DNA from: Thermoproteota archaeon
GTDB lineage: Archaea; Korarchaeota; Korarchaeia; B14-G2
Length of the DNA: 6,596 bases
Reading direction: 5' to 3'
NCBI GenBank assembly: GCA_003661385.1
Contig: QMWA01000100.1
Location: 1 to 6,596, forward strand
The notes under the pieces were generated by a model. That model was not told where the DNA came from and searched no databases. It saw only the letters and a list, made by a program, of their open reading frames with translations. A program made the position numbers and the translations under genes. Positions 1 to 6,596 of the stretch are shown here, one piece after another; the first letter of the stretch is position 1, and each line of letters starts with the position of its first letter.

Positions 1-411
1 CTCTAGCGCTTTCCTGGCAGCCTTCCTGTATGCTTCTACTATGAGTGTCGGGTGGATTTCTAGGTCTATTAGCTCCTCAGCCGCTTTAAGAAGTTCTCCG
101 GTCAAGATGACTGATGTTGTTGTGCCATCTCCAGCCTCTTGGTCTGTTGCCTTAGCTACCTCGACCATCATCTTTGCTATGGGGTGCTCGACTTCGATTT
201 CCTTCATGACAGTAGCTCCATCTCCTGTGACGACCACATCGCCGAAGGAGTCCACTAGCATCTTCATCATGGACTTTGGACCTAGTGTTGTTCGCACAGC
301 ATCTGCCACGGCTTTCGCCACGGATATGTTTGTCCTCAGGGCTTCTCTACCTCTAACCCTAGTGGTGCCCTCCTTCAAGATTAAGACAGGTATTCCTTGT
401 CCTGACATCAT
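1..411 (-). CDS. ths: Thermosome (group II chaperonin) subunit, N-terminal part, cut by the window edge
   Basis: This is the N-terminal 137 codons of a group II chaperonin subunit. The family forms a double-ring cytoplasmic ATPase that folds proteins. Reading the minus strand gives a clean frame from two tandem ATG codons (411 and 408) to base 1. Visible motifs are [13 protein letters not shown] (about residues 42-54), TGDGAT (62-67) and GDGTTTS (94-100), which form the nucleotide-binding and catalytic equatorial domain; the aspartate of GDGTTT is the conserved ATPase residue. The remaining roughly 400 residues (intermediate, apical and second equatorial parts) lie outside the window. Either ATG could be the start. 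A GGTGG element five bases upstream of the first ATG supports initiation there. The gene is transcribed divergently from lhr. Archaea often carry several thermosome paralogues, and alpha or beta cannot be assigned from this part. Identification as a thermosome is essentially certain. Confidence 0.97.
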
Positions 412-416
412 TCAAA

Positions 417-421
417 CCACC
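417..421 (-). promoter_or_regulatory. Shine-Dalgarno-like site of the thermosome gene
   Basis: On the minus strand GGTGG lies five bases before the first ATG of the thermosome gene. It partly matches the archaeal anti-Shine-Dalgarno complement GGAGGTGAT. If it is used, this gene has a leader, unlike the nearly leaderless neighbours. That would fit a promoter placed further upstream. Confidence 0.45.
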
Positions 422-550
422 CTATAGCTTTGGTATGAGCATCATGGCAGCACTCAACGGCTTGAATACTACTCCTATAGCTAGGATTGTGTAGGATAGA
501 TTTAAACTTATTGGCTAGCTGTGAGCTTCCCCTGGCATGGTGTGAAAGGC

Positions 551-557
551 TTTATTA
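551..557 (+). promoter_or_regulatory. Candidate TATA box for lhr
   Basis: TTTATTA is centred about 29 bp upstream of the lhr ATG at 583. That would place transcription start only a few bases before the start codon, giving a leaderless or near-leaderless mRNA. A GAGGA element at 566-570 lies 12 bases before the ATG, rather far for a Shine-Dalgarno site. It would only matter if transcription began further upstream, for example from the TTTAAA at 501. Confidence 0.4.
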
Positions 558-582
558 GGGTAGCTGAGGAAATGAGCTTGGT

Positions 583-2907
583 ATGGCTGTTAAGGGGGCA
601 TTCAGGCTTCTCAGACCTGAGATTGTGGCGTGGCTTGAGAGCTGTAGGATCTTAGAGCCTACTCCAGTGCAGGAGAAGTGCATCCCCATCATCTTAAGAG
701 GCGTGAATGTTTTGGTAACTTCTCCCACAGGCACTGGGAAGACTGAGGCTGCTGTCCTGCCTATAGCCAGCAAGATGCTGGATGACAGAGATAATAGGCC
801 TATAGCCCTATATGTGACGCCTCTAAGAGCTCTCAATAGGGATGTCTTCAGCAGGCTTCAAGCCCTTTTCAGGAGGATAGGGCTTGAGATCTCTGTGAGG
901 CATGGAGATACGCCTGAGAGCATTAGGAGAAGACAGGCTGCTAAGATGCCTGACATGCTGATCACAACTCCTGAGACTTTGCAGATAATGTTGGGAGGGA
1001 GGAAGCTTAGGGAGGGGCTTTCTAGAGTTAAGTTCGTGGTAGTAGACGAGGTTCATCAGCTAGCGTTCAATAAGAGAGGAGCCCAGTTGTCTGCTGGGTT
1101 AGAGAGGCTTAGAGAGCTGTCAGGGGGCTTCCAGGTGGTAGGACTTTCTGCAACAATAGGCTCTCTGGATGAAGCTGCTAAGGTGCTGTTTGGCTCTAGG
1201 AGCTATCAGGTAGTTGATATGGGTAGTGTTAAGAAGTTTGAGGCTAGAGTCGTCATGATAAGTGGGTTAGGGGATAGAGAGGTTTGCGGAGCTATAGATG
1301 AGGCCTGTAGGGGAGCTAGGTCAGCTCTTGTCTTCACCAATACCAGAGCTACAGCAGAGTACATTGCATCAGCTATGGGCAGGTATAGCTCAGGTAGCGG
1401 AGTGCATCACAGCTCGTTGTCTAGGGAGATGAGAGTAGCCGCTGAAGAGGGGCTTAAGTCAGGAGGTCTTAGGCTTCTAGTGTGTACAAGCTCTCTTGAG
1501 CTTGGGATAGACATTGGAACTGTGGATGTGGTTGTCCAGTATATGTCTCCTAGGCAGGTCACTAGATTCCTGCAGAGGGTAGGTAGATCTGGGCATAAGC
1601 CTACATCTGTGTCTAGGGGAGTTGTGCTCGCTACCAGCTGGGAAGACGCTCTGGAGGCTTCGGTTATAATCAGGAGAGCTAAGCTCGGAGAGCTTGATGC
1701 TGAGGAGGCACCTAGGAGCCCGCTTGATGTCCTATGCCATCAGCTTGCTGGTCTGATCATCGAGAGAGGAAGTATGCCGCTGGAGGAGGCTCTCAGAGTT
1801 CTCAGGAGATCCTATCTGTTTAGGGAGCTTGATGAGGGCATTTTGGTCAAAGTGCTCAGCTACATGGCGGAGAGGTGGCCTAGCTTAGCTGTCTTAAGAG
1901 ATGGTGTAGCTAAAAAGCCCTTTGACGCAAGCACACTGTACAAGTACTACTTTGAGTGCGTCTCGATGATACCTGATATCAGAACATTTGAAGCTATAGA
2001 TGAGGAAGGAAGGAAGATTGGGGTCTTAGATGAGCCCTTCGTACTCGAGTACTGCAGAGAGGGAAGTAAGATAGTAGTTGGAGGGGCTACATGGCATGTT
2101 ATAGGAGTAAGGGGGGGTAGGGTGGTTCTCAAGAGAGTAAGCGAAGAAGGAGGAGTTGTCCCTAGCTGGATTGGAGAAGACCTTCCAGTTTCACTTGAGA
2201 TAGCTGTTGAAGTCGGATCTCTGAGGGAGAGGGCTAAGGAGGCTGCTGAGATTGGAGCCGAGGCTGAGGTGGCTGCTGAGCTCATGGAAATGTATCCGTT
2301 CTGCGACCCTAGGGCATTTAGAGAGCTATTTAGCTGTGTTAAGTGGGCAATAAAGGAGGGTATGCCTGTCCCATCCCCAGGTAGGGTTGTTGTAGAAGAG
2401 ACTAGCGAGTTCACTGTGGTACATAGCTGCTTTGGAACTAGAGTCAATAGAACCTTAGGTGATGCTCTCAGAGGGAAGCTGCGTGAGCTTGGAGTCGACG
2501 TGAGGGCTGTAGTAGACCCGTATAGGGTTTATGTGATGCCAGCTGTACCATGTGAGAGTGTCGCAGGTATGCTCGATGAGATGAACTTGAGCGGAGTTGA
2601 GGATATGGTGCTTAAGCAGCCTGATCTACCTGCTTTCAGGAGGAGGCTTGTCAATGTGGCTAAGAGGTTTGGAGCTATAGACAGAAAGGTGAGTGCTGTT
2701 GACTTGCCACCTATCAGGCTTTTTGACATGTTCTATGGCACACCGGTTTTTGACGAAGCATTAAGTGAGGTTATGAGGCTTGACTATGATTTAAGTGGCG
2801 TGAGGCGTGTTTTGGGTGGAATCAAGTCAGGCAGGATAGAAGCAGCCTGCTTTGTTTGCAGCGATGGGAGCCCATTTGCTAGAGTTGGTATATGGAGGCT
2901 GAGTTAG
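583..2907 (+). CDS. lhr: Lhr-family superfamily 2 DNA/RNA helicase (Lhr core)
   Basis: The 774-residue protein is an ATP-dependent SF2 helicase of the Lhr (large helicase-related) family, whose members act 3'-5' on branched DNA and RNA:DNA hybrids in repair or RNA metabolism. Motifs in order are a Q-motif-like TPVQE (27-31), Walker A SPTGTGKT (47-54), TTPE (128-131), Walker B DEVH (155-158), SAT (189-191), FTNTR (251-255), SSLELGIDIG (303-312) and QRVGRSGH (331-338). A winged-helix region follows at about 380-440. The Lhr-specific C-terminal part is clear: GATWHVIGV (501-509), GEDLPVSLEIAVEVG (531-545) and VVHSCFGTRVN (612-622). The last recognisable Lhr element is GSPFARVGI (762-770), four residues before the end. 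At 774 residues it is a little short of the usual 850-950 for archaeal relatives and has no cysteine-rich C-terminal extension. ATG 583 is the only standard start after the in-frame TGA at 565. The gene converges on the surface-protein gene, and the stop codons overlap. Whether it is the aLhr1 or aLhr2 subtype is not decidable here. Confidence 0.95.
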   Translation: MAVKGAFRLLRPEIVAWLESCRILEPTPVQEKCIPIILRGVNVLVTSPTGTGKTEAAVLPIASKMLDDRDNRPIALYVTPLRALNRDVFSRLQALFRRIGLEISVRHGDTPESIRRRQAAKMPDMLITTPETLQIMLGGRKLREGLSRVKFVVVDEVHQLAFNKRGAQLSAGLERLRELSGGFQVVGLSATIGSLDEAAKVLFGSRSYQVVDMGSVKKFEARVVMISGLGDREVCGAIDEACRGARSALVFTNTRATAEYIASAMGRYSSGSGVHHSSLSREMRVAAEEGLKSGGLRLLVCTSSLELGIDIGTVDVVVQYMSPRQVTRFLQRVGRSGHKPTSVSRGVVLATSWEDALEASVIIRRAKLGELDAEEAPRSPLDVLCHQLAGLIIERGSMPLEEALRVLRRSYLFRELDEGILVKVLSYMAERWPSLAVLRDGVAKKPFDASTLYKYYFECVSMIPDIRTFEAIDEEGRKIGVLDEPFVLEYCREGSKIVVGGATWHVIGVRGGRVVLKRVSEEGGVVPSWIGEDLPVSLEIAVEVGSLRERAKEAAEIGAEAEVAAELMEMYPFCDPRAFRELFSCVKWAIKEGMPVPSPGRVVVEETSEFTVVHSCFGTRVNRTLGDALRGKLRELGVDVRAVVDPYRVYVMPAVPCESVAGMLDEMNLSGVEDMVLKQPDLPAFRRRLVNVAKRFGAIDRKVSAVDLPPIRLFDMFYGTPVFDEALSEVMRLDYDLSGVRRVLGGIKSGRIEAACFVCSDGSPFARVGIWRLS

Positions 2908-4364
2908 ACTTCAGGAATCTCCTTGAAGACCTCTTCTATGACTTTCCTCTTCCTGTGCCTGGTGAGGTACGTGATTATGGCTGCTAGTGCTATTGCTAGA
3001 GCTGCTATAGCTGCAGCTGCCCCTATGCCCTCTTCTTCGCCCTCTGGTGTGGCCGTGTGCGATGGGGATGAGAGAGGGGAGGTTTTCTCCTGCTCCATTT
3101 GAGGTGTTAGCTTAGGGGTAGTTGGAGATGGGGGCTTTGGAGAGACTGTTGGGGAGGGGAGGACTACACTGAACACTGTAGTTGAGGGCATGTACCCACT
3201 TTTAGAAACTGTTAGGTTGTGCATCCCAGCTGCTGAGGTTGCTATATAGACTATGCCTCTAGTGTCTGTGTAGCATGTTGTGACTGTTCCATTAGGGTAC
3301 CTGACTGTAACTTCAGCTCCCTTGATAGGTGCTTTGGTCATTGAGTCATATACCCTGACCTTGGCTAGCTTCCTAGCTGGCTGCAAGCTCACCTCGATGG
3401 ATAGCTTCCTGAGTACGTGTATTCTCACCCATGTCATGTTAGTGTACTTTCCGTTAGCCCAGACTACCACCTTAACTGCGTATGAGCCGGGAGCTAGAGC
3501 TGAAGTCTCTAGAGGAATGGCCTCAGATACCTCAGTGGATGGAGGGACTGTAAAGGATTTACTTCCAAATACTGCAGCCTCTGGCATGCTCCATGCGACT
3601 TCTATATCGATTGGGCTAGCTAGCTGATTAGATGCTTTAACTAGCAGCTGACTGCTTGATGCCCCGCTTCTCAGCTGTATGCTGGTGTAGATGCTGGAGC
3701 GCACTATGAGTATTCTGTGCATGCTTGATAGGGTTATGTTGCCAGCAGAGACCTTTACATGCACCTCATAGGGGCCTGTACTCCAGTTTGAGGTCGTAAG
3801 CTGGATGTCAGGGGAGTCTATTGCTGTTATAGACCTTGGAGGTAGGGTTATAGTGGCTTGAGCTGTGTATGCTGACTTATTGTTTGATGCAGTGACTGTG
3901 ATGGTAGCTGTTATAGACTCATCGACTGTGTTGGCTATCTTAAAGGCTAGTGGGAGCCTAGACCCGAGGGGTATCTCGTATGGTAGCTCTGGGGGGACTA
4001 GGATCAGTGGAGGTATCTCTACTCTGAAGTAGTATACGGCTAGTAGCTGTGAGCCTGCTCTGACTTCTAGCTTCCACACTCCACGTGGAGCTGACAGCGG
4101 GAGCCTGTACATGTATATGGCTTCTCCTAAGACCACATGGACCGATCTCTCATCTACCATGGTTCCATTGGGAGCATATAGGGCGGCCAGCAGCAGTATT
4201 CCTGAGGCCTTTTCTCCGGCCTGTGTTCGGACGTACATTACACATCTAATGGTCTCCAGAGGATGGTAGGATTCTCTTGTGAAGCCTCCAGTTATGGTGT
4301 ACTGTTGCATAGCCTGTGCTTGTAGTAGGATTATTATGACTGATGCTATAGCCTGTGTTCTCAG
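2904..4364 (-). CDS. Secreted, C-terminally membrane-anchored, N-glycosylation-rich surface protein (unknown function)
   Basis: I do not recognise a named family; the architecture is a type I surface protein. From the first ATG (4310) the frame gives 468 residues. The 18 in-frame codons before it encode a classic signal peptide: one arginine, a core of AIASVIIILL and an AQA cleavage site directly before Met-4310. I therefore extend the gene to a CTG at 4364, although no ATG, GTG or TTG lies in this frame upstream, and a TGA sits at 4373-4371. Numbering from the ATG, residues 3-98 resemble an MG2-like beta-sandwich (YHPLETI, then a GVWKLEV-type strand). Two CARDB-like beta-sandwiches lie at about 104-205 and 208-300, and a carboxypeptidase-regulatory-like domain at about 302-381 (APIKGAEVTV, then TDTRGIVYI). 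A Pro/Ser/Thr-rich stalk spans 383-427, followed by a transmembrane helix (428-449) and a basic tail RHRKRK. Seven N-X-S/T sequons occur (N48, 144, 175, 191, 291, 340, 365). The domain names come from pattern reading only. The gene lies downstream of the epimerase on the same strand. Confidence 0.85.
   Translation of the reverse strand: MRTQAIASVIIILLQAQAMQQYTITGGFTRESYHPLETIRCVMYVRTQAGEKASGILLLAALYAPNGTMVDERSVHVVLGEAIYMYRLPLSAPRGVWKLEVRAGSQLLAVYYFRVEIPPLILVPPELPYEIPLGSRLPLAFKIANTVDESITATITVTASNNKSAYTAQATITLPPRSITAIDSPDIQLTTSNWSTGPYEVHVKVSAGNITLSSMHRILIVRSSIYTSIQLRSGASSSQLLVKASNQLASPIDIEVAWSMPEAAVFGSKSFTVPPSTEVSEAIPLETSALAPGSYAVKVVVWANGKYTNMTWVRIHVLRKLSIEVSLQPARKLAKVRVYDSMTKAPIKGAEVTVRYPNGTVTTCYTDTRGIVYIATSAAGMHNLTVSKSGYMPSTTVFSVVLPSPTVSPKPPSPTTPKLTPQMEQEKTSPLSSPSHTATPEGEEEGIGAAAAIAALAIALAAIITYLTRHRKRKVIEEVFKEIPEV
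2909..2928 (+). terminator. Weak hairpin just past the lhr stop, possible 3' end signal
   Basis: CTTCAGG and CCTTGAAG form an inverted repeat with one bulged base and a five-base loop (AATCT), starting two bases after the lhr stop codon. The next 30 bases are pyrimidine-rich but have no true T-run. The hairpin sits inside the last codons of the convergent surface-protein gene, so its sequence is also constrained by coding. Its role as a terminator is speculative. Confidence 0.25.
4311..4364 (-). other. Signal-peptide coding segment without a standard start codon
   Basis: These 18 codons read LRTQAIASVIIILLQAQA in frame with the downstream ATG. They give an arginine-containing N-region, a hydrophobic core and an A-X-A signal peptidase site. 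The first possible initiator is CTG at 4364. A GTG at 4374 is one base out of frame. Removing one A of the AAA at 4366-4368 would give a GTG start and the N-terminus MINLRTQAIASV. The segment is almost certainly translated; which mechanism starts it is open. Confidence 0.7.
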
Positions 4365-4369
4365 GTTTA

Positions 4370-4375
4370 ATCACC
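4370..4375 (-). promoter_or_regulatory. GGTGAT Shine-Dalgarno-like site before the CTG
   Basis: On the minus strand GGTGAT is a six-base match to the archaeal Shine-Dalgarno consensus (GGAGGTGAT). It lies five bases before the CTG at 4364, a suitable distance for initiation there. The same bases contain the out-of-frame GTG at 4374, so the site can be read either as a ribosome binding site or as a leaderless start codon. Confidence 0.4.
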
Positions 4376-4395
4376 AAGTGAACCTGGATGCATAC

Positions 4396-4403
4396 TGTAT
4401 TAA
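4396..4403 (-). promoter_or_regulatory. Candidate TATA box for the surface-protein gene
   Basis: TTAATACA on the minus strand is preceded by a purine-rich GGAAAGGA, which resembles a BRE. It is centred about 26 bp before the GTG at 4374 and about 36 bp before the CTG at 4364, and it lies in the 61-bp gap after the epimerase stop. It suggests the surface protein has its own promoter, possibly as well as read-through from the epimerase gene. Confidence 0.4.
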
Positions 4404-4425
4404 TCCTTTCCTTCAGTAGGCAGGG

Positions 4426-5778
4426 TTAAGTTAGCCTCCTTCTTACAGCCTCTATAGCATCTGCTTCACCGAGCACTCTCACCTTCTCTCCTGCTTTTAG
4501 CTCCCGCGATATATGGGGGATCTCAGGCCTCCCCTCTTGAGTATAGATCAATGTCACTATAGCACCCATCTCCTGTATTTCATCTACTGTAACTGGAAGC
4601 TCTGTTTTTACTTCTATCAGCTCGAAGAGCGGAGCACCTGATCTATAGAAGGATGGGGACTTGAGCTCTATGCTTCCACTCTTGCTGAGGAGGATCTCGA
4701 CTATCCTCTCGCCTGCCCTCCCATCCCCAAATGGGCAGGGCTGCTCTCTCGCTTTCTCTCTGATCTCAGGGTCGTACAGCACCCTCTTCACAGCATCAAC
4801 TATCCTCTCTGTGTCACACCCTACTAGGATGTTGGTTCCTAACTCGACAGTCTCCGGTCTCTCCGTGTTCTTTCTCAGGGTTATGCATGGTATCCCGATG
4901 GCAGCAGCCTCCTCTTGCACTCCTCCTGAGTCTGTTAAAGCTAGCATGCTTGCCTGTAGTACCCTTAAGAAGTCTATGTATCTCAGTGGCTTCAGGAGGT
5001 ATAGATGCTCTATCTTCTTCGCCCTCTTCCAGAGGCCATGTGCCTTTAGAGCCTCATACGTCCTTGGGTGGACTGGGAATAGGAATATTAGCTCGTCGAG
5101 CTGCTCTATTGCAGCTAGGATCCTCTCTAGGGCGTGTTTTGTTGTGTTGCTTGGGCGGTGAACTGTTAGAGTGGCTAAGGCCATGTCTTCGCTTAAGCCT
5201 AGGTCCTCTATGACATCAGACTCTCTCTTAGCCCTCTCTAGGTACTTCATCAGCGCATCTATGCCTGTGTTCCCTGTCACATGCACTGAGGACGGGTCTG
5301 CTCCCTCGTATAAGAGGTTTAATGCTGCTCTCTCTGTTGGAGCAAAGTTTAGAGAGGATATGGAGTCTACAATCCTCCTGTTTACCTCCTCAGGCATCGT
5401 CATGTCGAAGCTCCTGAGGCCCGCTTCTACGTGCGCAAATGGGACACCTAGCTTCACGGAGGCTAGCGCCACTGCAAGCACAGAGTTCGTGTCTCCTTGA
5501 GCTAGACACAAGTCTGGCTTGAATGTTAATATTACCTGCTCTGCCTTCACCATGGCTTCTCCTGTCTGAGATGCATGGGAGCCTGACCCAACTTCTAGGT
5601 CGAAGTCTGGCTCTCCTAGGTTGAAGTCTGATAGTATGGCATCTCTTAGCATTCTGTCATAGTGCTGGCCTGTATAGCAGAGTGCCCACTCAACCTCAGG
5701 GTGTACCTGGAGCTTCTCGAGTATCGGAGCTGTCTTCACTATTTCGGGCCTAGTTCCAACAAATACAAGAAGTCTCAA
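4426..5778 (-). CDS. wecB: Non-hydrolysing UDP-N-acetylglucosamine 2-epimerase with a C-terminal RCK_C-like domain
   Basis: The enzyme interconverts UDP-GlcNAc and UDP-ManNAc in the cytoplasm, supplying precursors for surface polysaccharide or N-glycans. Conserved elements are GTRPEIVK (8-15), TGQHYD (36-41), QGDTNS (94-99), HVEAGLR (116-122), PEEVNR (129-134), TVHRPSN (205-211), PVHPR (235-239), TDSGGVQEE (282-290), TERPE (305-309) and PFGDGRAGERI (349-359). GTRPE points to the non-hydrolysing WecB type rather than NeuC. The family usually ends around residue 365, but this protein runs to 450. The extra part (about 366-450) includes MGAIVTLIY, a Pro-containing turn, LKAGEKVRVLGEADAIEAV and a terminal helix, closely resembling the RCK_C/TrkA_C regulatory fold. 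The start is a TTG at 5778; no ATG or in-frame GTG lies close upstream, and the resulting MRLLVFVGTRPE is the normal family N-terminus. The gene is divergent from mtnA and upstream of the surface-protein gene. The epimerase assignment is firm; the extra domain is a pattern-based call. Confidence 0.95.
   Translation of the reverse strand: MRLLVFVGTRPEIVKTAPILEKLQVHPEVEWALCYTGQHYDRMLRDAILSDFNLGEPDFDLEVGSGSHASQTGEAMVKAEQVILTFKPDLCLAQGDTNSVLAVALASVKLGVPFAHVEAGLRSFDMTMPEEVNRRIVDSISSLNFAPTERAALNLLYEGADPSSVHVTGNTGIDALMKYLERAKRESDVIEDLGLSEDMALATLTVHRPSNTTKHALERILAAIEQLDELIFLFPVHPRTYEALKAHGLWKRAKKIEHLYLLKPLRYIDFLRVLQASMLALTDSGGVQEEAAAIGIPCITLRKNTERPETVELGTNILVGCDTERIVDAVKRVLYDPEIREKAREQPCPFGDGRAGERIVEILLSKSGSIELKSPSFYRSGAPLFELIEVKTELPVTVDEIQEMGAIVTLIYTQEGRPEIPHISRELKAGEKVRVLGEADAIEAVRRRLT
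4429..4683 (-). other. RCK_C/TrkA_C-like C-terminal domain of the epimerase
   Basis: These codons encode residues 366-450, beyond the normal end of the epimerase fold. Visible pattern: a beta-strand (LFELIEV, 384-390), a short helix with DEIQEMGA (399-406), a strand IVTLIY (407-412), a polar turn with a proline, then LKAGEKVRVLGEADAIEAV (427-445) and a terminal RRRL. RCK_C domains show the same order: a hydrophobic strand, 'l..GD.l.v.G....i' and a final helix. They usually bind a small ligand and control K+ channels or transporters, so a ligand-controlled epimerase is an inference. Confidence 0.6.
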
Positions 5779-5801
5779 TGGGATCGCCTTAACTGAACAC
5801 C

Positions 5802-5811
5802 TTATTTTAAG
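5802..5811. promoter_or_regulatory. Shared TATA-like block of the divergent epimerase and mtnA promoters
   Basis: The AT-rich block TTATTTTAAG lies in the 60-bp gap between the two divergent start codons. On the minus strand it reads TTAAAATA, centred about 28 bp before the epimerase TTG. On the plus strand it reads TTATTTTAA, about 32 bp before the mtnA ATG. Both spacings fit archaeal TATA boxes with leaders of zero to about eight bases. A single block may serve both genes, so they may compete for or share TBP/TFB binding. A second candidate on the plus strand is AAGTTTAGC at 5812-5820. Confidence 0.45.
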
Positions 5812-5838
5812 AAGTTTAGCTGGTATCCTTAGGTTGAT

Positions 5839-6596
5839 ATGAGCCGAGAGATCATGCTACCTAGGACCATTGAATGGGTAGATGGCAGAGTACGGTTTAT
5901 TAACCAGCTTAAACTGCCTGATGAGCTCGAGTATGTTGAGACAAGCAGCCCCAGCAGGATAGCAGAGGCTATTTCCAGGATGGAGATAAGGGGGGCTCCT
6001 GCAATTGGTGTGGCAGCTGCCATGGCGCTTGCTTTGGCTGCTGTTAACTCTGAGAGCGGAGGAGAGCTCGATGCTGTCAGGAGAGCTGCGGAGATGCTGC
6101 TCTCCACGAGGCCTACAGCATATAACCTCCATGGTGCTGTCAGCAGGGTTCTTAGGAGAGCTGAGAAAGCCCTTAGTACAGGTGAAGACATCGCTGGCGC
6201 TGTTGTCGAGGAGGCTCTTGAGATAGCTCGAGAAGACGAGGAGGCGAATAGGAGGATAGGTGAGCTTGGCGAGAGACTGATAGAAGACGGAGCTACCGTC
6301 CTTACAATATGTAATGCTGGGTCTCTAGCAACCTCATACTATGGGACAGCTACAGCACCTATGTACATGGCATATGAAAAGGGCAAGAGGTTTGAGGTTA
6401 TTGTCCTTGAGACTAGACCTTACCTTCAGGGAGCTAGGCTTACTGCATGGGAACTCCGCAGATGTGGGATTAAGGTTACCATAGCTCCAGATAACCATAT
6501 GGGCATTCTTATTCAGAAGAAGCTTGTTGACATAGTGTTTACTGGAGCTGATAGGGTAACTGTGAGTGGGCATGTTGCCAATAAGGTTGGGACATA
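5839..6596 (+). CDS. mtnA: S-methyl-5-thioribose-1-phosphate isomerase (MtnA), N-terminal part, cut by the window edge
   Basis: MtnA isomerises 5-methylthioribose-1-phosphate to 5-methylthioribulose-1-phosphate in the methionine salvage pathway. It belongs to the eIF-2B alpha/beta/delta-like fold family. The open frame runs from ATG 5839 to the right edge (252 codons plus two bases); about 90-110 residues are missing. Motifs are RTIEW (9-13), RGAPAIG (51-57), TICNAGSLAT (156-165, with C158 as the expected catalytic cysteine), VLETRPYLQGARLTAWEL (189-206), DNHMG (218-222) and GADRV (236-240, with D238 as the expected catalytic aspartate). The RGAPAIG and ETRPYLQGARLTAWEL motifs favour MtnA over the related ribose-1,5-bisphosphate isomerase. 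A second in-frame ATG occurs at 5854, but the first fits the family better. AGGTTGAT directly precedes the ATG. The gene is divergent from the epimerase; no functional link between the two is evident. Confidence 0.95.
   Translation, partial: MSREIMLPRTIEWVDGRVRFINQLKLPDELEYVETSSPSRIAEAISRMEIRGAPAIGVAAAMALALAAVNSESGGELDAVRRAAEMLLSTRPTAYNLHGAVSRVLRRAEKALSTGEDIAGAVVEEALEIAREDEEANRRIGELGERLIEDGATVLTICNAGSLATSYYGTATAPMYMAYEKGKRFEVIVLETRPYLQGARLTAWELRRCGIKVTIAPDNHMGILIQKKLVDIVFTGADRVTVSGHVANKVGT

Follow-up and report, generated by a model that had tools for sequence, protein, structure and literature searches.

Why would a sugar-nucleotide epimerase carry a domain that is otherwise mainly known from potassium channels and transporters? 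This question is raised by a gene in the window, the whole 6,596-nucleotide stretch of DNA analysed here, which comes from an archaeon of the class that we take to be that of Candidatus Methanodesulfokora (Korarchaeia). Its product joins a WecB-type UDP-GlcNAc 2-epimerase to a C-terminal tail in which a model that saw only the letters (the sequence-only reading) had recognised, by visual pattern, an RCK_C/TrkA_C-like domain. Sugar 2-epimerases are the gatekeepers of ManNAc-based surface glycan synthesis, such as that of the S-layer and other envelope glycans, and the presence of an RCK_C domain suggests that the supply of surface sugars may be switched by a small molecule. Being an integral part of the enzyme, the predicted domain would offer a concrete handle on a possible archaeal regulation of envelope synthesis.

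The epimerase and its C-terminal extension

The enzyme part of the protein is a full-length match to the WecB profile: TIGR00236 (wecB) covered residues 1-365 with 389 bits (cut-off 210), and Pfam Epimerase_2 covered residues 22-363 of the 450-residue protein (E 2e-106). The nearest solved relative was the M. jannaschii WecB (4NEQ), whose match spans residues 1-364 only. R10, K15, Q38, H39, D96, E118, E130/E131, H207, R208, and H237 were all invariant in our alignment A1, including the catalytic Asp, two Glu, and His (D96, E118, E130/E131, and H207). With the roles of residues in catalysis and UDP-GlcNAc allostery taken from earlier work (PMC11464976, PMC10622841), the catalytic residues and most of the activator-site residues of WecB are present in residues 1-365. 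By family and residues, the protein is thus predicted to convert UDP-GlcNAc to UDP-ManNAc. The likely role of this part would be to produce UDP-ManNAc for ManNAcA-type surface glycans, because the same genome encodes a dehydrogenase close to the UDP-ManNAc dehydrogenase models (with scores below their strict cut-offs) and because a UDP-ManNAc-dehydrogenase-like gene directly adjoins a WecB gene with a shortened tail in genome G030.

Table 1 Coordinates of the features in and next to the fusion gene
Feature	Positions	Strand	Basis or remarks
WecB-RCK_C fusion gene	4426..5778	(-)	450 aa, TTG start; open reading frame and family profiles
Predicted non-hydrolysing UDP-GlcNAc 2-epimerase, aa 1-365	4684..5778	(-)	TIGR00236 E 1.7e-116; invariant columns of A1
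Last epimerase helix, aa 355-365	4684..4716	(-)	Secondary structure of the model; T. thermophilus enzyme in PMC10622841
Linker, aa 366-380	4639..4683	(-)	Low model confidence; SPxF-type motif, which also ends the Thermococcus-like WecB stub
Predicted RCK_C (TrkA_C) domain, aa 381-450, strand-helix-strands-helix	4429..4638	(-)	Pfam TrkA_C; AlphaFold2; structural matches
Secreted-looking protein, 468 aa, between helicase and WecB	2904-4310	(-)	Carboxypeptidase-regulatory-like and MG2-like domains, C-terminal hydrophobic segment

The sequence-only reading had placed an in-frame extension of about 85 residues after an epimerase end near residue 365, and this proved accurate: the TIGR00236 match ends at residue 365, and the frame runs on without an intervening stop for 85 residues (366-450, positions 4429-4683). 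For the tail alone, Pfam TrkA_C (PF02080) gave 24.2 bits (E 3e-5), with a curated cut-off of 27. Among the relatives, TrkA_C matched 15 of the 16 tails in the korarchaeal-class alignment (best E 1.5e-7), tails of same-class orthologues scored up to 32 bits, and the Pfam cut-off was passed at the WecB of genomes G003, G006, G007, G008, G011, G012, G015, and G020. In a profile-profile comparison against TrkA_C domains from archaeal genomes (hhalign), the korarchaeal tail obtained a probability of 96%.

The structural comparison agreed with this assignment. AlphaFold2 modelled the tail (33 sequences) as a confident RCK_C fold, with the elements in the order strand, helix, strands, last strand, helix, and with a pLDDT of 92-95 over residues 387-450. 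The best Foldseek matches of this model were MthK, KhtT, and BusR. In VIA-align, all 50 of the 50 listed entries were RCK_C-bearing, including MthK, the Pyrococcus protein 1vct/2bko, KhtT, CpaA, BusR, KtrA, TrkA, and GsuK, with Z values of up to 10.1 and an rmsd of 1.7 over 69 residues. The model of the full-length protein had a mean pLDDT of 90 and a pTM of 0.83, with lower values in the tail (about 71-82) and values below 50 at residues 378-380. Sequence searches of the PDB gave no useful match with the tail alone as query, and the korarchaeal tail profile found the KtrA RCK_C domain 4xtt (E 0.15) and MthK (E 0.17), both weak. Since these sequence matches alone are weak, the case for RCK_C is carried by the fold comparison. 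Taking profile, profile-profile, and structure comparison together, we assign the tail as an RCK_C (TrkA_C) domain, the identity that had been proposed from its visual pattern.

A chance resemblance to RCK_C, or an artefact of assembly, is barely credible as an explanation. The window protein's own Pfam score does lie below the curated cut-off, but the tails of its relatives exceed it, the fold comparison matches RCK_C strongly and to the exclusion of other folds, and homologous tails are present in many genomes. An assembly artefact or frameshift could be ruled out because homologous tails occur at the same place in the relatives of the class and in further korarchaeal genomes.

The predicted fusion has parts in common with two sets of known proteins. 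Its whole catalytic part (residues 1-365) is shared with WecB/MnaA (TIGR00236; M. jannaschii 4NEQ/4NES, B. anthracis 3BEO, E. coli 1F6D), but the solved WecB-type chains match it only to about residue 360-378, and none of them has an RCK_C domain. Fold, length, and strand/helix pattern of the tail are those of the RCK_C/TrkA_C domains of MthK, TrkA, KtrA, CpaA, KhtT, and BusR. These known domains sit on a channel, a transporter subunit, or a transcription factor, whereas here the domain would sit on a soluble sugar-nucleotide enzyme and has no TrkA_N partner. Literature searches for WecB with RCK_C/TrkA_C, conducted mostly outside the subscription journals, found no paper that describes the fusion; the architecture may be listed in domain databases.

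Distribution and evolution of the tail

Nearly every WecB that we inspected in the korarchaeal class carries the full tail, the exception being that of G014, whose tail is short and diverged. The full-tailed WecB-RCK_C is therefore the normal WecB form in this class and not a one-off. A shorter tail occurs in Methanobrevibacter, Methanosphaera, the Euryarchaeota MAG SZUA-158 (L045), and several other archaeal families. This tail looks homologous to that of the korarchaeal fusion and follows the same linker, but lacks the last RCK_C helix, and TrkA_C matched 10 of 30 such tails. In hhalign, tail alignment A4 reached 87% and tail alignment A2, mostly Methanobrevibacter, reached 22%, a weak value. 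We are less sure that the short tails of Methanobacteria are RCK_C domains; the A4 value and the Pfam matches point to this assignment. The architecture, which the sequence-only reading had called unusual, is indeed so with respect to bacterial and solved WecBs, but it is not unique, being standard in the korarchaeal class and widespread among archaea in its short form.

In the Methanobacteria WecB tails (L014-L042, L115-L130), the conserved xxFP strand motif is retained and the last helix is missing, which would leave a reduced, RCK_C-like fold. WecBs of family f10, which we infer to be Thermococcus-like, end just after the linker, which looks like a loss of the RCK_C domain at exactly this point or like its never having been gained there; those of f26/f46 end at the epimerase helix. 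The Thermococcus-like WecBs at L107, L109, L111, L112, L118, L122, and L132 stop right after the linker motif ..VKSSRFI. The tail was absent from all bacterial WecBs in our tree, and the M. jannaschii WecB has no RCK_C tail. Because the Methanobacteria form has no last helix and the Thermococcus-like WecBs have no such domain, RCK_C should be dispensable for epimerisation. Three bacterial WecB frames (L055, L061, and L080; 957, 745, and 727 residues) have the epimerase after a long N-terminal stretch; these stretches are possibly other fusions, or merely upstream open frames.

In a phylogeny built on the epimerase part, the proteins with a full tail grouped together (support 91), and only five changes were needed to explain the tail states of all proteins. 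This grouping and the small number of changes are compatible with a tail that was inherited vertically and was shortened or lost in places; the tree leaves the direction undecided. Across close pairs, dN/dS was mostly 0.09-0.18 in the tail and 0.04-0.07 in the enzyme. The tail is thus under purifying selection, yet changes at about double the rate of the enzyme.

A possible regulatory role

WecB-type epimerases are dimers that undergo lobe closure (PMC10622841, PMC11464976), and in the T. thermophilus enzyme the last epimerase helix crosses over from domain 2 to domain 1, the domain that forms the dimer (PMC10622841). We expect the fusion protein to dimerise via the N-terminal lobes and to act by closing its lobes; its RCK_C domain follows the helix that connects the two lobes. 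Since it is attached right after this bridging helix, the domain would be well placed to influence closure. The RCK_C domain of BusR dimerises and takes up its ligand in the intersubunit cleft (PMC8517857), and we therefore propose that two RCK_C domains pair across the WecB dimer. A small cytoplasmic ligand bound by the pair could pull or release the bridging helix, which would shift the balance between open and closed enzyme; the domain would then add a second allosteric control to the UDP-GlcNAc activator site. We infer the pairing, the binding of a ligand, and the direction of regulation. A gating of UDP-ManNAc supply by a small molecule or ion, which the sequence-only reading had suggested, is plausible.

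The explanation that we favour, with slightly better than even confidence for the whole of it, is that RCK_C on WecB acts as a dimeric, ligand-responsive regulator of the UDP-ManNAc-making epimerase. We consider it distinctly less probable, although a serious alternative, that the domain is a ligand-free structural add-on that stabilises the dimer or tetramerises the enzyme, for example at high temperature, without any switching. The RCK_C domain of BusR is dimeric even without ligand (PMC8517857), and the tail is shortened or missing in sister lineages. It also diverges faster than the enzyme, as expected of a mere structural appendage, and this speaks against a ligand-binding regulator. Purifying selection is compatible with either reading, but stability alone leaves unexplained why this otherwise regulatory domain has been retained. 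If the regulatory explanation is true, RCK_C would control a soluble metabolic enzyme, a previously undescribed control route for sugar 2-epimerases.

Candidate ligands and gene neighbourhood

The best structural matches of the tail include the c-di-AMP-bound RCK_C domains of KhtT, CpaA, and BusR. If the domain sensed c-di-AMP, like those of KtrA, CpaA, KhtT, and BusR, it would tie the supply of envelope sugars to osmotic signalling. The DAC domain of c-di-AMP synthases (PF02457) was matched in some archaea with short-tailed WecBs (G029, G051), but not in the genome of origin (G000, 91% complete) or in 28 relatives from its phylum, although 11 of 14 control genomes gave a match in the same search. 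As no DAC match was found in these genomes, c-di-AMP is disfavoured, sensing of this molecule by the tail is very unlikely, and the ligand is probably another one. We tentatively propose, with somewhat less than even credence, that a WecB-borne RCK_C domain switches the supply of envelope glycans in archaea in response to a cytoplasmic ligand other than c-di-AMP. The fusion may reveal an RCK_C ligand in lineages without c-di-AMP.

The genome of origin also encodes a protein of ~400 residues with two TrkA_C domains (G000:C166, L164), and proteins of this type are found across the class. The RCK_C domains of this protein probably use a ligand other than c-di-AMP as well, because the genome gave no match to a c-di-AMP synthase.

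A narrower form of the regulatory explanation, which we hold to be unlikely, is that the domain responds to metabolites of its own pathway, such as UDP-GlcNAc, UDP-ManNAc and UDP-ManNAcA, or to a related sugar phosphate, giving feedback like that of CMP-Neu5Ac on human GNE. Precedents for feedback and for substrate allostery among sugar 2-epimerases are described in PMC4793188 and PMC11464976. GNE is likewise a 2-epimerase under small-molecule feedback control (PMC4793188). It belongs to a different enzyme class, which lacks RCK_C, and is controlled by CMP-Neu5Ac. In several relatives, a hexulose-phosphate-synthase-like gene lies beside WecB, which speaks for this reading, but the homologue of this neighbour sits elsewhere in the genome of origin. 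To our knowledge, no RCK_C domain binds nucleotide sugars.

The gene order around WecB is partly conserved in the class (L204, L205, L206, L049, L051): thermosome, Lhr-type helicase, often a 3-hexulose-6-phosphate-synthase-like gene, WecB-RCK_C, and V-ATPase subunit I. In the window (positions 1-5778), thermosome, helicase, and WecB are kept, and the secreted-looking protein and an mtnA-like gene stand in place of the other neighbours.
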